DNA of 64,000 nt from Chthoniobacterales bacterium. Lineage in GTDB: Bacteria; Verrucomicrobiota; Verrucomicrobiia; Chthoniobacterales; UBA10450. The notes under the pieces are model-generated. The model saw only the letters and a list, made by a program, of their open reading frames with translations, made no database searches and was not told the origin of the DNA. Shown here piece by piece: positions 1 through 64,000 of this stretch (the stretch's first letter is position 1; every line of letters starts with the position of its first letter). Made by a program: the position numbers and the translations under genes. Location: positions 124,001 to 188,000 of the forward strand of contig DATENU010000021.1 in assembly GCA_035274845.1 (NCBI GenBank), given 5' to 3'.

Positions 1-443
1 GCGGAGATCCCGATGGTGCCGGCGATCTCTTCATAGGAAAAACCCTCGAGGTGCAGGAGGATCAAGGCTCGTTCTGCGGGGCGGAGTTGCTGAATCGCCC
101 GGTAAAGGTCGTCGATCGCATCGCGTCCAGACGAATCGACCGGCTGCACAACGGTCTCGACCAACTGCGCAAAAGGCGCGGAGCGATCGATAATGCGTCC
201 GCGCCGACTTTCCCGACGCTGCCAGGTCAGGGCCGCGTTCAGACTGACGCGATAGAGCCACGGTCGCGGGTTTTCAATTCGCGGGAAATTGGGGATCGAC
301 CTCCACCATTGGAGCAGAATTTCCTGCAGGAGATCTGCCTGAGCGCTGGGATTAAATTCGAATGCGCGCGCGATTCGGACGCAAATGAAAGAATACTCGC
401 GGAGCCACGTAGCAAACTGCGTTTCCTGCTGCACCCGGGTCAC
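1..443 (-). CDS. ECF-family RNA polymerase sigma factor, C-terminus cut by window edge
   Basis: Sigma-70 family group 4 (ECF) factor that would direct RNA polymerase to a specific regulon. Reading the minus strand from a GTG at 443 gives about 147 residues. Region 2 is around residues 10-75 (ADLLQEILLQWW, then RPWLYRVSLNAA). Region 4 starts near residue 108 (LYRAIQQLRPAERALILLHL, then GFSYEEIAGTIGIS), the usual helix-turn-helix entry. The GTG was chosen because AGGAG lies about 7 nt upstream and no in-frame ATG is available. The gene runs off the left edge, so the end of region 4 and any anti-sigma partner cannot be seen. Regulon and trigger are unknown. Confidence 0.85.
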   Translation of the reverse strand, partial: MTRVQQETQFATWLREYSFICVRIARAFEFNPSAQADLLQEILLQWWRSIPNFPRIENPRPWLYRVSLNAALTWQRRESRRGRIIDRSAPFAQLVETVVQPVDSSGRDAIDDLYRAIQQLRPAERALILLHLEGFSYEEIAGTIGIS

Positions 444-585
444 ATCATTTCTCCTCCCAAATAGTAGTCGCAGCGCGGGGAGATTCCTTTCGGTTCGCTG
501 TAGCCGGAGGATCGGTTAGCCCGGCCTTCCTCGAAAACGCGTGTCCGGCCGGATCGAAAATTTCGGCGACACCGCGCCCTTCCAG

Positions 586-2028
586 CTATCGAGCAGGGCT
601 CGGGCTTGGAGAAGGCGCCGGTGAATGTCCGGAAGGACGGGAACGCTTGTGATGTCGAGTCTTGGATGGAGCGGGAGGCGGTGTGGGACGAACGGTAGCC
701 GGCCCTGGAGGGGGACCCGAAGGCCGGACGGGACCCGGCATCTGGGTGAGAGCGGGAGCAGGCGTGCGAAGGGGAACGGGAGAGGGACCGGGACCCGTGG
801 TGCGAACAGGGCCCTGAGGCCGAACCGGGCCCTGCGTCCTGGTCAGAGCCGGGGCAGGTGAGCGGAGGGGAACAGGAGAAGGACCGGGAACCGTGGTGCG
901 AACAGGACCCTGAGGCCGAACCGGGCCCTGCGTCTTTGTGAGAACCGGGGCAGGTGAGCGGAGGGGAACAGGAGACGGACCGGGAACCGTGGTGCGAACG
1001 GGACCCGGACCGGGACGAACAGGCGGAGGGGCTGTAGATCGAACGAGATTAGGCGCCGGGGTTCGAAGAGGGGCCGGCGAAGAGGAACGATAAGGAAAGG
1101 TTCCGGGCGCGCGGGAAACAACGGGCGCGGGAGAACGAACAGGAGTGGGAGCAGGAACTGTCGTGGTAACGGGACCCGGGCGAACAGGACCAGGGACCCG
1201 GGTAAGAACGGGAGCGGGAGAACGAAGCGGAATGGGGGAGGGCGCAGGAACGGTAGTGCGAACTGGGCCGGGACGCACTGGCGCGGGCGCCGTTGACCTC
1301 ACGACATTCGGCGGAGGAGGAGCAATCGTGGTCAGAGCGGGAGACGGAGTGCTGACCGGACCGGGACGGACAGGCGCATTTCGAACCAGAGCCGGCGCTG
1401 GAGGCGCAACCGTGGAAGGAGCGGGAACCTGCGGCGGAGCCGTGACGACGTGCATGACGGCTTCCTGTTTCACAATCACTGGGGTGCCGGGCGCGGAGTT
1501 ATTGAAAAAGACTTCCGCCATCTCTTTTGGCAGGCGGATGCAACCGTGAGACGCCGCGTACGGCGGCACGTAGCCCTGGTGCATCGCGTAGCCGCCCCGG
1601 AAAAACATCGCGAACGGCATCCGCGCTCCATCGTAATGAGAGCCCGGCGGTTTGGAATCCTTGCGCACGTCGATATTCGATTTCGTGACGTTCCCGGCAT
1701 CGTCGACATAATCGCCGAAGACGCTCGAGACGTGCTCCGCATCCTTCCAGAAAACCGTGTAATAACCGGGCGGCGTCCCAAAGCCCGGCTTGCCGGTGGA
1801 TACCGTGGATTCGCCGACCAGATTCTTGCCCTTGTAGAAATAAGCGCGCTGCTCGGAAATGCTGACGATAATTTTCGGGGAGCCGGGAACCCCGTCGCCG
1901 TTCCAGTAGCCTGGCGGCGGCGTCGGCGGGGCCATTGTGGTCGGGGCGGTAGGGACTTCGGCGCAGCTGGTGATCAAGGCGAGCGCGCCCAGGGCAAGGG
2001 AGAGGCGAAATAAGGCGGCGCGGCTCAT
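586..2028 (-). CDS. Lipoprotein L,D-transpeptidase (YkuD) with long proline-rich repeat tail
   Basis: Probable periplasmic cell-wall enzyme that makes or edits 3-3 peptidoglycan cross-links or attaches proteins to peptidoglycan. An N-terminal lipoprotein signal has its lipobox Cys at residue 22 (LITSC). A YkuD domain spans about residues 50-190, with His150 followed by the SHGCIRL motif, giving catalytic His161 and Cys163. Residues from about 200 to 480 are a Pro/Arg/Thr-rich, low-complexity tail built from degenerate repeats of about 32 residues (RTTVPGPSPVPLR type). Its last part is basic (KTRHHKRSRP). The tail probably spans or binds the wall, which is inference. It stands alone and is divergent from the small lipoprotein gene to its right. 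The family call is firm; the exact substrate is not. Confidence 0.88.
   Translation of the reverse strand: MSRAALFRLSLALGALALITSCAEVPTAPTTMAPPTPPPGYWNGDGVPGSPKIIVSISEQRAYFYKGKNLVGESTVSTGKPGFGTPPGYYTVFWKDAEHVSSVFGDYVDDAGNVTKSNIDVRKDSKPPGSHYDGARMPFAMFFRGGYAMHQGYVPPYAASHGCIRLPKEMAEVFFNNSAPGTPVIVKQEAVMHVVTAPPQVPAPSTVAPPAPALVRNAPVRPGPVSTPSPALTTIAPPPPNVVRSTAPAPVRPGPVRTTVPAPSPIPLRSPAPVLTRVPGPVRPGPVTTTVPAPTPVRSPAPVVSRAPGTFPYRSSSPAPLRTPAPNLVRSTAPPPVRPGPGPVRTTVPGPSPVPLRSPAPVLTKTQGPVRPQGPVRTTVPGPSPVPLRSPAPALTRTQGPVRPQGPVRTTGPGPSPVPLRTPAPALTQMPGPVRPSGPPPGPATVRPTPPPAPSKTRHHKRSRPSGHSPAPSPSPSPAR
705..1010 (-). repeat. 96-bp in-frame tandem repeats coding the proline-rich tail
   Basis: Inside the L,D-transpeptidase gene the plus-strand string tgcgaac recurs at 801, 897 and 993, exactly 96 bp apart, so the unit is 32 codons. 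Further degenerate units continue to about 1300. Because the period is a multiple of three, copy-number change would lengthen or shorten the protein tail without breaking the frame. Confidence 0.85.
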
Positions 2029-2211
2029 TTGGATGCGCAGATTAATGTGTTCGGCTTCGTGTTCAATCTCAAAGATTTAAGGTCGCGGCCGGCTTCCCGG
2101 AGAGGGCGCGACAGGAGTGAAACGGTCGGAAAATCGCGCGTTGCGACGCAGTTGTTCTTGCCCGGGGCAAAAGTTCCTGATTCTCTCACCGGCGGAGGAC
2201 AATTTTCACCT

Positions 2212-2505
2212 ATGCATCGTCGTTTGATCGCCATCCTAGCCGCCACGTGTCTCGCCTTTGGGGGCGCGGGATGCGCTTCGAAATCGAACAAAGATTACGA
2301 CGAAATCCTGATGCCGGCCCAGACCGGCAGCGTTCTTCAACGCCGGGTGCAGGTAAAGAAAATCGAGCCCGAAGAGAAGCCCAAGAAGAAGAAAGACAAG
2401 GAGAAGCCGTCCTCCCCCAAGCCGAAGCCGGATGAGGAGCCGTCGGCCGAAGCCACGCCCAAGCCGGAGCCGGAGAGCACTCCGCCGACGGAACGTTTCC
2501 GGTAG
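2212..2505 (+). CDS. Small Lys/Pro/Glu-rich lipoprotein
   Basis: A 97-residue secreted lipoprotein of unknown function. The ATG at 2212 opens a signal peptide whose lipobox ends in GAGC, with Cys21. After about 30 residues (DYDEILMPAQTGS) the chain becomes an extended charged tail (KPKKKKDKEK, then PKPKPDEEPS and TPKPEPESTP). A GGAGG lies about 13 nt upstream. The frame stays open upstream to 2029, but that part lacks a signal peptide and abuts the divergent L,D-transpeptidase start, so the shorter start is preferred. The tail composition suggests an unstructured periplasmic spacer. Low-complexity tails on both this gene and its divergent neighbour hint at related envelope jobs, which is inference only. 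Confidence 0.7.
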   Translation: MHRRLIAILAATCLAFGGAGCASKSNKDYDEILMPAQTGSVLQRRVQVKKIEPEEKPKKKKDKEKPSSPKPKPDEEPSAEATPKPEPESTPPTERFR

Positions 2506-2520
2506 GTGGAGACGGATTCT

Positions 2521-2620
2521 GGAGACGGCCTGCCCTCAGGCCGTTGAGAATATGTGTGACCGAGCGCAAGCTCTCCGGCACGAGGGCGTGCCGGCTCCAA
2601 TGGATTGCGTGCCGGCTCCA
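2521..2620. repeat. Palindromic intergenic element A (three hairpins) between convergent genes
   Basis: This fills the space between the lipoprotein stop (2505) and the kinase stop (2623). Three hairpins occur in a row: ACGGCCTG/CAGGCCGT with a 4-nt loop (2525-2544), GAGC-GCAA-GCTC (2562-2573) and CCGGCACG/CGTGCCGG with a 4-nt loop (2575-2594). The string gtgccggctcc is then repeated at 2588 and 2609. The first hairpin with its ggag flank recurs at 12495-12518. It could act as a bidirectional terminator, but there is no clear T-tract. Confidence 0.8.
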
Positions 2621-2622
2621 TC

Positions 2623-5331
2623 TCATTTTTTCGGCGCGTGAGGGGCAAAGGAGGCCACGATCTTTTCGAAACGGGCATCTCCGCGTAACGGGTCCCAGTA
2701 GGGATGCAGGCGCAGTTGCCCATAACTCGAGGAAGCCGGAAATTTCGTGACCGCTTCCAGTTGCTCGGTGGCCAACCCCTTTTCGCCTACCCAGGCATAA
2801 ATGATGGCGAGGAATTCCCGCACCCGGACTCCATTGAGCGCGTCTTTTTCAATCGGCAGCATCTCCGCCGCGCGCCGTCCTTCTCGTAACGCGTCCTCTT
2901 TGCGCCCGAGCCCGGCATCAATCAATCCCAGCACGCAAAGCGCCGGCGGATAATCGTTCTGGGCCGCGAGCACCTTTTCCTGTTGCACGCGCGCGGCGGC
3001 GAAAGCGGCCTGCGCCCCGGCGGTATCGCCGCGAACCCGCGCGGCCAAACCTTCCCCGAACTTCGGACTGAACAGGATCGCGTCAGGCCCAAAGGTATGT
3101 TCTCCCAAAGCAGCCAGGGCGCGAAGCGCGGCGGCGTGGTCCCGCTCGCACAAGGCCAGGTAAAGCCAATTATCGGCAAAGCTGGCGCCGGCCGTCGGTT
3201 GTTTCTCCAGCAGTGCCTCAATCTCCACATGCAAGGGACGGGTGTCAGCCTTCCAATCGAGGAACGCCTGGGCGCGTGATATTTTCGTGTCGATATCCTC
3301 CGGCACAATCGAGAGCGCCCGTTCCAGGACTTCGACCATTTCCGCGTAACGACGCAGGCCCTCATAACTCAGGGCAATTTGTTGGAGCGTGCCGAAGTTA
3401 CGTGGATCAAGCTCGATGGCGCGTTGGAGATGCCGGAGGCCTTCCTCCTGCCGGCCCTGGCGGCGAATGATGTAGCCGCTGAATTCAAAAATACGCGGAT
3501 CGTTCGGCAGGGTCCGGCTCGCGATCGTCAGCTCAACGAGCGCGCGATCGTAATCGAGGTAGGCCTGATACAGGTGTTGCGCCTGGGCCAGGTGGGCCTC
3601 GCCGCTGTCGGGCCGCAAGCGGAGCGCGTTTTGGATCGCTTGCTCCGCCAGCGCCAGCCGGGCCGGCGTGTGGTCGACGCCGCTGAAATAAGCGAAATCG
3701 TGAACCCAGGCGAGGTCGCAATAGGCGAGAAGGAAATTCGGGTCTTTCGCCACCGCCTGATCCAACAAATTGGCCGCCCGGGTGAGCTTGTCTTTAAAGC
3801 CGGCGCCGAACGCGCTCGTGGCGATGATTGCTTTGGCCTGATTGTAAAGATCCCAGGCTTCCAGGTTGATCGTCGGCGGCTGCTCGATCGCGGCCTTTTC
3901 GCCGGCGGAAAGTTTTGCCCGCAACTGCTCGACAATTTTTTTCGCGATCTCGCTTTGGATCGCAAAGACGTCGTCCAGCGGGCGATCGTAATGCTCCGCC
4001 CAAAGGTGGGCGTCCGTCCGGGCGTCGATTAACTGTGCGGTGACCCGTACGCGATTGCTATCGCGCTGCACGCTTCCGATGAGGACATGCGCAACCTTCA
4101 AGGCCTGCCCGATTTCGGGGAGATTCCGGCTGGCGGTGTTCTTGTATTGCATCACGCTGGTGCGGCTGATGACTTTCAAGTCGGCGACCTTGGCCAGGTT
4201 GGTCAGGATTTCGTCCTGCACGCCGTCCGTGAAAAAAGAGTTCTCCTGGTTTGTGCTCAGGCTTTCGAACGGAAGCACGGCGATCGATTTCTCCGGGATT
4301 GCCGGCGCGACCGGGCTCGATTCGGTTATTTTCGCGAACTTCGAACGGGCCGAGGGAAAAAGAAGGAAGCCAACGGCCAGAAGAGCGAGAAGGGAAACAA
4401 CCAGGGCGAGTTTGCGGCGCCCCTTTCGGAAAACTCTCGAAACCCGGCGGGCATCGATCGGTTTGTCATCGAGAAATCGTTCCAGGTCGTCGGCAAAAGC
4501 AGCCGCGGTGGGGTAGCGCTCCGCTGGTTCTTTCGCGAGGCATTTCAGGCAAATCGTTTCGAGATCGCGAGGGACACCAGCCCGATGCCGGGTGGGAGAG
4601 GCCGGGTTCTCGGTCGCCACCCGGACCATGATGGAGGTGTCGCTTTCGTCCGGCAAAAACGGCGGCCGGCCGGCCAGCATTTCGTAGAGAATCGCGCCGA
4701 GCGAATAGATGTCCGCCGCGGCGCCGACATCGCGGCTCGTCCCCCGCGCCTGTTCCGGCGCCATGTAAACCGGCGTGCCAATGACCGCTCCGGTCAGGGT
4801 GAGCGCAGTCTCCGCCGTGAGCCGCTTGGCGATTCCGAAATCGGTCACCTTCGGCACGCCTTGCGGATCGAGCAGAATGTTGGCCGGCTTCATGTCCCGA
4901 TGAACGACCTGGTTTTGATGCGCGAAATCCAGGGCGCGCGCGACCGGGACCAAAAGCTGCGCCGTTTCGCGGGGCGTCAGGATCCCAGCCCGGAGACGAT
5001 CCGCCAGCGAACCGCCTTTTACATATTCCATCGCGAAATACGGAGCGCCGTCGTGTTCTCCAACGTCGTAAACGTGGATGATGTTGGCGTGGTGCAGGCC
5101 GGCGGCGGTCTCTGCCTCCGCGAAGAAGCGCTTTAGTTCGGGCGGACCGTAATAGCCGGTCAACATTTTGAGGGCGACGATCCGGTTCAGCTTTCGCTGC
5201 CAGGCGCGGTAAACCACGCCCATCCCGCCGCGCCCGAGTTCTCCCTCGATTTCGTAACCACCGATGGCGCGGTTGCCGCCGCTCGTCACCAGCATCGTCG
5301 GATCGGATGAAGTAGAGTCAGGATCAGACAC
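2623..5331 (-). CDS. Membrane Ser/Thr protein kinase with TolB-like and TPR modules (kinase 1)
   Basis: Hanks-type kinase, about 902 residues. The N-terminal kinase domain shows the glycine loop GELGRGGMG, the lysine in VALKML, HRDMKPANILL, DFGIAK and YMAPEQ. One transmembrane helix follows (LALVVSLLALLAVGFLL). Then comes a TolB/FlgO-like segment starting SIAVLPFESLS, and a long TPR array to the C-terminus. The kinase should be cytoplasmic and the TolB-TPR part on the far side of the membrane, a layout known from Acidobacteria, Planctomycetes and Verrucomicrobia. Start is uncertain. GTG at 5331 is used; ATG at 5295 is possible. The frame runs further upstream, but only through TTCGAAAT repeats and tRNA-Ser. 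Targets are unknown. Confidence 0.88.
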   Translation of the reverse strand: MSDPDSTSSDPTMLVTSGGNRAIGGYEIEGELGRGGMGVVYRAWQRKLNRIVALKMLTGYYGPPELKRFFAEAETAAGLHHANIIHVYDVGEHDGAPYFAMEYVKGGSLADRLRAGILTPRETAQLLVPVARALDFAHQNQVVHRDMKPANILLDPQGVPKVTDFGIAKRLTAETALTLTGAVIGTPVYMAPEQARGTSRDVGAAADIYSLGAILYEMLAGRPPFLPDESDTSIMVRVATENPASPTRHRAGVPRDLETICLKCLAKEPAERYPTAAAFADDLERFLDDKPIDARRVSRVFRKGRRKLALVVSLLALLAVGFLLFPSARSKFAKITESSPVAPAIPEKSIAVLPFESLSTNQENSFFTDGVQDEILTNLAKVADLKVISRTSVMQYKNTASRNLPEIGQALKVAHVLIGSVQRDSNRVRVTAQLIDARTDAHLWAEHYDRPLDDVFAIQSEIAKKIVEQLRAKLSAGEKAAIEQPPTINLEAWDLYNQAKAIIATSAFGAGFKDKLTRAANLLDQAVAKDPNFLLAYCDLAWVHDFAYFSGVDHTPARLALAEQAIQNALRLRPDSGEAHLAQAQHLYQAYLDYDRALVELTIASRTLPNDPRIFEFSGYIIRRQGRQEEGLRHLQRAIELDPRNFGTLQQIALSYEGLRRYAEMVEVLERALSIVPEDIDTKISRAQAFLDWKADTRPLHVEIEALLEKQPTAGASFADNWLYLALCERDHAAALRALAALGEHTFGPDAILFSPKFGEGLAARVRGDTAGAQAAFAAARVQQEKVLAAQNDYPPALCVLGLIDAGLGRKEDALREGRRAAEMLPIEKDALNGVRVREFLAIIYAWVGEKGLATEQLEAVTKFPASSSYGQLRLHPYWDPLRGDARFEKIVASFAPHAPKK

Positions 5332-5403
5332 GGTGAATTGAGTTTGCGCAGTTTCGCCGGCTTGCTCAAGAACGCGATGGCGCCGCCGGATTCCTGGGGT
5401 CAG

Positions 5404-5440
5404 AAATTGGAAATCGAAATTCGAAATTCGAAATTCGAAA
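5404..5440. repeat. TTCGAAAT-type short tandem repeats
   Basis: An AT-rich run of degenerate aaattcg units sits between the 3' end of tRNA-Ser and the kinase 1 start. The same kind of run occurs at about 38909-38971, 42556-42588 and, as a perfect heptamer, at 48300-48334. If translated it gives the FEFRISNFDF-like peptide seen in spurious N-terminal extensions. It is a dispersed low-complexity repeat of this genome. Confidence 0.75.
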
Positions 5441-5446
5441 ATGTCA

Positions 5447-5537
5447 TGGCGGTGAGGGAGGGATTCGAACCCTCGGTACCCTTTTGAGGTACGGCGCTTT
5501 AGCAAAGCGCTGCTTTCGACCACTCAGCCACCTCACC
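5447..5537 (-). tRNA. tRNA-Ser (anticodon GCU)
   Basis: The acceptor stem pairs GGTGAGG (5537-5531) with CCTCACC (5457-5451). The anticodon loop TTTGCTAA gives GCT, reading AGC/AGU. The long variable arm is typical of serine tRNA, and the TPsiC region reads GGTTCGAATCC. The discriminator is G at 5450 and the CCA end is encoded (5449-5447). A well-formed promoter lies directly upstream. The tRNA is co-oriented with kinase 1, so read-through into it is possible. Confidence 0.96.
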
Positions 5538-5548
5538 AACAGATTGCG

Positions 5549-5577
5549 AGAATATGAGGTTGAGGGATACTCGTCAA
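5549..5577 (-). promoter_or_regulatory. Sigma-70-type promoter of tRNA-Ser
   Basis: On the minus strand TTGACG (5577-5572) is followed after 17 bp by TATTCT (5554-5549). The predicted start lies about 5 nt before the mature tRNA end at 5537. Its position also argues that moeA on the other strand starts at 5590 rather than at 5554. Confidence 0.75.
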
Positions 5578-5589
5578 CCTGACCGGCCC

Positions 5590-6771
5590 ATGATTACCGA
5601 AGATGAGGCGCTCAAGCGCATTATGGCAAGCGTTCGGCCGCTGCCGCCGCGGACCGTGCCGCTGATCGAGGCGCGGGAACAGTTTGCCGCTTCCGATGTA
5701 TTGGCGCGGGTGGCGCTGCCAGCCTTCGACAATTCCGCGATGGATGGTTACGCCGTTGTGGCCGGCGCCTGCGCGGATGGAAAGGGCCAGCGCGTCGTCG
5801 GCGAACAACCCGCCGGGGTGGATCGCGGGCTTCGCCTCGCCGCAGGGGCGGCGATTCGAATTTTTACCGGCGCCCCCATCCCGGCAGGGGCAGACGCCGT
5901 CGTGATGCAGGAGGACGTGCGAACCGAGGAATCGCAAATTTTCGTGAACACAACGGTTGAGCCCGGTGAGTTTATTCGCCGGCGCGGCTGCGACCTGAGC
6001 GAGGGGCAAAAAATTCTCGAAGCCGGCGCTCGCATCCGCTCGCAGACCCTGGCGTTGCTGGCGGCGCAAGGTCTTGCCGAAATTGCAGTGGGCGGCGCCG
6101 TCCGGGTGTCGATCGTCACGACCGGCGACGAACTTGTGCCACCGGGGGGATCGCTCGAACCGGGACAGATTTTCGAGAGCAATTCTATTCTCCTGCGAGC
6201 GCTTGCCGAAAGGCACGGTGCGACGGTGGCGGACGTGCAGCATTGCCCGGATGACGCGGCTGCCATCGAGGCTGCGTTACGAAAAGGATTGGACCACCAT
6301 GTCTTGCTGGTAATCGGCGGCATCTCGGTCGGCGCGCGTGATCTCGTAAAGCCCGCTCTCAAGGCGGTGGGCGCCCAAACCGATTTGTGGCGCGTCCTGG
6401 TCAAGCCGGGAAAGCCGTTCCTCTTTGGCCGCGCCGGCCAATGCTCGATCTTCGGGCTGCCGGGCAACCCGGTTTCGGCGTTCGTGACCTTTCTCATCTT
6501 TGTTCGCCCCGCAATCCTGCGTCTGATGGGTGCGCACGAAGACGAGCTCGCCTTCCCGCAAACGGAAGCAACCCTCGCCGGCGAACTAACGAACGAAGGG
6601 GACCGTCCGCATTACGTTCGCGGCCGGCTGGTCGATGGGAGGTTTGGGGTCGTGGGCCGGCAGGAATCGCACGCCCTCTACGGTTTGAGCCGGGCCAACG
6701 CCCTTCTTCGGGTTGCGCCCGGGGAGAATCTTCGAAGCGGAGCCATCGTTCCGGTCGTCAAGCTGGATTGA
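5590..6771 (+). CDS. moeA: Molybdopterin molybdenumtransferase MoeA
   Basis: Inserts molybdate into adenylylated molybdopterin in the last step of molybdenum-cofactor synthesis; cytoplasmic. At 393 residues it matches the family length. Recognisable motifs are DNSAMDGYA near residue 50, TGDEL, IGGISVG, KPGKP and GLPGNPVSAF, the last in the MoaB/MogA-like domain. A C-terminal domain IV follows. ATG 5590 is chosen over 5554 because homology begins at MITEDEALKRI and the tRNA-Ser promoter occupies the upstream stretch. No other molybdenum-cofactor genes are in the window, so it appears to be a stand-alone gene. Confidence 0.95.
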   Translation: MITEDEALKRIMASVRPLPPRTVPLIEAREQFAASDVLARVALPAFDNSAMDGYAVVAGACADGKGQRVVGEQPAGVDRGLRLAAGAAIRIFTGAPIPAGADAVVMQEDVRTEESQIFVNTTVEPGEFIRRRGCDLSEGQKILEAGARIRSQTLALLAAQGLAEIAVGGAVRVSIVTTGDELVPPGGSLEPGQIFESNSILLRALAERHGATVADVQHCPDDAAAIEAALRKGLDHHVLLVIGGISVGARDLVKPALKAVGAQTDLWRVLVKPGKPFLFGRAGQCSIFGLPGNPVSAFVTFLIFVRPAILRLMGAHEDELAFPQTEATLAGELTNEGDRPHYVRGRLVDGRFGVVGRQESHALYGLSRANALLRVAPGENLRSGAIVPVVKLD

Positions 6772-6830
6772 TTGCCGTTTTTACCGCGAGGGCGTTTGAC
6801 ACCCTGCGCGGGCATTTTAGCTTATGCGCG

Positions 6831-7379
6831 TTGAACTCCGAGTCACGCCTTAGCCTCAATGGCACCGACCAGTTCCGCGCCGATGCGGAACGCCTCTCGC
6901 ACTTCATCCTCGAGATGCAGCGCTGCTTCCTTCTCCATCTCTGCAAGCAATTGGCGCCGGGAAACGTTTCGTTCCCGCAATACTTTCTTTTGGCGGCCCT
7001 GGACCAGAAAGAGATCCTCACCATGTCCGCCATCGCGCAAAAGATGGGACACACCACCGCGGCGGCCAGCGGGTTGGTGGATCGGCTGGAAAACTTGAAT
7101 TACGTGGTGCGTTCGAGCGCTCCCGAGGATCGCCGCAAGGTCATGGTTTGCATCACCGCCAAAGGCTCGGCCCTGGTGCGACGGATTCGAGAAGAGATGG
7201 TGGGCAACGTTATGAAGGTGATGAGCCATCTCACGCCCAACGAACAGAAGGCGTGGCTCCAGATTTACTCCAAGATTAATGATTACTGCCAGGCCAAGGA
7301 GGAGTCCCAGCCGGCGCCGCGCAGTAAACCGCGACGAAGTCTGCTGGCTTCGCGGCGTTTCGAAAATGGAACGCGTTGA
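6831..7379 (+). CDS. MarR-family transcriptional regulator
   Basis: Winged-helix DNA-binding protein of about 182 residues. The core shows ILTMSAIAQKMGHTTAAAS as recognition helix region, LVDRLENLNYVVRSSAPEDRR as the wing, and VCITAKGSALVRRI, all typical of MarR. The start is uncertain: no ATG precedes the conserved part, so TTG 6831 is used. A TTGACA-like box at 6796-6801 would place transcription close to that codon. The frame stays open back to 6387 inside moeA, but that part is a shadow. It is followed by a tolC-type gene, so local control of efflux is likely (inference). The tail is basic and Pro/Ser-rich. Confidence 0.85.
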   Translation: MNSESRLSLNGTDQFRADAERLSHFILEMQRCFLLHLCKQLAPGNVSFPQYFLLAALDQKEILTMSAIAQKMGHTTAAASGLVDRLENLNYVVRSSAPEDRRKVMVCITAKGSALVRRIREEMVGNVMKVMSHLTPNEQKAWLQIYSKINDYCQAKEESQPAPRSKPRRSLLASRRFENGTR

Positions 7380-7472
7380 TCCCGAACCCGGGAACGATTG
7401 GCGGAGCACATCATCAACCCCAAATTTATAAACAGCCATCGACCAGCCGTTTACGTCATGAATTGAGGATGC

Positions 7473-7487
7473 GGCACGCGGCTTGCA
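7473..7487 (+). promoter_or_regulatory. Sigma-54-like -24/-12 promoter upstream of tolC
   Basis: The 15-base site reads GGCACG, then four bases, then TTGCA. GG and GC are separated by exactly 10 nt, as in RpoN promoters. The predicted start is about 65 nt before the tolC ATG. It lies in the 183-bp gap between marR and tolC, which otherwise shows nothing I can name. No RpoN gene or activator site is visible here, so this is a motif match only. Confidence 0.45.
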
Positions 7488-7562
7488 TAGCACTCAGCGC
7501 TAAAGCTCCCGATCTCTTCGCTCCTTCGCCGATCCGAATCTGTTTATCCTGCGTCTCTTTCC

Positions 7563-9107
7563 ATGCGTAAAGCTTCTGTCTATCTCTTTGTTTGTCTCAC
7601 GCTCGTGGCGCTCGTGCCTCTGGCTCCGTTCCTTTTTGCCGGAACTGAAACGCTGACCGAATTGCGGATGCGCCAGACAGCGATGCCGCGATTCACGCTC
7701 GAACAGGCAGTGCTCACCGCGCTCATGCGCAACGCCGACATCCAGAAGGCGCGCCAGGATATTGAGCGCACTAAGGGTCTTTACATCCAGATGCGTGCGG
7801 AAATTTTGCCGAAGATCGAAGCGCTCTATAACGTTCAGAATACTGATCCTCACCTTGGCTCCATCTCGTCGGGCTCGAGTGGCGGCCTTTCCGGGGTCCC
7901 GACCCAGTACAGCCTTTCGCTTCAGGCGTCCCAGGTCGTGTTCGCCGGCGGGCGAGTCATTTCGAACATTCGCGCGGCAGCGTTCACGCGGGACAGCAGT
8001 TACTTCGGGTTTCGGAACGTCGTGGACACGGTCATTTCCACGGTGAAACAGCAGTTCTACCAGGTCTTGCTCAACCGGGAGCTGATCAACGTCCAGGAGT
8101 CTTCCGTGAACCTGCTCAAGAGCCAGTTGCAGGATCAACAGAATCGATTCGAGGCCGGCACCGTCCCGCGGTTCAACGTCCTCCAGGCCCAGGTCGCCCT
8201 GTCGAACCAATATCCGCTCCTGATTGCCGCTCAGAATAGTTACCGCATTTCGCTGCTCCAATTAGCCAAGACGCTCGGGCTCGATTTCGATCCGATGCGC
8301 GCCGGCCAGCAGCCTTTGGAGGCAGTGGGCACACTGGAGTTCCACCCGCGGCACATTCCGCTGGATATGGCGATCGAGATGGCCAAGGAGCGGCGGCCGT
8401 TCCTGAAGCAACAGAAGGCGGTGGTCCTGAGTAATGCCGCCCAGGTCAACGTGGCGCGCTCTGGTTATTTCCCAACCTTCAGCGTCACCGCCGGCGAAGA
8501 TTTCCGCAGTTCGCCAATCAGCGAAAACATCGACCAGGTCCGCTCGGGGTATGTTTTTGGGGGCACCGGTTCGTGGGCGATCTGGGATTGGGGCGCGACT
8601 TACGGGGCGGTCAAACAAGCCAACGCCGTGCTCGAGCAATCAAAGATCACGCTGGACGACGCCAATCGGCAGGTGGAACTGGAAGTGCAGCAACAGGATT
8701 CGAACCTGAGACAGAGCGCCGAACTGGTGAAAGCGACCGAGGAAAGTGTCGGGCAAGCCCAGGAAGCGCTGCGCCTCGCGAGCGCGCGTTTGAGCGCGGG
8801 CGCCGGAACGCAGTTGGAAGTGCTGAACTCGCGGGTGGAAGTGACCCAGGCGGAGTCGAACCGGATCCAGGCGCTCTTTAATTACAACGTTGCCCTGGCT
8901 GAATTCGATCGTGTGACCGCGACCGAGGTGGTCTATTCCAACGAGCTCGATGACGCGCATACGCGCGACAAGACCAGGACCGACGCCAGACCGACCCCGG
9001 CGCCGAAGCCGACGCCGCTCCAATTGAACCACGCCGGGAATCGCCCGCCGATTCAAACCCGAACGACGACGACGACGCGCACCACGCGCACGACGGGCAG
9101 TAAGTGA
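7563..9107 (+). CDS. TolC-family outer membrane efflux protein
   Basis: Outer membrane channel of type I secretion or multidrug efflux, 514 residues. It has a signal peptide (VYLFVCLTLVALVPLAPFLFA). It then shows the two-fold TolC repeat: FTLEQAVLTALMRNADIQ near residue 42 opens the first half, IPLDMAIEMAKERRPFL the second, and each has long Ala/Gln-rich coiled-coil helices. The C-terminal 60 residues are a Pro/Thr-rich tail ending in a TTTTRTTRTTGSK-like string. No RND or ABC partner is encoded nearby, so the substrate is unknown. It follows a MarR regulator and overlaps the next gene by 4 nt (GTGA), implying co-translation. Confidence 0.92.
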   Translation: MRKASVYLFVCLTLVALVPLAPFLFAGTETLTELRMRQTAMPRFTLEQAVLTALMRNADIQKARQDIERTKGLYIQMRAEILPKIEALYNVQNTDPHLGSISSGSSGGLSGVPTQYSLSLQASQVVFAGGRVISNIRAAAFTRDSSYFGFRNVVDTVISTVKQQFYQVLLNRELINVQESSVNLLKSQLQDQQNRFEAGTVPRFNVLQAQVALSNQYPLLIAAQNSYRISLLQLAKTLGLDFDPMRAGQQPLEAVGTLEFHPRHIPLDMAIEMAKERRPFLKQQKAVVLSNAAQVNVARSGYFPTFSVTAGEDFRSSPISENIDQVRSGYVFGGTGSWAIWDWGATYGAVKQANAVLEQSKITLDDANRQVELEVQQQDSNLRQSAELVKATEESVGQAQEALRLASARLSAGAGTQLEVLNSRVEVTQAESNRIQALFNYNVALAEFDRVTATEVVYSNELDDAHTRDKTRTDARPTPAPKPTPLQLNHAGNRPPIQTRTTTTTRTTRTTGSK

Positions 9108-9769
9108 GCGAAGCGCGGCTGCCGGTCGAACATTTCCCGGCGCTGAGCGCGCTGCCAGGGATAGTTCACGGTTTCACGCTGCGTTCGCCCGGCATCGAAA
9201 TGTCGCACGACAAGCAGGAGGCGCTGGCCCGGCTGGATGGCGTCCATCGAGATATCCGGGAGCAACATGGACTCGGTTCGATGCCGTTCGTTACCGCGCA
9301 GCAGGTGCACGGAAACCGGATCGGCGTTGTCGATGACGCGACTGCTGACAACGCTTGTTTTGAAAGCTGTGATGGCCTCATCGCGCAGCGGCGGGGCATT
9401 TGCCTCGGTATTTATGTTGCCGATTGCTGCGCCGTTTATCTCGTCGATCCGGTCCGCAAGGCGATAGGGTTGGTGCATTCCGGAAAGAAAGGGACCGAGC
9501 TTGGTATTGCGGCCAGCGCCATCAAGGCCATGACGGAGCATTTTGGTTCGCGCGCCTCGGATCTCGTCGTCCAACTCAGTCCGTGCATTCGACCCCCGCA
9601 TTATGAAATCGATTTCGCGGCGGAAATTGTGCGGCAATGCCGCGCTCTCGGGGTGGCGTCCGTGCAGGACTGCGGCGTTTGCACCGCGTGCGACCTGAAT
9701 CGCTATTATTCCTATCGCGCCCAAAAAGGCCGCACCGGGCGGATGCTGGCGTTCCTGGCGCTTCCATAA
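9104..9769 (+). CDS. pgeF: PgeF/YfiH (laccase-domain) family protein
   Basis: Member of the PF02578 family. Known members act as purine nucleoside phosphorylase/adenosine deaminase or in editing peptidoglycan precursors; cytoplasmic. The 221 residues carry the expected metal-site motifs: His in AQQVHGN, Cys in ADCCAVYL, and His in LVHSGKKG where most relatives read HAGWRG. Late motifs are SPCIRPPHYEID and DLNRYYSYR. Start GTG 9104 overlaps the tolC stop (GTGA), so the two are translationally coupled. The change of HAGWRG to HSGKKG in an otherwise conserved loop is unusual. The family is certain; the substrate is not. Confidence 0.9.
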   Translation: MSEARLPVEHFPALSALPGIVHGFTLRSPGIEMSHDKQEALARLDGVHRDIREQHGLGSMPFVTAQQVHGNRIGVVDDATADNACFESCDGLIAQRRGICLGIYVADCCAVYLVDPVRKAIGLVHSGKKGTELGIAASAIKAMTEHFGSRASDLVVQLSPCIRPPHYEIDFAAEIVRQCRALGVASVQDCGVCTACDLNRYYSYRAQKGRTGRMLAFLALP

Positions 9770-9774
9770 CGCTC

Positions 9775-9863
9775 TTCTGTAGCCGTCGCCCTGCGGGCGA
9801 CGCGAGAGAACGCGCCGCGACAAACGGAATCGATGCGTCGCCCACAGGGCGACGGCTACAGAA
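9775..9863. repeat. Palindromic intergenic element C, 18-bp inverted ends
   Basis: A perfect 18-bp terminal inverted repeat (arms 9775-9792 and 9846-9863, ending in TTCTGTAGCC) encloses two further hairpins. These are GTCGCCC/GGGCGAC with a 3-nt loop (9785-9801) and CGTCGCCC/GGGCGACG with a 3-nt loop (9836-9854). It lies 6 nt after the pgeF stop and 6 nt before the lpxA stop, between convergent genes. Confidence 0.85.
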
Positions 9864-9869
9864 AGCCAG

Positions 9870-10655
9870 CTAATCTTCCGTCGCGCCGCGGCCGTAGCCA
9901 ACGATCCCGCGCTTCCCGGCGTTCGCCACGAATTCGAAAAACTCACGGCCAATCGGACCGAACTCCTCCGTCGCGGCTTTTTCCAGCGCCTGCTTCGTAT
10001 TGAGCCCGCTGCGATAGAGCAGCTTGAACGCCCGTTTGACTTCATCGCGCTCCGCCGCGCTCAGGCCGGCCCGGCGCAGACCGACGATGTTCATGCCGTA
10101 AACCTCGTTCTTGGCCGCGGCCATAAACGGCGGCAGATTTTTTGTGAACCGACCTTCCGCCATCACGAGCCGCCCCATCCGGATGCCCTGGTGAAAACGC
10201 GAGCCTCCGCCGATGAACGCCCGGTCGTCGATTCGCACGTGGCCGGCGAGCAGAGCGTCGTTCGCGATCACAACGCCGTTCCCCAGGATGCAGTTGTGGC
10301 CGAGGTGCGTGTTGATCATCAGAAAATTTTCGTCGCCCAGGAGCGTCGCACTTCCTTCCGTGCTGCCACGATGAATAGTGCAATGCTCGCGAATGACATT
10401 CCCGCTTCCAATTTCGACCGTGCTTTTGGTTTGCGGAGAAAACCCCAGCTCCTGCGGCGCGGCGCCGATCACCGCGCCATGGCCGATAAAATTCCCCGGG
10501 CCCATCTTCACCGAGCCTTCAATCACGACGTGCGATTGAATCACGCATTTCTCGCCAATGATGACTTCGCCACCGATCACTGAATAAGGACCAATCTCAA
10601 CGTCGGCGCCGATCTGCGCGCCCTCGTCGACAATCGCGGTCGGATGAATCTTCAT
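9870..10655 (-). CDS. lpxA: Acyl-ACP--UDP-N-acetylglucosamine O-acyltransferase LpxA
   Basis: First enzyme of lipid A synthesis, acylating UDP-GlcNAc from acyl-ACP; cytoplasmic, and evidence for an LPS outer membrane. The 261 residues match the family. The N-terminal two-thirds is a left-handed beta-helix of hexapeptide repeats (IGADVEIGPYSVIGGEVIIG type). LMINTHLGHNC carries His117 and His120, the position of the catalytic His in E. coli. A short C-terminal helical domain follows. Its ATG overlaps the radC stop by 4 nt (ATGA). The usual E. coli neighbours (lpxD, fabZ, lpxB) are absent here. Confidence 0.93.
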   Translation of the reverse strand: MKIHPTAIVDEGAQIGADVEIGPYSVIGGEVIIGEKCVIQSHVVIEGSVKMGPGNFIGHGAVIGAAPQELGFSPQTKSTVEIGSGNVIREHCTIHRGSTEGSATLLGDENFLMINTHLGHNCILGNGVVIANDALLAGHVRIDDRAFIGGGSRFHQGIRMGRLVMAEGRFTKNLPPFMAAAKNEVYGMNIVGLRRAGLSAAERDEVKRAFKLLYRSGLNTKQALEKAATEEFGPIGREFFEFVANAGKRGIVGYGRGATED

Positions 10656-11347
10656 AGCACGCCGGCCTCCTTGAAACTGAAGTAAGACGGCCGTCCCTCG
10701 GCAGGCGCCCCAATGATAATGTGGTCGAGCAATTTGATCTGGAGCAGCTCCGCGGCTTCGACCAAACGTCTCGTCAGGCTGTGGTCCGACTGGCTTGGAG
10801 AAGGATCGCCGGAAGGATGGTTATGGACCACGATGACCGCATAGGCCGAAGAGATCACGGCCGGGCGGAAAACATCCCGCGGGTGCGCGATGCTTTCATT
10901 GACGCTGCCGAGCGAGACCTCCTCCATGCGAAGCAAATGATAGCGCGTATCGAGCAGAATGACTCGGAGAGATTCCTTATGCAAAGCGCGCATCTCGGCG
11001 GCGACGAGATCGTGGACGAGCTCAGGCGAATCGAGTTTCTGGCGGGAAAGCCGCTCGTTAGCGAGGCGCCGGCCAAGATCGAAAGCGGCCACGAGCTGAA
11101 TTGCCTTCGCCTTGCCGATGCCCGGAATGGCTTCGATTTCTGTCACCGAGCAGCGGCTTAAGCCGGAGAGCGAACCGTATCGTTTCAAAAGTTGGCGTGC
11201 CACTTCAACGGCATTTGCGCCCGGCAAACCGGTGCGCAACAAAATTGCGATCAATTCCGGATCGATGAGCGCCGTCGGTCCATGGGCGAGTAATTTTTCG
11301 CGGGGCCGCTCGTCCTGCGGCATTTCGCGAATTTTGATTTGGGCCAT
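10652..11347 (-). CDS. radC: RadC-family JAB/MPN protein
   Basis: 231-residue RadC/YicR protein with a JAB1/MPN+ metalloprotease-like fold. Its true cellular role is unclear despite the DNA-repair name. A UPF0758 N-terminal helix-hairpin-helix (IEAIPGIGKAKAIQL) precedes the catalytic-type motif HNHPSGDPSPSQSD at about residues 175-188. ATG 11347 is chosen because homology begins at MAQIKIREMPQ. The frame is open to 11518, but only through antisense of the polyprenyl synthase C-terminus. It is 43 nt downstream of the polyprenyl synthase and overlaps lpxA by 4 nt, so the three probably form an operon. Confidence 0.93.
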   Translation of the reverse strand: MAQIKIREMPQDERPREKLLAHGPTALIDPELIAILLRTGLPGANAVEVARQLLKRYGSLSGLSRCSVTEIEAIPGIGKAKAIQLVAAFDLGRRLANERLSRQKLDSPELVHDLVAAEMRALHKESLRVILLDTRYHLLRMEEVSLGSVNESIAHPRDVFRPAVISSAYAVIVVHNHPSGDPSPSQSDHSLTRRLVEAAELLQIKLLDHIIIGAPAEGRPSYFSFKEAGVL

Positions 11348-11390
11348 TCGAGTGACGCCTTGGGGGGAGGCGCCGTCCCATCCAGCAATT

Positions 11391-12416
11391 TCAGACACGA
11401 AACTGATCGAGCATTTCCCGGAGTGCGTCACCCAGTTGGAAAAGCGAATCGGTATAGCGATTGGAGGGGAGCGCATGCAATTCAGCCTGGGCTTCCCGCA
11501 AACAATCGTCTCCGGCATCGAGCGAAGATTTCAGGGCGCCATTTGGCGCGTCGATCTTGAGCAATTTGGTAATGGCGCCGGACTTTTCCTCGAGGATGAG
11601 CTCGCAGTACCGTTCGCGCTCGGTCGCCGGCGCCGAATGCAAGAGCATGAGAATCGGCAACGTCATCTTTCCTTTTCGCAAATCAGTTCCAAGCGTCTTG
11701 CCGATGTCGGCTTCATTGCCGGCGACATCCAGGCAATCATCGAAAATCTGATAAGCGCCGCCGATCTTGCGGCCGAAATCTCGGAGGGTCCGGATGGTTT
11801 CGGGATCGGCCCCGTTGAGGACCGCCCCCAGTTCGGCCGCAGCGGCAAAGAGCGAGCCGGTCTTCATTGCGATGATGCGCAGGTAATCGTCGATGCTGAG
11901 ATGCAGATCGAACCGGCGTTGCGTCTGGATAATTTCACCGGAGCAAACGTCCCGGGCCGCGCGGGCAATGACGCGGCTGATTTCGGCATTGTCGAAATTG
12001 GTGGAAAGATTGAGCGCCTGGGCGAAGAGGCAGTCTCCCAAAAGGACGCTCAGGGAATTGCCCCACCGCGCGTTGACCGTGGGTTGGGCCCGGCGCCGTT
12101 CGGCTTCGTCCATGATGTCGTCATGCACGAGAGTCGCGATGTGGATCAGCTCCACGATGACGGCGAGGTCGATATGTCCCGAAGTAATCCCGCCGCTGAC
12201 GCCCCCGCTGAGCAACGCCATCACTGGCCGGAGGCGCTTGCCGCGACTGCCGATGGCGTACGTCACATACCCTTCGACCGCGGGATCGAACTCGGCGGCC
12301 TGCCGGGCCACGCGCGCCTCGACTTCATCCAGTTCGGCCTGGACGCCGAGGACGACCCGCGCCAAAGCGCCGTCGCGCGAGGTAGCATGAGCCTTTGAAT
12401 CAGCGAAAACTTCCAC
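11391..12416 (-). CDS. Polyprenyl (long-chain) diphosphate synthase
   Basis: Trans-prenyltransferase that condenses isopentenyl diphosphate with an allylic diphosphate, probably to make the quinone side chain. It has 341 residues. The two Asp-rich motifs are LVHDDIMDEA and FDDCLDVAG, and GSRGKRLRPV is the upstream substrate loop. The length and the first motif (DDxxD without an insertion) fit the octaprenyl/solanesyl IspB-type rather than short-chain IspA, but chain length cannot be read with certainty. It starts at GTG 12416 and leads the radC-lpxA run. ispE nearby on the other strand belongs to the pathway that supplies its substrates. Confidence 0.92.
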   Translation of the reverse strand: MEVFADSKAHATSRDGALARVVLGVQAELDEVEARVARQAAEFDPAVEGYVTYAIGSRGKRLRPVMALLSGGVSGGITSGHIDLAVIVELIHIATLVHDDIMDEAERRRAQPTVNARWGNSLSVLLGDCLFAQALNLSTNFDNAEISRVIARAARDVCSGEIIQTQRRFDLHLSIDDYLRIIAMKTGSLFAAAAELGAVLNGADPETIRTLRDFGRKIGGAYQIFDDCLDVAGNEADIGKTLGTDLRKGKMTLPILMLLHSAPATERERYCELILEEKSGAITKLLKIDAPNGALKSSLDAGDDCLREAQAELHALPSNRYTDSLFQLGDALREMLDQFRV

Positions 12417-12471
12417 AAACGCAGGATAGAAGGACGGTCTATGGCTGTCAAAACAACAGGAGTAACTGGCA

Positions 12472-12569
12472 TGGAGATCTCTCCACGGCTCGATGGAGAC
12501 GGCCTGCCCTCAGGCCGTGGAGAGAACGCGACGCGCAAACCCACCGGCACGGTGGCGTGCCGTCTCCAT
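12472..12569. repeat. Palindromic intergenic element B, same family as element A
   Basis: Perfect 11-bp inverted ends ATGGAGACGGC (12493-12503) and GCCGTCTCCAT (12559-12569) enclose two hairpins. These are ACGGCCTG/CAGGCCGT (12499-12518) and CGGCACG/CGTGCCG (12545-12562). A separate 14-bp palindrome TGGAGATCTCTCCA (12472-12485) precedes it. The first 24 bases match element A exactly. It lies just beyond the lipoate ligase stop (12580), upstream of the polyprenyl synthase. Confidence 0.85.
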
Positions 12570-12579
12570 GGCGCTCCCG

Positions 12580-13239
12580 TTACCGTCGCGTCAGCCACTC
12601 GTGAGTTGCATATTTCTTTTCCGCAATCTCCGCGGCTCGGTCGTCCAACTTCGGCGGGGGGGTGAACCGCTCGAATCGCGGACAAAGGAGGGCGGCGAAA
12701 TCTTCGCGGAAACGGTCCGGCAAATCGTTTCGTTGGATACTGCCCTGGTGTAGAAGACCGGTGCGCGAGCGGCGATGGGCCGCACCTGCGATTTTGTGTC
12801 CGCCGCTGATCACATCCGCCCGGACCGCATTCGCGAAGCAGGCTTCGGAAATTTTTGGCGCCGCGCTGCCGGCCAGGAGCGCGTCCACGCCATTCGCCTG
12901 GAGCGCCCGGCAAATCGCGTCGTGCACCGCGGCGTAAACCTCGAGTGACGATCGCTGGAAAAATGAATGGTCGCGCGGAACTACGACGGAATAGGTCAGG
13001 TCCGAACCGTGCGGAACGATTCCCCCTCCAGTCCAGCGTCGAACGATATCGCGTCGCTCGGATTCCGGCGCGACTTCAGCGTAGCGTCCGAAATAACCGA
13101 AGGAGATTGAGGGGCGTCGCCACCTATAAAAACGCAGGACAGGCGTAGTGGAATCAGTGAGCAGCGCCTCATCCATCGCCATATTCAGCGCCGCCGGCTT
13201 CGGCTCGACGTCATCGAACACCTGCAATCCGTCGAGCAT
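12580..13239 (-). CDS. Lipoate--protein ligase A family protein
   Basis: BPL/LplA-type enzyme that attaches lipoate (or an octanoyl group) to lipoyl domains; cytoplasmic. The 219 residues show RRWTGGGIVPHGSDLTYSVV, matching the family RRxSGGGxVxHD region, and GGHKIAGAAHRRS, which carries the expected lysine. It is shorter than E. coli LplA and lacks the C-terminal accessory domain, resembling LipM/LipL-like proteins. It therefore could be an octanoyl- or amidotransferase instead. A plausible client is the E2 subunit encoded at 59427-60686. It starts 9 nt after pyrF, with GGGAG before the ATG. Confidence 0.85.
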   Translation of the reverse strand: MLDGLQVFDDVEPKPAALNMAMDEALLTDSTTPVLRFYRWRRPSISFGYFGRYAEVAPESERRDIVRRWTGGGIVPHGSDLTYSVVVPRDHSFFQRSSLEVYAAVHDAICRALQANGVDALLAGSAAPKISEACFANAVRADVISGGHKIAGAAHRRSRTGLLHQGSIQRNDLPDRFREDFAALLCPRFERFTPPPKLDDRAAEIAEKKYATHEWLTRR

Positions 13240-13248
13240 CGCTCCCGC

Positions 13249-13941
13249 TCAGGTAAGTTCCGCGAGGACTTGTTGGACGGCCGCCTTCGGATCCGCAGCC
13301 GCGACGATTGGGCGCCCAATTACCAAATAATCAGCCCCGGCTTCGATCGCGTCGCGCGGCGTCGCAAAACGCTTTTGATCCCCGGGCGACGAACCCGCCG
13401 GCCGAATTCCCGGCGTTACAATCTTGATCTTCTCGCCAAATTCGGCGCGCAGCATTTTGGCTTCATGGGGGCTGGCCACGAGTCCATCGATTCCGTTCGC
13501 GACGCCGAGCCGCGCCAGGCGCAAAACCTGTTCGCCGGTTTTCCCAGAAACCCCGGTCTCGGCGAGAGTTTCTTCCGCCGAACTGGTGAGCACCGTTACC
13601 CCAAGGAGCAGCAGGTCGTTTTTCCGCGCGGCGACGGCCGCCCGAACCATTTCGCTCCCGCCGCTCAAATGAATTGTCAGCATTTTGACGCCGAGCTCGC
13701 CGGCGGACTCAACCGCTTTCGCAACGGTGTTCGGGATGTCGTGCAACTTCAGATCGAGAAAAACCCTTGGGCCGAGATCGGAAATCGAGCGGACCAGCGC
13801 GGGCCCGTTGGCGGTGAAACTTTGCAGTCCGATTTTGAAAAAACCGACGTCCTGGGCGAGAAGCGACGCGAGTTTCAGCGCTTCCCTGGTGGTGGCGACA
13901 TCGAGCGCCACAATAATTTTCTCGGCCAGGCGCGAATTCAT
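13249..13941 (-). CDS. pyrF: Orotidine 5'-phosphate decarboxylase
   Basis: Last step of de novo UMP synthesis, decarboxylating OMP; cytoplasmic TIM barrel of 230 residues. The catalytic motif FLDLKLHDIPNTVAKA is intact. VTPGIRP and GADYLVIGRPI form the phosphate-binding end. ATG 13941 is chosen because the protein begins MNSRLAEKIIVALD. The frame is open to 14667, but that extension is antisense to ispE. It is divergent from ispE across a 39-bp gap and co-transcribed with the lipoate ligase. pyrE is encoded far away at 31667. Confidence 0.95.
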   Translation of the reverse strand: MNSRLAEKIIVALDVATTREALKLASLLAQDVGFFKIGLQSFTANGPALVRSISDLGPRVFLDLKLHDIPNTVAKAVESAGELGVKMLTIHLSGGSEMVRAAVAARKNDLLLLGVTVLTSSAEETLAETGVSGKTGEQVLRLARLGVANGIDGLVASPHEAKMLRAEFGEKIKIVTPGIRPAGSSPGDQKRFATPRDAIEAGADYLVIGRPIVAAADPKAAVQQVLAELT

Positions 13942-13980
13942 TTTATGCTTCCGGAACTTTCGCGGAATTAATCGCACATC

Positions 13981-14811
13981 ATGGAGATTTTGGCACCGGC
14001 GAAGATCAATCTGTCTTTTCGAATCAAAGGACGGCGCGCGGACGGTTTCCACGAAATCGAAACCCTCATGGCGCCCATTTCGCTCGCGGACCGGCTGACG
14101 ATCGAGAGGGCAGGGGACGACGGGCGTATTCGCTTTTCCTGCGACGATCCTTCCCTGCCGGTGGGTGACGACAACCTGGCCGTGCGAGCGGCCAGACTTT
14201 TCCAGGAAACCACCCGGATTTCCGCTGGGCTCAGAATCGTTCTCGAAAAAAAGGTTCCGCACGGAGCCGGCCTGGGCGGTGGCAGCAGCGACGCCGCGTC
14301 GATCTTGCTCGGCCTGAACGAGCTTTTTGCTACCGGTCTCGACGCGACGAAACTGCTCGAGCTCGGGGCGCAGCTGGGTTCCGACGTTCCGTTTTTTATC
14401 GTCCGCTCGCCGGCGATTTGCCGTGGACGGGGTGAGATCGTCGTTCCGACCAACTTGCCCGCGCGTTTTCAACTGCTCCTGGTGAAACCGGCTTTTGGCG
14501 TTCCGACGCCGTGGGCTTACGGGAGATGGAAAGAATCCAGGGAGATTCCCGGCGTTGATTATTCCCCGCAGGAATTTGGCGGCGTCCGGTTCGTCAACGA
14601 TCTCGAGCGGCCGGTGTTCGAGAAATATGTTTTTCTCGCATCCCTCAAGAACTGGCTTCGAGAGCAACCGGGCGTAGGCGCCGCCTTACTTTCGGGTTCT
14701 GGCTCGACGGTGCTCGCGGTCCTGCGCGAGAGCGCCGATGGAGAAAGCCTGGCGGCGCTCATCCGGCAGAAACTCGATTCGTCCCTGTGGACGCAGCTTT
14801 GCGCTACCTGA
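13981..14811 (+). CDS. ispE: 4-diphosphocytidyl-2-C-methyl-D-erythritol kinase
   Basis: Phosphorylates CDP-methylerythritol in the non-mevalonate isoprenoid pathway; cytoplasmic GHMP kinase of 276 residues. APAKINLSFRI is the N-terminal substrate motif, PHGAGLGGGSSDAA the ATP loop, and LLSGSGSTVLAV the C-terminal GHMP motif. It starts at ATG 13981, 39 bp from the divergent pyrF. It is convergent with sdhB, and the two stop codons are only 3 bp apart. That leaves no room for a normal terminator and makes antisense overlap of the transcripts likely. Confidence 0.95.
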   Translation: MEILAPAKINLSFRIKGRRADGFHEIETLMAPISLADRLTIERAGDDGRIRFSCDDPSLPVGDDNLAVRAARLFQETTRISAGLRIVLEKKVPHGAGLGGGSSDAASILLGLNELFATGLDATKLLELGAQLGSDVPFFIVRSPAICRGRGEIVVPTNLPARFQLLLVKPAFGVPTPWAYGRWKESREIPGVDYSPQEFGGVRFVNDLERPVFEKYVFLASLKNWLREQPGVGAALLSGSGSTVLAVLRESADGESLAALIRQKLDSSLWTQLCAT

Positions 14812-14814
14812 TTC

Positions 14815-15570
14815 TCATTCGCCGGCGTTGCGGCGCAGACTGGCAGTGGCGTACTCGCGATTGAGTTTGGCGATGAAACTGGCGCTGATCGAAGCGGGGC
14901 AGACGGCTTCGCACTCATAGGTGTTGGTGCAGTTTCCAAAACCTTCCGCATCCATCGCGGTCACCATTTTCAAAACGCGCGCCGTGCGTTCCGGTTGCCC
15001 CTGCGGAAGAAACGCAAGGTGCGAGACTTTCGCAGCAGTGAAGAGCATGGCGGACGCGTTGGGACACGCAGCCGCGCACGCTCCGCAGCCGATGCAGGCC
15101 GCCGCTTCCATGGCGCGATCGGCGTCGTGTTTCGGAACAAGAGTCGCGTTCGCTTCCGGAGCCGACCCGGCGCGAGCCGCGATAAATCCGCCCGCCTGCA
15201 CGATGCGATCCAGCGCGCTTCGGTCGACCACCAGGTCTTTGATGAGCGGGAAGGGTTTGGCCCGGAACGGCTCGACCACAATCGTGGCGCCATCTTTGAA
15301 CCGCCGCATGTAAACCTCGCAGGCCGCACCCGGGTGATCGGGTCCATGGGCTTCGCCGTTAATCGTGAGCGAGCACGTGCCGCAGATCCCCTCACGGCAA
15401 TCGGAATCAAACGCGATCGGCTCTTCGCCCTTCGCGATCAACCCTTCATTGACCACGTCGAGCATCTCGAGGAACGACGTGTTCGGCGACACGTTCGTCG
15501 CCTGGTATTCGACAAGTTTGCCTTTTGTCTTCGGATCCCGTTGCCGCCAGACCTTGAGGCGAAAGTTCAT
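14815..15570 (-). CDS. sdhB: Succinate dehydrogenase/fumarate reductase iron-sulfur subunit
   Basis: Electron-transfer subunit of complex II, 251 residues, on the cytoplasmic face of the inner membrane. The [2Fe-2S] ligands are in [11 protein letters not shown] with a later Cys in [18 protein letters not shown] and [15 protein letters not shown] supply the [4Fe-4S] and [3Fe-4S] clusters. ATG 15570 overlaps the sdhA stop (ATGA). The frame is open to 15750, but homology begins at MNFRLKVWR. It is the last gene of the operon and convergent with ispE. Confidence 0.96.
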
Positions 15571-17492
15571 TTGTAGCTCCTCTGGGTTAGCTGCACGGTT
15601 TCGAACACCAGCGGTTCGCGATGGAGTTTGGGCGGCGCGATCGAGCCATTTCCCTGGAATTCCCAGGCAAAGACATCCGCGAAATTTTCGTCGTCGCGCA
15701 ACGCTTCGCCATCCGGGGTCTGGTGTTCTTCGCGGAAATGGCCGCCACACGATTCATCGCGGGTAAGGGCGTCGGTGCACATAAGCTCGGCGAATTCGAG
15801 AAAATCGGCGACACGTCCGGCGCGTTCCAGCGATTGATTGTAAGCCTCGCCATCGCCGAGAACGCGCACATCGCGCCAGAATTCGTCACGCAACTGCGGA
15901 ACCCGGGCCAGCGCTTCCTGAAGTCCGGCGGCGTTTCGGGCCATTCCGCATTTGTCCCAGAGAAGAAGGCCAAGCTCGCGATGAAACGAATCGACCGATC
16001 GTTTTCCATTTATCGCGAGCAGCTTTTCCGTCCGGGTCCGAACGTCGCTTTCCGCTTTGCGAAACTCCGGGTGATCGGTGGATGGGCGCTTACCGATCTG
16101 CGGAGCGAGGTAAGAGGGCAGCGTGTAAGGCAGGACAAAATAGCCATCGGCCAGGCCCTGCATGAGCGCGCTCGCCCCCAGGCGGTTCGCGCCGTGATCG
16201 GAAAAATTTGCCTCGCCGACCACATGCAGCCCAGGGACGTTGCTCATCAGGTTATAGTCCACCCAGAGTCCTCCCATCGTGTAGTGGACCGCCGGATAAA
16301 TGCGCATCGGGCGCTGGTAGGCATTTTCGCCCGTAATCTTTTCGTAGATGTGAAAAAGATTGCCGTAACGTTCGCGGATCGTGTTTTCGCCCAAACGCGC
16401 GATCGCGTCCGCGAAGTCGAGATAAACTCCGCGCCCGCTCTCGCCCACGCCTCGCCCTTCATCGCAAACCTCCTTTGCGCTCCGCGATGAGATGTCGCGT
16501 GGCGCCAGATTGCCGAAGCTGGGATATTTTCGCTCGAGATAATAGTCACGCTCGGCCTCGGGAACCTGAGCGGGCGGGCGTTTGTCGCCGGATTGTTTCG
16601 GCACCCAAACGCGCCCGTCATTCCGGAGCGATTCCGACATCAAAGTCAGCTTGGATTGATTTTCACCGCTGACGGGGATGCAGGTCGGGTGAATCTGGGT
16701 GTAACAGGGGTTGGCAAAGAGCGCGCCTTTTTTGTAGGCGCGATAGGTGGCGGTGACATTGCAGCCCCGAGCGTTGGTCGAGAGATAAAAGACGTTGCCA
16801 TAGCCGCCCGTCGCCAGAACGACGGCATCGCCGGAATGCGCTTCGATTTTTCCCGTGACCAGGCTGCGGGTGATGATCCCTTTCGCGTGCCCGTCGACCA
16901 GGACAAGATCGAGCATCTCGGTCTGCGGAAACATTTTCACGGCGCCCGCCGCGATCTGCCGGCAAAGGGCCTGGTAGGCGCCGAGAAGAAGCTGCTGGCC
17001 GGTCTGGCCGCGCGCGTAGAACGTTCGCGAAACCTGGGCGCCTCCGAAGGAGCGGTTCGCGAGCAAGCCGCCGTATTCGCGCGCGAACGGCACTCCCTGC
17101 TCGACGCATTGATCGATGATCAGATTACTGACTTCCGCGAGGCGATAGACATTCGCCTCCCGGGCCCGGAAATCGCCGCCTTTGATCGTGTCGTAGAAAA
17201 GGCGGAAGACGCTGTCGCCGTCGTTCTGATAATTCTTGGCGGCGTTAATGCCGCCCTGGGCGGCGATGCTGTGGGCCCGGCGCGGGCTGTCCTGGTAGCA
17301 GAAGCACTTTACGTTGTAACCGAGCTCGCCCAGAGTGGCCGCGGCCGAGCCCCCGGCCAGACCACTCCCGACGACGATAATCTCAAACTTTCGCCGGTTA
17401 TTGGGAGCGACCAGCCGGGCGTGGTCCTTATGATTGGTCCATTTGTCAGCAAGAGGACCGGCGGGAATTCTGGCGTCCAGGCGGCCGATCAT
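15567..17492 (-). CDS. sdhA: Succinate dehydrogenase/fumarate reductase flavoprotein subunit
   Basis: Catalytic FAD subunit of complex II, oxidising succinate to fumarate. It has 641 residues. [19 protein letters not shown] is the Rossmann FAD loop, and [15 protein letters not shown] contains the histidine that normally binds FAD covalently. [18 protein letters not shown] and the HYTMGG loop are active-site regions. The length and sequence style fit the Bacillus/epsilon-type enzyme that works with a single cytochrome subunit. It overlaps sdhC and sdhB by 4 nt each (ATGA), so stoichiometric translation is likely. Confidence 0.96.
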
Positions 17493-18184
17493 AGCTGTTG
17501 CGCCGGTTTCACGAGATGAAGAAGAACCGCGACCGGGATGGAGGTGTATCCGATGAAAATGAGCCAGGCGAAAATCCGGCCGGCGGTGGCGAGCTTCGGA
17601 GTCAGCTTCTTGTCGTTCAATCCGAGCGATTGAAAAAAGCTCGAAGTTCCGTGGCTAAGGTGAAGCGCGAGAAGGAACATTCCCAGGACGTAAAACCCCG
17701 AGACAAAGTAATTCTGAAAGCCGTAGACCATCATCGAGTAGACGTCGTAGCGATTGAGCGGGTCGGCTTTCAAAAGGAGAAAGCGTGGATCGGTCACCCG
17801 GACGGTGAAATGGGCGAGATGATAAAGGATGAAGGCAAGGACGATCAGCCCGCTCAAAGCCATGGAGCGTGAGGCGAAGGTCGCCTTCACATTGTCTTTT
17901 TTCTTGTAGGCCACCGGGCGGGCCCGCCGATTCTCGAGGGCCAGGCTGATGGTGTAAAAAATGTGGAGAAGAACATTCAGGAGGAGGAAACTACGGATCA
18001 CCCAGAGAAAGGGACCGAGTTGCCGCAGATGCTCGGCATAGGAATTGATCCAGTCGGGACCGAGAAAAATCTGGAGATTGCCCAGGAGGTGGCCAAGCAC
18101 GAACGCGATCAGGACCACGCCGGTGATCGCCACGATCATTTTTTTGCCGATTGAGGAGCGGTAAAATGAGGAAGACGCGGTCAC
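17489..18184 (-). CDS. sdhC: Succinate dehydrogenase cytochrome b558 subunit
   Basis: Membrane anchor and di-heme quinone site of complex II, about 231 residues. Five transmembrane helices are visible. Candidate heme ligands lie in [20 protein letters not shown] and LALHLSHG, matching the fused Bacillus-type subunit, so no separate sdhD is needed. GTG 18184 is preferred because GGAG lies upstream and a promoter-like pair lies at 18225-18252. A TTG at 18256 in the same frame would start before that promoter. The operon order is sdhC-sdhA-sdhB. Confidence 0.93.
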
Positions 18185-18224
18185 AGGCTTGAGAAGCTCC
18201 AGCCGATCGGCCGCTGGATGCCTG

Positions 18225-18252
18225 AAATTAGAAGTCGGCCAAAGGGTGTCAA
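18225..18252 (-). promoter_or_regulatory. Candidate sigma-70 promoter of sdhCAB
   Basis: On the minus strand TTGACA (18252-18247) is followed after 16 bp by TAATTT (18230-18225). It lies about 40 nt before the chosen sdhC GTG and just after the preceding methyltransferase stop (18277). It separates the sdh operon from the glycan genes upstream. Confidence 0.5.
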
Positions 18253-18276
18253 GCAATGCGCGGCGGATGGAACCGC

Positions 18277-19080
18277 TTAGGGCGCAGGAGAGCGGGCCAC
18301 GATGGTCTGGAGCGAAACAACCTTGCGAAATGGAAACTCCGCGTAGGGCTGTCCCCCCCGCCAGTTATGATGACCCTGCGGCGAAAGAAAAAATGTTTCC
18401 ACATCGGCCCGGAGCTGCTCCACCAACTGCGCGATCGGCTCAGGCGCGGTCTGTCCGCCCAGCTTTTGTTGCTCCGTGAGAATTGCTTGCGCCACGGTGA
18501 GGTCGTGCGCGTCGCCAATCCCCTGGAGAATGAAATCGAAACAATGAATGGAGAAGCCGTTGGGCGAAAGAAATTCCGCAATGGCCTCGAAACAGTTGGT
18601 GAGCGCGGGCGGTGGAAGGTGCTCGAGGACGGAGACCGAAAAAATCGCGTCGAAAGAGCCCGGCGCCAGGCCGCCCATTCCGGGGCGAAAATATTCCCGG
18701 CGAATTTTGACGTTCGGATACCGTTCGACGTATTGCTGATAATCAGTCGGGCCGTTTCCGAATCCGTCGTACGGATCGACGAGCGTGACCTCATAACCGA
18801 GCTCGTTGAGGAATCCGCTAACGATTGGTTGGCCGCCGCCGATTTCCAGAAGCCGCGCCGGTGGCGGCACATTCGCAAGCAAAGCTTTTACGGCCCAGGG
18901 GCGTTGCACATTTTTCAGATCGCCGTCCATGGCCGTGACCTGGGGAAGCTCGTCCAGGCTTTCGCAGTAATCGCGGACCGTTGCGTACGACGTCCCGGGC
19001 GGATGGGGCGATTGCGAGAACCGCGCGACGACTTCCGCCGCGGCGGCCGGATTACTTCGAAACCGTGATGGCGGGGACAT
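18277..19080 (-). CDS. SAM-dependent methyltransferase (class I)
   Basis: Predicted small-molecule or glycan methyltransferase of 267 residues. Motif I is LLEIGGGQPIVSG at about residues 77-89, followed by the acidic end of strand 2 (VTLVDPYDG) and FDAIFSVSVLEHLPPP, the motif IV/post-motif region. Homology with tailoring methyltransferases of polysaccharide clusters is implied by the neighbours only. ATG 19080 is used. It overlaps the end of the upstream glycosyltransferase by 29 nt. The open frame to 19293 is antisense-like low-quality sequence. It is the last gene of the glycan block before sdhC. Confidence 0.82.
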   Translation of the reverse strand: MSPPSRFRSNPAAAAEVVARFSQSPHPPGTSYATVRDYCESLDELPQVTAMDGDLKNVQRPWAVKALLANVPPPARLLEIGGGQPIVSGFLNELGYEVTLVDPYDGFGNGPTDYQQYVERYPNVKIRREYFRPGMGGLAPGSFDAIFSVSVLEHLPPPALTNCFEAIAEFLSPNGFSIHCFDFILQGIGDAHDLTVAQAILTEQQKLGGQTAPEPIAQLVEQLRADVETFFLSPQGHHNWRGGQPYAEFPFRKVVSLQTIVARSPAP

Positions 19081-20254
19081 CTGTCTGGGTTTGCTTTTGC
19101 GATTGGGCGGAGACGTCGGCGTAAAAACGCGCCAGGGCCCCGGCGTTGTTTCTCCAGTTGAAATTCTTTCGGCAAAACTCGGTGGCTCCCGCGGCCAGGC
19201 GTTCGGCCAGCGATTTGTTTGCGCGCAGGTGGCGAATCGCGTCGACAATGCCGAGCGCGTCAACTCTTGGCAGCACCAGCGCCTCTTCTCCATCGCGAAC
19301 GAAGCGGCCGACGTTGCAGTTGGGAACGATTACCGGTCTCCCCATGGCGAAAAATTCCGGGAGTTTTCCGGGCAACCGGAATTCGTTGAAGGCATTGTCA
19401 GCTCCCGGTTGGACCAGGACATCCGCGAGGCTGAGAATCGCCGGGATTTCCCGGTATTCGACGTATCCCAGGGGGATAGAAATCTTCTGCGCCCATTCTT
19501 CGTCCGGGCCGAGGAATGGGTTGAAATCGCGGCCGGTGCGGACCAATCTCGCGGGAATTCCTTCCCGATCCAGGATGGCAGCCGCCAGGTAGAGGCTGCG
19601 AACGTCGCGCGCATTGGCGGAATGGACGTTGCCGGTATAACAAAGGACGACCGTCCCCTCCGACAATCCGAGCTGCGCGGGCAGTTCCGGATCTCGCGGC
19701 CGCGGAAAGAAAAGCTGGTCGTCGGCGCCCGGCCAAAGGACGAGCTTCGGGATCTCAGGCGGCACGAAGCGGTCGAGGCGATCCATGATCAGGGTTACGC
19801 CGGCCGCGGAAGCGATGAACGCGCGATAATGTCGCGGATGGGAAAGATTCGCGGGAATCTCCACGGACCGCGACCGCGCCAGCTTTTCAAAGGAGGTGCC
19901 GAGATTCACTTCGAGAATCAGCTCTTCGTTGTCTTCGAGATGAACAAAGAGCGAGAAGGTGCAGAAGCCGGCGAGTTTTTCGCAGAAGAGGCGAACGTTT
20001 TCGCGCGGCGTCCAGGCATGGACCACGTCGGGCGAGCGGCCGTCGGGAAAAATGCGGGTCCAATCTCCGTCTACCTGGGGGAAGCGATGGACGGAATAAT
20101 TTTGGTCGCCTAGTCCAGTCCCGCTGTCGCGGCCATCTGGAAAGGCGACGGCGGTGGAATGGCCGAGGGCCGCGAGCTGATTGGCAAAGTTATGGACATG
20201 GACAGCGCTATTGGCGCTGAAGTCGTGGTAAAGGACGAAGAGGATGTTACTCAC
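19052..20254 (-). CDS. Glycosyltransferase, GT4-like (GT-B fold)
   Basis: Retaining-type sugar transferase of 400 residues, probably acting on a lipid-linked or surface glycan. It begins NILFVLYHDFSANSAVHVHN, a typical N-terminal Rossmann start. The second domain has VVLCYTGNVHSANARD, then YVEYREIPAILSLADVLVQPG and RLPGKLPEFFAMGRPVIV, the nucleotide-sugar site of GT4 enzymes. Start GTG 20254 overlaps the stop of the upstream double glycosyltransferase by 4 nt (GTGA). The donor sugar cannot be read. It is coupled both ways in the glycan block. Confidence 0.85.
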   Translation of the reverse strand: MSNILFVLYHDFSANSAVHVHNFANQLAALGHSTAVAFPDGRDSGTGLGDQNYSVHRFPQVDGDWTRIFPDGRSPDVVHAWTPRENVRLFCEKLAGFCTFSLFVHLEDNEELILEVNLGTSFEKLARSRSVEIPANLSHPRHYRAFIASAAGVTLIMDRLDRFVPPEIPKLVLWPGADDQLFFPRPRDPELPAQLGLSEGTVVLCYTGNVHSANARDVRSLYLAAAILDREGIPARLVRTGRDFNPFLGPDEEWAQKISIPLGYVEYREIPAILSLADVLVQPGADNAFNEFRLPGKLPEFFAMGRPVIVPNCNVGRFVRDGEEALVLPRVDALGIVDAIRHLRANKSLAERLAAGATEFCRKNFNWRNNAGALARFYADVSAQSQKQTQTDVPAITVSK

Positions 20255-22674
20255 GCGGAGCGGCGGCTGTAATCGCCGCATTCCAGGTTGAGATTGGGAT
20301 TGTAGTAGGGGTCGCCGCGCTCGATGACCTCTTCCCATTGATCGAGGAGAAGCATGCGGTCAATCATGTCGTAGTAACTCTGGCGCGAAACGGATTCGTG
20401 ATGGAAGAGGAGCGCTTGCGGTGTGTAAATGATGCGCAAACCGCGCGCCCGCAAACGCAGGCAGAGATCGACGTCCTGATAAGCGGTGAAGAAATGTTCG
20501 TTGAAGCCGCCGATCTCTTCGAAAAGCGATTTCCGAATCATGAGACAGGCCCCCGTGACGGCGGACACCTCCCGCGCGCAAAGGAGACTGCCGGCATAGC
20601 CATCCACTTCGATCGGAAAACGTCGCATCGTGTGGTCCGCCGTTCCTCGCATTCCGAGCGCCACGCCCGCGTGCTGCACAGTCCGGTCGGGATAGGCGAG
20701 AAGCGCTCCGGTCGCTCCGACATCGTTTTGTTCCGCGTAGTAAGCGAGCTGTTGCAGCCAATCGGCGGTAATGACTTCCGTGTCGTTATTCAAAAAAACC
20801 AGGAGCTCGCCGGTCGCGGCTGCAGCCCCCTGGTTGTTCGCGCGGGAAAAATTAAACGGGTTAGGGAAGAGGATCCGGCGAATCGGAAATTCTCTCATGA
20901 GGGCCAGCGCACTCTCGTCCGTGGTCTCGTTGTCCATCACGATCACCTCAAAATCCGGGTGGGATGTCGTGGCGAAAATGCTCTTGAGACAACGCCCGAA
21001 AACATCCGGAGCATCGCGGGTGGGAATGATGATGCTCACTCGGCGCAATCTTTCCCGGTTTGCGGGGACGAAGTTGAGCCGATGCGGCAGCTTCGATTGC
21101 TCCGCTCGCGCGGCCAGGCCCATTCGCTCCAGATGGGCGTTCACCGCCCGCGCCTGCAACGCTCCGAGGTTTGGTTTCGCGTCCGTCGTTGCCGCAATGC
21201 TTCCGGGGGTTTTCCGCCAATGGTAAAGCACCTGCGGGATATGCCCGATACGAGGCCCCATCTCGCTTAGCCGGAGCATGAATTCGAAATCCTGGACGCC
21301 GTCGAACGCCGAATCGAAGCGCGTTTTCCGGGCAAGGTCGCGGCGGACGCAAAGGAGATGACCGACATACATGACGCCGCGAAAATATTCCGGGGACCAA
21401 TCGGGTTTGAAAAACGGTTCAACCAGATCGCCCGTCGCGTCTTCGATCTTGTCCTCGTCGGAGTAAACAACGTCATCGCCTTCGCGCAGCTTTTCCTGCA
21501 TCGCTTCGAGCGCGAAGGGATGGAGCAAATCGTCGTGATCGAGGAAGCAGACGTATTCCCCCCGGGCCAGCTCGAGCGCCTGGTTGTTCGCCGCGCTGAT
21601 GCCGGCCTTCGCCGAAAAGCAGATCCGGACGCGTGGAGAGATGCGGTCGAGTAGTTCGAGAAGTTTTCGCGTCTGGGGATTCTCCGAGCCATCATCGACG
21701 AGGCACCATTCCCAATCGGCGATGGATTGGTTGAGCAGGCTCAGGGCTGCTTCCGCCAGCCATTCCGGCTTCGAGTTGAAGGTTGAAGTCAAAATGCTGA
21801 AGAACGGAGCGTCGGAGGTGGCCCGCTGCGCGTGTTTGTCGAAGGCAGGCTGAAGAAGTTCGAAAGCCTTGGCCGCGGAAAGTGAAGGCAGCTTTAGAAT
21901 TCGCTCAGGAAACCTGGCATCTCCCGCGGATTCTTCCTCGAAGGTCGCGTCTCCTTCTCCGGGTTCTCTTTCCAGCTCATGCTCGAAGAACGGTTGCCAC
22001 TCCGATCCCTGCTCGATCATTTCCAACCGCACCATCGATCGTCCCGGGGGCACTCGGAGTTCGATAGTGAAACCGCTTCGGCTGGCCAGGGGCCAGTCGC
22101 CGAAGGACCCGGCTACGTCCCGCCGCTCGAGTCCGTAGCGCGCCAGCCGGCCTTTGCGTCCGATTTTCGCCCGAACGCCGGCGATCTCTTTTCCGCTCCG
22201 CGAAAAGCACCATCCTTTGATCAGCAGAATCTCGCGGCTCGTTTTCCATTGTTTCGGCAGGTCGAGGGCGAACGCGAGATCCCGGTTGTCGATGCGATCC
22301 GGTTTCTCGGAACGATGGAAGAGTTTCCAGATCGGCTTGATGATTTTCCACGCGGCCGAGTGTTGGATTTGCTCGAGCAAACGCTCCCGGCTTTTCAAAC
22401 GGGCGGTCGCATCCGCGCGTTTTACTTTCAGCGACCAGACTTCCTGTTCCGCGCGTTCGAGCTGCGATTCCACTCCGGCCACGCCAGTCTGGAGAAGACG
22501 GGCGAGTCTTTTCGCTGTGGCCAGATGGCGATGGGCAGAATCGAGCGCATCCCCGTCCGGGATGCGTTTTTCTTGCGAAGGCTTTGCCGCCTGCCGGCGC
22601 AGGTCCATGAGCGAACGCTGGAGTTGCTCCAGCTCCGCCGTTAACTCCAGCAAGTATTCGTTCTGGTCAGGCAC
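20251..22674 (-). CDS. Bifunctional GT2 glycosyltransferase with N-terminal coiled coil
   Basis: 807-residue protein with two GT2 (GT-A) domains. The first begins PFFSILTSTFNSKPEWLAEA and has VDDGSENP and CFLDHDDLLHP. The second begins VSIIIPTRDAPDVFGRC and has VMDNETTDESA, FLNNDTEV, then GACLMIRKSLFEEIGGFNE and YQDVDLCLR. Residues 1 to about 110 are a heptad-rich coiled coil ending in the amphipathic SAWKIIKPIWKLF, probably a membrane or partner contact. Similar tandem GT2 proteins extend O-antigen or rhamnan chains. GTG 22674 is used. It lies 39 nt after the YfhO-like gene. Confidence 0.88.
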   Translation of the reverse strand: MPDQNEYLLELTAELEQLQRSLMDLRRQAAKPSQEKRIPDGDALDSAHRHLATAKRLARLLQTGVAGVESQLERAEQEVWSLKVKRADATARLKSRERLLEQIQHSAAWKIIKPIWKLFHRSEKPDRIDNRDLAFALDLPKQWKTSREILLIKGWCFSRSGKEIAGVRAKIGRKGRLARYGLERRDVAGSFGDWPLASRSGFTIELRVPPGRSMVRLEMIEQGSEWQPFFEHELEREPGEGDATFEEESAGDARFPERILKLPSLSAAKAFELLQPAFDKHAQRATSDAPFFSILTSTFNSKPEWLAEAALSLLNQSIADWEWCLVDDGSENPQTRKLLELLDRISPRVRICFSAKAGISAANNQALELARGEYVCFLDHDDLLHPFALEAMQEKLREGDDVVYSDEDKIEDATGDLVEPFFKPDWSPEYFRGVMYVGHLLCVRRDLARKTRFDSAFDGVQDFEFMLRLSEMGPRIGHIPQVLYHWRKTPGSIAATTDAKPNLGALQARAVNAHLERMGLAARAEQSKLPHRLNFVPANRERLRRVSIIIPTRDAPDVFGRCLKSIFATTSHPDFEVIVMDNETTDESALALMREFPIRRILFPNPFNFSRANNQGAAAATGELLVFLNNDTEVITADWLQQLAYYAEQNDVGATGALLAYPDRTVQHAGVALGMRGTADHTMRRFPIEVDGYAGSLLCAREVSAVTGACLMIRKSLFEEIGGFNEHFFTAYQDVDLCLRLRARGLRIIYTPQALLFHHESVSRQSYYDMIDRMLLLDQWEEVIERGDPYYNPNLNLECGDYSRRSA

Positions 22675-22713
22675 GAGAGCGGTGGAGGCCCTGTTGTCTT
22701 GGCCAGACCGGAA

Positions 22714-25700
22714 TCACGCCTGGCGGGGTTTGGATTTGAAGACGATTCCGAGCCACAGCAAGAGCGAAACTATTCCGATTGCCGATATCCACAACGAAAT
22801 CGTCAGGTGCCGCGGCCAGTAGGAAAAGGAGAAGGTGTAATAGCCCGGCTCGGGAAGAAAAATGCCGCGAAAGGCCGCGTTGACTCGGAAATAATTTGCG
22901 GGTTTGCCGTTCACGAGCAGTCGGAAATCGTTTTCCGCGTAGGGTTCGGTCAAAACCATCACGCCTCTCTCCGGCGCGTTAACTTTGAAGGAGGTGCTGT
23001 TACTCGTAAATCGGTAGCCGATTGCCTGGACGAGGCGCCGGTCGGACGAAGGCGAAGGGTCCTTGAGCGTCCCTAATTCAGCCTGCCTGGCCATTTCCTC
23101 ATTTGGGACCGCCGCGAACGGTTTTCCGTCGCCTTCTTTCAACAGCTTGACGAAATCGCTATCCGTCTCGTAAGGCGTCACCCGATTTGTGAAAAAGGCG
23201 CGCGGCCACGTCTTGCTGGATTCGAAAATATTCAAGTCGAGAGAGGTGATCTTCTTCAACGAAGTAGTCATTTCCGCCTGGCTCTCGGGGCCGCCGAGAA
23301 AATAGCGGACGTTGAGCATATCGAAGAGAGGCAGGTCGTTTGAAAGTTGATCGTCAATCGGGCCGATCTGGGAACTACAAAAGAAAAGCTTCGCTCCGGA
23401 AGCATCGAGCAACGATTTGTAGTATTTGTTCAGCAACGGATCCGGGCCGTCGATCTGCTCGAGGCCAATGGCTCCGCCATAGCCGGGGAACAGATTATGG
23501 TCGAAACCGGCGCTTCGCGAAGGCTCAGCGGAGCGCTCGGCGATCATCTTAACGGCAGGAGATTCAGCGAGAAGATCAGTCCGCTGTTGCGGGTTCATGA
23601 CGTAGGGGTCGAACGGCGTTCTGGCGTGCATTCCCTGCTTCCAGTGGATGAGGACGAAGAGGAGAACCAAAGAGAACATTCGCCAAAGCTGGGCGCGATT
23701 TCCGGTAAGGAGCCGCCGGCCCAGCCATGGGCCGAGAGTCACGGCTGCGACCAGGAGAATGGTATAACCCCAGAAGAAGTTCGATTTTGGAATCTGCTCG
23801 CCGATCTGAAGCAACGTTTTCGTGGAGCGTTGGGCGGCTTCGGTCGTTCCAAAATACGCGGCCAGCAGGATGGCCAAGGCAATCAGGAAACGGACGTAGG
23901 TTTGCCGGAAATCGGGCGTGCGACCCTCCTCCCAAAAAACTTTGATGCCGCAACCGGCCAGGAGAAGCAGGCAGATGATCGCCACGCACGAAAATGTGTT
24001 GTCGATGTGGTAAATATTTCTGAGGAACGGAATCCGAACGATCAGGGAGGGTGGAACGATCCCAAAGACGAACGCGAGGGCAGCCAGACACGTGATGCCG
24101 ATTCCCCATACGAGCCGCGGACGATCGATCCGGTGCCGGCTCAGGCAAAACCATAAGACTCCTGTGAGGACTAAAAAGTTCGTTGAAGGATCAAGGTGAA
24201 GTTCGTTGGCGTTGAATTGCCGGTAAAAGATGTCGTCGAACAATCCGATCAACAGGGCCGGCGAAATCTGAAAGGCGCCGCCGGTGTCGTAAACCGTCCA
24301 CGAGGTCCGGACGGTATGGAGAAAAGTCAGCCAGACCGGCGTGGCGATCAGAAGGAAGAGGGCCTGGGCCGCGAGCGCCTGGAGCAGTTTCGCGATTCGC
24401 TCTGTCTTCGAAACAGCCAGAAGAAGAGTGAGACAGCCGCAAAGGTTGAGGGCGAGGAGGAGGACATAAGCTTCCTTGACGGTGCCGCTGTTCATGACTG
24501 TCCAGTTGGCCAGGACCATCATTCCGAGCCAGAGGGCGGAAGCGCGGCCGCGGGGCGCGTCGATCAATCTTAACCAGCAAAGCAACAGCGACGGCGCATA
24601 GCACATACTGAAGAATGCCGGGTGGGAGTATCGATAGGCGAAGAAGCCGATGAACGGCGCGGATGCGGCGATGAGCGCCGCCGCGGGAAGGTGCCGGGTG
24701 AGCTGAAACACGCAAAGTCCGAGACACGCCGCAAAAAGAAACTTCGCCAGGAGGTACTTCAGGTCCCAGGCGCCGGACGCGCCTTTGGCGAACAGGACAA
24801 GAAAATGAAGCGGATCGCCAAACATCGATTGCCCCTGGCCAAGGAGGGGAAGGCCGGCGCAATCGTAGCGGTTCCAGAGAGGCAGCTCGAAGTCTTTGAA
24901 CAATGACCGCGCCTCTACGACAGATGTCGGCCACGAATACCACATCGGCGCCCCGAGATCGGCGCCTTTCTCGTCGTCTGTCCCCCTCTCCGTGGAACCC
25001 GGCACGGTCGGCATCCCACCGTAGAGAAGATAGGTGTGGCTGTGATTATTTGGAGAAAGGAAACTCTTTCCGAAAAAGACGATCGGATAACAACTGGCCA
25101 CCACGGCGAGAGCTGCGGTAAGGAGGAGAAATTGCAGGGGATGAGCCGATCCCCAGGTCGCTACCGCCTTGCTCCAAAGGGTTGCTCGCGGCCTTATCTT
25201 TGAAGCGAGGAAAGGAGCGGCCAGCAAGGCCAGCGCTGTCGCGAAAAAGAAGGAGACAAGAAAACGCCGTAGATTTGTGCCGAAAGAAGGCGTGGCAAAG
25301 CTTTGCAGCAGGAGAGGCTCGTCCAGTTCCAGGGTCAGGATCGGATCGTCGGCGTTGGGTGGGGTGGCGAGGCTGACGGCTGTTTCGGTGACCCCGAGCA
25401 ACTCGATCTGTTGTGAGACTTTGATCTGCGCCGGCGGGATGGCTCGGAAGAGATTTCCCGACCGATCGACAATGCGGGCATTGGATAACCTCATCGTGTT
25501 CTTCGCCCGATCGGTCGGATCGAATCGAAAGCTTGAAAATCGTCCCACCGGCAACGGAAACGTGTACTCGACATCGTGATTATCGCCTTCCACCGGGAGG
25601 CGAACCGAATTCAATTCGTTGATGCCGGAACCAGTGTCGTAGTAGAGCTGGGCAAAACCGGAGAGCGCCGAACGCATCGTGAGCTGGAAAGAAAAAGCGG

Positions 25701-25854
25701 GCGTTTGAGGCCGCGGCCAAAAGGTGAAGGCGGTGGCGGCAAGGAGGCCTACCGCCAGGGCCGGGGCGAGTCTGGATCGGACGAACAGGGAATTAATTAG
25801 AGGTCGACTCCTGGAGGAGGCCGCCGGGACGTCGGCGTTGGAGTTTTGTGGCAC
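22714..25854 (-). CDS. Large polytopic membrane protein, YfhO-like (GT-C type)
   Basis: 1046 residues. One N-terminal transmembrane helix is followed by a periplasmic beta domain of about 150 residues, then at least a dozen hydrophobic helices, then a C-terminal soluble domain ending with one more helix and a basic tail (KSKPRQA). YfhO-type features include SFLSPNNHSHTYLLYGG, PLWNRYDCAGLPLLGQGQS, GLDHNLFPGYGG-like text (FDHNLFPGYGG) and NDFRLLVNGKPA near the end. YfhO in Gram-positives is needed for glycosylation of lipoteichoic acid, and GT-C enzymes use polyprenyl-linked sugars. By analogy this could add sugars on the outer face. GTG 25854 is used. Confidence 0.75.
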   Translation of the reverse strand: MPQNSNADVPAASSRSRPLINSLFVRSRLAPALAVGLLAATAFTFWPRPQTPAFSFQLTMRSALSGFAQLYYDTGSGINELNSVRLPVEGDNHDVEYTFPLPVGRFSSFRFDPTDRAKNTMRLSNARIVDRSGNLFRAIPPAQIKVSQQIELLGVTETAVSLATPPNADDPILTLELDEPLLLQSFATPSFGTNLRRFLVSFFFATALALLAAPFLASKIRPRATLWSKAVATWGSAHPLQFLLLTAALAVVASCYPIVFFGKSFLSPNNHSHTYLLYGGMPTVPGSTERGTDDEKGADLGAPMWYSWPTSVVEARSLFKDFELPLWNRYDCAGLPLLGQGQSMFGDPLHFLVLFAKGASGAWDLKYLLAKFLFAACLGLCVFQLTRHLPAAALIAASAPFIGFFAYRYSHPAFFSMCYAPSLLLCWLRLIDAPRGRASALWLGMMVLANWTVMNSGTVKEAYVLLLALNLCGCLTLLLAVSKTERIAKLLQALAAQALFLLIATPVWLTFLHTVRTSWTVYDTGGAFQISPALLIGLFDDIFYRQFNANELHLDPSTNFLVLTGVLWFCLSRHRIDRPRLVWGIGITCLAALAFVFGIVPPSLIVRIPFLRNIYHIDNTFSCVAIICLLLLAGCGIKVFWEEGRTPDFRQTYVRFLIALAILLAAYFGTTEAAQRSTKTLLQIGEQIPKSNFFWGYTILLVAAVTLGPWLGRRLLTGNRAQLWRMFSLVLLFVLIHWKQGMHARTPFDPYVMNPQQRTDLLAESPAVKMIAERSAEPSRSAGFDHNLFPGYGGAIGLEQIDGPDPLLNKYYKSLLDASGAKLFFCSSQIGPIDDQLSNDLPLFDMLNVRYFLGGPESQAEMTTSLKKITSLDLNIFESSKTWPRAFFTNRVTPYETDSDFVKLLKEGDGKPFAAVPNEEMARQAELGTLKDPSPSSDRRLVQAIGYRFTSNSTSFKVNAPERGVMVLTEPYAENDFRLLVNGKPANYFRVNAAFRGIFLPEPGYYTFSFSYWPRHLTISLWISAIGIVSLLLWLGIVFKSKPRQA

Positions 25855-25923
25855 GGGCGCGCAGCCTAGTAAGGGACGCGCCAGATAGCAATCCCTCGCT
25901 CCGGCTCGCGGCGCCGGCTCTTC

Positions 25924-28800
25924 CTAATAGACGTAAGCTTCCAGGACGCCGATGCCGATCCCGCCGTTCTTGCCGCGCAGAATAGCCGTGTAGGCGCCCG
26001 GGGGCAGATTGGTCTTCAGGAGCGCTGCTTCCGCATCGTTGGTGGGCTGCAAACCAGTCGCCTGGATCGCTGCCTGGTTTGTTCGCCAATCATCATTCGA
26101 ATCGATGGTGGCGCCATAGCCATCGTGCAATTCCAACATCGGATCGGCGAGGGGATTGGTGATGCCAAAGGCACTCAGGGATGGGCCAATGCCCCGCACA
26201 ACCACGTTGGTCGCACCCGGACCGCCTCCCATGATGAATCCGCCGATCATTACGTCGTTGCCTGTCTGGACGAAGCCGCGGGTGCTGATATTGACCAGCT
26301 TCGAGGCCGGATCCGGGTCAAGGTCGTAGGCCTCCACCACTGCGATGCCGGTGGCGTTATTAGCCCCCCCCACGACCGCCGTGTAAGCGCCGGGATCAAG
26401 CGTCGCAATCAAAGCGGATTCCGCGTTGTTCGATGGAGGAAGGGTCGCGCCGATGTCGATGAACTGGCTCGAAGTCAGGGTTCCGCCGAGGTTGGTGGTC
26501 CGCCAGTTGTCGTTCGTCGCGATGATCTGGCCCGTCCGGTCGTGCAGTTCCAGGTAGGGATCCTGCAACACCCCTGTGAATGGCAGAGAAGGGCCGATGG
26601 CCCGGACAAGGATGGTCTTGGGACTCGGTCCTTGGACGATGAATCCTCCGATCAGGACCTGCTGGCCGGTCCCTACTGGCAGGCGGGTGGAAATGTTCAG
26701 GGCAACACCCGGTGCCGGGATCGTCGAGTAGGATTGGCCGCCGACCGTAAGGGTGTGGGTGGCGTTGGCGGAAGACTGGGCGACGCCAGAGGCGTTTTGC
26801 GCCGTGCCGTCCAGCGTGGGCGTCGCGCCGCTCGAGGCCCAACCAAGGTAGGCCGGGAGCGGTAAAGTCTCGCCGGGTGCGCCCGTGGAAGCCGTCATCT
26901 GCGGCACCATCAGGACGGCGCCAACGGCGGCCGGCCCAGTGAGGGAGGCGTTCGCTATCGGCGCCTTGACCACCGAGCTTCCATCCGAAAAATGCACGGT
27001 CAGTGCATTGATCTCGGGAACGCTTTTCGATCCCAGCGAGTCGATGAAAAAGGCTGACGAATCCGGCGGACTAATCTGATTGGACTTGTACTGCAGCAGG
27101 TTGAACGGCGCCGTGGAGCGGTATCCGTCGTAGATCGTGGCGGGACCGCCCGAGTTGTTGCTGATCACGCTGTTTTGAATGAATCCGGTCGCGTTCCAGT
27201 CGGGAAGACCACCAGCGGCCGGCTGGGCAGTCACCACGAAGGCCGAACCACCGCCCGGATTCGTGAGGTGGTTTTCCACCAAATTGCAGGCGTCGATATT
27301 AAGATTGCCCCCAAAGAGGGTAACGGCGCCGCCCAAAACGCCGGCGGTGTTTTGCGCGAAGGTCGTGTTCAGGATGGTCGCGTCGCAGCCCCAAACAAAT
27401 TCGAAGCCGCCGCCATACTGTGACGCGCTGCAATTCTCCACGATGCAGGATTCCGTATTGAGCGTGGTGAAAGCGGCGGTCAACGCCCCGCCGGTACCGT
27501 TGCCCGCGTCGTCCACGGTCGCGAGATCGGCAAATACGACCCGCTTCAGGGTCGCTCCTGTCCGGTTCTCCGCCTGGGTCCCGTTTGGTTGCACGGTGAT
27601 GCCGAAAGCGGCATGCGTATCACCCCCAAGGAAAATCGCGCCGCCCTGCCGGGCACTGGGAGTTCCGGGACCCTGGCCCCGAAAGAGGCTATCGGTCACC
27701 GTTATCTGCGCCGGGGGGCGATTGAGGGTCCCGCCATTGGTCGTCTGATCCGGATTGTCCGCCGATAGCACACAGAGCGCGCCGCCCAAACTCTCGCCGT
27801 TGGTGGCGCTGCCGAAAGCGCGGTTCGCCTGGAAAACGCAGTTCTTGATGTCCGTGATCGAACGGTAACTCCCAATGGCTCCGCCCTGCTGGGCTGAGTT
27901 GCTCGTGAAGCGGCAATTGTAAATCCGCGCATTTACCTTGTCCTCCATGAAGACCGCGCCGCCGGAGGTGGGATCAGTATTGGTCCCGGTGGCATCCCGC
28001 ACCGCCACGTTATTGAGGAAGAGCGAATTGGAGATCTCCAGGTCCATGACTGGCGTTCCCCACGGACCGACCACGTAGATGGCGCCGCCCACATAACCGG
28101 CCTGATTGTTCTCGAACCGGCAGTTGGCGATCTTGATTGAACAGGAGTTGCCGTGGATCGCTCCCGCGGCGGAGAAATACGAATGGCCGGGGAGATTTGT
28201 CCGGTTCCCGGCAAATCGACAGTCCCGTAGATACACGCGCGAAGCATAGGCGCTGATCGCGCCCGCATAATTCTTGGAGGTGTTGTTGTTGAACACGCAT
28301 CCCTGAAAGGAAACATTCGAGGTGTCGATCCAAAGAGCGCCGCCCCCGGTCACCGGGGGATTGGCGGCGTTGTTCTCGAATACGCATTGAATGAAATTAG
28401 CCTCCACATGGGAGATGCTCACACCACCTCCGTGGAATTCCTCGGTTGAAAGGCCGTTCGTGAAAGTCAGCCGCTCGAAGGTCACCGGCTTGGGAGTCGT
28501 GAAAGTCAGGATGCGGGTGCTGTTGTTGCCCGACAGCAGGACATTGGCTCCGGCCGCGGCCCGGACCGTGAAACTCCTGCTTCCGCCACTGAGGTCCGGG
28601 TAGATCGTCCATCCTCCGTCGGGCGCGGTGTAGGTCCCCCCGACGAGCTCGATAATGCCGCCTTCCGGCACCTCATCCAGCGCCTGCTGCAAGGCTCCGG
28701 CGCTGCTTACCGGGATTATTTGCTGCCCGTCCGCGGGAAAGGGGATCGACCCGGCGGCGGCGCACAGAGCGAGGCAGAGAAATTTTAACGTTTTCGACAT
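25924..28800 (-). CDS. Secreted right-handed beta-helix protein with two C-terminal IGGF repeats
   Basis: 958 residues with a signal peptide (LKFLCLALCAAAGSIPFPA). Residues from about 25 to 600 form a parallel beta-helix of pectate-lyase/Chlam_PMP type, with recurrent FENN, GGAL and GGAIYV turns. No catalytic triad is evident, so adhesion or glycan binding is as likely as lyase activity. The last 260 residues are two tandem modules of about 125-135 residues (NISTR, IGGF, VRAIGPSL, DPYLELHD, NDNW, PGAYTAV, VEAY). The same module pair ends the BNR protein at 39222. ATG 28800 follows an AAGG. It sits inside the glycan block but is flanked by gaps of 70 and 129 bp. Confidence 0.85.
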   Translation of the reverse strand: MSKTLKFLCLALCAAAGSIPFPADGQQIIPVSSAGALQQALDEVPEGGIIELVGGTYTAPDGGWTIYPDLSGGSRSFTVRAAAGANVLLSGNNSTRILTFTTPKPVTFERLTFTNGLSTEEFHGGGVSISHVEANFIQCVFENNAANPPVTGGGALWIDTSNVSFQGCVFNNNTSKNYAGAISAYASRVYLRDCRFAGNRTNLPGHSYFSAAGAIHGNSCSIKIANCRFENNQAGYVGGAIYVVGPWGTPVMDLEISNSLFLNNVAVRDATGTNTDPTSGGAVFMEDKVNARIYNCRFTSNSAQQGGAIGSYRSITDIKNCVFQANRAFGSATNGESLGGALCVLSADNPDQTTNGGTLNRPPAQITVTDSLFRGQGPGTPSARQGGAIFLGGDTHAAFGITVQPNGTQAENRTGATLKRVVFADLATVDDAGNGTGGALTAAFTTLNTESCIVENCSASQYGGGFEFVWGCDATILNTTFAQNTAGVLGGAVTLFGGNLNIDACNLVENHLTNPGGGSAFVVTAQPAAGGLPDWNATGFIQNSVISNNSGGPATIYDGYRSTAPFNLLQYKSNQISPPDSSAFFIDSLGSKSVPEINALTVHFSDGSSVVKAPIANASLTGPAAVGAVLMVPQMTASTGAPGETLPLPAYLGWASSGATPTLDGTAQNASGVAQSSANATHTLTVGGQSYSTIPAPGVALNISTRLPVGTGQQVLIGGFIVQGPSPKTILVRAIGPSLPFTGVLQDPYLELHDRTGQIIATNDNWRTTNLGGTLTSSQFIDIGATLPPSNNAESALIATLDPGAYTAVVGGANNATGIAVVEAYDLDPDPASKLVNISTRGFVQTGNDVMIGGFIMGGGPGATNVVVRGIGPSLSAFGITNPLADPMLELHDGYGATIDSNDDWRTNQAAIQATGLQPTNDAEAALLKTNLPPGAYTAILRGKNGGIGIGVLEAYVY

Positions 28801-28929
28801 AAATAGGCGACCTTTTTGTCGCGTTTTTCGAAGCAATAGTCAAGCCATGGCCCACCGTAGACTGGGCGGCACTGGAATTCCGGAGAGATTTGCCGATTTG
28901 TCCCATCGGCGATCGCTGGAGAGAGGCTA

Positions 28930-29733
28930 TCAGGCCTTTCGCAAGATTAGAACGTCCTGGAAAATTTCCCCCGGTCCGCCGGTCGACCAATAGCCGCGGA
29001 TGTGGCGCTCGAGCCGCAAATTTGCAGAGCGAACCAGTTTCGTTAGCAGGTCGCCATCGAAGGCCACGGCGAAGGTGGGATCATCGCTCTTTTCGGCGAA
29101 GAGTTCGCCGGTTGGGGTCCGGTGCTTGAAACTGAATGCGGCCCGCCCGCCCTCGATTCTCGATGCCGCTTCGGCGTCCAAAACGAATACGGTGACAAAA
29201 GCCCGGCCACCATTTTTCAGCGCATGGTAAATCGAAGTCAGCATTTCCACGGCAGGTGCGAAATCCAAATGGGTGAAGAGAGAAATAGAAATTGCCAGAT
29301 CGATGGATTGCGGAGCGACGGCCTCCGCGAGTTTGGCTATCCCTATTTCGCCGCCTTCCGGGCGCCAGGCGTCGTAAGTGCGGTTACTTTCGTTTGAGAG
29401 CAGGAACTTAAAGCGTGGAAACCGGGGCGTAATGAATTTGCGTCCGAAGTCGATGAGCCCGGGAACAATGTCTATCCCGGTATAGTGACTCTTTGAGTCG
29501 ACGTATTGCGTAAGTGCCGCTGCGATTCGCCCGCATCCGCACCCCACATCCAGGATCGAATCGCCGCCCGGGTTCAGCTCTGCGTATTTTACTATCGCCG
29601 CTACGACTTCTGCCGCGACCAGCTCCGGATCTCCTCCACCGACAACGTCGGACAAGGGATGACCATTGATCTGTTCTGTCTGCATCGCTCGAAAAATATC
29701 GCGAACAGACGCGAGCGAAGGAGATGTTGGCAT
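28930..29733 (-). CDS. SAM-dependent methyltransferase (class I)
   Basis: 267-residue methyltransferase with motif I SILDVGCGCGRIAAAL at about residues 59-74, YTGIDIVPGLIDFG as motif II, and IDLAISISLFTHLD as motif IV. YHALKNGGRAFVTVFVLD is the post-motif strand. The acceptor is unknown, but its place directly after a polyprenyl-type GT2 and a sugar epimerase points to glycan tailoring. AGGA lies 8 nt before the ATG. It is co-oriented and 24 nt from the GT2 stop. Downstream lies a 129-bp gap with a small hairpin (GCCGAT/ATCGGC, 28892-28910). Confidence 0.85.
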   Translation of the reverse strand: MPTSPSLASVRDIFRAMQTEQINGHPLSDVVGGGDPELVAAEVVAAIVKYAELNPGGDSILDVGCGCGRIAAALTQYVDSKSHYTGIDIVPGLIDFGRKFITPRFPRFKFLLSNESNRTYDAWRPEGGEIGIAKLAEAVAPQSIDLAISISLFTHLDFAPAVEMLTSIYHALKNGGRAFVTVFVLDAEAASRIEGGRAAFSFKHRTPTGELFAEKSDDPTFAVAFDGDLLTKLVRSANLRLERHIRGYWSTGGPGEIFQDVLILRKA

Positions 29734-29757
29734 TATTTTTCCTGCGGCGCGCCGTTT

Positions 29758-30606
29758 TTATTTGCTGCCCGGCTTCACGACCGGAATCTCAGGCAGGTCG
29801 AACGGCAGTTTGTCTCCGGTTTCTCGATTTTCCAAAGGAGAAGGCGGCCGCCGGTAATCCCCGACGCTGAAATATTTTTCCAGCCAAATGTAAAGGCAGA
29901 TAAACAAATAGCGGCTTCCCATTTCCTTGATCTTCAATTTGGCGACGCCGCTGCGCCGGTTTCTCCAGGTGATGGGAATAACGGTCCAGGTAAATCCGCG
30001 AACAATGGCTTTGAGAGGCAGCTCAACGGTGATGTTGAAATGTGGCGCAATCAATGGCCGGCAGCCGTCAATAGCTTCCCTGCGATACGCTTTGAAGGCG
30101 TTGGTCGTGTCGTTCAGCCTGATCTGAAAAAGAATCTTCAGAAAGTAATTTGCGAGCCGGTTCAGGAGTAATTTGAACTTCGGATAATCGATTACCCCTC
30201 CTCCGCGGACGAAGCGGCTGCCAAAAACACAATCGTAACCCTTGTTCAGTTCCTTCCAGTAGCGCACGACATCCCGGCAATCGTCGGATTCGTCCGCCAT
30301 CATCATGACAACCGCGTCGCCTTTCATCGAATCGAGGCCTCGAATAACGGCTCGTCCGAACCCATGCGGCCCCGTATTCTGCACTGGCGCCAGGCTCGCG
30401 ATCCGCCCCTGGACTTGCTCAAGAATCGACCAGGTGCTGTCGGTGCTCCCATCGTCGACGACCACGATTTCATGGGGAATTTGATTGAGACGCAACTCCA
30501 CCTCGAGTTTTTCCACGGTCGAAGCGATACATCCTTCTTCGTCGCGTGCCGGAATCACCACTGACAGAAGCTTCAGGTCCGCAGGCACGGAATTTTCGCC
30601 GTTCAT
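29758..30606 (-). CDS. GT2 family glycosyltransferase, dolichol-phosphate-mannose synthase-like
   Basis: 282 residues. LLSVVIPARDEEGCI opens the domain, and VVVDDGSTDST and MMADESDD are the nucleotide-sugar and metal motifs. GSRFVRGGGVIDYP and the NRRSGVAKLKI region are typical of DPM1/undecaprenyl-phosphate sugar transferases. There is no pair of C-terminal transmembrane helices; one amphipathic stretch (YLFICLYIWLEKYF) may touch the membrane. It probably charges polyprenyl phosphate with a sugar that a GT-C enzyme could use, for example the YfhO-like or TMTC-like proteins here (inference). Its ATG overlaps the epimerase stop by 4 nt. Confidence 0.87.
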   Translation of the reverse strand: MNGENSVPADLKLLSVVIPARDEEGCIASTVEKLEVELRLNQIPHEIVVVDDGSTDSTWSILEQVQGRIASLAPVQNTGPHGFGRAVIRGLDSMKGDAVVMMMADESDDCRDVVRYWKELNKGYDCVFGSRFVRGGGVIDYPKFKLLLNRLANYFLKILFQIRLNDTTNAFKAYRREAIDGCRPLIAPHFNITVELPLKAIVRGFTWTVIPITWRNRRSGVAKLKIKEMGSRYLFICLYIWLEKYFSVGDYRRPPSPLENRETGDKLPFDLPEIPVVKPGSK

Positions 30607-31670
30607 AGGACAGCGGACATTTCGAGCCAGCTTGGATTCGCTTCGGCATGACGCGCGATTCCGTCGAGAATTGATTCCAAGGTTGTGGTCGGCTGCCAGT
30701 CCCAGACCCGACTGGCGAGGCTGCAGTCGAGGACCAGCCAGGGAACATCAAAGGCCCGCGCGGCGGCTTCGCTTCCGACTTCGTGGGGGCCAAAGCGGGC
30801 GGCGCACCATTCGCTCAGTTGCGCGAGCGACATGCTATTTTCGGTCCCTCCGGCGAAGTTCACGATGCGCGGTTTGGTCGAGTCGATCGTCGCGAACTGT
30901 TTTTTCAAGACCGAAACCAGATCTCTGGGGTGGAGGCAATCGCGAGTTTGATGGCCGCCGCCGTCGAATCCCAAATACTTCAAAGGAGCACGCTGCTGCC
31001 AGGCATGGATCCAGAAAGAAAAAATTCCCTGGGCGGCGTGCCCGAATTGACCGGCGCCGGCGAGCACGCCGCAGCGGTTGATCCAGACCGGGAAGCCGAA
31101 GGTTTCGCCGTATTCCAAGGCGAGACATTCCGAGGCGAGCTTGCTGCTCCCGTAAAGTGAAATGGGCGCGGCGGTGGAGAAATCTTCCGTCACGCCCCGG
31201 GGGGACATGCCTCGAGGCAGATCGGAAGCGGGAGCGGGCTGAAACGCTTTCTCCTTTACGACCATCGGGATCGCGGCGAGCGCCTTCAGCGAATAAACCC
31301 TGCTCGTGCTTAGCAAAACAAATCCGGCGCCATTTTTTTTGGCCAGCTCGAGCAAATTGACGGTGCCGTTAAGATTATTCTCAACCAACCGGCGGCTGCT
31401 GACTGAACCATCCACTCCCGCCAGCACGCTTGGCTCGGCGGCCGCGTCGATTATCCAGTCGATCCCTTCGACCTGCTCGAGATCGCATGGCAAGCGGACG
31501 TCCGCATGGAAAACTCTGGCGCCGCGCTGCCGCAACCGTTCGACACTCGTTTGGCTTCCGGCCCGGCTGAAATTATCGCACCCGGTAATCTGGACGGCGG
31601 AATCCTCGAGGAGGCTGAGCGCCAGGCTGCTGCCCGCGAATCCGCATATCCCCGAGATAAAAATTTTCAT
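30603..31670 (-). CDS. NAD-dependent sugar-nucleotide epimerase (extended SDR)
   Basis: 355 residues. The NAD loop is GICGFAGSS at residues 7-15, with the acidic end of strand 2 at GCDNFSRAG. The catalytic Ser/Thr and Tyr-Lys are in LLSTSRVYS and LYGSSK. The insert after VYS and the LGFDGGGHQTRDCLHP stretch resemble CDP-paratose/CDP-tyvelose 2-epimerases, so that activity is the best guess, not proven. It is coupled to pyrE upstream and GT2 downstream by ATGA overlaps, so it supplies a nucleotide sugar for this glycan block. Confidence 0.85.
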   Translation of the reverse strand: MKIFISGICGFAGSSLALSLLEDSAVQITGCDNFSRAGSQTSVERLRQRGARVFHADVRLPCDLEQVEGIDWIIDAAAEPSVLAGVDGSVSSRRLVENNLNGTVNLLELAKKNGAGFVLLSTSRVYSLKALAAIPMVVKEKAFQPAPASDLPRGMSPRGVTEDFSTAAPISLYGSSKLASECLALEYGETFGFPVWINRCGVLAGAGQFGHAAQGIFSFWIHAWQQRAPLKYLGFDGGGHQTRDCLHPRDLVSVLKKQFATIDSTKPRIVNFAGGTENSMSLAQLSEWCAARFGPHEVGSEAAARAFDVPWLVLDCSLASRVWDWQPTTTLESILDGIARHAEANPSWLEMSAVL

Positions 31671-32233
31671 TTGCTGCCGGGTTTGATTGCCGGGCTGCCG
31701 GCCAGGTCGGGAGGAAGATCGTCCGCGGCAAAGGTCTCAACATTCATTTCGATGAGACTGACAAACGGACATCCGTAATCGGGGTGGGCGCCGCCGCTGC
31801 GATCGACAATGACTCCGACGCCGGAGACCTTCCCGCCCTTCGCTAGGACGATGTCGATGGTTTCCTGGACCCGGCCGCCGCGGGTGACGACGTCTTCGGC
31901 GACAATGAATTTCTCGCCCGGCGAAATCGTGAAGCCGCGCCGCAAGACCAGCCCGCCCGCTTCTTTTTCGACAAAGATGTGCCGTTTCCCGAGGGCGCGG
32001 CCGACTTCCTGACCGACGATAATCCCGCCCAGCGCCGGTGAGATAACGGCGTCACAATCGATGTCGCGCAATTTGTCCGCCAGCCGCGCGCACACGTCGG
32101 CGGCGATCTCCGTGTGCTGGAGGAGGATGGCGCACTGAAAAAATTGGCGGCTGTGCAGGCCGGAACGCAGGACGAAATGACCGTCGAGAAGCGCCCCGGT
32201 CCGGCGGAAAAGCGCGAGCAGGTCGTCGCTCAT
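31667..32233 (-). CDS. pyrE: Orotate phosphoribosyltransferase
   Basis: Converts orotate and PRPP to OMP in pyrimidine synthesis, 188 residues. The PRPP loop is FIVAEDVVTRGGRV and the N-terminal motif is GHFVLRSGLHSRQFF. ATG 32233 is shared with the ridA stop (TAATG). The open frame to 32788 is antisense-like and rejected. It is coupled by ATGA to the epimerase. A nucleotide-synthesis gene at the head of a glycan block may raise UTP/CTP for sugar activation (inference). pyrF is separate at 13249. Confidence 0.93.
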   Translation of the reverse strand: MSDDLLALFRRTGALLDGHFVLRSGLHSRQFFQCAILLQHTEIAADVCARLADKLRDIDCDAVISPALGGIIVGQEVGRALGKRHIFVEKEAGGLVLRRGFTISPGEKFIVAEDVVTRGGRVQETIDIVLAKGGKVSGVGVIVDRSGGAHPDYGCPFVSLIEMNVETFAADDLPPDLAGSPAIKPGSK

Positions 32234-32652
32234 TAGCCCGACGTATCGCTGACGGTTTTTCCCGTCGCCCCACCTTCGTCGAAGGCGATGGCCTCGATTT
32301 CGACCCGTGCATTTTTCGGCAATGTGGAGACGCCGACCGTCGAGCGCGCCGGCGGATTCTCCGTGAAGTAGGTCGCATAAACCTCGTTCATTTTCTGGAA
32401 GTCGCCGAAGTCGGCCAGGAAAACGGTGGTCTTGACGACATTGGCGAGGGTAAGCCGCTCCGCTTTCAGGATCGCCGTCACGTTGTCGAGCACGCGGCGG
32501 GTTTGCTCCGCAATATCTTCGGAAACGATCTGCCCGCTTTTCGGGTCGAGCGGTACTTGCCCCGCGCAAAAAACCAGAGACCCGGCCCGGACCGCCTGCG
32601 AGTAAGGCCCGATCGCCGCGGGCGCCTCCGTCGTGGAAATGATTTTCTTCAT
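32233..32652 (-). CDS. ridA: RidA family enamine/imine deaminase
   Basis: 139-residue YjgF/YER057c/UK114 protein that hydrolyses reactive 2-aminoacrylate-type enamines; cytoplasmic trimer. GPYSQAVRAG opens the family signature, and PPARSTVGVSTLPKNARVEI carries the conserved Arg103. LVFCAGQVPLDP is another hallmark. It is the first gene of a coupled run ridA-pyrE-epimerase-GT2. The upstream 109-bp gap to the divergent dioxygenase contains a gtcatcccg-type repeat fragment near 32681. Confidence 0.93.
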   Translation of the reverse strand: MKKIISTTEAPAAIGPYSQAVRAGSLVFCAGQVPLDPKSGQIVSEDIAEQTRRVLDNVTAILKAERLTLANVVKTTVFLADFGDFQKMNEVYATYFTENPPARSTVGVSTLPKNARVEIEAIAFDEGGATGKTVSDTSG

Positions 32653-32761
32653 CCGGCAAGCCTAGCGGGAAAAAGCGGGCTGTCATCCCGCGGCTGGCGG
32701 AGCGGGCCGAGGGCCTCGCAAATGGGAGTGGCGTTTGCGCTCGATTACTTTTCGCGTGCGA

Positions 32762-33601
32762 ATGGGGTCGATATCGCCGAGTCATCAACCAGCGTTGAAC
32801 ACGAACCCAATCGATCCCTCCTCCGTGGCTGCGGATTTGGAACGCGACGGCTTCGCCGTCATCAATTTCCCGGAATCAAACCTCGATCGGATGGCGGAAG
32901 ATATCTGGCAATCATTGCAGCCCTTTTACAAATGGGACGATTACCGGGCCGGAAAGACGGAGGGATTGCGCGTGGGGGACACTTGGAAGTGGAAGAAAAA
33001 CGTGCGCAGCATCGCGACAAATCCGGTCATTATCGAGTTGCTGAGCAAGCTCTACGAGCGGCGCGCTTTCGCCTTTCAAACTCTGAACTTTGCGGTCGGG
33101 ACTCAACAGCATGTCCATGCCGACCTGGTTCATTTCTGCGCGCATCCGCCGCACTTCATGTGTGGAGTCTGGCTGGCCCTCGAAGATGTCACGCGCGCAG
33201 CCGGTCCGCTGATTTATTATCCCGGTTCACACAAGTGGCCGGTGATCTTGCCAGAGACCATCAACATGCCGCGCGCTTCCGCGGATAATCCCTATGAACA
33301 TTATCATCTCCTTGAGAAAGCATGGGAGGCCGAGATCGAAGCGCGAGGCGCCACCCCCGTCGCCTTCCTTGCGAAGAAAGGACAAGCCCTGATTTGGGAC
33401 GCAAACCTCTGGCATGGTGGCGCTCCGCAGACCGACCGCTCGCTTACCCGTCACAGCCAGGTTACGCACTATTTCTTCGACGGTTGCTCGTATTGGTCCC
33501 CCTTGACCGGAGAAGAGAAGCACCCGGTGGCGATCGAGCCGCCGCCAGCGAAGGCAAAGCCACAGCCGCGTCGTCGAAAGTTCGCCTGGTTTGGCCGGTA
33601 A
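32762..33601 (+). CDS. Phytanoyl-CoA dioxygenase (PhyH) family protein
   Basis: Predicted Fe(II)/2-oxoglutarate-dependent oxygenase of 279 residues. The metal facial triad is visible as His-x-Asp in HVHADLVHF and the distal His in NLWHGGAP, with an Arg a few residues later (RHSQVTHYFF) for 2-oxoglutarate. LERDGFAVINFPE is the typical N-terminal strand. ATG 32762 is chosen, and an upstream TTG at 32735 is possible. Basic Pro/Lys residues end the protein. The substrate is unknown. Bacterial PhyH proteins often hydroxylate lipids or secondary metabolites. It stands alone between ridA and secA. Confidence 0.87.
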   Translation: MGSISPSHQPALNTNPIDPSSVAADLERDGFAVINFPESNLDRMAEDIWQSLQPFYKWDDYRAGKTEGLRVGDTWKWKKNVRSIATNPVIIELLSKLYERRAFAFQTLNFAVGTQQHVHADLVHFCAHPPHFMCGVWLALEDVTRAAGPLIYYPGSHKWPVILPETINMPRASADNPYEHYHLLEKAWEAEIEARGATPVAFLAKKGQALIWDANLWHGGAPQTDRSLTRHSQVTHYFFDGCSYWSPLTGEEKHPVAIEPPPAKAKPQPRRRKFAWFGR

Positions 33602-33687
33602 TGCCTCGGGAATAATCGCCTTCGGCGCCCGGCGGGCGGTTCACCGTGGTTGTTTCTCACCGAAATCCGTCAATATTACTCTTTCCC

Positions 33688-36600
33688 ATGGTTGGCTGGA
33701 TTCTAAAGAAAATACTCGGGTCGAAAAATCAGCGCGAAATCAAGCGCCTGATGCCGACCGTGCGTCGCATCAACGAGCTCGATGAGCAATTCAAGTCGCT
33801 CTCGGACGACGAGCTCCGCGCGAAAACGGCCGCCTGGCAGGCCGAGCTGAAAGAGATCCAGGAGCTGCCGGACCAATGGAGAAAGCTCGACGAGATTTTG
33901 CCCGAAGCCTTTGCGGTCGTGAAAAATGGGGCGCGCCGGCTGACCGAACGACAGCACGAATTCACGGTCTGCGACCAGCCGATGACCTGGAACATGGTCC
34001 ATTTCGATGTCCAGCTGGTCGGCGGGATGGTGCTGCATCGCGGGCGAATCGCCGAAATGGCGACCGGTGAAGGCAAGACGCTCGTGGCGACGTTGCCCCT
34101 CTATCTGAATGCTCTCACCGGAAAGGGCGCGCATCTCGTGACCGTGAACGATTACCTCGCCCGGCGCGACGCCGAATGGATGGGCCAGCTCTACAATTTC
34201 CTCGGCCTGACGACCGGATGCATCCAGCACGATCAATCGCCGGACGAACGCCGCCAGCAATACGGCATGGACATCACCTACGGGACGAACAGTGAGTTCG
34301 GCTTCGATTATTTGCGCGACAACGGGATGGCCACGACGCGCGAACAGCAGGTCCAGCGCGGCTACAATTATGCGATCGTCGACGAAGTCGATTCCATCCT
34401 GATCGACGAAGCCCGGACCCCGCTCATCATCAGCGGCCCGTCCACGGTTTCGACTCACCAGTACGACCGGTGGAAACCACTCGTGGACCAGCTCGTCCGC
34501 AAGCAAAACATGCTCTGCAACCGGCTGGCCAGTGAAGCGAAGGAACTTTTCGAGCAGGGCAAAACCGACGAAGCCGGGCTGGCCCTGTTCAAGGTGAAAC
34601 TCGGTCAGCCGCGGAATAAACCGCTCCTCCGGATGATGGAAGACCCGGAGAAACGCAAGGCGATCGAGAAAGCCGAGCTCTCCTTTTACCAGGACACGCG
34701 CAAGGAGGAGTTGTTCGCCCTCAAGGAGGAACTCTTTTACACGATCGATGAGAAATCGAACGAGTCCGACCTATCGGAACAAGGGCGCGCCTTCCTCAAC
34801 CCCGACGAACCCGATTCGTTCGTTCTGCCGGATCTGATCAGTGAATTCACCGACATCGATCTCGATCCGTCGCTTTCCGACGAGCAGAAGGAGAAGGCCA
34901 AGGTGGAGCGCCAGCAGCATTGCGACGCCCAGGCCGAGCGGATTCACAACATCTCGCAGTTGTTGCGGGCGTATTGCCTCTTCGAAAAGGATGTCGCTTA
35001 CGTCATCGAAGACAACAAGGTGGTCATCGTCGATGAATATACCGGCCGGAAAATGCCGGGCCGGCGTTGGAGCGACGGGCTACACCAGGCGGTCGAAGCC
35101 AAGGAAGGCGTCCAGATCGATCGGGAGACCCAGACGCTCGCCACCATCACGATCCAGAATTATTTCCGGCTCTATCACAAGCTGGCCGGCATGACGGGCA
35201 CGGCGGACACCGAAGCCGCTGAGTTCCACGACATTTACAAGCTCGATACCAACGTCATCCCGACCAACCGGCCGGTGGCGCGGAAAGATGCCAACGATCG
35301 GATCTACAAGACCCGGCGGGAAAAATACAACGCGGTCATTGCCGAGATCAAAGAACGGCACGCGAAAATGCAGCCGGTCCTGGTCGGCACCGTCAGCGTG
35401 GAAGCGTCGGAATTACTGAGCCGGATGCTGAAGCGGGAGAAGGTCGCGCACAACGTTCTCAACGCGAAATTTCACATGCAGGAAGCCGAGATCGTGCAAC
35501 GCGCGGGCCAGGCCGGGACGGTGACCATCTCGACGAACATGGCCGGCCGCGGCACCGACATTAAGCTCGGCGAAGGTGTGGCGGAGCGGGGCGGCCTTTT
35601 CGTTATCGGGACCGAGCGTCACGAATCGCGTCGCATCGACCGGCAGTTGCGCGGACGCTGCGCACGGCAGGGCGATCCCGGCGGTTCGCGTTTCTACGTC
35701 AGTTTTGAAGACGATCTCATGCGCAACTTTGGCGCGGCCGATCGGATGACGAAAATCATGGAGCGTTTCGGCCTCGAAGAAGGCCAGGAGCTCGAACATC
35801 CGTGGCTCAACAAATCTGTCGAAACCGCGCAAAAACGCGTGGAACAGCGCAACTATCTGGCCCGGAAACGGACGCTCGACTTTGACGACGTGATGAACAA
35901 CCAGCGCGAGGTTGTTTACACTTATCGCAACGACACGATCGATTCAGAAGAACCGCGCAAACTGGTTTACGAGGTCATCGAGGAAGCGGTCCCCTGGAAG
36001 GTAAAAGAATTTCTCGGCACCGGGGCAGCGGGGGACGAGCCGAATTACGGTGGGCTCCTTAACTGGGTCAACGTGACGTTCCCTCTCGGCCTCTCGAAGG
36101 AGAAGGCTCAATTCGAGACGCGGACTCCGGATGAGAATGCGCAGTTCCTGATCGAGAAAATCAAGGACACCTACGAGCGCAAATCCAGCCACGAAGAACC
36201 GAGCGCCGTGAAGAGCCTGGAGCGCTACATCATCCTGAACGCGATCGACCGGCTCTGGCAGGAGCATCTCTACGCGATGGATGCATTGCGCGAAGGCGTT
36301 TATCTCCGCAGCTATGCCCAAAAAGATCCTCTGATCGAATACAAGACCGAGGCCTACGACATGTTTGTCGAGTTGATGGCAAATATTAAGAACGAAGTGC
36401 TGCACAACCTGTTTCGGAGCACTTCGAATTTGCAGGCCTTCGAGAATTTCCTGTCGACGCTTCCGCAATTTCTTCTCCGCGAACATGCGCCCTCGGCGTC
36501 GACGGCAACCGGTCCGACGCCGGGCTTTCACGGTGACCGAATGTCCGGTGGCGACACTATGTCTGGCAACGGCGATGGTTCCGAATTGAAGCTCGACCTG

Positions 36601-36699
36601 GCGCCCGTTCGGCGAGAGGTCCCAAAGGTCGGCCGGAACGAACCGTGCCCCTGCGGCAGCGGCAAGAAATTCAAGAATTGTTGCGGCCGGGTGGCGTAA
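33688..36699 (+). CDS. secA: Preprotein translocase ATPase SecA
   Basis: Motor of Sec protein export, at the inner membrane. It has 1003 residues versus about 900 in E. coli. Walker A is MATGEGKTL, Walker B is [13 protein letters not shown], and [12 protein letters not shown] and [15 protein letters not shown] are the DEAD motor motifs. The C-terminal zinc/SecB motif [13 protein letters not shown] is present. Much of the extra length lies between [12 protein letters not shown] and the [13 protein letters not shown] region, an insertion in the preprotein-binding domain like that of Bacteroidetes SecA. ATG 33688 ([11 protein letters not shown]) is chosen. Palindromic element E follows 2 nt after the stop. 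Confidence 0.97.
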
Positions 36700-36700
36700 G

Positions 36701-36765
36701 CAAGGAGCGGCGGTTTACAAACCGCCGCAAATCGAAAAGGGCGGTTTGGAAAGCGCCCCTCCTTG
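36701..36765. repeat. Palindromic intergenic element E between secA and recQ
   Basis: Outer arms CAAGGAG (36701-36707) and CTCCTTG (36759-36765) enclose a perfect 10-bp stem, GCGGCGGTTT/AAACCGCCGC with a 2-nt loop (36707-36728), and a weaker GGGCG/CGCCC pair. It starts 2 nt after the secA stop. It may end secA transcription while recQ, co-oriented, starts at 36812. Confidence 0.75.
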
Positions 36766-36811
36766 GGTCGCACTTGTGCGCGTCTCGCCATTCCGGCAGA
36801 ATTCAATCCGC

Positions 36812-38947
36812 ATGACCCCTCACGACGTTCTCGAAAAATATTTTGGTTTCCGCGAATTCCTCGACGCGCAAGAGGAGGTCATAACGGCCATCGCCGGCGG
36901 CGCGGATGCGCTTGTCGTGATGCCGACCGGAGGCGGCAAGTCACTTTGTTATCAATTGCCCGCGCTCCTCCTCGAAGGAACCACGGTGGTCGTCTCGCCG
37001 TTGATCGCATTGATGAAAGACCAGGTGGACGCGCTCGAGCGCCGCGGGATCTCGGCCACGCTGATCAACAGCACCCTCACGCCGGGCCAACAACAGGAGC
37101 GGATCCGCGCCCTGGCTCGCGGTGAATTCAAGCTGGTTTACATCGCGCCGGAACGCTTCCGGAGCCGTTCGTTTCTCGAGGCGCTGGGCCAAAGCACGAT
37201 CGCCCTTTTCGCCGTGGACGAAGCCCATTGCATGTCGATGTGGGGCCACGATTTCCGGCCCGATTATTTCCGGCTCGGACAGGTTCTCGAGACGTTGGGC
37301 CGCCCTCAGGTGGCCGCGTTCACCGCGACCGCGACGCCGGAAGTGCGGCGCGACATCCTCACCCATCTGGCGTTGCGCGAGCCGCGCGAATTCGTCGCCG
37401 GATTTGCCCGCCCGAACCTGAAGCTGCTCCTTACCCACGTTGCCAACGAAGCGGAAAAATATGGGCGGCTCAACGCGCTGATTCGCGAGAACAAGACCGG
37501 CATTGTTTATTGCTCGACGCGGAAGCGAGTGGAGGCGGTCGCGGAAACCCTCAAGCTCGCGAACATCTCCAGCATTCTTTACCACGGCGGGATGAACGAC
37601 GACGAGCGCGAGAAAGCGCAGAACGAGTTCATGCAGGGCCGGCGCGACATCGTGGTGGCGACGAACGCGTTCGGAATGGGGATCGATCGGTCCGATATCC
37701 GGTTTGTCGTCCATTTCGATGTGCCGGGAAGTGTCGAGGCGTATTACCAGGAAGCGGGTCGCGCGGGACGTGACGGCGAGGCCGCGACCTGCGAGCTGCT
37801 CTTCAATCACGCGGACACCCGGGTGCAGGAGTTCTTCATCGAAGGGAGCAATCCGCCGCTCGAATTCATCGCCCAGACTTACGAGATGCTGCGTCGCGAA
37901 ATGGACTCGAAGAATGAGCTTCAGATCTCGATCAAGGAAATGGCGGCCCGGCTCGGTGACGAGCGGAGCGACATGATGGTCAGCTCTTCGCTGCACGTGC
38001 TCGACCGCGAAAATTACATCGACCGGTTCGATATTCCGGGAAAACGGGTGCGTGGAACGCGAGTGCTTCAGCCCGAGGTGCGCGGGCATCAGCTGAAGCT
38101 CGATGCAGCAAAGCTTCGCGAAAAAGAGCGGCGGGACCGGGCGAAGTTGAAGATGATGATCGACTTCGCCTACGCGCGGGAATGCCGGCAGCAGGCAATC
38201 CTGCGCTACTTCGGCGAGGCCGACCCGGCCCGTTGTGGGAATTGTGACATTTGCCTGGAGTCGGCGGGCCCGGCGCGTCCTCCGACCGAGGAGGAAACGA
38301 TCATCGTTCAGAAAGCCTTGAGCGGCGTGGCCAGGATGTCGGCGAAGATCAACGGGGAATGGCAGCCGCGCTTCGGGCGAGGACGGATTGTGCAGACGCT
38401 GGTCGGCAGCCGTTCCCAGGATATCCTCACCGCGCAACTCGACCGTCTTTCGACCCATGGATTATTGAAAAGCGAAGGCGTCGCCTACCTGAACCAGCTC
38501 CTGCGCGAACTCCAGGACACCGGGATGCTGGTCTCGAGCGGGGGGCAATATCCAATGGTGACCCTGACGCGGCGCGGCGACGAGGTGATGAAAGGCCGCA
38601 CCGATTATCAGCTTCGCTGGCCGCAGCGGAGCGCCTCGGAACGATCGCCAGCACGAAGAACGAGGGCGAAGACGGCGTCATTAGAGGAAGCGATCCCGGT
38701 CGACGCGGAGATTCTCGAGCGGCTCAGGAAGCTCCGGCTCGATTTGGCCCGGGCGCACGGGAATGTGCCGGCCTACATTATTTTTCCAGACGAGACTTTG
38801 CGGGCCTTCGCGCGACTAAAGCCGGCTTCGGTGGAAGCTGGGCGGCAGATCCGCGGGGTGGGGGAAGTGAAGGCGCGGAAATACTTGCCGGCGTTTATTG
38901 AGGAAATCCGAAATTCGAAATCCGAAGCTCGAAACAAATTCGAATGA
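36812..38947 (+). CDS. recQ: ATP-dependent DNA helicase RecQ
   Basis: 3'-5' helicase of recombination and fork repair, 711 residues. Walker A is MPTGGGKSLC with Lys43. VDEAHCMSMWGHDFRPDY is motif II plus the aromatic loop. TATATPEVR and QEAGRAGRDG are later motifs. The zinc site is CRQ, then CGNC and C (ARECRQ..CGNCDIC). A winged helix follows, and an HRDC domain is at about 630-700 (LRLDLARAHGNVPAYIIF). The last dozen residues (RNSKSEARNKFE) and the stop codon are encoded by the TTCGAAA-type repeat, so the original end was probably slightly different. ATG 36812 is chosen. Confidence 0.95.
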   Translation: MTPHDVLEKYFGFREFLDAQEEVITAIAGGADALVVMPTGGGKSLCYQLPALLLEGTTVVVSPLIALMKDQVDALERRGISATLINSTLTPGQQQERIRALARGEFKLVYIAPERFRSRSFLEALGQSTIALFAVDEAHCMSMWGHDFRPDYFRLGQVLETLGRPQVAAFTATATPEVRRDILTHLALREPREFVAGFARPNLKLLLTHVANEAEKYGRLNALIRENKTGIVYCSTRKRVEAVAETLKLANISSILYHGGMNDDEREKAQNEFMQGRRDIVVATNAFGMGIDRSDIRFVVHFDVPGSVEAYYQEAGRAGRDGEAATCELLFNHADTRVQEFFIEGSNPPLEFIAQTYEMLRREMDSKNELQISIKEMAARLGDERSDMMVSSSLHVLDRENYIDRFDIPGKRVRGTRVLQPEVRGHQLKLDAAKLREKERRDRAKLKMMIDFAYARECRQQAILRYFGEADPARCGNCDICLESAGPARPPTEEETIIVQKALSGVARMSAKINGEWQPRFGRGRIVQTLVGSRSQDILTAQLDRLSTHGLLKSEGVAYLNQLLRELQDTGMLVSSGGQYPMVTLTRRGDEVMKGRTDYQLRWPQRSASERSPARRTRAKTASLEEAIPVDAEILERLRKLRLDLARAHGNVPAYIIFPDETLRAFARLKPASVEAGRQIRGVGEVKARKYLPAFIEEIRNSKSEARNKFE

Positions 38948-38971
38948 GCTAAATTCGAAATCCGACCGCTC
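38909..38971. repeat. TTCGAAAT-type repeat forming the recQ 3' end
   Basis: Six or so degenerate aaattcgaaatccg units cover the final codons and stop of recQ (TGA at 38945-38947) and continue past it. It is the same low-complexity family as at 5404-5440 and 42556-42588. Confidence 0.75.
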
Positions 38972-38994
38972 CTGCCGGCCGGAAGACCGCGCAA

Positions 38995-39223
38995 AGGTGG
39001 ATCGGCAAAGGTGGATCGGCCGCTCCGCGGGCGATGGTGGTGAATATGCGCTGGTCCTCGCCCATCGAGCGGCGGAGCGCTCGATCCCCTACCTCAAATT
39101 GCAAAATATCGACGAGACCGATACCGTCGCTTTTGCCGAAATAGGTGGATCGGCCGCTCTGCGGGCGATGGTGGTGAATATGCGCTGGCCCTTGCCATCG
39201 AGCGCGGAGCGCTCGATCCACCT
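38995..39223. repeat. Palindromic intergenic element F, two copies plus a fragment
   Basis: Two copies of an 81-86 bp element (39009-39094 and 39143-39223) share aggtggatcggccgct, gcgggcgatggtggtgaata and gcgctcgatc in the same order. Copy 2 has perfect 11-bp ends TAGGTGGATCG/CGATCCACCTA, with TA at both edges. A short third fragment of the left end lies at 38995-39005. The stop codon TAG of the BNR gene (39222-39224) overlaps the right edge of copy 2. recQ and the BNR gene converge here. Confidence 0.88.
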
Positions 39224-42200
39224 AGTGCAAATTGTAAATTTCGACCAGGCCGATCCCGATGCCGCCACTCTGGCCAGCCAGAATCGCGGTAAAGCTTCCC
39301 GCGGGCAGCGACGTGAAAATCCCCGACTCTTTCTGATCCGAAAGCGCGAAACCATTTGCGATTAGCTGCGCCGCGGCAGCCGAATCGTCCTGCCAGTTGT
39401 CATTCGAAATAAGGAGGGCTCCGTTGCTGTCGCGTAACTCCAGGATGGGATCAGCCAGGACGGGATTAAGACCGGCTTGAGCGAGCGACGGTCCGATGCC
39501 GCGCACGACTACACGCGTGGGATTGCTGGACCCGCCGAGAATGAAGCCGCCGATCATGACATTTTCGCCTGTCCGGACGAATCCACGCGTGCTGATGTTC
39601 GCCAGCTGCGAGGCTCCGCCTTGGTTCGTGTCGTAAACTTCCACCAGCCCCACGCCGGTCCCCTGGTTCTTTCCGGCCACGATCACGGTGTAGGCTCCCG
39701 GCTGAAGCGGCGCCACCAGTCCCGACTCGTTCGAGTTGGTGGGAGCCAGCCCGAGCGCAGTCAACTGCGTCGCCTGGGCGGGATCATCCTGCCAGTTGTC
39801 GTTTCCGAGGATGAGGGAGCCGTCGCTGGCCCGAAGCTCCAGGGTAGGGTCGGCCAGGGGGTCGCTGATTCCAAAGCCGGAGAGCGATGGTCCAATGCCG
39901 CGCACTGCCACGGTCTTGGTGGCGGTGCCGGTGATAATAAAGCCGCCAATCACCACGTTGTTTCCAGTTTCAACCCGAAGCCGGGTCGAGATGTTTAAAG
40001 CCTGGGCGGTGTTGGGCGTAGCGGTAGCCGTTGGAGTGGGCGTTGCCGACGGGGCAACGGTAGCGGTCGCCGTTGGACTCGGAGTAGATGTAGGCGTCGG
40101 CGTGGCCGTCGCGGTTGGAGTGGCGGTTGGTGTCGGCGTGGCCGTCGCGGTCGCGGTTGGGGTCGGAGTAGCTGTCGGTGTTGGCGTCGCGGTTGGGGTT
40201 GGTGTCGGCAGGCCCAAATCGGTCCCGTAACTTCCCTTGCCACTGGCCAGCATGAGTCGGGAGAAACCCGCAAAGGCCAGTTCGCGGGGATTCCCCACAC
40301 CCTGGAGGCCACTGGCGAATGGCGAGAAAGTCATGCCCCCGTTCTGCGAGCGCACGACTTGAGATCCTTCACTCGTCAGACTGACAAAGAGCAGTTGCCC
40401 GTTAGGGTGGCAGGCGATGTCGTTGGCCGAGCCGGCGCCGGTCCAGCCCGTGGATACCCAGGTTTGGCCGCTGTCAGGACTGCGGAATAGCCCGCTCGAA
40501 CTGAAGCTGAGCGAGCCCACCAGGAAGAACGTTTGTGGGTCGTTAGGCGAGGCGCACAAGTGGGGTGCGCGCAAGAAGGTGGGCAAACCCGAGCTGGATG
40601 GGACCCACGACATTCCGCCGTTGGTGGAGCGCCGCACCCCGGCCTGATTACCGCCAGATAAATCGTCGTAGGCCGCGAGCATGACCTGATCGAGTCCATC
40701 CTCGACGATCTCGATGTCGATTACTTTCTGGGAACTGCTGAACTCGTCGACCTTGGTCCACATCCCGCCGGCATTGATGGAGCGCCAGATAGTGCCCTCG
40801 AAGCCCGCCACTCCGAAGTCCGCGCCTCCAAGCAGGATCAGGTTCGGATTGTTGATGCTAAAACGGATCGTGGCGAGATCTGATTCAAATAGGGTGCCCT
40901 GGTCGGGGCCGAGAGATGTCCAAGTGCCGTTACTCTCCCGCCGATAGAGACCCTCCGGGGCAACGGTCGAAGGGCCGCTGGAGATGGCGTAAAGCGTTCC
41001 ATTCGGAGCAAAGCGAACGGCGCTATACCGGGTCGGCGGCGCCGATTCCAATTTCCAAGTCGTGCCACCGTCCGTGGAAGAGAAGACGCCGCCATTATTC
41101 GAACCTTGAAATGCGACCGCCAGCTCGTTCGGGTTGAGCGGGTTTGCGTGAATGGAAAACAGATCGATCGCCGAGATGCCGCGTGACGAGCTGGTAAACG
41201 TGTTGCCGCCGTCGGTAGAGCGAAAGACCGCCAGGGAAGTGGTGCCGAGAAACAGCGTGGTAGAGTTGCCCGGCCGAAAACGCAGGGAACGTGCGGCTAG
41301 CGCCGAAGTCCCGCCGATGCCGATCTGCCAGGTTGCGCCGCCGTCGATGCTGCGGTGGACGCCGGTGCCGTCCGTGGCCACCAAGATTTTTTGCGGATCG
41401 TTCGGATCGACGGCGATGTCGGTGACCACCAGCCGTGGCCAGGTGTTATCGTGCCGCGGGGTCCAGGTCATACCGAGATTGAGCGACTCATACAGGCCGA
41501 CGTTTTGTCCGCCGAAAAGCTGACCGCCGCCGACGAGCAGCCGCGTGCCATTGTAAACAACCGCTTGCATTGGGTTGTTCGGCAGGCCGGCGGAACGATT
41601 CGTCCAGGAGCTTCCACCGTTGGTCGTCACCCACACCTGGCCACCGCCGAAGGCGCCACCAAAGACGGCGATTACGGTGTTCGAATCGGTCGGATGGACT
41701 GCGATTGCCTGGCAGCTCACCGCCTGGCCCAACGGCGGCGTGAGATTGGCCCAAGTGACGCCCCCGTCGACCGAGCGCATGACGTTGATCGGCTGCGCGC
41801 CGTTCGCGTCGGCTACCCCTGCCCAAAGAATGGAGGGATTCGATGGGTCGAGCGCGATGTCCAATACCTGGTCGTTAGCTCCGATGCCGAGGTTGCGGGG
41901 TGTCCAAGTGAGGCCGCCGTCAGTACTTTCCCTGATGCTGTCCAGGGTGGCGATATACACCTTGCCGCTAGCTGCAAATTCTATGTCGTAGACGCTCGTC
42001 CCAATCAGAGCAGGCACCTCCGACCAATTGTTGCCTCCGTCAGCGGAGCGATAGAGGCTGGTGTCGGTGCCAGCCAGCACGATGTTTGGATCGACCGTCG
42101 AGACGGCGACATCAGTGACATTGCCGCCTGGAGGGCCGAGTAGCGACCATGCGCCGATTCCCGCGAGGGTAGCGTCCGAACTTTTTGCGTCTCGCGAACG

Positions 42201-42413
42201 AGGCAACGGAATGCTGTTCGGACGATAACCTCGCTCGTCCAGGCGCCGTGCCGCCGTCCTTTCAACGGTTGCCCTGGAGAGCGCGCCCGAGCCGAGCTCT
42301 GGCGGGCTTGCAGTGGCGGACAGCGCGAAAAAGATGCTGGCGAGAAGCAGAACAGGAACGGTTCGAACACGGAGGTTAGAAAAGGCTGATTGCGTCTCGG
42401 ATTTTCGTTTCAT
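39222..42413 (-). CDS. Secreted BNR/sortilin-type repeat protein with two C-terminal IGGF repeats
   Basis: 1063 residues, exported (VPVLLLASIFFALSATA). Many Asp-box/BNR turns (SADGGNNWS, STDGGLTW, SVDGGVTW, STDGGNTF) indicate one or two multi-bladed beta-propellers over residues of about 90-720, like VPS10/sortilin or photosystem-assembly Ycf48 folds. No sialidase catalytic residues were identified. A Thr/Pro/Ala linker of about 65 residues follows. Two tandem modules of about 127-131 residues end the protein (NISTR, VIGGF, VRGIGPSL, DPTLELR, NDNW, PGAYTVI, GLVEVY), as in the beta-helix protein at 25924. ATG 42413 is chosen because the signal peptide follows it. Confidence 0.85.
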   Translation of the reverse strand: MKRKSETQSAFSNLRVRTVPVLLLASIFFALSATASPPELGSGALSRATVERTAARRLDERGYRPNSIPLPRSRDAKSSDATLAGIGAWSLLGPPGGNVTDVAVSTVDPNIVLAGTDTSLYRSADGGNNWSEVPALIGTSVYDIEFAASGKVYIATLDSIRESTDGGLTWTPRNLGIGANDQVLDIALDPSNPSILWAGVADANGAQPINVMRSVDGGVTWANLTPPLGQAVSCQAIAVHPTDSNTVIAVFGGAFGGGQVWVTTNGGSSWTNRSAGLPNNPMQAVVYNGTRLLVGGGQLFGGQNVGLYESLNLGMTWTPRHDNTWPRLVVTDIAVDPNDPQKILVATDGTGVHRSIDGGATWQIGIGGTSALAARSLRFRPGNSTTLFLGTTSLAVFRSTDGGNTFTSSSRGISAIDLFSIHANPLNPNELAVAFQGSNNGGVFSSTDGGTTWKLESAPPTRYSAVRFAPNGTLYAISSGPSTVAPEGLYRRESNGTWTSLGPDQGTLFESDLATIRFSINNPNLILLGGADFGVAGFEGTIWRSINAGGMWTKVDEFSSSQKVIDIEIVEDGLDQVMLAAYDDLSGGNQAGVRRSTNGGMSWVPSSSGLPTFLRAPHLCASPNDPQTFFLVGSLSFSSSGLFRSPDSGQTWVSTGWTGAGSANDIACHPNGQLLFVSLTSEGSQVVRSQNGGMTFSPFASGLQGVGNPRELAFAGFSRLMLASGKGSYGTDLGLPTPTPTATPTPTATPTPTATATATPTPTATPTATATPTPTSTPSPTATATVAPSATPTPTATATPNTAQALNISTRLRVETGNNVVIGGFIITGTATKTVAVRGIGPSLSGFGISDPLADPTLELRASDGSLILGNDNWQDDPAQATQLTALGLAPTNSNESGLVAPLQPGAYTVIVAGKNQGTGVGLVEVYDTNQGGASQLANISTRGFVRTGENVMIGGFILGGSSNPTRVVVRGIGPSLAQAGLNPVLADPILELRDSNGALLISNDNWQDDSAAAAQLIANGFALSDQKESGIFTSLPAGSFTAILAGQSGGIGIGLVEIYNLH
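40009..40215 (-). repeat. Microsatellite-like Thr-Pro-Ala linker repeats
   Basis: About 200 bp of ggcgtnggcgt-like 6-12 bp units encode TPTPTATP repeats in the linker of the BNR protein. The units are multiples of three, so slippage would alter linker length but not the frame. It is the largest low-complexity tract in the window. Confidence 0.85.
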
Positions 42414-42555
42414 AGTTTGACGAATAGTTTGGGCAACGGTGCTCGTTTCCGCCCGGAAGGAGGGCACAACCTGACATCTTTTTAGTGCCTGTCACGTAAA
42501 AAGCTAAGGTCGTTACTATTGGAAGGGAGAGCCTGTCACCCCGAGCGTCGATTGC

Positions 42556-42588
42556 GGCTAAGAAATCCGAAACTCGAATCTCGGATTT
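42556..42588. repeat. TTCGAAAT-type repeat after the TMTC-like gene
   Basis: A short run of gaaatccgaaactcgaatctcgga type lies a few bases beyond the stop of the membrane glycosyltransferase gene. It is the same dispersed family as at 5404 and 38909. The rest of the gap 42414-42595 shows an imperfect pair of cctgtcac strings (42486 and 42531) and nothing else I can name. Confidence 0.6.
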
Positions 42589-42595
42589 TGCCCCA

Positions 42596-44413
42596 TCAGG
42601 GCTGCGGCACTTCCGCGTGCTCGCTCAGATGGACGTCGTAGTCGTTCGCCTGCTCGAGGGCTTCGGTCGCCTGGCGGCTGGATCCCGATTTGGCGAAGAG
42701 CCGGCTCAACATTTGCCACGACTCGGCCCGGTACCATTGGGTTTGCAAGCATAGCTGTAACTCATGAATCGCGGTCGGTGGGCCGGCGACTTGGTCCAGG
42801 ACTTCGATGTAGCGCTTCTCGATTCTCCAATGCGGCGGGCCCGTCCGGGCGGCGAGCCGAAACCGCAGCGGATCGACTTTCTCGTGCTCCTTGAATTCAA
42901 GAACGGCCAGCAGTTCGTAAGCTTGCGCGTCTACCAGCGGCAGATCTTTGGCGCGGCCGAGAAGCTCCCGGGCAGCGGCAAAATCATTTTGCCGGATCGC
43001 GACGACCGCCAGGTTAATTACCGCGAGCGGCTGGTTCGGCTCCTTCTTGAGTGCCGTCTCCAGGTGCGCTTTCGCGGCGTCCAGTTTCCCCTCGTGCAAC
43101 TCGAGGCTGGCGAGGTTGATCAGCATTCGAGCGGAATCTCCGCCGGCCGCGATCGTGCGCTCGAGAAAGGTGCGCTGATCTTTCCAATCGAAAGTTCGCA
43201 GGCAGGTTCTGGTTCCCAAAAAGACCAGCCAAAGCGCCAGCACTGGGATGAGGACGCCGGACGGAATCCGGAGATTCGAGAGGGCCAGGGCCGCAGCCAG
43301 GAAAAGAAAGGCGCTCGGAAGGTAGACCCAATGCTCGGCGATCGTGGCGTTCAGGGGTAAAACTCCGCTGACCGGAATGTAAGTAATGAGAGCGAGCACC
43401 AGGCAACCAAAGACCGCGGGCGCCTGCCGGCGGCTTCGGATCGACCAATAGATCGCGGCGGCGATCAATATCACTCCCAGAAGAGTCTGGAGCTCGCGCC
43501 ACGCAGAGTGGGTGAGACTCACTTCGTTCGGACCGCTTGGATGCGATTCCACGTCGCGATCCATGTGAAGCTGGGCTGGCAGCAGAATCAGGCCGGTATA
43601 TTCCGCAAAAGCCCGGGCCACGATGATCGGCCTAACGAGCAAGGGCGCCGGCGGGCGGAGCCGGGGAGGCGGTATGTGTTCGGCCGGTAATCGCAGGCTG
43701 AAATAACTCACGCCGACGAAAAGGAGAACGACGGTGGCGGGCAGAATCTGTCTCCAGTTTTTTCTGAGAATGACAATCGCGCCCCACAGGATCGGGAAAA
43801 TTAGTCCGCTTTCCTTGCTCAAGGCGCTCAGGAGAAAAAGCGTTCCCGCGGCGAGAAGGAGAGTGAATTTCCGCGACCCGATCGCGGCCAGGGAGCGGAT
43901 CGCGCAAAACAATCCGAGGAATCCGAAGGCCGCCGCGAGCGGATCAGCCCGCCCTGAGATGTACGCCACCGCGGAGGTATGGAGCGGATGAATTGCCCAG
44001 GCGAGGGCGGTCAGGAAGGCGAGCAGCCGCCGTTTTCGTTCCTCGATTTCCCAGAGACGAAACAGCTCGTTGCCCAGGAGGAGCAGCGCCAGGGTTGCGC
44101 CGAGATGGCAAAGAATGCTGGTGAGATGATAGCCGGCCGGCTTGAAAACGAACGCCCAGTAATCGAGCAAATAAGTCAGGCGTTGAATCGGCCGGTAGAA
44201 GTCCGACGCAGTCGCATCGATAAACAGAAAATGCTGAAACGCCTCGGGGGCGAGCTGCCAGCTGCGGATGAGGGGATCGCGCAGGATCAGGGCGGTATCG
44301 TCCCACACAAAATCATTGCGCAAGGAAGGCGCGTAGAGCGCCAGGGTCACGAAGACCAGAAAAAGGAAAGGCAGGATTTTTTTCAACAGCGCAATTGGGT
44401 TGGACAGAAGCAA
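42596..44413 (-). CDS. TMTC-like membrane glycosyltransferase with C-terminal TPRs
   Basis: 605 residues. About 10-12 transmembrane helices are followed by TPR repeats (ARMLINLASLELHEGKLDAA, then AVINLAVVAIRQNDFAAARE). The membrane part has the GT-C signature of the TMTC/DUF1736 family: LRNDFVWDDTA in the first loop, YRPIQRLTYLLDY, AIHPLHTSAVAYISGRADP, and LSALSKESGL. In animals TMTC proteins O-mannosylate cadherins using dolichol-phosphate-mannose. Here polyprenyl-phosphate-sugar from a DPM-like GT2 (30603) would be the likely donor (inference). The first codon is TTG at 44413, so the start is uncertain. It is divergent from the L,D-transpeptidase with only 25 bp between. Confidence 0.82.
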   Translation of the reverse strand: MLLSNPIALLKKILPFLFLVFVTLALYAPSLRNDFVWDDTALILRDPLIRSWQLAPEAFQHFLFIDATASDFYRPIQRLTYLLDYWAFVFKPAGYHLTSILCHLGATLALLLLGNELFRLWEIEERKRRLLAFLTALAWAIHPLHTSAVAYISGRADPLAAAFGFLGLFCAIRSLAAIGSRKFTLLLAAGTLFLLSALSKESGLIFPILWGAIVILRKNWRQILPATVVLLFVGVSYFSLRLPAEHIPPPRLRPPAPLLVRPIIVARAFAEYTGLILLPAQLHMDRDVESHPSGPNEVSLTHSAWRELQTLLGVILIAAAIYWSIRSRRQAPAVFGCLVLALITYIPVSGVLPLNATIAEHWVYLPSAFLFLAAALALSNLRIPSGVLIPVLALWLVFLGTRTCLRTFDWKDQRTFLERTIAAGGDSARMLINLASLELHEGKLDAAKAHLETALKKEPNQPLAVINLAVVAIRQNDFAAARELLGRAKDLPLVDAQAYELLAVLEFKEHEKVDPLRFRLAARTGPPHWRIEKRYIEVLDQVAGPPTAIHELQLCLQTQWYRAESWQMLSRLFAKSGSSRQATEALEQANDYDVHLSEHAEVPQP

Positions 44414-44438
44414 TAAGATGCGCGTCTAAGTTTGGGAA

Positions 44439-45200
44439 ATGCTAAGAAAAACTTTTGTTGGACTGGGCGCGCTGGGCTTGCTGGTTAGCAGCGCATGTGC
44501 CGCGGGTGTGCCGGACGATTGCACCCAGTTGATCGTGGGGATCGCGCCTACCTGGAACTCCATGCGGGGCGAGTTGCAGTTATTCGAACGGTCCCCGGGC
44601 GCTGCCTGGCAGCCGGTCACCGCGCGGTGGCCGGTTCTCTTTGGCAAACACGGACTCGCCTGGGGCAGCGGGGTCGACGGGCAAAACGAAAGCGGCCTGC
44701 GCAAATCCGAGCGCGACGGACGCGCGCCGGCCGGAGTCTTTCGGATCGGGAAAATTTATACCTACGATGCGCAGCTTCCGCCCGGCGCTGATTTTCCGTT
44801 CCATCAGGTCACGACCGCCGACGCCTGGATCGATGACGTGAAGCACCCGGAGTACAACCGGTTTGTCACGATTCCCGATCCGGCGAACCCGCCGCCCTGG
44901 TTTGCAAAACAAAAGATGCGGCACAACGATTTCGCTTATCGGTGGCTGGTGGAGGTCCGGCACAATTCTGATCCGCCCGTGCCCGGCGCCGGCAGCGCGA
45001 TTTTTTTTCATATCCGGCGCGGAGTCGATCGTCCCAGCGCGGGATGCACCACCATGGCCGAGTCCGACTTGGTGAAGCTGATCAGCTGGATGCGTTCGCC
45101 CCGGCATCCCTGCTACGTGTTGCTGCCGGCCCCCGAATACGACAAGCGATGGCAAGGCTGGCACCTGCCGCCGCCATCGTCGTGGAAGACTGAACATTAG
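44439..45200 (+). CDS. L,D-transpeptidase family protein, secreted
   Basis: 253 residues with a signal peptide (VGLGALGLLVSSACA). The Cys there may be a lipobox remnant, but the following residues do not prove lipidation. The YkuD-type core runs from residues of about 30 to 230, with the catalytic stretch FFHIRRGVDRPSAGCTTM (His, then Ser-Ala-Gly-Cys). RAPAGVFRIGKIYTYD is the typical earlier strand. It belongs to the ErfK/YbiS-like branch where SHGC is replaced by SAGC, unlike the first L,D-transpeptidase at 586. It would act on periplasmic peptidoglycan. ATG 44439 is chosen. Confidence 0.87.
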   Translation: MLRKTFVGLGALGLLVSSACAAGVPDDCTQLIVGIAPTWNSMRGELQLFERSPGAAWQPVTARWPVLFGKHGLAWGSGVDGQNESGLRKSERDGRAPAGVFRIGKIYTYDAQLPPGADFPFHQVTTADAWIDDVKHPEYNRFVTIPDPANPPPWFAKQKMRHNDFAYRWLVEVRHNSDPPVPGAGSAIFFHIRRGVDRPSAGCTTMAESDLVKLISWMRSPRHPCYVLLPAPEYDKRWQGWHLPPPSSWKTEH

Positions 45201-45260
45201 GACAGGGTGTGTTTGCAGTTGTGTTGTGGCTACTTAGAGTGAGCGATCCCCACAAGATTC

Positions 45261-45560
45261 ATGAAAAAACGAGCTAATCCCGATTCGGAACAAAACATCC
45301 GGCGCATCGATACGAAGCCTCGCGCCAAGAAACAAACCCACGGTTTCCAGGTGCACTTTCTGCGGGGCGGAGAGACAGTCACGCGCTTGTTTAGCGATTC
45401 CGGGTACGGAGGCAAAGAGGGCGCGCGGCGCGCGGCCCGCAAATTTAAGCGATCGGCCATGAGCGATCTGCCGGAACGGGTTTTTCGGGGGCCGGTGAAG
45501 GCCACCAAAAAGCGAGGCAAGAAACAGGCGAAAGGGAAGAAGACCCGCGGACGCCGCTAG
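45261..45560 (+). CDS. Small basic AP2-like DNA-binding protein
   Basis: 99 residues, very basic at both ends (the tail is KKRGKKQAKGKKTRGRR-like). The middle, HGFQVHFLRGGETVTRLFSD then SGYGGKEGARRAARKFKRS, matches the three strands and helix of AP2/ERF-like domains. Such domains are also found at the N-terminus of phage integrases and in homing endonucleases, where they bind DNA. No catalytic domain is attached, so it may be a free-standing nucleoid or regulatory protein. ATG 45261 follows an isolated 60-bp gap. Element D begins 8 nt after its stop. Functional call is moderate. Confidence 0.65.
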   Translation: MKKRANPDSEQNIRRIDTKPRAKKQTHGFQVHFLRGGETVTRLFSDSGYGGKEGARRAARKFKRSAMSDLPERVFRGPVKATKKRGKKQAKGKKTRGRR

Positions 45561-45567
45561 GCTTCAA

Positions 45568-45652
45568 GTTGTAGCGACGGCGCTCTGTCGCCGTAAATCT
45601 GCTTTGCCTCCGCTTCGCGCGCGTTACGCCGACTGAGCGGCGTCGCTACAAC
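45568..45652. repeat. Palindromic intergenic element D; supplies the stop of rsmA-NUDIX
   Basis: Perfect 12-bp ends GTTGTAGCGACG (45568-45579) and CGTCGCTACAAC (45641-45652) enclose a CGGCG/CGCCG hairpin and a GCCG/CGGC hairpin. It lies between convergent genes. Read on the minus strand, the right half encodes the last residues CCSDAAQSA and the TAA stop (45624-45626) of the RsmA-NUDIX protein. Confidence 0.85.
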
Positions 45653-46973
45653 AAAATGCCGCCCAGCATTCCAGGAATCCGGGAGCAAAATCGTCCGGCC
45701 GGGCTTTGATCCAGCCGGAAACGACCTCAGGCGGGAAAAACTCGCCATGCTCGATCTCAGACCGGGCCAATCGAAAGGGCCCGTCGTGCTGGCCCTGGTA
45801 AAGCCAGATGAACTCCTGGCCAGTCCGTTCCGAGGCGGGAAGCTTGGCCACGCGAGTTAACTCGGTGGCAACCCCCAGCTCTTCCTCCAGCTCCCGGATG
45901 GCCGTGGCGTCGTAATCTTCGCCAGCCTCCACATGGCCGGCGGCGCTGGAATCCCAAAGCAGGGGATGCCGGTCCTTCCAACTGGATCGTTTCTGCAAAA
46001 AAAGCTCGCCTTTCTTATTGAAAAGCAGGATGTGAACGGCCCGGTGGCGCAAGTTATTCCCATGCACTTCCCCCCGGGGAGCCTCGCCCAGTAACTGGTC
46101 CTTCTCGTCTACCACGGGAAAACGCTCGGAAGCGCGTGAATCCTCGATGGCGGCGGCTCCGGACCGGGCCCGATTCGAGAGCGCAATCCATTGCTCGAGA
46201 TTCAGCTCTTCGGCCCGGGCCAGGGGATTGAAGCCAATCGCATTCGCGGCCTCCGCCCAGTCTGGCAATTCCTCCCGGAGCAAATTTCGAAGTTGCTTGC
46301 GACGCTGGGAAAATCCCTGTCGCACGAGCCGAGAAAAAACTTCCGGGTCGTGCTGCGGCAGTTCTCCCGGCGTGCGCGGTGTAATGCGAATAAAAGCAGA
46401 ATCGACATCCGGCTCAGGGAGAAAAACGCTCGCCGGCACGGTGCGCAAATATTCGACACGATATTGAAGTTGAATGACGAGAGTAAGCGCGCCGTAATCT
46501 TTCGTCCCGGGCGCCGCGGAAATGCGCCCCGCCATCTCCTTTTGTAACATTAACAACCATAATGAGATAGGACTTGGATACTGGGTGAACTTTAAAAGGA
46601 GCTGGCTCGAGATGTAGTAGGGAAGATTTCCCAGCAGCTTCACCCGCCGCTTCGCGAACAACGGCCGAAGATCGAAATCGAGTGCATCCATGTGAAGCAC
46701 TTCAAGCCGGTCGTTCTTGAAACGCGTCCGCAAAAATTCCGCCAGTCGCCTGTCTTTTTCGATCGCGAGAACCTTGGCGCCAGATTCAAGACCGAACTCG
46801 GTGAGCGCGCCAAGGCCGGGGCCGATTTCGATTACGAAATCGTCACGAGTCAGGTCTGCTTTTTCGACGATCCAGCGCGCGAGGTTCCGGTCGTGCAGAA
46901 AATTTTGACCAAGCGTTTTGACCGGGGAGACACGAATTTCACGCAGCGTGGCGTCGATTTCGGAGAGCTTCAT
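45624..46973 (-). CDS. rsmA: RsmA (KsgA) 16S rRNA dimethyltransferase fused to a NUDIX hydrolase
   Basis: 449 residues with two domains. Residues 1 to about 268 are RsmA, which dimethylates two adjacent adenines near the 3' end of 16S rRNA: LGQNFLHD near residue 20, VIEIGPGLGALTE, and GNLPYYISSQLL with the NLPY catalytic loop. Residues from about 280 to 440 are a NUDIX domain with a complete box (GHVEAGEDYDATAIRELEEELGV pattern, GX5EX7REUXEEXGU). It is closest in style to YfcD/IPP-isomerase-like NUDIX proteins (LRHRAVHILLF, FLQKRS). The joint is uninterrupted. ATG 46973 (MKLSEIDATLRE) is chosen. The last nine residues derive from repeat element D. Confidence 0.92.
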   Translation of the reverse strand: MKLSEIDATLREIRVSPVKTLGQNFLHDRNLARWIVEKADLTRDDFVIEIGPGLGALTEFGLESGAKVLAIEKDRRLAEFLRTRFKNDRLEVLHMDALDFDLRPLFAKRRVKLLGNLPYYISSQLLLKFTQYPSPISLWLLMLQKEMAGRISAAPGTKDYGALTLVIQLQYRVEYLRTVPASVFLPEPDVDSAFIRITPRTPGELPQHDPEVFSRLVRQGFSQRRKQLRNLLREELPDWAEAANAIGFNPLARAEELNLEQWIALSNRARSGAAAIEDSRASERFPVVDEKDQLLGEAPRGEVHGNNLRHRAVHILLFNKKGELFLQKRSSWKDRHPLLWDSSAAGHVEAGEDYDATAIRELEEELGVATELTRVAKLPASERTGQEFIWLYQGQHDGPFRLARSEIEHGEFFPPEVVSGWIKARPDDFAPGFLECWAAFCCSDAAQSA

Positions 46974-47018
46974 CGAGAGGAGCCGGCCGGGGCCCGGGAA
47001 AGGGGAAAATGCGGCGTT

Positions 47019-47071
47019 TTGTTCACAAAAAAATGTGAACAATAAGCACCGTATCGGAGATTTTATTCACA
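47019..47071. promoter_or_regulatory. Inverted TTGTTCACA pair plus TTATTCACA box
   Basis: In the gap upstream of rsmA, TTGTTCACA (47019-47027) and its inverse TGTGAACAA (47034-47042) flank six A. TTATTCACA at 47063-47071 fits the DnaA-box pattern TTATNCACA. Three related 9-mers in 53 bp may be a repressor operator or a small DnaA-box cluster. Nothing else supports an origin. Confidence 0.4.
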
Positions 47072-47098
47072 AGTTATTCCAATACCTGGCGGCGTCTC

Positions 47099-48295
47099 TC
47101 AGTGCGCCGCTTCGATCTGTTTGACTCGCCGGGTTTCGGGACGAGCACGCTTTTTCCGGCTGGCCAGATAAGTGCGACGGGCGTCATTGAGGGTTATGCC
47201 CTCCAGGAAATAACCGATGCTGGCCCGACCAATGGCGTAGGTGCCGGCTCCGGCCACAGCCCCGCAGACCACGTTGCCCCAGCCGGGGAAAAATTTCAGA
47301 AGCGCCCGGGTGCCTTCGCGGAGGAGCATCCCGGCTCCCACATTCACCCCCAGGGCTCCGACGAATTCCGTTGCGGCTCGGAGGCTGCGTTCCCGGCCGC
47401 TGATATACATGATCCCGGAGACCATCACGAGCTGGAGAGCGGTCAGAATCGGCAAATCGGCCAGGGGAATTGGTTGCGCCCCAATCGCTGCGCAAATTGC
47501 GGTAGTGGATTTCACCAGCGATTGGGCGATCTCGCCCTGGACGCCACGGTCCCCGGCAAGCCGGGCCATTTCCACCCGCGCCTGGTTCGGCATACCTCTC
47601 GCGAGCAGGGAAAGGAACGATTGCGTCTGGCTCGCGGACGAGGCGCCGGACTCGCCGGAAGCGATCTCCACGACTTGGAGAAGATGCTCCGCAATTCCCG
47701 GCTGCTCCTGGAGCGCGGTTTGGAGAAGCTCTTTCGTCTTCGCATTTGCCGCCAAACGATTTTCTTCCAGGTGAAAATCGTGGCGAGCGCTCTTCGCGTT
47801 CCGCAAAACAACGCCAACGACTTTGGGTTTGGTCGCCGCCGCCGAAGCACTCCGGAGGAAGGTCGCGACATTTTCGAGCTCGCTCTGCACTTCCCGGACG
47901 CCCTCACCCTCGTTCGCGAGATGAATCAAAATGTCGGCCGGATGCTCCTCCAATTCCTCGCGGATTTTTGGGATGGTCCGTGCCTCGGCACCCCTCGCAT
48001 CGAGGAACGAAACGGCGCCGCGCCCGCTCAAGTCCATCGCATGCCAGCGAAACAACTCCATCAGCACATCGCGCGATTCCGCCGGTGGCTGCTCGCCGCC
48101 GAACAGCGTCGCGACTACCTCCTGGAGGGGCAATTGATTCGACCCACTGAGCACGAAACGCGGCGGCCGCTGTTGCAGGAACAATTCCTTCAACGGGGTC
48201 AGCTCATGCAGAACCGGTCGCTGGATGGTCTCCGGAAGCTTGTGCAGGAAACCCTCGAGGCGTTCGATGATGTGGAGAAGGCCGGGGCGGTTCAC
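47099..48295 (-). CDS. Degenerate Era/YcjF-like GTPase with C-terminal DUF697
   Basis: About 398 residues. The order of elements follows a dynamin/Era-type GTPase, but the key residues are lost. The P-loop position reads FVLSGSNQLPLQ with no GKS/T. The G3 position reads FLDARG. The G4 position reads LRNAKS instead of NKxD. Residues from about 270 to 380 are a DUF697-like hydrophobic domain (LADLPILTALQLVMVSGIMYISG, then VGALGVNVGAGMLLREG) with two or three membrane-inserting helices. It is probably a non-GTP-binding membrane scaffold. GTG 48295 is used. The frame extends to an ATG at 48340 through a heptanucleotide repeat, which could be a second start. Confidence 0.7.
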   Translation of the reverse strand: MNRPGLLHIIERLEGFLHKLPETIQRPVLHELTPLKELFLQQRPPRFVLSGSNQLPLQEVVATLFGGEQPPAESRDVLMELFRWHAMDLSGRGAVSFLDARGAEARTIPKIREELEEHPADILIHLANEGEGVREVQSELENVATFLRSASAAATKPKVVGVVLRNAKSARHDFHLEENRLAANAKTKELLQTALQEQPGIAEHLLQVVEIASGESGASSASQTQSFLSLLARGMPNQARVEMARLAGDRGVQGEIAQSLVKSTTAICAAIGAQPIPLADLPILTALQLVMVSGIMYISGRERSLRAATEFVGALGVNVGAGMLLREGTRALLKFFPGWGNVVCGAVAGAGTYAIGRASIGYFLEGITLNDARRTYLASRKKRARPETRRVKQIEAAH

Positions 48296-48299
48296 GGCA

Positions 48300-48334
48300 T
48301 TTTCGATTTTCGATTTTCGATTTTCGATTTTCAA
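48300..48334. repeat. Heptanucleotide tandem repeat (TTTTCGA, four perfect copies plus one variant)
   Basis: Four perfect TTTTCGA units at 48300-48327 and one TTTTCAA at 48328-48334 lie at the 5' end of the degenerate GTPase frame, directly after a possible ATG (48340). Seven is not a multiple of three, so gain or loss of a unit would shift the frame between that ATG and the body of the gene. Confidence 0.85.
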
Positions 48335-48397
48335 TTTCATCAGAAAGCGGCTGGATTGCGCTTGGTTTCGATAGACACGCGAACTATACCCGTGTTC

Positions 48398-50383
48398 ATG
48401 AGTTTAAATCTGGAAATTCTTTCACGCGCGGCGGACGAGGCGCGCGGATTGGCGATGGACGCGGTGCAATCGTCGAAATCCGGCCACCTCGGTCTTCCCC
48501 TGGGCTGCGCGGAAATGGGCGCGGTCCTTTACGGCTCCGTCCTGAAGCATAACCCGGATGAACCGCGCTGGATCGGCCGTGACTATTTCGTCCTCTCCGC
48601 CGGCCACGGCAGCATGTTCCTTTACGCCTGGCTGCATATGAGCGGTTACGATTTGCCGATGGCGGAGATCAAAAATTTTCGACAATTGCACAGCAAGACG
48701 CCGGGCCATCCCGAATTCTTCGAGACGCCGGGAGTCGAATGCACGACCGGCCCGCTCGGCCAGGGGGTGGCCAATTCCGTTGGCATCGCGGTGGCGATGA
48801 AAATGGCGGCGGAACGTTTCAACACGAGCGAGCACCGCATTTTCGATCAGCACTGCATTTGTCTCGCGGGGGACGGTTGTTTGCAGGAAGGCGTTTCCGC
48901 GGAAGCCGCGGCGTTCGCCGGACATTTCGGGCTCGATAATTTGATCCTGATTTACGATTCGAACGCCGTCACCCTCGATGCGCCGGCGACGGCCACGCAA
49001 AGCGAGGACACCGCCATGCGCTTCAAGGCGTACGGCTTCGACGTCCAGGAAATCAACGGCCAGGACATGCAGGCGTTTCTCGACGCCCTCAATAACGCGA
49101 AGGAGAACAACAACGGCCGGCCGAAGTTCATCATCGCGCACACCTTGATCGGCAAAGGCATTCCGGAGGTCGCGGGGACGTTCAAAGCGCACGGGGAAGC
49201 GGGCGTGAAATTCGTCGATGCGGCCCGCAAAGGTCTTGGCCTGCCGGAGGAACATTATTTCGTCTCGAAAGAGACCTACGATTATTTCGCGGAGCACAAA
49301 AAGAAGCTGCTCGCGGATTACGGCGTCTGGGAAAAAATGTATGGCGATTGGCGCCAGAAAAACGCGGAGAAGGCAAAGCAGCTCGACGACGCGATCGACC
49401 GAAAGGTGGATTCCGGGCTTTTGGCGAAAATTCCGGAATTCCCGAAGGATGCGAAGATCGCGACGCGCAAGGCCGGCAGTGACGCGCTTCAGCCTCTGGC
49501 GCAGGCGATGCCGTTCTTCGTCAGCGGGAGCGCGGATCTCCATGGCTCGACCTTGAATTACATTAAGGATGGCGGCGATTTCACCCGCGAGACGCCGGGC
49601 GGCCGCAACATTCATTTCGGAATTCGCGAACACGCCATGTGCGCGATCATGAACGGCATTTCCTATCACGGAGTTTTCCGGGCGTCGGGCGCGACTTTTT
49701 TGGTGTTCACCGATTATTGCCGCCCTTCGATTCGTCTCGCGGCGCTCTCGAAGCTGCCGAACATTTATATCTTCACCCACGACTCGATTGGGGTCGGTGA
49801 AGATGGTCCAACCCACGAGCCGGTCGAAACGGTGAGTTCGGTCCGCGTCATGCCGCAGATCGATGTGATCCGGCCGGCCGACCCGGAAGAAACGGCCGGC
49901 GCGTTTGTGGCGGCGGCGGAACGCATTGACGGGCCGACCTTGCTCGCCCTCACCCGGCAGGCCGTGCCGATGTTGAACGATATCGACGTGAAAACGCGCC
50001 GGGAAGGCGTCAGTCGCGGCGGTTACATCGCGAAGCGCGAAACCGGCAAACTGGACCTGATTCTGTTGTCCTGCGGCAGCGAGTTGCAGCACGCGATGAA
50101 AGCCGCCGGCGAGTTGGGCGAGGGGACGCGGGTTGTTTCGATGCCCTGCTTCGAGCGCTTCAACCGGCAATCGGCCGAGTACCGCGAAGAAGTGTTGCCG
50201 TCGTCGTGCCGGCGCCGCGTGGCGATTGAAGCCGGCGTGCCGCAGCTCTGGTCACAATACGTGGGCCTCGATGGGAAGATCGTCGGCTTGCATCGCTTTG
50301 GCATGAGCGCGCCGGGCGATCAAGTGATGAAGGAAATGGGAATCGACGCCGCCCATGTGGTCGAGGCGGCGAAATCGCTTTAA
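48398..50383 (+). CDS. tkt: Transketolase
   Basis: Thiamine-diphosphate enzyme of the pentose-phosphate pathway, 661 residues, cytoplasmic. SSKSGHLGLPLGCAEMG is the N-terminal motif. CLAGDGCLQEGVSAEAAAFA with the following IYDSNAVTLD is the ThDP/Mg motif. IHFGIREHAMCAIMNGI is the pyrimidine-domain glutamate motif. DSIGVGEDGPTHEPVE is the phosphate-binding loop. ATG 48398 is chosen. The frame is open upstream to 47102, but that part is antisense to the GTPase-like gene. It is convergent with dnaB across element G. A weak TTGGTT/TATACC pair lies just before the ATG. Confidence 0.96.
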   Translation: MSLNLEILSRAADEARGLAMDAVQSSKSGHLGLPLGCAEMGAVLYGSVLKHNPDEPRWIGRDYFVLSAGHGSMFLYAWLHMSGYDLPMAEIKNFRQLHSKTPGHPEFFETPGVECTTGPLGQGVANSVGIAVAMKMAAERFNTSEHRIFDQHCICLAGDGCLQEGVSAEAAAFAGHFGLDNLILIYDSNAVTLDAPATATQSEDTAMRFKAYGFDVQEINGQDMQAFLDALNNAKENNNGRPKFIIAHTLIGKGIPEVAGTFKAHGEAGVKFVDAARKGLGLPEEHYFVSKETYDYFAEHKKKLLADYGVWEKMYGDWRQKNAEKAKQLDDAIDRKVDSGLLAKIPEFPKDAKIATRKAGSDALQPLAQAMPFFVSGSADLHGSTLNYIKDGGDFTRETPGGRNIHFGIREHAMCAIMNGISYHGVFRASGATFLVFTDYCRPSIRLAALSKLPNIYIFTHDSIGVGEDGPTHEPVETVSSVRVMPQIDVIRPADPEETAGAFVAAAERIDGPTLLALTRQAVPMLNDIDVKTRREGVSRGGYIAKRETGKLDLILLSCGSELQHAMKAAGELGEGTRVVSMPCFERFNRQSAEYREEVLPSSCRRRVAIEAGVPQLWSQYVGLDGKIVGLHRFGMSAPGDQVMKEMGIDAAHVVEAAKSL

Positions 50384-50390
50384 TTTTTCA

Positions 50391-50595
50391 GCGCCAACGG
50401 CGCAGCATCACTTCAAGCCTGGGGCAACGCCCCAGGATAAATAGCAATTAGTCAGCAGCGCTGAAAGCGCGATTCAAAGCTGAGTGGTCGCGCTTCGTGA
50501 TGACCCGCCGTGAGTCGCGCTTTCAGCGCTGGTGCCCTCCGATTGTTTTACCTGGGACGTTGCCCCAGGCTAAGATGAAATTGCGCCGTTGGCGC
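50391..50595. repeat. Nested palindromic intergenic element G (205 bp) between tkt and dnaB
   Basis: Three sets of arms pair across the whole element: 14 bp (50391-50404 with 50582-50595), 14 bp (50416-50429 with 50558-50571) and 17 bp (50456-50472 with 50515-50531), all perfect. The second pair also forms local CCTGGGGC/GCCCCAGG hairpins. It starts 7 nt after the tkt stop and ends 1 nt from the dnaB stop. Confidence 0.92.
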
Positions 50596-50596
50596 G

Positions 50597-52081
50597 TTAC
50601 ATCGGCTCCGGAACGTTCCGGGCGCGATCTTCGAAGCGGGTGAATTCCTTCAGGAAGGTCAGCGCAATTTCGCCCACCGGGCCATTTCGCTGCTTCGCAA
50701 TAATCAGCTCGGCTTCACCGGCTTTCTCGGCCCGGGCGTCTTCATCTTCTTCGTAGATTTCCGGCCGCACCAGCAGGCCCACTAAATCCGCGTCCTGTTC
50801 GATCGAGCCCGACTCACGCAAATCGCTCAGGCGCGGTTTGCCGCCGGTCCTCGCTTCCGGCTGGCGATTCAACTGGGCCAGCACGACCACCGGCACCTTC
50901 AATTCCTTGGCGAGACCTTTTAAGCCGGATGAGATTTCGGAAATTTCGAGCTGCCGATTGTCCTGCGCGCGCCGCGTCGTCGAACGCAACAACTGCAAGT
51001 AATCGACTACGATCAGCTTGATGTCCTTCTGTGCCTTGAGCCGGCGTGCCTTCGCCCGCAATTCGAGAATGCTCAGGCTCGCACTGTCGTCGATGAAGAT
51101 TTGCGCTTCCGCCAGCTTGGAGGCCGCAGCCGTCAAACTCGGAAAATCGCGCTCGGCCAAAAATCCATCCCGCACCTTTTGCAGGTTCACCCGCGCCCGA
51201 GAGCAGAGGAGACGTTGCACCAGCTGCTGGCTGCTCATTTCCAAACTGAAAACCGCCACCGGCAATTTTTCATTGATCGCGACATGCTCGGCGATGTTCA
51301 TGGCCAGCGCCGTCTTACCCATGCTGGGCCGCGCGGCGATCACGATCATCTCGGCTTCGTGCAAACCGTTCGTCATTCGGTCCAGCTCGGCGAACCCGGT
51401 CGAGATCCCGGTAATTCCGCCGCGCCTCTCGTAAAGCTGTTCGATCGCTTCGATCGCCTCCATCACCTGGTCCTTCATGGTCAGCATCTGGCCCTTGAAG
51501 CGATCTTCGCCCACGGAGAAAATTTTCTGCTCCACTTCGTCGAGCAGGTTGTGCACTTCATCCTGTTCCTCGAACGAACGGCGCACGCTTTCCGTGCAGG
51601 CGGCGATGATCTGGCGGAGAATGTATTTGTCCCGAACGATCTCGAGATAGTAGGTCACGTTCGCCGCCGTCGGGACAAAGGTGAAAAGACTCGTGACCGC
51701 CGCGGCGCCGCCGACGGTTTCGAGCAGATTCTGATCGCGCAAAACCTGCGTAAACGTGATTAGGTCGATCCCCTGTCCCGCGTTCCAAAGCTCGACCAGG
51801 ACCGTGTAGATTGTCTGATGCGCGGGGTCGTAAAAATAGTCCTCGTTAATTTTTTCGACGCATTCCGCGATGATTTCGCGCGGCGAAATCAGCATGGAAC
51901 CGAGGACGCCCTGCTCGGCCTCGACGCTGTGCGGCAACGTCCTGTGAATATCCTGCGAGGAAGCTGTGAATGACCCGCCGCCGTTTTGGCCGCCATTCTT
52001 TTGCGGCCAGCCTCGGCCGGGCTCGTTGCCCGATTTCTTGCGAGACTGCTGTCCTCCCCTCAGGGATGGATCAGTAGCCAT
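50597..52081 (-). CDS. dnaB: Replicative DNA helicase DnaB
   Basis: Hexameric 5'-3' helicase of the replisome, 494 residues. An N-terminal extension of about 48 residues is Gly/Lys/Gln-rich and probably disordered. The DnaB N-terminal domain (LPHSVEAEQGVLGSML) follows. The RecA-like domain has Walker A ARPSMGKTAL at 250-259, Walker B LIVVDYLQLL, and DLRESGSIEQDADLV. No intein is present. It lies 4 nt downstream of rplI, the common rplI-dnaB order of many bacteria. It ends directly at element G. Confidence 0.97.
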   Translation of the reverse strand: MATDPSLRGGQQSRKKSGNEPGRGWPQKNGGQNGGGSFTASSQDIHRTLPHSVEAEQGVLGSMLISPREIIAECVEKINEDYFYDPAHQTIYTVLVELWNAGQGIDLITFTQVLRDQNLLETVGGAAAVTSLFTFVPTAANVTYYLEIVRDKYILRQIIAACTESVRRSFEEQDEVHNLLDEVEQKIFSVGEDRFKGQMLTMKDQVMEAIEAIEQLYERRGGITGISTGFAELDRMTNGLHEAEMIVIAARPSMGKTALAMNIAEHVAINEKLPVAVFSLEMSSQQLVQRLLCSRARVNLQKVRDGFLAERDFPSLTAAASKLAEAQIFIDDSASLSILELRAKARRLKAQKDIKLIVVDYLQLLRSTTRRAQDNRQLEISEISSGLKGLAKELKVPVVVLAQLNRQPEARTGGKPRLSDLRESGSIEQDADLVGLLVRPEIYEEDEDARAEKAGEAELIIAKQRNGPVGEIALTFLKEFTRFEDRARNVPEPM

Positions 52082-52085
52082 TCAT

Positions 52086-52628
52086 CTATTTGTGGTCGGT
52101 GCGTTTCCTAAACGGTCTCGCCTTTTCGGTGATCTCGCCGGCGGGCGCGGCGGCCGGGGCCGGAGCTTCTTCCTTCGAAGGTTTCACCTGGAAAATAAAT
52201 TTCGCCGTGACGTCGTGGTGCAACTTGATCGGCACCTCGTGTTCGCCGGTGGTCTTGATTGGATGATCGAGCACAATGCGGTGGCGATCGATTTCGTTGC
52301 CGAGCTCGTTCTTCAGGCGCTTCACCAAATCCTGCGCGGTGATCGATCCGAACGCTTTTCCGGTCTCGCCAGTTTCGAGGGTGAAGACCACTTTGAGTTT
52401 GCTGATCCGGCGAGAAAGCTCTTCCGCTTCATTCAGTTCCGCGGCTTCGCGCGCGGCCCGTTTCGCTTTCAGGTTGTCGAGCTGACGCAGGCTGCGTTTG
52501 GTAACTTCGTAGGCTTTGCCCTGGGGCAAAAGAAAATTGCGCGCGTACCCGCGACGCACTTTTACGACGTCCGCCTCGGCGCCAAGGCCCGGGACGTTTT
52601 CGGTCAAAATAATTTCAGTGGAAGGCAT
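52086..52628 (-). CDS. rplI: 50S ribosomal protein L9
   Basis: 180 residues; binds 23S rRNA at the base of the L1 stalk. The N-terminal domain reads MPSTEIILTENVPGLG, then VKVRRGYARNFLLPQGKA, and is joined by the long central helix to the C-terminal domain (AFGSITAQDLVKRL). It carries an Ala/Pro/Glu-rich extension of about 30 residues (KEEAPAPAAAPAGEITEKA) beyond the usual 148-150. ATG 52628 is chosen; the frame is open to 52703 through its own promoter. A consensus promoter lies 59-86 nt upstream. Confidence 0.97.
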   Translation of the reverse strand: MPSTEIILTENVPGLGAEADVVKVRRGYARNFLLPQGKAYEVTKRSLRQLDNLKAKRAAREAAELNEAEELSRRISKLKVVFTLETGETGKAFGSITAQDLVKRLKNELGNEIDRHRIVLDHPIKTTGEHEVPIKLHHDVTAKFIFQVKPSKEEAPAPAAAPAGEITEKARPFRKRTDHK

Positions 52629-52682
52629 GGCAAATTTTGTCTGATAAAGTGCCGCACGAAAAAAATCGGCGAGCGCGGGGGA

Positions 52683-52714
52683 GAGGATTATAGAATCCTC
52701 CACGGTGCTGTCAA
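52683..52714 (-). promoter_or_regulatory. Consensus sigma-70 promoter of rplI-dnaB with overlapping inverted repeat
   Basis: On the minus strand a perfect TTGACA (52714-52709) is separated by 16 bp from a perfect TATAAT (52692-52687). A 7-bp inverted repeat GAGGATT/AATCCTC (52683-52689 with 52694-52700) surrounds the -10 box, so a repressor bound there would block RNA polymerase. The transcript would have a leader of about 50 nt. Confidence 0.85.
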
Positions 52715-52810
52715 ACGCTTAGAAAAAGAATCGCCGCGCAGTGATCGGGCATTTGCAGTCTTCAACTTTGAGGCGATTTATTCGCGTCCAGAGCGTCTAG
52801 CGAAAGAGAT

Positions 52811-53767
52811 TTATTTTCTGATCGTGCCCTGTTTGTCGACGACAATCACGTGTCCGTCCTTTGTTTCGTAACGTCCAGCAGCGGCGCGAACGGTCTTGCC
52901 GTTTGCGCCCCGAATGAATAACTGATTACGAGAAAGACGCGCCTGCCTACCGTCTCGGAATGTAATGGGATCTTCAGGGCGTAGCCGGACTGGACCCTCT
53001 TCGAGGACTCTTGGGGGCAACATCGTTGCCATGTGAGCTGTGAGTGAAAACGCTCCGGTATTATCGCTGTAATAACCTGGTGCCGTTTCCTTCCGCCGAT
53101 CACCAGAATCCGCCAAGCCGAGGTAAAGGCGCGTGGCCGAAGGCGGTACCTCGAACTTCTGAAGATTACCCGTTTTTGTCCCGGTCAAGCCGTCTCCTAT
53201 AAAAAAGATTTGGCCGATCTCTGGTGTCAATCTCGGGAATGCCGTGCCTTCGCCGGTGGAACTGAAATCCAAGGTCTTCGGCGCCGGGGCCTTCGGCTCT
53301 GCTGGGCCGAGAAAAACGCCGACCAGGCACCCGCTGGTCGATGCTCGAAAACCCGAAATGCCCCCGTAAGGCAAGATGATGCTTCCTTCGTTAATTGCTA
53401 CGCCATCCGGGCCGGTCCCGCTACTGTGGGCGGGATCAATCGCCACTTGCCCGCCTACATCAGAAAAGGTCAGAATCTTTCGCGAACCTGCAACAAACCT
53501 AAACAAAACAGGCAGCAGGCCCGCGCCTCCGCCTCCCGGTTCAGGCGGAGACGAGTGACCCGCACCGAAGATATTCGCATTGCCGGGAATAACGAGCGGG
53601 GTGCCGAGCCAACCAGGTGCTGCCACGGCATCCGGGTCGCGTGGTCCAGCGGAAGCATCGAAATGAATAAGTATTGTCAGCAACGCCATCGCCGAGCCCC
53701 ACGCTGTTGATTTCAATCGGAGTTTCCTCGGAACGACATGACTGACCTTATGGAGCTTTGTAATCAT
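52811..53767 (-). CDS. Secreted beta-sandwich protein, LecA/PA-IL-like
   Basis: 318 residues. A signal peptide sits late (MALLTILIHFDASA after a basic start). The middle resembles extracellular proteins with a galactose-lectin-like fold: GNANIFGAGH at the mature N-terminus, GISGF, then GQIFFIGDGLTGTKTGN, FEVPPSATRLYLGLADS and GYYSDNTGAF. This is the sugar/calcium-site style of LecA-like domains often seen with PEP-CTERM proteins, though no PEP-CTERM tail is present. The C-terminal 80 residues are a separate strand-rich segment (RLRPEDPITFRDGRQARL). AAGGA lies 8 nt before ATG 53767. Ligand unknown. Confidence 0.65.
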   Translation of the reverse strand: MITKLHKVSHVVPRKLRLKSTAWGSAMALLTILIHFDASAGPRDPDAVAAPGWLGTPLVIPGNANIFGAGHSSPPEPGGGGAGLLPVLFRFVAGSRKILTFSDVGGQVAIDPAHSSGTGPDGVAINEGSIILPYGGISGFRASTSGCLVGVFLGPAEPKAPAPKTLDFSSTGEGTAFPRLTPEIGQIFFIGDGLTGTKTGNLQKFEVPPSATRLYLGLADSGDRRKETAPGYYSDNTGAFSLTAHMATMLPPRVLEEGPVRLRPEDPITFRDGRQARLSRNQLFIRGANGKTVRAAAGRYETKDGHVIVVDKQGTIRK

Positions 53768-53819
53768 ACCCGTTCCTTCGGAAAATCTCGTAGTCCGTTG
53801 CAGAAAATCGATTGATGGA

Positions 53820-53897
53820 GCGCGATCTTCTTGCGGCCCGCGTCGAATTCAGGGTCGCCCGCAGCGTTCCATCCATCACTTGATGCGAAGATCGCGC
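53820..53897. repeat. Inverted repeat in the gap between kinase 2 and the lectin-like gene
   Basis: Perfect 11-bp arms GCGCGATCTTC (53820-53830) and GAAGATCGCGC (53887-53897) lie 56 bp apart, with weaker ATGGA/TCCAT pairing around them. It resembles a decayed member of the palindromic elements. It lies just beyond the kinase 2 stop (53969) and upstream of the lectin-like gene. The rest of the 200-bp gap shows nothing. Confidence 0.5.
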
Positions 53898-53968
53898 ACC
53901 CTTTGGCAATCAACTGCGGGACGGTGGACCAGGGAAGGCATCGATTCTCGCGAGCGCGAGATCATTCG

Positions 53969-56752
53969 TCAGCGCGCTGCTGTTTGCTTCGCCTCGTATT
54001 GGCGAAGCAAATTCTCGAAGCGCGGATCGTTACGTAGCGGGTCCCATCGCGGGTGAATTCGCAGTGAGTTCACGTTCTCACCCGCCGGCGCCGCCAGGAT
54101 ATGTGCCAAAAGCGGAATGGCGAGATCAGGTTCATCAGTCATTGCATAAATCCAGGCGGCGTAGAGCGAATCGCTCAGGCTGCCTAACAAGTTCTTTGAT
54201 TCGGGAAAAATTTCGAGGGCGCGGCGCGCTTCGCGAATTGCATCCTCTTTCCGGCCCAGACCTGCGTAGGCCTCCGCCAACCGCAGATGGCCATTTACAT
54301 CGAGCGAATGCTCCTCGACCGCGCGCTCCAAACCTGGCCGCACTTGTTCATAGAGCGCCCGCGACTTTTCCTTGTCACCAGCCATAAAGGAGTAGGCGCC
54401 CAGGAGAAGTTTTTTGGGTAACATGCCCTTGTTTGTTTCAATAGGATCATGCGGATCGGCGAGCAGGATTTTTTCGGCTTCGGCAAATTGCCGGATGTAA
54501 ATTCTGCTCGCCGCGAAATCGGCCGCGCGATGACCTTCGGGATCATCGCCGGTGGGGGCGGGCAGATTCTGGAGGGCGGTCAGATCTTTTTTCCAAAAGA
54601 GTTGCTGCCAGGCGCGATGGAGTTGGAACATCCATGGGTTGGGCGCGACGGCGATGGCGTGGTCGAGTGCTCCGGCCGCGGAGGCGAAATCGCGAGTAAT
54701 ATGGTAAGCAAAGAACAGCCTGTGCCAGCGCTCGACGCTATTGGGATCCAGTGATGCTGCTTTTTTGAGATTGGCGATAGCTTCAGTGAAATTCCCCTTG
54801 TCGAGCTGGCTGCGGCCGATCAAACCGAAAACCTCAGCGCTGTTTGGCAAGCTGCGTTGCGCTATCGTGAATTCCCGCAACGCCGCGTCGAGGTCAATCT
54901 CGCCCGCGGAAACCTTGCCCTCCCAATGGAAGCGCCCCAAAGCCAGGTGCGCTTCGGGCAGATCGGGTTGAAGGCGGAGGGCTTCCTCGGCGGCTGCTTG
55001 TGCTTTTTGCGAGCGCGCAAAAGAAGTTTCATATTCGTTACGATACAAAGTTTCTAGTTGCGATAGCCGGGCGAAAGCCAACGCGAACGAAGGATCGCGC
55101 GCGATCGCTTCCTGGTACAAGCGCTCGGCTTCGTCCAGGGCGGCTCTGGGTTTTTGGTACGGAGCAACCAGATTGTTTGCTTGAAGATAAAGGAGATAGG
55201 CCTCGCCATCCTTCGTGGGCGAGCGCTGGAGCCCAGCGTTTTCTTTGGGCGAAAGATTCGCCTCGAGCGCCGCCGCGATGTGCAGCGCCAGCTCGCTTTG
55301 GATTGAAAAGGTGTTGGCTAGCTCGCGGTCGAAATTTTCCGCCCAAATCTGCTGGCCGTTCGCAACGTGAATCAATTGAATATTGATCCGGGCCCGATTG
55401 CCTTCGCGCCGCACGCTTCCTTCCAGCAGATCGCTGACGCCGAGTGCTTTCCCGATCTCCTTCAGATCGCGCGGACCAGTTTTGTACGCCAGGACGGAAT
55501 TGCGCGAAATAACCCTCAAGCCTCCGATCTTTGACAGATTCACCAGCACGTCCTCGTGGATGCCGCTTGCCAGGTAGGCGTTGGTCGGATCGTCGCTCAA
55601 ATTCTCGAAAGGCAGAACGGCAATGCTTTTGTCCGCGGACCAATTCTCCACTGGCGCTTTTGGTGGCAAGAAAAGATAGAGAGCGGCCGACAGGACGGTA
55701 AGAGCTGCGGCGGCGAACGCGAAATAGCCTGTGCGGATTCCGCGGCGCGACCGACGGAACCTCGCCAGTTTTGCGCCAAGCTCCTGGAGGCCCGGACGTG
55801 CCGCCGGCTCGTTTGCGAGCATCGAGTGGAGAACCGCTCGAAAATGCGCCGGGACTTTCGCTGCTCTCAATTGTGCCAGAGGCGGATTTGCCGTTCGCGC
55901 CCTAGAGGTAGAATCTCCAAACGGCGTGTGTCCGGTGAGCACGAACCAGAGCGTCGCGCCTAGGGAGTAAATATCCGACCGGACATCGATCGGCTTGTTT
56001 GTGAATTGCTCGGGGCTGGCAAACGCCGGTGTGCCGACAAAACCGGCATGCGTTAGGGTGCGCACGTCGGTCGTTTCCGCGACCGCTTTCGCAATTCCGA
56101 AATCGATCACCTTGATCGTAAAATCCACGCCGTTGTCGCCTTCGACCATCATCAGGTTCGACGGTTTGATGTCGCGATGGACCAGCCCTTGTTTCTGAGC
56201 AGCCAGGAGCGCTTCTGTGACCTGTCGGGCAATTTCAGCCGCCGCGCGGGAGTCAAGCGGGCCCGTGCGCTGCATCCGTTCCTCGAGCGTTTCGCCCTCG
56301 ATTAATTCCATCGCGTAAAAGCATTGGCCGGTCTCCTCGCGAATCCCGAAGTGATAGACGGTGGCGATGTTCGGATGGCGCAACGACGCGGCTGCGCGCG
56401 CTTCCCGCGTGAATCGCGCGGTGGCCTGACTGCGAGATCGGCTCTGATTGGAGTGGATAATTTTCAGCGCAACGGGCCGGGCCAGCGAAACGTCGATTGC
56501 GCGATAAGTGACGCCCATCGCGCCGCGGCCAAGCTCCCACGGACTGCCGTCGTCGTGTCGCGCGATCGTGTAAGCGCCGAATTGGTCGGGCACAACTTCG
56601 GGCAGTGAATCCGCGGTTTCTTCGTGGGCGGAGTCATCAAGGCCGACGCGCAGCAGGCAGACCATGCAGCCAAGATCGGCCTCGGCCGAACCCGTATCGA
56701 TAGTCGTCCCGCAAGTCGGACAAAGGCCCGCGCGATTTTGTATGGCAGGCAT
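53969..56752 (-). CDS. Membrane Ser/Thr protein kinase with zinc ribbon, TolB-like and TPR modules (kinase 2)
   Basis: 927 residues. An N-terminal four-cysteine zinc ribbon (Cys11, 14, 29, 32) precedes the kinase domain: ELGRGAMGVTYRA, VALKII, LVHRDIKPSNLM, DFGIAKAV, and FASPEQF where most have APE. One transmembrane helix follows (FAAAALTVLSAALYLFL), then SIAVLPFENLSDDP and the TolB-like domain, then many TPRs. The plan after the ribbon copies kinase 1 (2623-5331), so they are paralogs. ATG 56752 is preferred, 20 nt after the sigma factor stop; a TTG at 56794 would overlap it. Sigma factor and kinase almost certainly form one operon. Confidence 0.9.
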   Translation of the reverse strand: MPAIQNRAGLCPTCGTTIDTGSAEADLGCMVCLLRVGLDDSAHEETADSLPEVVPDQFGAYTIARHDDGSPWELGRGAMGVTYRAIDVSLARPVALKIIHSNQSRSRSQATARFTREARAAASLRHPNIATVYHFGIREETGQCFYAMELIEGETLEERMQRTGPLDSRAAAEIARQVTEALLAAQKQGLVHRDIKPSNLMMVEGDNGVDFTIKVIDFGIAKAVAETTDVRTLTHAGFVGTPAFASPEQFTNKPIDVRSDIYSLGATLWFVLTGHTPFGDSTSRARTANPPLAQLRAAKVPAHFRAVLHSMLANEPAARPGLQELGAKLARFRRSRRGIRTGYFAFAAAALTVLSAALYLFLPPKAPVENWSADKSIAVLPFENLSDDPTNAYLASGIHEDVLVNLSKIGGLRVISRNSVLAYKTGPRDLKEIGKALGVSDLLEGSVRREGNRARINIQLIHVANGQQIWAENFDRELANTFSIQSELALHIAAALEANLSPKENAGLQRSPTKDGEAYLLYLQANNLVAPYQKPRAALDEAERLYQEAIARDPSFALAFARLSQLETLYRNEYETSFARSQKAQAAAEEALRLQPDLPEAHLALGRFHWEGKVSAGEIDLDAALREFTIAQRSLPNSAEVFGLIGRSQLDKGNFTEAIANLKKAASLDPNSVERWHRLFFAYHITRDFASAAGALDHAIAVAPNPWMFQLHRAWQQLFWKKDLTALQNLPAPTGDDPEGHRAADFAASRIYIRQFAEAEKILLADPHDPIETNKGMLPKKLLLGAYSFMAGDKEKSRALYEQVRPGLERAVEEHSLDVNGHLRLAEAYAGLGRKEDAIREARRALEIFPESKNLLGSLSDSLYAAWIYAMTDEPDLAIPLLAHILAAPAGENVNSLRIHPRWDPLRNDPRFENLLRQYEAKQTAAR

Positions 56753-56772
56753 TGGGTTGTTCTCGCTTCTCG

Positions 56773-57528
56773 TTACCCCGTCATCACCTGACAAAGGTAC
56801 CGGAGTTCTTCATCCACCTCAGCGGAATTCGTGAGGGTGCCGCCGACTTCTTCGCGCAAAATGGCGCGAAACCGGGCTCGCAATCTACCGACGTCGCTCC
56901 GCAATGTCACAACTGGGCGACCTAAATGCGGCGCGATTTCATCATAAGGAATCTGTGTTTCAGCTCCCACGGAAAGCTGGGACTTCAGCGCTTGGAACAA
57001 AGCGCCTTTGCCTGCGACCGCACATTCCTGCGCGAGTCGGCTCAGCGATTGACGCAGGAGCGACGACGCCCATTCGCGGTCGTAAACATGGTCGGCGCTT
57101 CCATTGTTGGCGCGAGCCGCGTGAACCTCAGCTTCGGAAATCGCGACGTCATCGAGTTCTCGCAGAATCGCGCCGCCTCCTCGCTTTTGCGCGCGATCGC
57201 GATCGTGTTCGTCCGCGAGAAAATGTTTTAAAGCACCCAGGAGAAAGGAACGAAAACGTCCTTTGCTTCGTTCCGCCCGCGCGTAGGCGCGGTTCTCAAT
57301 CAGATCGGCAAAAAAACCCTGCGTTAGGTCCTGGGCGTCATGGGCCGGCTTCCCCTGTCGTCTTAGGAAGAGATAGACCGGTTGCCAGTAAATGCCGCAA
57401 AGTTCCGAGAGCGCATTTTGCGAATCAATCGTCGGAGTCTGGGATTGGGCGGCCTTCCGAATAATTGTCCAGCGCGTCGAGGCGAAGAGACCTTCGCGGG
57501 TGATGTCCTCGCTGGGGGCCGCAGGCAT
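56773..57528 (-). CDS. ECF sigma factor, kinase-associated type
   Basis: 251-residue sigma-70 family protein of the long ECF type common in Planctomycetes and Verrucomicrobia. Region 2 is around residues 45-110 (LSELCGIYWQPVYLFLRRQG, DLTQGFFADLIE, RFRSFLLGALKHFLADEHDR). Region 4 ends with YDEIAPHLGRPVVTLRSDVG, then RLRARFRAILREEV. This subgroup is usually encoded next to a Hanks-type kinase that may phosphorylate it, and here kinase 2 follows directly. No anti-sigma factor is seen, so control by phosphorylation is the likely mode (inference). ATG 57528. Confidence 0.9.
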   Translation of the reverse strand: MPAAPSEDITREGLFASTRWTIIRKAAQSQTPTIDSQNALSELCGIYWQPVYLFLRRQGKPAHDAQDLTQGFFADLIENRAYARAERSKGRFRSFLLGALKHFLADEHDRDRAQKRGGGAILRELDDVAISEAEVHAARANNGSADHVYDREWASSLLRQSLSRLAQECAVAGKGALFQALKSQLSVGAETQIPYDEIAPHLGRPVVTLRSDVGRLRARFRAILREEVGGTLTNSAEVDEELRYLCQVMTG

Positions 57529-57608
57529 CCGGAGTTGATATCAGGCCGACGAAAGAACAACAAGCTCATAGAGGAAACCGTTCCGGGGCTTGGCGGGGGA
57601 TTAAGATC

Positions 57609-58166
57609 CTAAACCATGCCGAGCTTCATCCGGCCGGCTTCGCTGATCATGTTCTGGTTCCAGGGAGGATCCCAGACTAGCTGGACATCGGCTTCATCGA
57701 CGCCGTCGATCGTGAGGATCTTGCTTTGGGCATCGTGCGCAATCGCCGGTCCCATTCCGCAACCGGGCGCGGTCAACGTCATTTTCACATCGACCTTTAC
57801 GCCGCCTTCCGGCCGTTTCGTGAGCTGGCAATCGTAAACCAAACCGAGATCGACAATGTTGACGGGGATTTCCGGGTCGAAGCATTGCTTCAATTGATCC
57901 CAGACCGCTTTTTCATCGACCTCGCCGGTGAAGGGGGCGGCCGGTTTCGCGGCGCCGTTGGTTGCATCGGATTTTTCGAGGCCCAGGGCGTCAGCATCTT
58001 TTTCGGCGACGCGCGCGAGTCCCTGATAGGTCGCCACGGTGTAGCTGCCTCCGAGCGCCTGGGTAATCACACCGGGCGTTCCTTCCGGAATCGTCGTCTT
58101 GGTTCCGCTCGGGATCTGAATCGCTTCCACGTCCCGCGATAAGGTGAATTCTTTGTTTTCGTGCAT
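57609..58166 (-). CDS. sufT: SufT-like Fe-S cluster assembly protein (DUF59/MIP18)
   Basis: 185 residues. The N-terminal 60 residues are a small beta domain (TIPEGTPGVITQALGGSYTV), characteristic of the long SufT form. Residues from about 85 to 185 are the MIP18/DUF59 domain with DPEIPVNIVDLGLVYD and the conserved Cys in LTAPGCGMGPAIA, ending VQLVWDPPWNQNMIS. SufT helps deliver Fe-S clusters to client proteins. The neighbours, an IscU-like scaffold and a rhodanese-like protein, fit this role. It lies 62 nt after the IscU-like gene, with element I between them. Confidence 0.9.
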   Translation of the reverse strand: MHENKEFTLSRDVEAIQIPSGTKTTIPEGTPGVITQALGGSYTVATYQGLARVAEKDADALGLEKSDATNGAAKPAAPFTGEVDEKAVWDQLKQCFDPEIPVNIVDLGLVYDCQLTKRPEGGVKVDVKMTLTAPGCGMGPAIAHDAQSKILTIDGVDEADVQLVWDPPWNQNMISEAGRMKLGMV

Positions 58167-58179
58167 GGGAAATTTCTAG

Positions 58180-58262
58180 GAGCTACAGATTAACACGGAT
58201 CTACACGGATAATTGAAGAAACAATTTCCTAATCCGTGTTTGATCCGTGTTCATCCGTGGCC
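58180..58262. repeat. ATCCGTGTT-type repeat element I; forms the iscU 3' end
   Basis: Inverted and direct copies of AACACGGAT (58192-58200) and ATCCGTGTT (58232-58240, 58243-58251), with ATCCGTGG at 58253-58260, form a loose hairpin. The minus-strand reading gives the last ten residues ATDEHGSNTD and the TAG stop (58229-58231) of the IscU-like gene. This acacggat text is a widespread bacterial intergenic repeat. Confidence 0.82.
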
Positions 58263-58729
58263 AAAATCACTTTGATTTTCTTCGGCGTCGGGTCAGCCGC
58301 GAAACTTTGCAGAAGCGTGGGCGCCGTCGGCTTGCTCTGAGTGTTTTGCGGCGCTTCTCCACCGCTCAAGGCCGATCGCAGGGCGCCCTCGACCAATTGG
58401 GCGCAATGAATTTTCACGGGTGGCAATGCTCCCAGGGGTGCGGCCAGCTCTTCCCCCGACATCGCTTGCGCTTCCGCCACCGTTTTTCCCGCCAACAGCT
58501 CAGTCGCCACGCTCGCCACCGCGATCGCTGTCTGGCAGCCGAAGGTTTGGAACGTCGCGCGATCGATCACTTTCCGGCCGTCCTGTTCCTTGAATTTCAC
58601 CCACATCCGGAGCATGTCTCCGCAATCGGCGCTCCCCACGGTGCCAATGGCGTCGGCGTCTTTCATTTCGCCGAGGTTCCGCGGATTCTTGACCGCTTCC
58701 TCGATCTTCGCTTGCAGGTCGTCACTCAT
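58229..58729 (-). CDS. IscU/NifU-N Fe-S cluster scaffold-like protein
   Basis: 166 residues. The IscU-type fold keeps all three cluster cysteines: Cys36 in GSADCGDML with the regulatory Asp38, Cys65 in TFGCQTAIA, and Cys109 in VKIHCAQL after His108. It assembles nascent Fe-S clusters in the cytoplasm. A non-conserved tail of about 45 residues follows, and the last ten residues come from repeat element I. The start overlaps the stop of the rhodanese-like gene by 4 nt (ATGA). No IscS/SufS desulfurase is in the window. Confidence 0.9.
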   Translation of the reverse strand: MSDDLQAKIEEAVKNPRNLGEMKDADAIGTVGSADCGDMLRMWVKFKEQDGRKVIDRATFQTFGCQTAIAVASVATELLAGKTVAEAQAMSGEELAAPLGALPPVKIHCAQLVEGALRSALSGGEAPQNTQSKPTAPTLLQSFAADPTPKKIKVILATDEHGSNTD

Positions 58730-59274
58730 GCCTGTTCGACGTGATAGCGCGGCAGCTTCGGATCGACCTCGGCGCTGTAGGCATCGATCCCGCCGCGCAG
58801 GCTTTTCACGTTTTCGAAGCCGTGTCCCTGGAAATAGGCGGCTGCATCCATGCTCCGCGCGCCCGTGTGATCGTAAATCACAAGAAGATTTGTCCGCGAA
58901 CCAGTGCCCAGGATTTCCTGCATGAGCTCCTGGGTAAAAAGATGCGAGCTCGGGAGCTTCACGGCGTCATGTTCCTCGCGGGTGCGAATATCGAGCAGGT
59001 AAACGACGTCGCCGGCCGCGATTCGCTCCGCGAGCTCGCGCGGTTCAATTTGCATGGCCCGCTCGGCTTCATCGCTTGTCACGATATGTTCGACTACCTC
59101 GCCGACATCCAGGTTCTCATTCCGCGCGCAAACCCCGGTGAGCGTTTCGTCCGGACTGAACCCGCAGCTGGCGCAGCCCCCGATATGATATTTCCGGAAC
59201 AAAGCGCGTTGGGCCCCGGGGAACTGTTCGAGCAGTTCCTTCATCGTGATGTTGGGATCGATGGCAGTGACCAT
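58726..59274 (-). CDS. DUF1858-like domain fused to a Cys-less rhodanese domain
   Basis: 182 residues. The N-terminus (ITMKELLEQFPGAQRALFRK, then GGCASCGFSPDETL) is a DUF1858-type redox-disulfide domain with a CxxC. Residues from about 75 to 175 are a rhodanese domain (DVVYLLDIRTREEHD, SLRGGIDAYS). The active-site loop that should read CxxGxRS reads DHTGARS, so the catalytic Cys is Asp and normal sulfurtransferase chemistry is unlikely. Any sulfur or redox work must use the N-terminal cysteines. It is coupled to the IscU-like gene, so a role in Fe-S assembly is likely (inference). ATG 59274. Confidence 0.85.
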   Translation of the reverse strand: MVTAIDPNITMKELLEQFPGAQRALFRKYHIGGCASCGFSPDETLTGVCARNENLDVGEVVEHIVTSDEAERAMQIEPRELAERIAAGDVVYLLDIRTREEHDAVKLPSSHLFTQELMQEILGTGSRTNLLVIYDHTGARSMDAAAYFQGHGFENVKSLRGGIDAYSAEVDPKLPRYHVEQA

Positions 59275-59310
59275 TGACTGAAGGTATTTGCCAAGGCAGG
59301 CGGCGCAACC

Positions 59311-59426
59311 TCTCGGGTAGGGTGGGCGTCTCGCCCGCCGGTTTTCGCGTCACGCGAAAATAATCTTTCAAGTTCGCGAACGCGAGACGCGTTCGCCGGC
59401 GGGCGAGACGCCCACCCTACCCGAGA
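59311..59426. repeat. Palindromic intergenic element H with 31-bp perfect inverted ends
   Basis: Perfect 31-bp terminal arms (59311-59341 with 59396-59426) enclose a TTTTCGCG/CGCGAAAA hairpin with a 3-nt loop (59342-59360) and a CGAACGCG/CGCGTTCG hairpin around 59379-59395. The right edge touches the TAA stop of the E2 gene (59427-59429). The left edge is 36 bp upstream of the rhodanese start. Confidence 0.93.
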
Positions 59427-60686
59427 TTACAGCTTCGCCGGCTCGGCCAGAAGCTCGACGATCCGCTTCAGCAAACGTCCCGCGCCGCCCCCATCGAGGC
59501 TGCGGTGATCAAAACTCAAGGTCAACTCAGCTTGAGTGGTCGGCACGAATTGCTCCTTCTCCTCATTCCACGTCGGCGATTTTTTCCCGGCGCCGAGACC
59601 GAGAAGCAAGGTCTGATCAGGCAACGGAATCGGTGTTCCCCAGTCCAAACCGAAAGTGCCGAAGTTCGACACCGAGGCGATGCCTCCGGCGGTTTGCTCA
59701 GCGGTTATTCGCCGGCGCCGCGCGAGATCGACGAGCTCTCCATATTGTTTCGCCAGGTCGCCCAGCGAGGTCTTGTCCGCGCCGCGCACAACGGGGACCA
59801 TGATGCCTTCCCCGGCTTCCACCGCGACACCGATATCGATCGAGCCGGATCGAATCGCCCGTCCACCGATCAAGCGGGCCGCGGCTTCCGGTTGTTCGCC
59901 GAGAGCGAGGGCAAGCGCGCGAAGAACATAAAGCGCCGGACCCGGCTTCGGATGGCGTTTTCCCCGGTCCTCTAGAACCGGGTCGAGACAAACCGAAAGC
60001 CCCACTGTCGCCAGCGGGCGGGTCCAACTGCGGCGCATCGCGTCGGCGACGCCGGTCCGGATTGCGCTCGGCTTCTCCGCGGAAAGTCCTTCGATGCCGC
60101 CAAGAAAACTCTCCAAATCTTTGATCGTGACGCGACCGGCCGCGCCCGTTCCGGCAATGCCGGCGAGGTCGGCGCTGGTCAGGCTCAACTCCAGCATTCG
60201 CGCCCGAACGCGCGGTGAGAGATATCCGGCGCCCTTCGCACTCGCCGGCACCGGCAGACCACCCGAGCCGTCGCCGGCCGTTGTGGCCACCTGCGGCAAC
60301 GCGGTTTCATCCACCTGGAAATGCGAGCCGCTTCCATTCTGCGTCTTCACCGCCTTCGCAGACTCTTCCTGCCGGCCGGGGATTTCTTTCGCGACGTCGC
60401 CGGTTGGTTGCGGCGAGCGTTTTTGAAAACGAGCCGCATCGGCTTCGCTGGCCTCGACGTAACCGAGCACAGCGCCGACGGCGTAGGTCCCTTTCACTTC
60501 CGCCTCAATCTTCATGATCTCGCCGGCGCAGGGCGTGGTCACGCCCATGACCGCCTTGTCGGTCTCGACTTCGATGATCTCCTGGTCGGCCGAAACCTTG
60601 TCGCCCGGTTTGATCTTGATGGAAACAATCGTGGCTTCGGCCATCGATTCGCCGAGCTGCGGCATGGTGATTGGGACTTGCGGCAT
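59427..60686 (-). CDS. 2-oxo acid dehydrogenase E2 (dihydrolipoamide acyltransferase), probably pyruvate type
   Basis: 419 residues; transfers the acyl group from E1 to CoA in the cytoplasmic dehydrogenase complex. The lipoyl domain has the lipoate Lys44 in EVETDKAVMG. A flexible linker follows. The peripheral subunit-binding domain is at about 150-195 (YLSPRVRARMLELSL, GTGAAGRVTIKDLE). The catalytic domain ends with SFDHRSLDGGGAG, giving His394 and Asp398. One lipoyl domain only. It lies 2 nt after E1-beta. The E3 subunit is not in the window. Pyruvate versus branched-chain substrate cannot be settled by eye. Confidence 0.93.
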   Translation of the reverse strand: MPQVPITMPQLGESMAEATIVSIKIKPGDKVSADQEIIEVETDKAVMGVTTPCAGEIMKIEAEVKGTYAVGAVLGYVEASEADAARFQKRSPQPTGDVAKEIPGRQEESAKAVKTQNGSGSHFQVDETALPQVATTAGDGSGGLPVPASAKGAGYLSPRVRARMLELSLTSADLAGIAGTGAAGRVTIKDLESFLGGIEGLSAEKPSAIRTGVADAMRRSWTRPLATVGLSVCLDPVLEDRGKRHPKPGPALYVLRALALALGEQPEAAARLIGGRAIRSGSIDIGVAVEAGEGIMVPVVRGADKTSLGDLAKQYGELVDLARRRRITAEQTAGGIASVSNFGTFGLDWGTPIPLPDQTLLLGLGAGKKSPTWNEEKEQFVPTTQAELTLSFDHRSLDGGGAGRLLKRIVELLAEPAKL

Positions 60687-60688
60687 AA

Positions 60689-61657
60689 TTATTCAGCTAA
60701 GATCTGGCGCGCTTTCGCGGCGATCGTTTTGGCGTTCGGGCGATGCTCGCTCCAGATATTCGGGTGATAGGGGATCGGAGTGTCCTTGGCGTTCACCCGC
60801 CCGGGCGCCGCGTCGAGCAAATGGAATCCTTCGCTCGCCACTCGCGCGATGACCTCCGCCGTCACGCCCCCCCACGGAAATGCTTCGCCGACGCAAAGCA
60901 GGCGGCCCGTGCGCGCGACGGAAGCGAGCACGGTATTCGTATCGAGCGGTTTCACCGTCCGGAGATCGATTACTTCGATCTCATAACCTTCGGCGCTGAA
61001 CTGTCTGGCGACCGCGAGCGCTTCGTGAAGCATCGCGCTGTAAGTCACAATCGTGAGATCGCGTCCCGGCCGGACGATCCGAGCCTGTCCGATCGGCATC
61101 CTGTCACTCGGCAGCGCGTCCGCTTTGAGGTGGTAATAAAGATATTTGTGTTCGCAATAGACCACCGGGTCGTCGATCGCCACCGCGTCGATCAACATCG
61201 TGTAAGCATCCTCGACGGTGGCCGGCGTCATCACGATCACCCCTGGATAATGGGAGTAAAGTCCCTCCATGCTTTGGCTGTGAAACGGGCCGCTCCCTTT
61301 CGTGCCGCCGGACGGCAACCGTACCGTGATCGGCACCGGAACGTTCGTCCGGTAAAAGTGGGTGCCGGCGTTATTCAGAATCTGGTTGAGCGCGATGCTG
61401 GAAAAATCGGCAAACTGCATCTCGACGATCGGCCGCATTCCCTCCAGGGCGGCGCCGATGGCCGTGCCGACCATCGCGTCCTCGCTGATCGGGGTGTTCA
61501 ACACGCGCCCGGGAAATCTTTCCGCCAGTCCTTTCGTCGCCTTGAATGCGCCGCCGAATTTGCCGGCAATGTCCTGACCGTAAATGAAAACGCGCTCGTC
61601 TTTCTCGAGAAGATGAGCCTGGGCTTCGCGAATGGCTTCGAGGTAGGTGACGCTCAT
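60689..61657 (-). CDS. pdhB: 2-oxo acid dehydrogenase E1 component, beta subunit
   Basis: 322 residues; with E1-alpha it decarboxylates the 2-oxo acid using thiamine diphosphate. YLEAIREAQAHLLEKDERVF and GEDIAG-like text (YGQDIAGKFGGAFKATKGL) open the domain. NTPISEDAMVGTAIGAALEG contains the catalytic-type Glu. FYRTNVPVPITVRLPSGG and the C-terminal GRLLCVGEAFPWGG are typical of PdhB. It starts 10 nt after E1-alpha and is followed by E2 after 2 nt. The symbol assumes pyruvate as substrate. Confidence 0.92.
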   Translation of the reverse strand: MSVTYLEAIREAQAHLLEKDERVFIYGQDIAGKFGGAFKATKGLAERFPGRVLNTPISEDAMVGTAIGAALEGMRPIVEMQFADFSSIALNQILNNAGTHFYRTNVPVPITVRLPSGGTKGSGPFHSQSMEGLYSHYPGVIVMTPATVEDAYTMLIDAVAIDDPVVYCEHKYLYYHLKADALPSDRMPIGQARIVRPGRDLTIVTYSAMLHEALAVARQFSAEGYEIEVIDLRTVKPLDTNTVLASVARTGRLLCVGEAFPWGGVTAEVIARVASEGFHLLDAAPGRVNAKDTPIPYHPNIWSEHRPNAKTIAAKARQILAE

Positions 61658-61667
61658 TCGTGCTTCG

Positions 61668-62699
61668 TCATTCCGGTCGATCCGCCAACTGGCGGACCGA
61701 GAGCGCGCACCAATCTTCTTCGCTCGCCTGCGGCGGGTCTTCCTGCTGCGCGGTCGCGACCGCTTCCTCGACTTCGGTGGCGATCTCCGCGCGCAGTCGC
61801 TGCAACGCCTCGCGGTCCATCAACCCCTGCTCAACAACAAACTTTTCGGTCCGCACCAATACGTCCTGCGCGAACGGCTCGCGTTTGATTTCGTCGGAGA
61901 CGTAGCTGGCGTCGTCGTGTTCGCCGTGGCCGGCGAGGCGCAAAGTTGACGCGACCACGAGCTGCGGGGGCCGGCCGGCGCGGGCGCGTTTCACGGCCGT
62001 TTCGATAACGTCGAGACAGGCGGCGAGATCGGTCCCGTCGACGGTGTAGCCTTCGTAACCGTAACCTTTCGCGCGATCGACCAAATCGGCGCAGGCAAAC
62101 GTCCGATCGTTAGGCGTGGAGTAGGAGTAATGATTGTTCGTCGCTACCACGACCAGCGGCACGTGCTCGACCGCGGCGATATTCATTCCTTCGTGGGTGG
62201 CCCCAGTTTGCATGCCGCCGTCGCCAATTGTCGTCAGGCCAACAAACCCCTTTTCGCCCTTCATTCGTTTCGCGAGCAATTTGCCGGTAATCACCGAGGT
62301 CATCGCGCCGAGATGGCTGATCATGGCCAGTTGGTTATCAAGGGGGCGGCCCCGGTGAATGTTGCCGTCCCGTCCGCGCATTGGCCCCGCTTTGGAACCG
62401 AGATAGGTGCGCGCCACGTCGATGAGCGGTTCGCCAAAAGCCGAGCGCCCCGCCTGGTCGCGAATCAAGGGCGCAAAGACGTCGCCTTTACTTTTGTCCA
62501 AAAACATTCCGCAGGCCGCGCTGACCGCTTCCTGCCCACGGCCGAGGTAAACCCCGCCGACGATCATGCCGCCGCGATACAGGGCGGCCAGTTTCTCCTC
62601 AAAAATCCGCGTGAGCAGCATCCAGCGAAACGCCTCGAGATATCGTTCGTGGGGCGCTTTTTTCGAAGTCGTAGCGCCGCGTTCCGCAGTTTGGAGCAT
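61668..62699 (-). CDS. pdhA: 2-oxo acid dehydrogenase E1 component, alpha subunit
   Basis: 343 residues. The thiamine-diphosphate motif is intact: IGDGGMQTGATHEGMNIAA, then VVVATNNHYSYSTP. RGQEAVSAACG and GRDGNIHRGRP are the earlier family motifs, and SHLGAMTSVITGKLLAKRMKG the substrate-channel region. It heads the operon pdhA-pdhB-E2, then rhodanese-iscU-sufT further on the same strand. No clear promoter was seen in the sequence before ATG 62699. The symbol assumes pyruvate as substrate. Confidence 0.92.
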   Translation of the reverse strand: MLQTAERGATTSKKAPHERYLEAFRWMLLTRIFEEKLAALYRGGMIVGGVYLGRGQEAVSAACGMFLDKSKGDVFAPLIRDQAGRSAFGEPLIDVARTYLGSKAGPMRGRDGNIHRGRPLDNQLAMISHLGAMTSVITGKLLAKRMKGEKGFVGLTTIGDGGMQTGATHEGMNIAAVEHVPLVVVATNNHYSYSTPNDRTFACADLVDRAKGYGYEGYTVDGTDLAACLDVIETAVKRARAGRPPQLVVASTLRLAGHGEHDDASYVSDEIKREPFAQDVLVRTEKFVVEQGLMDREALQRLRAEIATEVEEAVATAQQEDPPQASEEDWCALSVRQLADRPE

Positions 62700-63259
62700 C
62701 TAAGATTTTGGCAGCAAGGGTATGGGGCGGCAAATGACATTTTGCTTGGAGAACCACTGTGTCGTCATCCCAAGGCGGGCAGACGGCGAAAGACCTCCCA
62801 GAAGCCCGGCAAACGTCCCCACGTTACCAGAAGGTGGGATCGAGGGGTTGGCTGCGATTCTCGCGAAAGCACTTTCGCGGGCGTTGCCTCCGATTCACGT
62901 TCTGGAAATTATGATCGGCGGCCCGAATGGAGTCGCCGCCAGGGCGAAGTTGAGCAAGTGGCAACGGTGCGCTGCCTTCGCTTTTTTCCTTTGGTTGTTC
63001 GGGAGCGTCGAGATATCCACTTCCACAATACCGCGAATGCCTGTAATGCGACTCCGGTAATGATTCCCGATAGAACCTGAGCGATAATCTCCCCCACAGG
63101 TAATATCCAGGTGGCTACTCGCCAATGTGACAACCGATTTTTTAACACTACTATCGGTGCGTATAGAATGTCTCGCAGAAGGGGGTGGGGTGTTGAAATA
63201 GAAAAGATTGCGAGGTCCCTCGGCGCGCTGCGCCAGCCTCGGGTTTACAGCGAATGCGC
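62700..63259. other. 560-bp gap without a supported gene, partly AT-richer
   Basis: Between pdhA and smc. A gtcatccc-type repeat fragment lies near 62764, and a CGCGAAAG/CTTTCGCG hairpin with a 2-nt loop near 62863-62880. At 62909-63148 (minus) a 79-codon frame starting with GTG has a hydrophobic stretch and A/T-rich third codon positions unlike the neighbours. A 112-codon frame (62722-63060, plus) overlaps it. Neither has family motifs, so neither is called. A decayed insertion is possible. Confidence 0.5.
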
Positions 63260-64000
63260 TTACCGTCGCGCGGCGCGCGGCGTCTCGTCCGCTTCGCTAG
63301 CCATCGCGAAATGGGCCTGGCGCGGCTGTTCGTGCGTCGTGCCGTTGCCATTGCCATTCGAAGCGCGGCTCCGGATCAATTGTCCGTCGCTGCCGCGATC
63401 GGCTTCGAGTTTCATCCCCACCAGCTTGCTTACGCCCCGCTCTTCCATGGTGACACCGTAGAGGACGTCGGCCTTGGCGATCGTGCGCTTGTTGTGGGTG
63501 ATGATGATGAACTGGCTCTGCGAAACAAAGCGGTCCAGCACCTTGATGAAGCGGTTGATGTTGCTCTCGTCGAGTGGCGCGTCCATTTCGTCGAGAATGC
63601 AGAACGGGCTCGGACGCACCATGTAGATGGCGAATAGAAGCGCGACCGCCGTCATCGTCCGTTCGCCGCCGGAGAGGAGCGACACGGTCTGGAGCTGTTT
63701 CCCCGGAGGCCGGGCGGTGATTTCAATGCCGCAATTGAGCGGATCGTTTTCATCCTGAAGCGACAGGTCCGCCCGGCCGCCGCCGAACATCTCCGAGAAC
63801 ATTTCTCCGAAGTTGATCCGCACCTGGGCGAAGGTTTCCGCGAAAAGTTTCTGGGTCGTGCTGTTGATCCGCGCGATCACATCCAGGACTTCGCGGCGCG
63901 CCGCGACCAGGTCGTTGTTTTGGGTTTCGAGAAAACGGTAGCGCTCCTCGAGCTCGTCGTATTCGTGCACGGCATCGAGGTTCACCGGCCCCATGTTATC
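63260..64000 (-). CDS. smc: Chromosome segregation protein SMC, C-terminal part, N-terminus beyond window
   Basis: C-terminal ABC half of SMC, which organises and segregates the chromosome with ScpA/B. At least 246 residues are visible. The end of the coiled coil (LEERYRFLETQNNDLV), the signature LLSGGERTMTAVALLFAI, Walker B FCILDEMDAPLDESN and the switch histidine in IIITHNKRTI are present. The frame continues through 64000, so the head, hinge and most of the coiled coil lie outside. The C-terminal tail of about 45 residues (SNGNGNGTTHEQPRQ) is low-complexity and not part of the fold. Confidence 0.95.
   Translation of the reverse strand, partial: DNMGPVNLDAVHEYDELEERYRFLETQNNDLVAARREVLDVIARINSTTQKLFAETFAQVRINFGEMFSEMFGGGRADLSLQDENDPLNCGIEITARPPGKQLQTVSLLSGGERTMTAVALLFAIYMVRPSPFCILDEMDAPLDESNINRFIKVLDRFVSQSQFIIITHNKRTIAKADVLYGVTMEERGVSKLVGMKLEADRGSDGQLIRSRASNGNGNGTTHEQPRQAHFAMASEADETPRAARR

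Follow-up and report, generated by a model that had tools for sequence, protein, structure and literature searches.

The 205-bp palindrome between tkt and dnaB in the window (the whole 64,000-nt stretch of DNA analysed) is very probably a copy of a REPIN-like, non-autonomous element, which would derive from, and would have been moved by, a transposase of the type encoded on contig C19 of the same genome. It is a dispersed repeat and no one-off switch, and its building block, a half-unit of three small hairpins, brackets the transposase gene.

The tkt/dnaB palindrome consists of two inverted half-units

Reading of the sequence bore out the three perfect arm cores of 14, 14 and 17 bp of the original prediction as well as the distances of 7 nt and 1 nt between the palindrome ends and the stop codons of tkt and dnaB, respectively; the convergent junction of tkt (+) and dnaB (-) is almost entirely occupied by the palindrome. 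The outer (50391-50404/50582-50595; 14 nt, 100%), middle (50416-50441/50546-50571; 26 nt, 88%) and inner (50453-50476/50511-50534; 24 nt, 92%) inverted pairs nest in register. RNA folding, which had been proposed as a check, gave -139.9 kcal/mol (z -16.4) for the + strand and -133.9 kcal/mol (z -12.7) for the - strand, and on either strand 0 of 200 shuffles folded as well. The palindrome is thus real and well above chance. Local folding had been predicted for the second arm pair; this pair does fold locally, but so do the others, since all three arms are self-complementary on both sides, giving six local hairpins (Table 1).

Table 1 Features of the palindrome at the tkt/dnaB junction (window positions)
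Feature	Position	Strand	Basis
Half-unit A (H1-H2-H3), outer edge to inner GATTCA	50389-50476	+	R1 covariance-model match C21:174389-174476, 90.9 bits, E 8e-17
Hairpin H1, GCGCC-AAC-GGCGC	50391-50403	+	sequence; half-unit alignment
Hairpin H2, CCTGGGGC-AAC-GCCCCAGG	50418-50436	+	sequence; half-unit alignment
H2-H3 linker, 21-25 nt in all copies, near-random sequence	50437-50457	+	copy comparison
Hairpin H3, GCGCT-GAA-AGCGC, then GATTCA	50458-50470	+	sequence; half-unit alignment
34-nt centre; counterpart in the C19 locus (same genome) holds the transposase gene	50477-50510		locus comparison
Half-unit B, inverted copy (H3'-H2'-H1')	50511-50597	-	R1 match C21:174511-174597, 81.6 bits, E 1e-14
Hairpin H3'	50517-50529	-	sequence
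Hairpin H2', one G-T wobble pair on the - strand	50551-50569	-	sequence
Hairpin H1'	50583-50595	-	sequence

Half-units are dispersed in the host genome

A DNA search turned up 59 matches in the own genome (G000; 4.54 Mb, 24 contigs). With the covariance model of the half-unit (R1, threshold E <= 1e-10), 41 half-units were found at 23 intergenic sites, which were counted by hand. Of these sites, 13 are head-to-head pairs (among them the pair around the transposase gene), 4 are tail-to-tail pairs and 6 are solos; one further half-unit, beyond this make-up, adjoins the transposase locus. Apart from the transposase gene within its own pair, no gene predicted by a codon-usage model overlaps the sites. 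Related genomes contain half-units as well, and the absence of other copies, which had been named as the outcome that would speak against the original prediction, was not what the search returned.

In general, the half-unit has a length of ~90 nt and is composed of H1 (GCGCC-AAm-GGCGC), a spacer of 12-15 nt with TCA in most copies, H2, a linker of 21-25 nt, H3 and GATTCA. Among the copies of the own genome the hairpins are near-invariant (99.3% of cells paired), whereas the linker has kept its length and lost its sequence (between-copy identity 0.30 vs 0.26 expected by chance). Because the linkers have diverged to near-random identity, most copies are old, and the pair on contig C20 is the only clearly recent one. 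At the tails of the half-units (window 50471-50476 and 50511-50516), TCA follows H3, and usually also H1, and TGAATC precedes H3' on the opposite strand. These motifs are reminiscent of the guide and cleavage tetranucleotides of IS608; the distant families described below do not share them.

The original prediction had the palindrome alternate between a single long stem and several small stems. Such a function is unsupported: conservation lies in the three small hairpins within every half-unit. Arms taken from one element do not clearly resemble each other more than arms taken from different elements do (identity within vs between elements 0.74 vs 0.82 for H1, 0.97 vs 0.95 for H2 and 0.36 vs 0.30 for the linker), that is, joint upkeep of both arms as one long stem was not seen among the own-genome copies, and half-units also occur alone or tail to tail. 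With the hairpins kept and no clear excess of similarity between partner arms, it is the small hairpins that form the conserved unit, and the long stem arises passively as a by-product of two homologous half-units placed head to head. For compensatory changes, also proposed as a check, the signal within the own genome is weak (one double change) because the stems hardly vary, whereas the hairpins of distant relatives have other sequences and are nevertheless self-complementary. The structural argument therefore rests on the distant relatives.

A single Y1/HuH transposase gene is bracketed by half-units

The complete element, half-unit - Y1/HuH transposase gene - inverted half-unit, is present once in the own genome (C19:20203-20883). 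The Y1_Tnp gene (C19:20312-20773) sits exactly between the two inverted half-units and takes the place of the 34-nt centre of the short element. It is the only gene copy of its family in this genome, compared to 41 half-units. The encoded protein has 154 amino acids and matches Y1_Tnp (PF01797, E 2e-23); it passed the NCBI model for IS200/IS605 transposases (NF033573) with 64 bits (cut-off 55) but failed the model for REP-associated tyrosine transposases (NF047646) with 24 bits (cut-off 80). A profile of the family matched structures of IS608 TnpA (E 1e-15); in the alignment, the Y and Q of the family fall on YIENQ. The HuH motif, Y119 and Q123 are conserved in 21 homologues; one distant member deviates at the first His. 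A C-terminal HTH domain was not found in the C19 transposase by Pfam.

The link between repeat and transposase extends to the family. Among 61 genomes, the half-unit was present in 12 of 12 with a cognate transposase (at least 63% identity, some fragmentary) but only in 14 of 49 without (Fisher p 6e-6), and at the loci that were read in relatives the half-units adjoin the cognate gene. At the locus of the congener G026 that is orthologous to the C19 locus (flanks 75-77% identical), a half-unit, ~30 nt and an inverted half-unit were found, and no gene. The occurrence of both forms at one locus makes the short nested palindrome and the element with the gene two states of one element, in whichever order they arose. 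Many half-units were also seen in genomes without a detected cognate gene (48 in G045, 19 in G044 and 16 in G023), which may reflect fragmented assemblies, gene loss or independence from the gene. In G026, which has 54 half-units, the cognate transposase is split over two frames (L209, G026:C28:88729-89187). Few of the compared half-unit sites are common to congeners (20 regions read from G026, 18 from G045); this fits turnover, though the divergence of the linkers makes most copies old. One shared site has a full doublet in G026 (L200, G026:C47) and a shorter form in the own genome (C22:268228-268316), which looks like an internal deletion.

Proposed origin of the palindrome and alternative explanations

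We propose that the 205-bp palindrome is the gene-less form of the element in which two inverted half-units enclose the Y1/HuH gene. By analogy to IS608 TnpA and to TnpA-REP of E. coli (PMC8266576), which both bind hairpins as single-stranded DNA, the transposase would bind the folded arms of the half-units in this form, then cleave and rejoin near them. Short gene-less doublets would spread in trans by means of the transposase. One of them would have inserted between tkt and dnaB, where, as a side effect, the hairpins in its RNA probably terminate both transcripts or protect them.

Alternatively, the palindrome could be a bidirectional terminator or a structure protecting the 3' ends that was selected for the convergent gene pair, an explanation we regard as possible, though rather unlikely. 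It would account for a palindrome that spans the whole junction and ends so close to both stop codons. Moreover, six congeners (G006, G019, G026, G033, G039 and G045; L170-L175) lack the half-unit element at this junction and have other inverted repeats there, so that a hairpin may be required at this place. These repeats differ from congener to congener and several are GTAG-footed (CTGTAGCCGCTTCGC...); in G026, G039 and G045 the stop codon of tkt seems to fall within the repeat or at its border, and in some congeners the repeat appears to supply this stop codon. A need for some hairpin and a repeated landing of palindromic repeats fit these observations equally. Against selection as terminator stands the distribution of the copies: by the codon-usage gene model, 7 sites are convergent, 11 tandem, 4 divergent and 1 unclear, and 7 of 22 classifiable sites is no preference for convergent junctions when compared to the junctions of the window (p 0.37). 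Further, a terminator scan gave two matches, a weak one of 5 pairs on the - strand at the dnaB end of the palindrome and another outside it, which lies within the spread of the shuffles (mean 0.8, sd 1.1), and elsewhere the half-units bracket a transposase gene. We agree with the original prediction that the structure goes far beyond a normal terminator, and copies of it are dispersed elsewhere. A role as terminator at tkt/dnaB is possible as a secondary use, and secondary, if there is any such role, is the best reading.

A structured RNA, riboswitch-like or an sRNA, that changes between the long stem and the local hairpins is highly improbable. Both strands do fold very stably, and the long stem (-139.9 kcal/mol) contrasts with only -69.6 kcal/mol for the local hairpins; however, near-equal folding of both strands is expected of a palindrome at the level of DNA, the arms do not co-vary as one stem, units occur solo and tail to tail, a Rfam search of the region gave no match and a promoter scan revealed no promoter-like site, nothing beyond chance. 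A conventional MITE of a double-strand (DDE) transposon, which the inverted arms around a gene-less centre would resemble, is, if anything, even less credible, since the bracketed gene is Y1/HuH and not DDE, half-units are also found alone and tail to tail, and no target-site duplication was seen at the element ends, which are placed only approximately.

Comparison with known repeat-transposase systems

The REPIN-like element at tkt/dnaB belongs to a system that is a variant sharing its logic with known REP-type systems and differing in the unit. Like the REPIN/BIME repeats of Pseudomonas and E. coli with their RAYT (TnpA-REP), it comprises intergenic doublets in which small hairpin units lie in inverted orientation, a HuH-Y1 gene, mostly present in one copy, between units of the same kind, and units arranged head to head, tail to tail or solo (PMC3116915, PMC8266576). 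In the broad sense, two traits of REPINs and REPtrons are found: dispersed intergenic palindromic units, often as inverted doublets, and one HuH-Y1 gene with such units on both sides, the latter also in relatives of the family. A canonical REP, however, is one hairpin of 20-50 nt with a GTAG foot (PMC3116915, PMC8266576), whereas the half-unit described here has ~90 nt and three hairpins. GTAG was not found at any hairpin foot in the own-genome half-unit alignment and, together with the low NF047646 score, this sets the system apart from a canonical class 2 RAYT with GTAG REPs.

Among published systems, class 3 TnpA-Y1 comes closest. These are short Y1 transposases with a Y...Q motif from Planctomycetes, Acidobacteria and Proteobacteria, 24 proteins flanked by "several atypical secondary structures" that have CnGA as their 5' foot (Quentin et al. 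2018, PMC6006769). Going by this text description, size, Y/Q motif, phyla and flanking structures agree, and the Y motif of the C19 transposase includes the Q known from class 1 (Y119 and Q123, invariant in 21 sequences). In contrast, the inverted H1-H2-H3 half-unit, the gene-less doublets and the wide range of phyla are not in the main text of that paper (PMC6006769), and inspection by eye of the half-unit alignment and the alignments of relatives revealed no constant CnGA 5' of H1, H2 or H3 on either strand. TIRtrons also have Y1 transposases (TIRYTs) flanked by long, partly self-complementary inverted repeats, as found here (PMC3733652); some of these repeats form families, and several of the cases are from Acidobacteria (PMC3733652), but the GGGGWSAS motif of many TIRYT repeats (PMC3733652) was not seen here. 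Most TIRYTs are placed in subclass 2.1 and carry a C-terminal HTH domain (PMC6006769), unlike the C19 transposase as judged by Pfam.

By sequence, IS608 of the IS200/IS605 family is the closest solved structure, with HuH, YxxxQ and hairpins at the element ends in common, and the C19 protein is a HuH-Y1 transposase of the IS200 family. Each end of IS608 carries a single hairpin, its two ends are not inverted, and it moves as a unit. Unlike IS608, the system described here has inverted triple-hairpin arms, a single-copy gene and many short elements; multiple near-identical complete mobile copies, as in IS200/IS605, were not found in the own genome, which has one gene copy.

Ordered hairpin arms in distant relatives

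Transposases of the same family with 35-46% identity are accompanied by H1-H2-H3 or H2-H3 arms of different sequences, some without H1. The named relatives, mostly metagenome-assembled genomes with taxon names as deposited, are from Verrucomicrobia, Planctomycetes, Acidobacteria, Bacteroidetes, Ignavibacteria, Fibrobacteres, Armatimonadetes and Nitrotoga. Inverted flanks exceeded every shuffle tried in 47 of 60 relatives with enough flank. In a sample of 73 named-taxon loci (146 arms), a strict detector found the inward H1-H2-H3 triple in 47 arms, whereas all 1460 shuffles and all 307 windows far from the gene lacked it; a two-hairpin result at one locus (L106) was an artefact of an N-run and was excluded. 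With wider flanks the triple was found in 52 of 146 arms, and 40 of the 73 loci had at least one such arm. Reversed order was seen in 29 of 146 arms, compared to the 52 inward ones; this asymmetry is only moderately supported because the spacing ranges of the detector overlap. Sharing of the H3 sequence amounted to 0.90 within a locus but 0.48 between loci (12 loci). The hairpins of the distant relatives have changed in sequence and yet remained self-complementary, with the ordered plan kept.

It is about as likely as not that these ordered triple-hairpin arms, with fixed spacing and inverted around the gene, constitute the conserved recognition module of a widespread, multi-phylum HuH-Y1 lineage. 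Alongside IS200/IS605 and REPtrons, and intermediate between them, this lineage would represent a third type of repeat-transposase system, which repeatedly yields gene-less doublets like the one at tkt/dnaB. Known REP systems have one hairpin as substrate, whereas here three in fixed order, a deeply conserved set, accompany an IS608-like enzyme and the hairpin sequences turn over. Reading of shape rather than sequence by such an enzyme becomes testable, as does the route from an insertion sequence to a dispersed repeat family, of which the C19 locus and its gene-less counterpart in G026 are a natural snapshot.

Other repeats and Y1 genes

Two inverted doublets with GTAG feet in the window (9775-9863 and 45568-45652; CTGTAGCCGTCGCCC... 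and GTTGTAGCGACGGCG...) look like canonical REPINs of another family. The inverted repeat GGTGGATCG...CGATCCACC at window 39142-39224 is also found around a Y1 gene on contig C7 (C7:97649; L056, G000:C7:97940-98060) and is probably the own repeat family of that transposase. Two further Y1 genes of the genome are flanked by inverted repeats of other sequence, CTGTAGCGGCGGTCTCAGACCGTCG at L037 (G000:C8:22729-23037) and GGAGCCGGCACGCCATCGTGCCG at L036 (G000:C18:12744-13067). A 46-nt inverted repeat with 89% complementarity, a 24-nt loop and the sequence GGGTAGGGTGGGCGTCTCGCCC is located at window 59311-59426.
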